11,002 bases of DNA from Pseudomonadota bacterium. Lineage in GTDB: Bacteria; Desulfobacterota; Desulfobacteria; Desulfobacterales; Desulfobacteraceae. Position 1 is the first letter of the stretch; the number at the start of each line of letters is the position of its first letter. The notes beneath the pieces are model-generated. The model saw nothing but the letters and a program-made list of their open reading frames with translations. It had not been told where the DNA came from and did no database searches. Location of the stretch: NCBI GenBank assembly GCA_018816605.1, contig JAHIVS010000200.1, positions 1 to 11,002 on the forward strand, read 5' to 3'. Positions 1 through 11,002 of this stretch are shown in pieces. The position numbers and the translations under genes are program-made.

Positions 1-2
1 AT

Positions 3-104
3 TCAATAAAACCTGAATCAGCATGGGTCATTGCGCCTGTTGATGAACCCTATGAAATTAAAAAAGGAATTTATGTCTGTCCCCCCACTGGCTTAAAAAT
101 ATAA
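3..104 (+). CDS. C-terminal fragment of an unrecognised protein, cut by window start
   Basis: A reading frame open from the window start runs for 33 codons and stops with TAA at 102-104. The peptide has a protein-like composition (it contains AWVIAPVDEP and ends YVCPPTGLKI) and has no start codon of its own, so it would be the tail of a gene lying mostly upstream. I do not recognise the family. The DNA just after the stop begins the region leading into the IS91-like element, so the element may lie directly downstream of this gene or have truncated it. With so little sequence, a chance open frame cannot be excluded. Confidence 0.35.
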   Translation, partial: SIKPESAWVIAPVDEPYEIKKGIYVCPPTGLKI

Positions 105-147
105 TCGCGGCGCAGCCTCCGTGAACAGGAAAATCTGCGGCTTGCCC

Positions 148-169
148 GTAGCATGTTTTGGTTTGCTAC
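148..169. repeat. Short inverted repeat (possible hairpin) ahead of the transposase
   Basis: GTAGCA at 148-153 is exactly complementary to TGCTAC at 164-169, with a 10-base loop, and is followed by a T-rich stretch. It could be a weak terminator for the gene ending at 104 or part of the left end of the IS element. The stem is only six pairs, so chance is possible. Confidence 0.3.
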
Positions 170-202
170 ACCGTCTTTTATTTTCTTTGTGTTTATTTTA
201 TG

Positions 203-214
203 CAACAATTGTTG
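203..214. repeat. 12-bp perfect palindrome CAACAATTGTTG
   Basis: CAACAATTGTTG reads the same on both strands. It lies in AT-rich DNA about 100 bases before the likely transposase start, where an operator or an element-end structure could sit. There is no direct evidence for either role. Confidence 0.35.
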
Positions 215-310
215 TATATTTTCAACAAGTGTTCTAGCTCCATCCTGCACACAAATTCTGATTTTTCTTTTGGTATGTCTAAAAATTTTATCACCATTAC
301 CGGTTTCAAT

Positions 311-1659
311 ATGGCCCAAACAGCAACACATAATTTTGATGTTTACCAGCCCCGTAATCCCAAGGCAAGTGCATACTACAAATGTGTTGAAAATCACTTT
401 GAAAATCTGGAACGCGCTTGGGACGACATGTATGCACCCCGGTATGGATTCTGGCGGACATATGTCATGACCGTGATCTATAAATACCTGGATTGTGGTG
501 ATCTTCATATGGGATTCGCCCGGGTTCAATGTGAAAAATGCGGCCATGAGTATCTCCTTGCATTCTCTTGCAAGCGCAGGCAGTTTTGTCCCTCTTGTCA
601 TCAAAAAAGAGTGATTGAGTATGGAGAATGGTTGCTCACTAACGTCCTCAAGGATGTTCCACACCGCCAGTGGGTATTCAGTATTCCCAAAAGACTGCGG
701 ATTTATTTTCTCTTTGACAGAAAGCTGTTGGCAAAATTATCGATTTGTGCCTGGAAGGTTATCAAGGCATATTTGAAAGCTGCAGTATCTGATGACAGTG
801 CTGTTCCTGGAGCCAGCATTGCTGTTCAGACTTATGGCGACTTTTTAAACTTTAATCCCCATCTGCATGCCATTGTGTCTGATGGATGTTTTTTGAATGA
901 CGGTGACTTTCATATGGCACCGGGATTCATGCTGGAAGACCTGGAAGAAATTTTTCAGTATGAAGTGCTCACGATGCTCAAAAAAGAGGATAAAATAACG
1001 GATGCCGTTATTGAGAATATGCTTTCATGGCGCCATTCAGGTTTCCATGTTTATATCGGAGGCAAAATTTTTTCCGATGATAACGCAGGACTTGGAAATC
1101 TTGCCCGGTACATCATCCGGGCCTGTTTTGAGCGCTGACGCTTCACTTCGTGCCTCAGGAACGCATGGTCTACATCCCGGAGCAAGATTCCCATGACAGT
1201 ACCGCCAAGGTCGTATACACCTCGAAAGACCGCAAGTCCCGGAAAACTTTTAATGCTATGGACTGGCTGGTCAGGCTGGTCAGGCTGGTCAGGCTGGTTA
1301 AGCATATACCTGGCCGATATGAGCAGGCGGTCCGATACTACGGTTATTATTCGAACAAATCCCGGGGGATGAGGAAAAAGGCGGAAACGGATGATGACAT
1401 TCCTGCTGTTATTCCAAATGAAATGTCATCCAAAAAATCCCGGCGGAACTGGGCCAGGTTAATCCAGAAAATTTATGAAACAGACCCACTGATCTGTCCT
1501 AAATGCTGGGGACAGATGCACATCATCAGCTTCATCAAAGAACTTGACATCATCGAAAAAATTCTGCATCATCTTGGGCTTTGGGATATCCGTAACCATG
1601 ATCCGCCGCGACCTGTCACCTCCGACTATATTCCTGATTTGGGTTTACAATTTTTCTGA
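311..1659 (+). pseudogene. IS91-family HUH transposase, frameshifted
   Basis: This is a rolling-circle transposase of the IS91 type. From the ATG at 311 the first part has a zinc-binding domain (Cys74, Cys77, Cys87, Cys93, Cys96) and the HUH metal-binding motif in NPHLHAIVSDG (His184 and His186). The frame ends at TGA 1136-1138, after RYIIRACFER. The rest of the protein lies one frame back from about 1153 and holds PQERM, the tyrosine motif VRYYGYYSN that should carry the DNA-linked tyrosine, and a C-terminal CPKC knuckle, stopping at 1657-1659. A 23-bp segment at 1130-1152 separates Phe from Pro-Gln-Glu-Arg-Met, which family members place almost adjacent, and this accounts for the frameshift. 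The frame is open back to 158, but 311 matches where family proteins begin. Neither 311 nor 275 has a clear ribosome site. The protein is probably inactive unless frameshifting rescues it. Confidence 0.85.
1266..1299 (+). repeat. 9-bp tandem repeat (GCTGGTCAG, ~3.8 copies) inside the transposase
   Basis: Three exact copies of GCTGGTCAG (1266-1274, 1275-1283, 1284-1292) and a partial fourth (1293-1299) encode WLVRLVRLVRLVKHIP. From memory of IS91 transposases, about eight residues normally separate the WL from the conserved IP. With a single VRL unit the spacing here would be eight, so the repeat seems to have grown by two units, in frame. Confidence 0.85.
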
Positions 1660-1801
1660 TTCTCAAATCCCGGTAGCTGGTTGGAATTAATTTTTATTTT
1701 TTCAAGCAGTTAGGGGGATTCCCGGTGCAATACAGATTCCGCAGTTCCCTGCATCTTTTAAAACTGGACAACCACTGTACTGGGCCCGGGGGATCCCCTG
1801 G
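1660..1801. other. Non-coding stretch between transposase and aldehyde dehydrogenase
   Basis: I see no gene here. It probably contains the 3' (origin) end of the IS91-like element and the region where transcription of the minus-strand operon should stop. There is a T-rich run at about 1690-1702 and a palindromic GGGGATCCCC close to the dehydrogenase stop codon. I could not build a convincing hairpin plus T-run terminator on either strand. Confidence 0.5.
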
Positions 1802-3190
1802 CTATCTGAAGATGGCCTTCATTATTTTGAGTTTGCCCTTGTAGGGCGGGTAGATCAGGGGAAGGTCCAGCCAGGTGGCGGTGGGGGCCTGGTACAGGGC
1901 CTTTTGGTGGGAAAACCGCGTGAATCCGTCAAAGCCGTGGTAATGTCCCATGCCTGAACTGCCCAGGCCGCCAAAGGGCAGGTAGGGGTTGCCCAGGTGC
2001 TGGATGCAGTGGTTGACGCAGCCCCCGCCAAAGGGGATCCGCAAGACCAGTTCATCCCGGATCTGCCGGTTCTCGGTGAACAGGTAGAGGGCCAGGGGAT
2101 GCTGGGGCAGGGCCCCGATGGTCTGATAGACCTGGTCCAGGTCGTTGTAGGTCATCACCGGCAGGACCGGGCCGAAGATCTCCTCCTTCATCACTGGATC
2201 ATCCAGGCTGACCTTGGCCATGACCGTGGGGCCGATGTACCGGGTGGCCTCGTCATGGTCCCCGCCGATGACCACCTTTTCCGGGTCAATGAGGGAGACC
2301 AGGCGGCGGTGGTGGGCCACATTCACGATGCGGCCGAAGTCCGGGCTCTGGGACGGGTTGTCCCCGTATAGGGCCTGGACCCGTTTGCTCAGCTTGTCGA
2401 TAAAGGGCTGCGCCACATCCTGGTGGACCAGGACATAATCCGGGGCCACACAGGTCTGGCCTGTATTGAGGAATTTCCCGTAGGCAATGCGCCGCACCGC
2501 TGTCTCCAGGTTGGCGTCGTTGTGGATGATGCAGGGGCTTTTGCCGCCCAGTTCCAGGGTCACGGGGGTCAGGTGCTTGGCCGCGGCCTCAAGGACGATC
2601 CCCCCCACCCGGGTGGAGCCCGTAAAAAAGATATGGTCGAATTTCTGGGTCAGGAGCATCTGGGTTTCTTTCACCTCGCCAGGCACATAGGCTACATGCT
2701 CGGGCCTGAAGCAGTCGTTGATGAGATCCTGGATCACCCGGCTCACGTTGGGGGTAAGTTCCGACGTCTTGACCACTGCGGTGTTGCCGGCGGCAATGGC
2801 TGCGATGAGCGGTGAAAAGGTGCTCTGCATGGGATAGTTGAACGGCGCGATGATCAGGTTCACGCCCAAAGGGGTGTAGTGGACCTTGCTGGTCCCGGGC
2901 AAAAGGTAAAAGGGGGTCATCTTCCATTTGACGCCCATCCATTTCTTCAGGGACTTCATGGTCCGGGTCAGCTCATGGCGGATGAACCCGGTTTCCGTGA
3001 TAAAGGACTCATACACCGGTTTGCCCAGATCGGCCTTAAGGGCGTCATGAAAGGGCTGCTCATGGCGGCAAACGCTCTCCTTGAGGGTTTTCAGGGCGTT
3101 GAGCCTGAACTCATGGCCCAGGGTGGCATGGGTGTTGAAAAAGGTGCGCTGGTTTTCGACGATGTGGTGGATCTGGCTCTGGGTGATCAT
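1802..3190 (-). CDS. NAD(P)-dependent aldehyde dehydrogenase, class 3 type (ALDH3-like)
   Basis: It oxidises an aldehyde to the acid with NAD(P)+. The 462-residue protein has every catalytic landmark of the superfamily: Asn118 in APFNYP, the nucleotide-binding FTGSTRVG (190-197), Glu213 in LELGGK, the nucleophile Cys247 in NTGQTC, and Glu337 in EEIFGP. Its length, and the C-terminal PFGGLGSSGMG...YHG and YPPY segments, fit the short class 3 group, which includes fatty and aromatic aldehyde dehydrogenases. There is no obvious C-terminal membrane anchor. AAGGAG lies 5 bases before the ATG at 3190. It is the last gene of the minus-strand operon, 36 bp after the GRE activase, so the likely substrate is an aldehyde released by the GRE. 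By eye its GC content is clearly higher than that of the activase and GRE, which suggests a separate origin. The class call is firm; the substrate is inferred. Confidence 0.93.
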   Translation of the reverse strand: MITQSQIHHIVENQRTFFNTHATLGHEFRLNALKTLKESVCRHEQPFHDALKADLGKPVYESFITETGFIRHELTRTMKSLKKWMGVKWKMTPFYLLPGTSKVHYTPLGVNLIIAPFNYPMQSTFSPLIAAIAAGNTAVVKTSELTPNVSRVIQDLINDCFRPEHVAYVPGEVKETQMLLTQKFDHIFFTGSTRVGGIVLEAAAKHLTPVTLELGGKSPCIIHNDANLETAVRRIAYGKFLNTGQTCVAPDYVLVHQDVAQPFIDKLSKRVQALYGDNPSQSPDFGRIVNVAHHRRLVSLIDPEKVVIGGDHDEATRYIGPTVMAKVSLDDPVMKEEIFGPVLPVMTYNDLDQVYQTIGALPQHPLALYLFTENRQIRDELVLRIPFGGGCVNHCIQHLGNPYLPFGGLGSSGMGHYHGFDGFTRFSHQKALYQAPTATWLDLPLIYPPYKGKLKIMKAIFR

Positions 3191-3226
3191 GATGTCTCCT
3201 TTTCACCTTCATGATTTGACTGTTCC

Positions 3227-4147
3227 TCAGGAAGAAACGATGGTTATTCCTTCCCTTTTGAACAGTGATCGAATTGCTTCATAGTGTTTTGAACTGTAAA
3301 AGTCCCTTAGTTTGGATGAAGGCCCTGGCTTGTCAGGGATGCCGAGTTGGTCACATTTATCGATCCAGATCGGATTGTTCCCCAGCAGGGACGCTTTTTG
3401 AACCCCGTGTCTGGTGTAAAGACCGACAAGTTCCGCAATTTGGGCATCGCTGTCCGTAATCCCCGGTATCAATGGCGTTCGTGGCAGAAACGTCACGTTT
3501 CCGGCGGCTGCTTGCCCACAGAGCCATGCAAAATTTTCCAGTATTACATCGTTGGAAATGCCGCAGTGGTCCTGATGTTTTTTTGGGTCCACAATTTTGA
3601 TGTCCATGTAGATGGTATCGATCCACGGAAAGATCAAGCGTTCAAAGTGGTCCCTGTCAAAATGACCGCAGGTTTCAAGCAGAGTGTGCAGCCCCTCTTC
3701 CTTGAATCGCCTCAGGAGTGCGGCGGCAAATTCCATGAACATGGTCGGCTCTCCGCCGGAAAGGGTGACGCCGCCTCCCGAAGTGTCAAAAAAGGATCTG
3801 TAGCGCAGCACTTTGGGCACAATTTCATCAACGGTCATTGCCTTTCCCACCTTTTTCAAGGCGTTGGCAGGGCAGATTTCCACGCAGGCGAAGCAAAGGG
3901 AACAGGCCTTCCGATCCATAAAAAACCTGTTCCCGGATATGGCCTGTTCCGGGCAAATTTCCACACAGGAGCCGCATTTGATGCATTTCTCCCTTTCCCA
4001 GGACAATTCTGCCGTGGGCCTTTGACTCTCCGGATTCTGGCACCAACTACAGCGCAGGGGGCAGCCCTTGATAAAGACCACCGAGCGAATCCCGGGCCCG
4101 TCGTCCAGGCTGTGCCCTTTGATATCAATGATGAGGGGATGCTTCAT
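3227..4147 (-). CDS. Glycyl radical enzyme activating enzyme (radical SAM)
   Basis: It uses S-adenosylmethionine and a [4Fe-4S] cluster to abstract hydrogen from the radical glycine of its partner GRE. The 306-residue protein shows the radical SAM motif C29-x3-C33-x2-C36 (GCPLRCSWC). Two ferredoxin-type cluster motifs follow, C55/C58/C61/C65 and C82/C85/C88/C92, then GGGVTLSGGEP (SGGEP at 130-134). The extra 8Fe ferredoxin insert is usual for activases of diol-dehydratase, decarboxylase and arylsuccinate-type GREs and is absent from the pyruvate formate-lyase activase. I chose ATG 4147 (MKHPLIID), four bases after the GRE stop. The frame extends to a TTG at 4162 overlapping the GRE, but family proteins begin near the chosen start. 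There is no strong ribosome site, so translation is probably coupled to the GRE. Confidence 0.95.
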   Translation of the reverse strand: MKHPLIIDIKGHSLDDGPGIRSVVFIKGCPLRCSWCQNPESQRPTAELSWEREKCIKCGSCVEICPEQAISGNRFFMDRKACSLCFACVEICPANALKKVGKAMTVDEIVPKVLRYRSFFDTSGGGVTLSGGEPTMFMEFAAALLRRFKEEGLHTLLETCGHFDRDHFERLIFPWIDTIYMDIKIVDPKKHQDHCGISNDVILENFAWLCGQAAAGNVTFLPRTPLIPGITDSDAQIAELVGLYTRHGVQKASLLGNNPIWIDKCDQLGIPDKPGPSSKLRDFYSSKHYEAIRSLFKREGITIVSS

Positions 4148-4151
4148 TGGT

Positions 4152-7100
4152 CTATAATCCAAACTCGCTGCGACGGATCAACTCCAACTGAAGGTCCCGC
4201 TGCAACTGGACAAAATAGCCGCAATAACCCGAAATCCTCACAAGGAGATCTGCATAGTGCTCTGGATTGGCCATGGCGTCCTTCAGGGTGTCTGTATCGA
4301 CCACATTGTACTGGATCTGCATCCCCCCTTTTTTAAAGTAGGTCTGGACGTAATCCGCCATCCGACTGATTGTCTGATCATGGGTGTCTTTTGCCGAGGG
4401 GACCACCCGCACGTTAAAAGCGATATTATTGTCCAGGGTTGTGGGATCCAATTGGGCCACATCCAGCAGATTATCCAGAATATTGTTCGATGCACTCGCA
4501 TGGGGTGTTAAACCCGGGGTAAAAGGCTCTCCCTTGAGCCTGCCCGAAGGAGAGGCGCTGGAAACCCTGCCGTAAACCGAATGATTATTCATGGTCCACC
4601 ATCCGGTTGCATAATGGCCACCTCGGTAGTTTCGGTGATTCCTGTAATAATCGTTGCACATTTTTGTGACCCGATTTGCCATGGCCACTGCCTCTGGATT
4701 TCCGGAACCAAAGCGAGAAACCCTGTTTTTCACCAATGCATGAATCTTTTCAAATCCCTCATAATTGCTATCGATTGCCTGCTTCAACTCCGGGAAGGTC
4801 ACCATCTTTTTATCGAAAACCAAGGTCCTGATGGCCATCAGGGAATCCACCACGTCTGCCAGCCCAATAATTGCAACCCCGGTGGAATTGTACTTGGCAC
4901 CCCCTCGGGTCATCCCCCTGCCGGTTTTTATACACCCCTCAATGGAAGCCGACAACAAAGGGGCCGGCATGTGTTTCTGGTGGATGATCCCCAACTGGTT
5001 ATTGCCGATAACCGATTGCTCGATGATGAACCGGCTCTGTTCGTCAAAGGCAGCCCAGAACGCCTCGAAGGACTGGAAATCGCCTTTGTCGATCCGCCCT
5101 GTTTCCGGGCCAAGGCACCAGTTCACCAGCGGATGATACCCGTTGTTCATGGCCATCTCAAACGGCGCCATCAGGTTGACCTCCAGTGAGGATGTTGCAG
5201 AGCAGTGCTTTCCCGGGAGGGAAGGCTCAACACACCCGGTGGGAGTCCAGCCCCGGATATCCTCCAATGCCCAGGTTGCGTTGGCACTCAAGGCGGTGAT
5301 CATGGCGTCATCACTGTGAATACATGGTGTTGCACCGGTTGTGTAGTTCACTTCGCAAACCCGCTTCAAAAAATCACGGCTGTTGACACCGATTTTATAA
5401 CGGGCATGACAGTTCGGGTCCTGCAAGGCCAGCATTTCAATTACCTTGAGGATGATATAGGACATATCATTCACGGCGTCGGTTCCGTCCGCTTTTACGC
5501 CTCCTACTGTAATGGTCGTGTTCGGCGGGGCGCCTGAGTTCTGCCATTCTCCGATCTCCGGAGACGCAATCAAGTGACTGGCCAGTCTGAAAAACAGGCA
5601 TCCCATAATCTCGATAACATTTTTTACATAGGCATCCCTCTCGTTTTGTGTTTTCAAGGCCGCCATCTCGGCCTCAAAGAAGGGTTGCAGAATTTGATCA
5701 AGCCTTCCCAGCATGGGGCCGTCGTCCATGTTTTCAAGTCCCAGGCAAATATGCATAATCCAGAGGGTTTGAACCGCCTCAATCAACGTTCGAGCCGGAT
5801 ATTCAGGGACATGTTCAAGCCTTTTTGCTAGCTGTTCCAGTTCGACCCTGCGTTGGGGATGCGATTGGGTTGCCGCTTCTTTTCGAGCCTGCTGTGCCAG
5901 GTTACGGGCATAGGCCCTGGCGGCATCCAGACCGATCTTCATGGCGTTTAGGGTGTTGACCTTCTCCTCATCGGCATTGGGGTCATTCCTGAGTTCAGCA
6001 TCAATCGTAGCTTCCATCCCTTTGAGGCCCTTGAGGACAAAATTGTCATATCCTGGACTGATTTCGCTTTGAGACACAAATTTCCAGAAGAAGATCGCAA
6101 ACCAGCGGTCCTGGATCTGTGCCGGTAATGAGTTGTCAAAATCCTTTTTCCACCATTGCAGTAAATTCCGGTCCGCCCAGAACGGCAGAACGTGGTGATG
6201 CATGACCCAGGCAGTTTCCTGGCTTATCTGGTGAGGTCGAAGTTCCCGTTTGTCTATTGTTTTCAGCTCCGGCCACATCAAATGGCCCGCCGTATGAGGG
6301 TGGGTTACGGTCCCGGAAATTGGATTCGGGGTATAGGTTCCCGCCAGCAAATCGTTTTTCCGAATCAGGGCCTGCCGGTTGGACATCAGGTAATGAAAAC
6401 TTTCTGCTCTACGCAGATTGGGCTCCCATTCTTCGCCTGATTTTTTAGTTTCATATCCGTTCTCAATAAAGAAATCGGTCAACAGCTTTCCGTACTCAGC
6501 CGTCAGTTCTGTTTTGGTGTGAAACAACTCCTCACGAAATGTTTCGATCCGTGGAAAATCCTCCAGACCGTATTCCTGCAGATAGGGATTCTTCAACCAT
6601 CTAACGCCGGGATCTCTTTTCTCTGCTTTCAACCGCTGGGAACGTCGTTTCTTCTTTTCAGCTCTTCCACAGGTCGACACCCCTTTTGCGGCTTTCCTGG
6701 CCAGACTGCGATTTTCACCAATTGCCTGCTTCTGGGATTTAAACTCATCCTTTAAAAGGACAACATTCAGCAGGTAAAAGAAATAATAGCCCAGGGTCAT
6801 ATTGCCGTGAATCCACATCCGACCTTCCAACATCATGGCATTGGCTTGGTTTTTGCCGGCGTTGAGAAAGTTCATGATGCAATTGGCCGTTTGAAAACAG
6901 AATGTTGCATCGACCCTGGCCGGTATGGAATCCTGGATGACCATCGTTCCATCTTTAATGAGGACACCAACCGCCACCTTGCCGTCCATGGATTTAAAAA
7001 CGACATGGGCATTGATCCAGCCCTGGGTTCCCATCAGCTCTTTTTGAAGTTCCGCGTTAGAGTTGTATCTGGCGGCAATAAACCGAAGAAAACCCAGCAA

Positions 7101-7265
7101 TAGCCATTGCACATTTCCAACCACTTTCCCCAAAACATACCGGGAAATGCCCGATGCCATTTGGGGATATCCGACAAGGCGGTCAAACATCGTAACCTTG
7201 CAGACCTGCTTCAAATTATCACGTTTTTCGGAAAATGCTGATTGCTCACTGGTCGCTGTTGTCAT
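4152..7265 (-). CDS. Glycyl radical enzyme with N-terminal SCP2-like lipid-binding domain
   Basis: The 1037-residue protein is about 200 residues longer than usual GREs. Residues ~65-175 read as an SCP2-type lipid-binding fold, with MDGKVAVGVLIKDG strands, a 'T-x-C-F-Q-T-A-N-C-I' helix start, then MLEGRMWIHGN and a hydrophobic final helix. A basic linker follows (~176-222, with KKKRR). The GRE part runs from ~223: FREELFHT, LLAGTYTPNP, the GLKGMEATIDAEL helix, GGVKADGTDAVNDMSY, the thiyl site GCVEP (Cys678, Glu680), TRGGAKYNSTGV, and the glycyl radical site RISGYCGYF (Gly1013, 25 residues from the end). Cys-x-Glu is the arrangement of dehydratase, lyase and decarboxylase GREs, where Glu acts as a base. 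Pyruvate formate-lyase has Cys-Cys instead. ATG 7265 has GGAGGG four bases upstream. A TTG four codons earlier is part of that ribosome site and is not the start. The substrate is unknown; a hydrophobic one is inferred. Confidence 0.93.
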   Translation of the reverse strand: MTTATSEQSAFSEKRDNLKQVCKVTMFDRLVGYPQMASGISRYVLGKVVGNVQWLLLGFLRFIAARYNSNAELQKELMGTQGWINAHVVFKSMDGKVAVGVLIKDGTMVIQDSIPARVDATFCFQTANCIMNFLNAGKNQANAMMLEGRMWIHGNMTLGYYFFYLLNVVLLKDEFKSQKQAIGENRSLARKAAKGVSTCGRAEKKKRRSQRLKAEKRDPGVRWLKNPYLQEYGLEDFPRIETFREELFHTKTELTAEYGKLLTDFFIENGYETKKSGEEWEPNLRRAESFHYLMSNRQALIRKNDLLAGTYTPNPISGTVTHPHTAGHLMWPELKTIDKRELRPHQISQETAWVMHHHVLPFWADRNLLQWWKKDFDNSLPAQIQDRWFAIFFWKFVSQSEISPGYDNFVLKGLKGMEATIDAELRNDPNADEEKVNTLNAMKIGLDAARAYARNLAQQARKEAATQSHPQRRVELEQLAKRLEHVPEYPARTLIEAVQTLWIMHICLGLENMDDGPMLGRLDQILQPFFEAEMAALKTQNERDAYVKNVIEIMGCLFFRLASHLIASPEIGEWQNSGAPPNTTITVGGVKADGTDAVNDMSYIILKVIEMLALQDPNCHARYKIGVNSRDFLKRVCEVNYTTGATPCIHSDDAMITALSANATWALEDIRGWTPTGCVEPSLPGKHCSATSSLEVNLMAPFEMAMNNGYHPLVNWCLGPETGRIDKGDFQSFEAFWAAFDEQSRFIIEQSVIGNNQLGIIHQKHMPAPLLSASIEGCIKTGRGMTRGGAKYNSTGVAIIGLADVVDSLMAIRTLVFDKKMVTFPELKQAIDSNYEGFEKIHALVKNRVSRFGSGNPEAVAMANRVTKMCNDYYRNHRNYRGGHYATGWWTMNNHSVYGRVSSASPSGRLKGEPFTPGLTPHASASNNILDNLLDVAQLDPTTLDNNIAFNVRVVPSAKDTHDQTISRMADYVQTYFKKGGMQIQYNVVDTDTLKDAMANPEHYADLLVRISGYCGYFVQLQRDLQLELIRRSEFGL

Positions 7266-7441
7266 CCTGCCCTCCAAGTTTAATAGTGGATCAAAGGTTT
7301 TTTTCCCGGCAATGAATGTGATGATTATTATATATCAATGGTGAAATAGATAGATGAAGACAGGACAATAGATATGAAATCAGGCCAAAATCATGCATCG
7401 GAAAAAGTTGTTCCAGTGCCTAGTAAAAACTCTGGAGAGGA
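7230..7441. repeat. Direct repeat copy A of the divergent control region
   Basis: This segment aligns with 9037-9261 in the same orientation, with a limited number of substitutions, two one-base gaps and one larger gap of about 14 bases. It covers the first codons of the GRE, its ribosome site, the AT-rich divergent promoter core and the first ~28 codons of the regulator. The match decays on both sides: into GRE coding sequence on the left and near the 3' end of the radical SAM gene on the right. Confidence 0.92.
7266..7373 (-). promoter_or_regulatory. GRE promoter and leader region (inner copy of the duplicated control region)
   Basis: This segment lies between the GRE start and a dead regulator start. 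It holds the strong ribosome site GGAGGG (7270-7275, minus strand) and, on the minus strand, TATAAT at 7332-7327, which would put transcription about 55 bases before the ATG. No good -35 box lies at the right distance, as expected of an activator-dependent promoter. Most of it is identical to 9072-9178. Bases kept in both copies are the best candidates for the regulator's binding sites. Confidence 0.5.
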
Positions 7442-7455
7442 TGGAAAGACAGGGG
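7374..7455 (+). pseudogene. Relic of the AraC-type regulator start
   Basis: ATG 7374 begins MKSGQNHASEKVVP, almost the same as the intact regulator start MESGQNHASKKVVP at 9179. A deletion of about 14 bases then shifts the frame, and the matching LVKTLER codons resume in another frame from about 7420. Homology fades by about 7455, shortly before the stop of the radical SAM gene on the other strand. The domains that bind DNA and ligand are gone. It is a remnant left by duplication of the divergent control region. Confidence 0.8.
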
Positions 7456-7479
7456 GTCAGGCTGCTCCGCTGGATAAGG

Positions 7480-9018
7480 TCAGGATGTCATTCCGGAAAG
7501 CTGGGTCTGGATCTGATCTCTGACGATCTTTCGGTACGCCATGAAGTGTTCCAGCTGGGCCAGGACACTTAAAAAACTGACCAGTCCGCCTGGATTTTCC
7601 TTAAGGACGCTGAGCAGGCGCGTCCAGAATTTTTTCCTGTAGGGGTATCGGATGCCCAGGCGCCACAGGAGGATGAACATGGCTTTGATGTCCTGGGCTT
7701 TGATTTTATTGTGCTCACGGTTTTTCGGCGGGAACTTCACCTTTCCTAAAATTTTGTAACAGCGGTATACCCTGTCGATGTAAGCGACAGGGTCGTATAG
7801 CTTCCAGAAGCCGTCCATGAATTCCCTGGCGATGTCATCCACCGGGCGGGAGGGCGCAAAGTTGATCAGGGTGGTATAACTGATGTCCCCGGACCGGTCC
7901 GACATCCGTCCTTCCGCCAGGAGGCGTTTCTCAAGGGCGGTGCCGGGCAGGACCTGGAGCATGCTGAAGGCGGCGATGGGAATGGCGGTCTCTTCCACAA
8001 AGGAGACGATCCGTTCCCCGGCCCCCGGGGCTTCGTTGTCGAATCCGATGATGAATCCGGCCATGACCCGGATGCCTGCGTCCATGATCTTCCGGACCGA
8101 GTCCTGCAATGCCTCTCTTGTATTCTGGGTTTTGCCGGTAAGCTTGAGGCTCCCCTCATCCGGGGTTTCAATGCCCACAAATACCGATCCGAAGTTGCAG
8201 AGCACCATGAAGTCCATGAGGTCCCGGTCCGCGGCCAGGTTCACGGAGGCCTCCGTGTTAAAGGAGAACGGGTATCCCTTTTTCACCATCCAGGGGTGAA
8301 GCGCGTTGAGAAGTTCCTTTACCCGCGCCTTGTTCCCGATAAAGTTGTCATCCACCAGGAAGACCATGTCCCGCCATCCCAGGTCATAGAGCAGGTCAAG
8401 TTCGGCCAGGACCTGGGCGTTGGACTTGGTCCTGACCTTCCGGCCGTAGAGCACGATAATATCGCAAAATTCACAATTGAAGGGGCAGCCCCTGGAGAAC
8501 TGGACCGGCATGACCGAATAGGCATCCATATCCAGAAGGTCGTAGCGGGGCAGGGGGGCTATAGACATGTCCGGCTTTTCGCCGTCCGCGCTGAAGTGCC
8601 CCGAGGTCTGCCCCTGCTTGAGGGCCCGGACCAGGAGGGGGATAGTGAGTTCTCCCTCGTCCCTGACAATGAAGTCTGCACCGGCCGCCACAAAGCGTTC
8701 CGGGGAAGAGGAGACATAGGGACCGCCGACGACCACCAGCTTTCCAAACGCCTTGGCTGCCTTGATCTGTGCCGTGAAATCCGCTCTCTGGGCAATCATC
8801 CCCGAGATCATGACCAGGTCGGTCCGGGCCCACTCCTTCGTTGAGACCTCCCTGATATTCCGGTCCACCAGGGTGACCTCCCAGTCCTTGGGCAGCATGG
8901 CGGCAATGGTAATCAGCCCCAAGGGGGGCATGAAGGCTTTTTTGCCCTTCAGGGCGATGGTCTTGTCAAAGGACCAGAAACTTGGGGGAAACTTGGGGTA
9001 GAGCAGCAGGATATTCAT
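7480..9018 (-). CDS. B12-binding radical SAM protein with DUF4070-like C-terminus (HpnP-like group)
   Basis: The 512-residue protein has an N-terminal cobalamin-binding-type Rossmann domain (~1-135, with PPLGLITIAAMLP and VVVGGPYVSSSPE). A radical SAM core follows, whose cluster motif is C178-x3-C182-x2-C185 in SRGCPFNCEFCDIIVLYGRK. A C-terminal region of the DUF4070 type completes it. The GCPFNCEFCDII...YGRKVRTK signature is that of the group containing the hopanoid C-2 methylase HpnP, which transfers methyl groups to unactivated carbons. Many relatives are uncharacterised, so a methylase role is only likely. The start ATG 9018 overlaps the stop of an 18-codon leader ORF (ATGA), and its stop lies 214 bp before the GRE start. 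Direct repeats flank it exactly, and it looks more GC-rich than the GRE. It may modify the GRE substrate, a membrane lipid or the GRE itself. Confidence 0.88.
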   Translation of the reverse strand: MNILLLYPKFPPSFWSFDKTIALKGKKAFMPPLGLITIAAMLPKDWEVTLVDRNIREVSTKEWARTDLVMISGMIAQRADFTAQIKAAKAFGKLVVVGGPYVSSSPERFVAAGADFIVRDEGELTIPLLVRALKQGQTSGHFSADGEKPDMSIAPLPRYDLLDMDAYSVMPVQFSRGCPFNCEFCDIIVLYGRKVRTKSNAQVLAELDLLYDLGWRDMVFLVDDNFIGNKARVKELLNALHPWMVKKGYPFSFNTEASVNLAADRDLMDFMVLCNFGSVFVGIETPDEGSLKLTGKTQNTREALQDSVRKIMDAGIRVMAGFIIGFDNEAPGAGERIVSFVEETAIPIAAFSMLQVLPGTALEKRLLAEGRMSDRSGDISYTTLINFAPSRPVDDIAREFMDGFWKLYDPVAYIDRVYRCYKILGKVKFPPKNREHNKIKAQDIKAMFILLWRLGIRYPYRKKFWTRLLSVLKENPGGLVSFLSVLAQLEHFMAYRKIVRDQIQTQLSGMTS

Positions 9019-9071
9019 ATGGCGGCCTTGGTCTTGGGAAAAGCTGATTGCTCACTGGTTGCTGTTGTCAT
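9015..9071 (-). CDS. 18-codon leader ORF derived from the GRE start, coupled to the radical SAM gene
   Basis: ATG 9071 opens MTTATSEQSAFPKTKAAI and stops at 9015-9017. The first 11 residues are identical to the GRE N-terminus. A one-base deletion then changes the frame and the homology ends. The strong GGAGGG ribosome site of the GRE is kept at the same 4-base distance. The stop shares bases with the next start (ATGA at 9018-9015), an arrangement that normally gives translational coupling. The radical SAM ATG has no comparable ribosome site of its own, so the leader probably delivers ribosomes to it. The peptide itself need not have a function. Confidence 0.65.
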   Translation of the reverse strand: MTTATSEQSAFPKTKAAI

Positions 9072-9178
9072 CCTGCCCTCCAAGTTAAATAGTGGATCAA
9101 AGTTTTTTTCCTGGCAATGAATGTGCTGATTATTATATATCAATGGTAAAATAGATAGATGGAGACAGGACAAAAGAT
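9072..9178. promoter_or_regulatory. Divergent promoter region between leader/radical SAM gene and AraC regulator
   Basis: A 107-bp AT-rich gap separates the leader ORF (minus) from the regulator (plus). On the minus strand it carries GGAGGG at 9081-9076 and TATAAT at 9137-9132, the same layout as upstream of the GRE. On the plus strand an AGGA lies before the regulator ATG. AraC-type regulators usually bind next to the genes they control, so the operator is expected here and in the inner copy. I could not define a clear repeated site by eye. Confidence 0.5.
9112..9127 (+). promoter_or_regulatory. Possible sigma-54 -24/-12 promoter for the regulator
   Basis: TGGCAATGAATGTGCT has the GG-N10-GC spacing of sigma-54 promoters and matches the consensus TGGCACGNNNNTTGCW well at both ends. 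Transcription would begin near 9138, about 40 bases before the regulator ATG. In the inner copy, which fronts the dead regulator, the same position reads CGGCAATGAATGTGAT, so the -12 GC is lost. No sigma-54 activator gene lies in the window, and such matches occur by chance. Confidence 0.28.
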
Positions 9179-10222
9179 ATGGAATCAGGCCAAAATCATG
9201 CATCGAAAAAAGTTGTCCCGGCCGCTGCGGCACAGTGGCTAGTGAAAACCCTGGAGAGGAGGGGAATTCCGCTTAAGAAAATACTGGGCAGCGTTTGCCT
9301 GGACAAAGACTGGTTGCATAACCCCGATGCCATTATCACCCCTGCCAATTTCTTGAAAATTGTAAAGAACGGGTTGACTCTCAGTGCTGATGAGGACCTT
9401 GGACTCAGAATCGGCAGGGAACAGAATTTAACGGGACTGGGTTTTTGGGGGTACGCCATCATGTGCAGCCATACCCTCAAGGAAGCTGCGGATGTTGCGG
9501 TCCAGTATTGGAAGGTGTCAGGAAGCCTGGTAGACATTGTCCGAAAATCTGAGGGCGATATTCAAATCTGGGAAATTCTGCCGCCATACCCGTATAAAGA
9601 ACCGTCCCTTTGGAGATATGCTGTTGAGGAAATGCTGTCCACCTGGTACAGTTCAACCTGTTTCCTTGCCGGCGGAAAACTTCCTTTGACAGAAATCCAT
9701 CTTTCCTATCCTGAACCTGGATACAGCCGTCTGTACCGGGAAATGTTCCAATGTCCGATATATTATGACCACACCATTGATTCTGTTTCCTTTCCCACAG
9801 AACTGCTTGATATTAGCATCTCAATGGGTCATGACCAGATGGCCGAGGTTTGCACCCAGCGGTGCGAGGAGTTGGCGGATAAATGGGGACGAAGGGATGA
9901 ACTTGTTGAATCCATTCGGACAATCGTGACCTCTTCTTCGTTCAGGGAGAGGAGACTGGAGGAGGTTGCCAGACAAATCGGCGTCAGCGGCAGGACCCTG
10001 CGGCGGAAATTAAAGGAGCAGGGAACGACCTTCCAGAAGGTGCTTGACGAGACACGGGCCGAATATGCAAAACACTACATTGAAAACACCGCCCTTACAA
10101 TTGAACAGATAGCCGATCGAATTGGATTTTCAGAAGCCACGAACTTCAGAGCGGCATTTAGAAAGTGGACAGGAATGACCACAGGAGGCTACCGGGAAAA
10201 AGCCAAAGGAAAAGAGTATTAG
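9179..10222 (+). CDS. AraC-family transcriptional regulator (arabinose-binding-domain type)
   Basis: The 347-residue protein has an N-terminal sensing domain of the kind found in OruR/ArgR-like AraC regulators (~20-215, with GFWGYAIMCSHTLKEA and later RLYREMF...FPTELLD). The C-terminal AraC double helix-turn-helix follows (~245-340): LEEVARQIGVSGRTLRRKLKEQG from ~260, then TIEQIADRIGFSEATNFRAAFRKWTG. ATG 9179 is supported by an upstream AGGA and by conservation of the same start in the decayed copy at 7374. It diverges from the leader/radical SAM/GRE operon and shares its duplicated control region, so it is very likely the operon's regulator, probably an activator responding to the pathway substrate. 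The inducer cannot be read from the sequence. Its GC content is closer to that of the GRE than of the radical SAM gene. Confidence 0.93.
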   Translation: MESGQNHASKKVVPAAAAQWLVKTLERRGIPLKKILGSVCLDKDWLHNPDAIITPANFLKIVKNGLTLSADEDLGLRIGREQNLTGLGFWGYAIMCSHTLKEAADVAVQYWKVSGSLVDIVRKSEGDIQIWEILPPYPYKEPSLWRYAVEEMLSTWYSSTCFLAGGKLPLTEIHLSYPEPGYSRLYREMFQCPIYYDHTIDSVSFPTELLDISISMGHDQMAEVCTQRCEELADKWGRRDELVESIRTIVTSSSFRERRLEEVARQIGVSGRTLRRKLKEQGTTFQKVLDETRAEYAKHYIENTALTIEQIADRIGFSEATNFRAAFRKWTGMTTGGYREKAKGKEY

Positions 10223-10405
10223 GCAGCGGTAAAAGTACGGCGGCAGCCCTTGTGCCAAAGGAAATAAAAAGACAGGGGTCCACCGTACATTGTTGAATTA
10301 AATAATTCAGATAGGGATTGAAGATAAAGAGGATCGCTGTATCCTTTTATTGGCGATGGTTTACAGATTTCGTATACCTACGACTGTCGAACAGGTCAGC
10401 GGGAA
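10223..10405. other. Intergenic region between the convergent regulator and cyclase genes
   Basis: I see no gene here. Both flanking genes end at this region, so terminators are expected. GTACGG (10235-10240) and CCGTAC (10283-10288) are complementary but far apart. GAATTAAATAATTC is a short inverted repeat at 10295-10308. Neither is followed by a convincing T-run, so no terminator is called. Confidence 0.45.
10295..10308. repeat. Inverted repeat GAATTA-AA-TAATTC
   Basis: Six-base arms are exactly complementary around a two-base centre. It is too AT-rich and its loop is too short for a good terminator. It could be a protein-binding site or chance in AT-rich DNA. Confidence 0.3.
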
Positions 10406-11002
10406 TCAGGACAATAGCTTATAAATGATCAATCCTTCATCCTTTCCCTTTACCTTGACCGGCTCCAACTGTTTGGTGACATAGGAGTCGGTTAGCAGGT
10501 TCTGAGTGGTTTGGCTCAGGAGGATGTCCGTCTCATATGTTTTGGCCAGTCCTTCAATGCGGGATGCGGTATTCACCGTATCTCCCACTAGGCCATAGGA
10601 CATTCTTTCCTGGCTACCGATATTGCCGGCAAGCACCGCTCCTGAATGGATACCGATCCCGTGTTCCAGGGGGGCAACCCCTTGTTTTTCAAGGGCTATA
10701 TTTAATTTTGCCAGCCGTTCTCTCATTTCCAGGGCCGTTTGTACCGCCATTTCCGGATGATCTTCAAACCCCACGGGTGCCCCGAAAACAGCCTCGATCT
10801 CATCTCCTACATATTGAAGGATAAGTCCCTTGTGTGCTTTAACGGCCAGAGTCATTTCATTAAAATACTGATTTAAAATTTTTACCACCTGTCGGGGATG
10901 ATTTTTTTCCACAAGCCCCGTAAAATTCCTCAGATCGGAAAAAAGCAGTGTTACCCTCTTCATCTCGCCCTCCATGGAGATTCTTCCGGACATGATTTCA
11001 TC
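10406..11002 (-). CDS. Class III adenylate/guanylate cyclase, C-terminal catalytic domain (partial)
   Basis: The domain makes a cyclic nucleotide from a nucleoside triphosphate. Visible landmarks are the first metal aspartate in LLFSDLRNFT, the second in QYVGDEIEAVFGAP, the GIGIHSGAVLAGNIGS turn and the GDTVNTASRIE motif with the transition-state Asn and Arg. The frame stays open to the window edge (Asp-Glu-Ile before Met at 10993). Family members usually have this segment directly after a sensor or HAMP region, so the true start lies beyond the window and Met 10993 is internal. The usual purine-specifying lysine just before the YVGD segment is glutamine here, as I recall for some deltaproteobacterial cyclases, so ATP versus GTP cannot be assigned. 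It converges on the AraC regulator and shows no link to the GRE operon. Confidence 0.92.
   Translation of the reverse strand, partial: DEIMSGRISMEGEMKRVTLLFSDLRNFTGLVEKNHPRQVVKILNQYFNEMTLAVKAHKGLILQYVGDEIEAVFGAPVGFEDHPEMAVQTALEMRERLAKLNIALEKQGVAPLEHGIGIHSGAVLAGNIGSQERMSYGLVGDTVNTASRIEGLAKTYETDILLSQTTQNLLTDSYVTKQLEPVKVKGKDEGLIIYKLLS

Follow-up and report, generated by a model that had tools for sequence, protein, structure and literature searches.

An SCP2-like domain fused to a glycyl radical enzyme, and its near-constant pairing with a wider group of these enzymes

The glycyl radical enzymes (GREs) characterised so far act, to our knowledge, on small-molecule substrates or directly on hydrocarbons, as the alkylsuccinate synthases do. 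Two well-known members, 4-hydroxyphenylacetate decarboxylase and benzylsuccinate synthase, have small subunits that are iron-sulfur proteins and not SCP2-like. SCP2-domain fusions are found in other enzymes, such as MFE-2 and SCPx, and the protein described here shares this trait with them; we know of no fusion of this type that is a radical enzyme. The B12-independent glycerol and 1,2-propanediol dehydratases differ from the present GRE, which adds an SCP2-like domain to the catalytic part. Its gene is located in a stretch of 11,002 nucleotides, referred to below as the window, whose features are collected in Table 1.

Table 1. Coordinates of the features of the window and of the fusion protein
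Feature	Position	Strand	Remarks
SCP2-like/GRE fusion, 1037 aa	4152..7265	-	ATG at 7265
Additional N-terminal helix, residues 30-53 (1041 numbering)	7119..7190	-	moderate confidence
SCP2-like domain, residues 56-173 (1041 numbering; ~52-169 in the 1037-aa protein)	6759..7112	-	
Conserved basic helical linker	6552..6758	-	C-terminal end DPGV..L..PYL..YGLEDFP
PFL-like catalytic barrel	4569..6551	-	
Catalytic Cys682 and Glu684	5226..5234	-	GCVEP
Glycine radical domain	4209..4520	-	Gly1017 of RISGY at 4227-4229
GRE activating enzyme, radical SAM and ferredoxin-type clusters	3227..4162	-	TIGR02494, 278.6 bits (cut-off 174.35)
Aldehyde dehydrogenase	1802..3190	-	starts 36 nt past the activase
B12-binding radical SAM protein with DUF4070	7480..9018	-	upstream of the GRE
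Divergent AraC-type regulator	9179..10222	+	beyond the B12/radical SAM gene
Two neighbouring ORFs, taken to resemble an interrupted insertion-sequence transposase	158-1659	+	
ORF presumably similar to an adenylate/guanylate cyclase catalytic domain	10406-11002	-	

The reading frame of the GRE is unbroken. The protein is given as 1037 residues because its ATG is closely preceded by GGAGGG; an alternative TTG start at 7277 would yield 1041 residues, and positions in this "1041 numbering" are converted to the ATG start by subtracting four. The closely related protein P0002 also has 1037 residues and is 94% identical to the window protein from end to end, which rules out a frameshift at the junction and shows that the 1037-residue frame of the initial annotation is real and intact. 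At E ≤0.01 the only Pfam families detected are PFL-like (243-903) and Gly_radical (920-1023; both in 1041 numbering). The linker between the two parts, at 174-242, contains 19 K+R and 9 D+E, in agreement with the basic linker that had been placed at about 176-222.

The catalytic part has the hallmarks of the GRE superfamily, namely a PFL-like barrel followed by a Gly_radical domain, an active-site Cys, a radical Gly, and an adjoining radical SAM activase. Cys682, Glu684 and Pro685 are present in 70/70 aligned family rows, and Gly1017 in 69 of them, the remaining row having a gap. In a fold search with the model of the whole protein, the top Z score (46.6) was that of glycerol dehydratase 1r8w, tied within 1 Z unit with propanediol dehydratases and an Archaeoglobus GRE. 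The protein retains both the catalytic Cys-X-Glu and the glycyl loop, and the glycerol-dehydratase contacts are mostly altered: H164, H281, S282, Y339, and D447 of 1r8w, which we take to be the substrate-contact residues of this enzyme, correspond to E405, D519, G520, N586, and S696, so that 0/5 of the glycerol/1,2-propanediol dehydratase contact residues are conserved in the window protein. These positions vary across the family; in the eight aligned members whose SCP2-like protein is encoded by a separate gene (split members), the His at the H164 position is conserved and the other four contacts differ. Against the NCBIfam equivalogs for CutC, HypD, sulfopropanediol dehydratase, HPA decarboxylase, indoleacetate decarboxylase, and PFL, the window protein remains below every cut-off (for example, 424.8 of the 1100 bits needed for HypD and 355.6 of 1050 for CutC), and it scores 426.7 bits against the PFL2-3 subfamily TIGR01774, whose cut-off is 678.2.

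The initial annotation had proposed that the N-terminal extension, at about 65-175, is an SCP2 domain. The predicted elements (1041 numbering) are helices at 56-73 and 75-81, strands at 90-96, 102-108, 111-115, and 124-128, helices at 131-139 and 142-150, a strand at 154-158, and a helix at 160-173; this succession of helix, four strands, two helices, strand, and helix is that of SCP2 structures, and is consistent with the proposed block. Against Pfam SCP2 (PF02036) the window protein scores 13.7-14.0 bits (E 0.068-0.081) and does not reach the gathering cut-off of 21.3, for which reason the domain is filed as an SCP2-like fold and not as a member of PF02036. Among the N-termini of the family, 14/24 match Pfam SCP2 at E ≤1 (best 3.4e-4), far ahead of any other Pfam family. 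Since a fold search with the whole-protein model hardly probed the N-terminus, the domain was modelled separately: with this AlphaFold model, 32/32 Foldseek matches at E ≤0.001 were SCP2 or alkylsulfatase-type chains, and strong matches to SCP2 structures were obtained with both Foldseek and VIA. Most of the nearest folds belong to domains for lipids or alkyl chains, among others those of alkylsulfatases, MFE-2, and a mosquito SCP2 that contains a C16 fatty acid; Eis is also among the matches. A weak match of the N-terminus to SFXNs (E 0.09) and a profile-based one to a kinase fragment (E 0.082), listed beside SCP2 chains, were discounted. The SCP2 profile match that the initial annotation called for is thus obtained with the family profiles and the fold searches, but with the single sequence it stays below the Pfam cut-off. 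Family profiles, AlphaFold model, and PDB fold searches all indicate SCP2, and the N-terminal module is confirmed to have an SCP2-type fold, fused to a GRE. The sub-cut-off score could also mean that the N-terminus is a mere lengthening of the GRE, or an artefact of assembly; we give this almost no probability, because the domain, its order, and its linker recur in many genomes and because the domain, taken by itself, folds in the model and matches SCP2, and exists as a gene of its own. Extension, artefact, and frameshift are ruled out by P0002, by the SCP2 matches of the isolated domain, and by the standalone genes.

A profile search retrieved 80 related proteins. The alignment of the window protein with 69 of them (A2, which left out ten of the 80 matches: P0053, P0072-P0074, and P0076-P0081; P0075 is excluded from the 70-row residue counts) shows at least 186 residues N-terminal to the catalytic core in 69/70 rows, the exception being P0049, with 95. 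P0053 (782 aa, 64% identical) begins at the catalytic core and was omitted from the tree described below. The precomputed Pfam lists of the 80 proteins include SCP2 in none. The earliest scan of genome contigs found no relative; the genome-contig search gave 18 loci, in records whose titles include Desulfarculaceae, Desulfobacteraceae, Smithella, Spirochaetota, Eremiobacterota, and SAR324, one of the hosts being Desulfatibacillum alkenivorans DSM 16219. The 4-kb Mycobacterium contig among the loci (L014) may be a contamination. In 395 genomes from the phylum of locus L018, 44 match the N-terminal profile (26 with a match in a frame of at least 440 aa and 18 in small frames only), and in 291 genomes from the order of locus L005, a sample that overlaps the former, 68 do so. 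The SCP2-GRE order, which the initial annotation had suggested looking for elsewhere, therefore recurs in many other genomes.

Five of the 70 family rows (P0057, P0062, P0063, P0064, and P0066) start with a twin-arginine-like signal (TRRxF...), and two of these, P0057 and P0063, have a lipobox-like Cys; all five retain GCVEP and RVSGY, and the three that were included in the tree cluster together. Judging from these motifs, they could possibly be exported, membrane-anchored GREs. Such signals, the lipobox-like cysteines, and the additional N-terminal helix of the window protein would also fit a module whose chief role is to tether the enzyme to the membrane, for membrane material or a membrane partner. 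We regard this role as improbable: a simple Tat motif search flagged 0 of the listed locus-derived members, and the amphipathicity of the extra helix is no greater than that of shuffled sequences (0.45 of the shuffles equally high), so that its interpretation as a membrane-binding amphipathic helix is unsupported.

In a sister GRE clade, the SCP2-like module is a separate gene. The fused and separate SCP2 profiles are homologous (HHalign probability 98.8, E 1.3e-16, 111 columns), and 36/52 standalone genes lie directly downstream of a GRE, on the same strand, with gaps of -219 to +114 nt. The other 16 include twelve genes of a shorter group of 117-147 aa, within which L164 and L172 are situated near a different GRE; as for the remaining four, the start of L152 is 192 nt away from the end of its contig, only remnants of a GRE persist in L133 and L142, and L129 lacks any GRE. 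Five short-frame fused-type matches (G656 twice, G621, G612, and G638; frames of 100-344 aa) are counted outside the 52. Among the standalone proteins of alignment A8, 14/29 match Pfam SCP2 at E ≤1 (best 9.2e-6; three for the runner-up family). Individually, those of L037, L038 (one of the 29), L015, and L027 have no Pfam match at E 1e-4, nor has that of L173 at E 1e-3. The standalone profile finds 1047 database relatives at E ≤10; the best 120 of the 1047, all at E <1e-57, include 'SCP2 domain-containing' and 'UbiJ' beside many entries named 'hypothetical protein'. Against PDB sequences the top matches of this profile are FtsH domains (E 0.02), which runs against the SCP2 reading; they were discounted. 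Since the domain is N-terminal in the fused form and its separate gene is downstream of the GRE, the fusion would not have arisen by mere loss of a stop codon.

SCP2-like sequences were also observed in other settings. In L164 (4423-7376, +) and L172 (1473-5010, -), the SCP2-like gene lies upstream, by 51 and 563 nt, of a GRE with a low score (435-438 bits). The nearest relatives of this GRE are outside the group described below, and the arrangement is possibly a third SCP2-GRE association. L167 (609-3635, +) encodes a protein of 1008 aa that combines an N-terminus matching the SCP2-like profile (E 3e-6) with a molybdopterin oxidoreductase, pyrogallol hydroxytransferase-like, over the rest of its length. 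Six loci (L015, L027, L138, L141, L170, and L173) have an SCP2-like protein of 117-131 aa beside a thiamine-pyrophosphate enzyme of 555-579 aa; a zinc alcohol dehydrogenase of 403-515 aa is encoded at a distance of one or two genes and, in five of the loci, a TetR gene is near; the families were scanned in L173 and L015 and assigned in the rest by BLAST similarity.

The main alternative to a lipid carrier is that the module binds no lipid and is a structural or assembly subunit stabilising the GRE or the GRE-activase complex, with a role similar to that of the small subunits in 4-hydroxyphenylacetate decarboxylase or benzylsuccinate synthase. In its favour, the separate gene directly follows that of the GRE, as a gene for an accessory subunit would, the conserved basic linker and the helices could dock on the barrel, and SCP2-like folds can have different roles, as the Eis matches illustrate. 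We nevertheless hold it to be rather unlikely, because most of the closest folds belong to domains for lipids or alkyl chains and because related sequences are fused to the molybdopterin enzyme and placed beside the thiamine-dependent enzyme, associations that fit a general carrier role and point to a shared type of ligand instead of a GRE-specific scaffold.

The relationships of these enzymes were examined in a midpoint-rooted tree (quick IQ-TREE) built from 103 GRE cores, comprising 40/107 fused cores (15 by name and 25 at random), 33 split cores, and 30/31 others. The 40 fused cores group together (SH-aLRT 99), as do the 33 split cores (91), and both form, with the long branch P0075, which is counted outside the fused group, a single group at SH-aLRT 100, apart from 29 other GREs (28 from 18 genomes bearing SCP2-GREs, and P0076). 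With a core-only profile, the 395 genomes sampled above were scored at E ≤1e-180, taking the two best candidates per genome. All 48 full-length GREs above 900 bits have an SCP2 module, 33 in frames of at least 980 aa and 15 as a neighbouring gene, and the next 14, at 604-670 bits, have it in 0/14; six partial matches, two with SCP2 alongside and four without, were excluded. The seeds of the profile were themselves SCP2-associated GREs; despite this, the 250-bit gap and the 0/14 indicate that the pairing belongs to the group as such. Throughout this GRE superclade, an SCP2 partner is thus almost always present.

In the window, the activase gene overlaps the GRE gene by 11 nt, and the AraC-type regulator may possibly control the operon. 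Homologues of four window enzymes (GRE, activase, aldehyde dehydrogenase, and B12/radical SAM protein, the last 70% identical) are consecutive in the related operon L005. Activase homologues, counted by tblastn, are present in 25/42 fused loci and 33/43 split loci; 17/42 fused loci have none within the stretch fetched, some stretches being short. In L144, the one split locus whose activase was scanned, the gene directly after the SCP2 gene encodes a radical SAM/ferredoxin protein. Four genomes (L087, L088, L089, and L090) encode GREs of ~1100 aa with an N-terminus of ~280 aa (HDGPGIRTTIFFQGC), which, judging from a motif, we take to resemble a fused activating enzyme. Beside split GREs, a DUF6765 protein occurs in 17/43 clustered loci, and in 21/43 there is a protein family for which the three members that were scanned gave no Pfam match, one of them having a lipoprotein-like start; L132:3415-4509:- and L037:9595-11507:+ are examples of these neighbours. 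None of the accessible papers mentions DUF6765.

The clusters within five genes of the fused GREs, named after the members scanned (L018 for the short-chain dehydrogenases), are TetR in 15 of the 42 loci, short-chain dehydrogenases in 7, radical SAM proteins in 5, and AMP-binding ligases in 4. The radical SAM cluster is loose, since L005 alone gives a tblastn match at threshold to the B12/radical SAM protein of the window, and within the cluster B12-binding is shown for the window and L005 only. An aldehyde dehydrogenase is found in the window and L005, and an aldehyde ferredoxin oxidoreductase (AFOR) in L004; L018 has an acyl-CoA ligase and a phospholipase A1 beside the fused GRE, L053 a thiolase and a 3-hydroxyacyl-CoA dehydrogenase, with similar genes in L054, and L029 a 3-beta-HSD/epimerase-like protein and an alpha/beta hydrolase. 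Other loci have neighbours without evident lipid link (fructose-bisphosphatase, transketolase, and hydantoinase genes), and no steroid- or hopanoid-specific pathway was identified among the neighbourhoods. These vary, and the single-locus neighbours, taken with the repeated SCP2 pairing, are suggestive of a hydrophobic substrate; a lipid, sterol, or hopanoid-like substrate, as proposed by the initial annotation, is a conjecture.

On balance, we favour by a modest preference the interpretation that the window protein is a glycyl radical eliminase that has an SCP2-like module as its dedicated carrier. In this scheme, the activase would install the radical on Gly1017, from which it would pass to Cys682; judging from the conserved residues and the fold of the family, Cys682 and Glu684 would then drive an elimination of the diol-dehydratase/lyase type. 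By analogy with the alkylsulfatases, whose SCP2-like domain accompanies alkyl substrates, the SCP2-like domain would most likely hold the hydrophobic part of the substrate and hand its polar head to the barrel. The substrate would be an amphiphilic or long-chain compound, speculatively a long-chain vicinal diol or a 1-O-alkylglycerol, and the product probably an aldehyde or ketone that the adjoining dehydrogenases could take up. Extended to the superclade, this leads to a more tentative proposal: a large, unrecognised GRE branch might carry out radical eliminations on lipid-like substrates delivered by a dedicated SCP2 carrier, either an N-terminal fusion or a downstream second subunit, with one subclade exported folded through Tat as membrane lipoproteins, that is, extracytoplasmic GREs.

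The initial annotation knew of no characterised GRE of this architecture, and the literature searches, as far as the texts were accessible, yielded no precedent and no description of a GRE or PFL paired with SCP2, a sterol carrier protein, or a lipid-binding domain. The accessible portions of PMC13101534 and PMC5606693 do not describe the GRE-SCP2 pairing, that of PMC9172201 is unrelated to it, and that of PMC5606693 describes no Tat-exported GRE. The near-constant fusion or adjacency suggests an unstudied oxygen-free lipid chemistry. If so, radical enzymology would extend to amphiphilic substrates through a GRE branch whose defining feature is a lipid-carrier module, and the sulfate reducers and syntrophs of sediments would possess an oxygen-free route for lipids; because fused and separate forms alternate, the functional link can be tested in named hosts, for instance D. 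alkenivorans DSM 16219. Among the known systems, the type III alkylsulfatases SdsA1, SdsAP, and Pisa1 have metallo-beta-lactamase chemistry and a C-terminal SCP2-like domain, whereas that of the window protein is N-terminal. 4-Hydroxyphenylacetate decarboxylase and benzylsuccinate synthase have a small accessory subunit, and the split SCP2-GREs likewise encode a small protein alongside; unlike those subunits, the partner described here adopts an SCP2 fold and, in one of the two clades, forms a single protein with the GRE.
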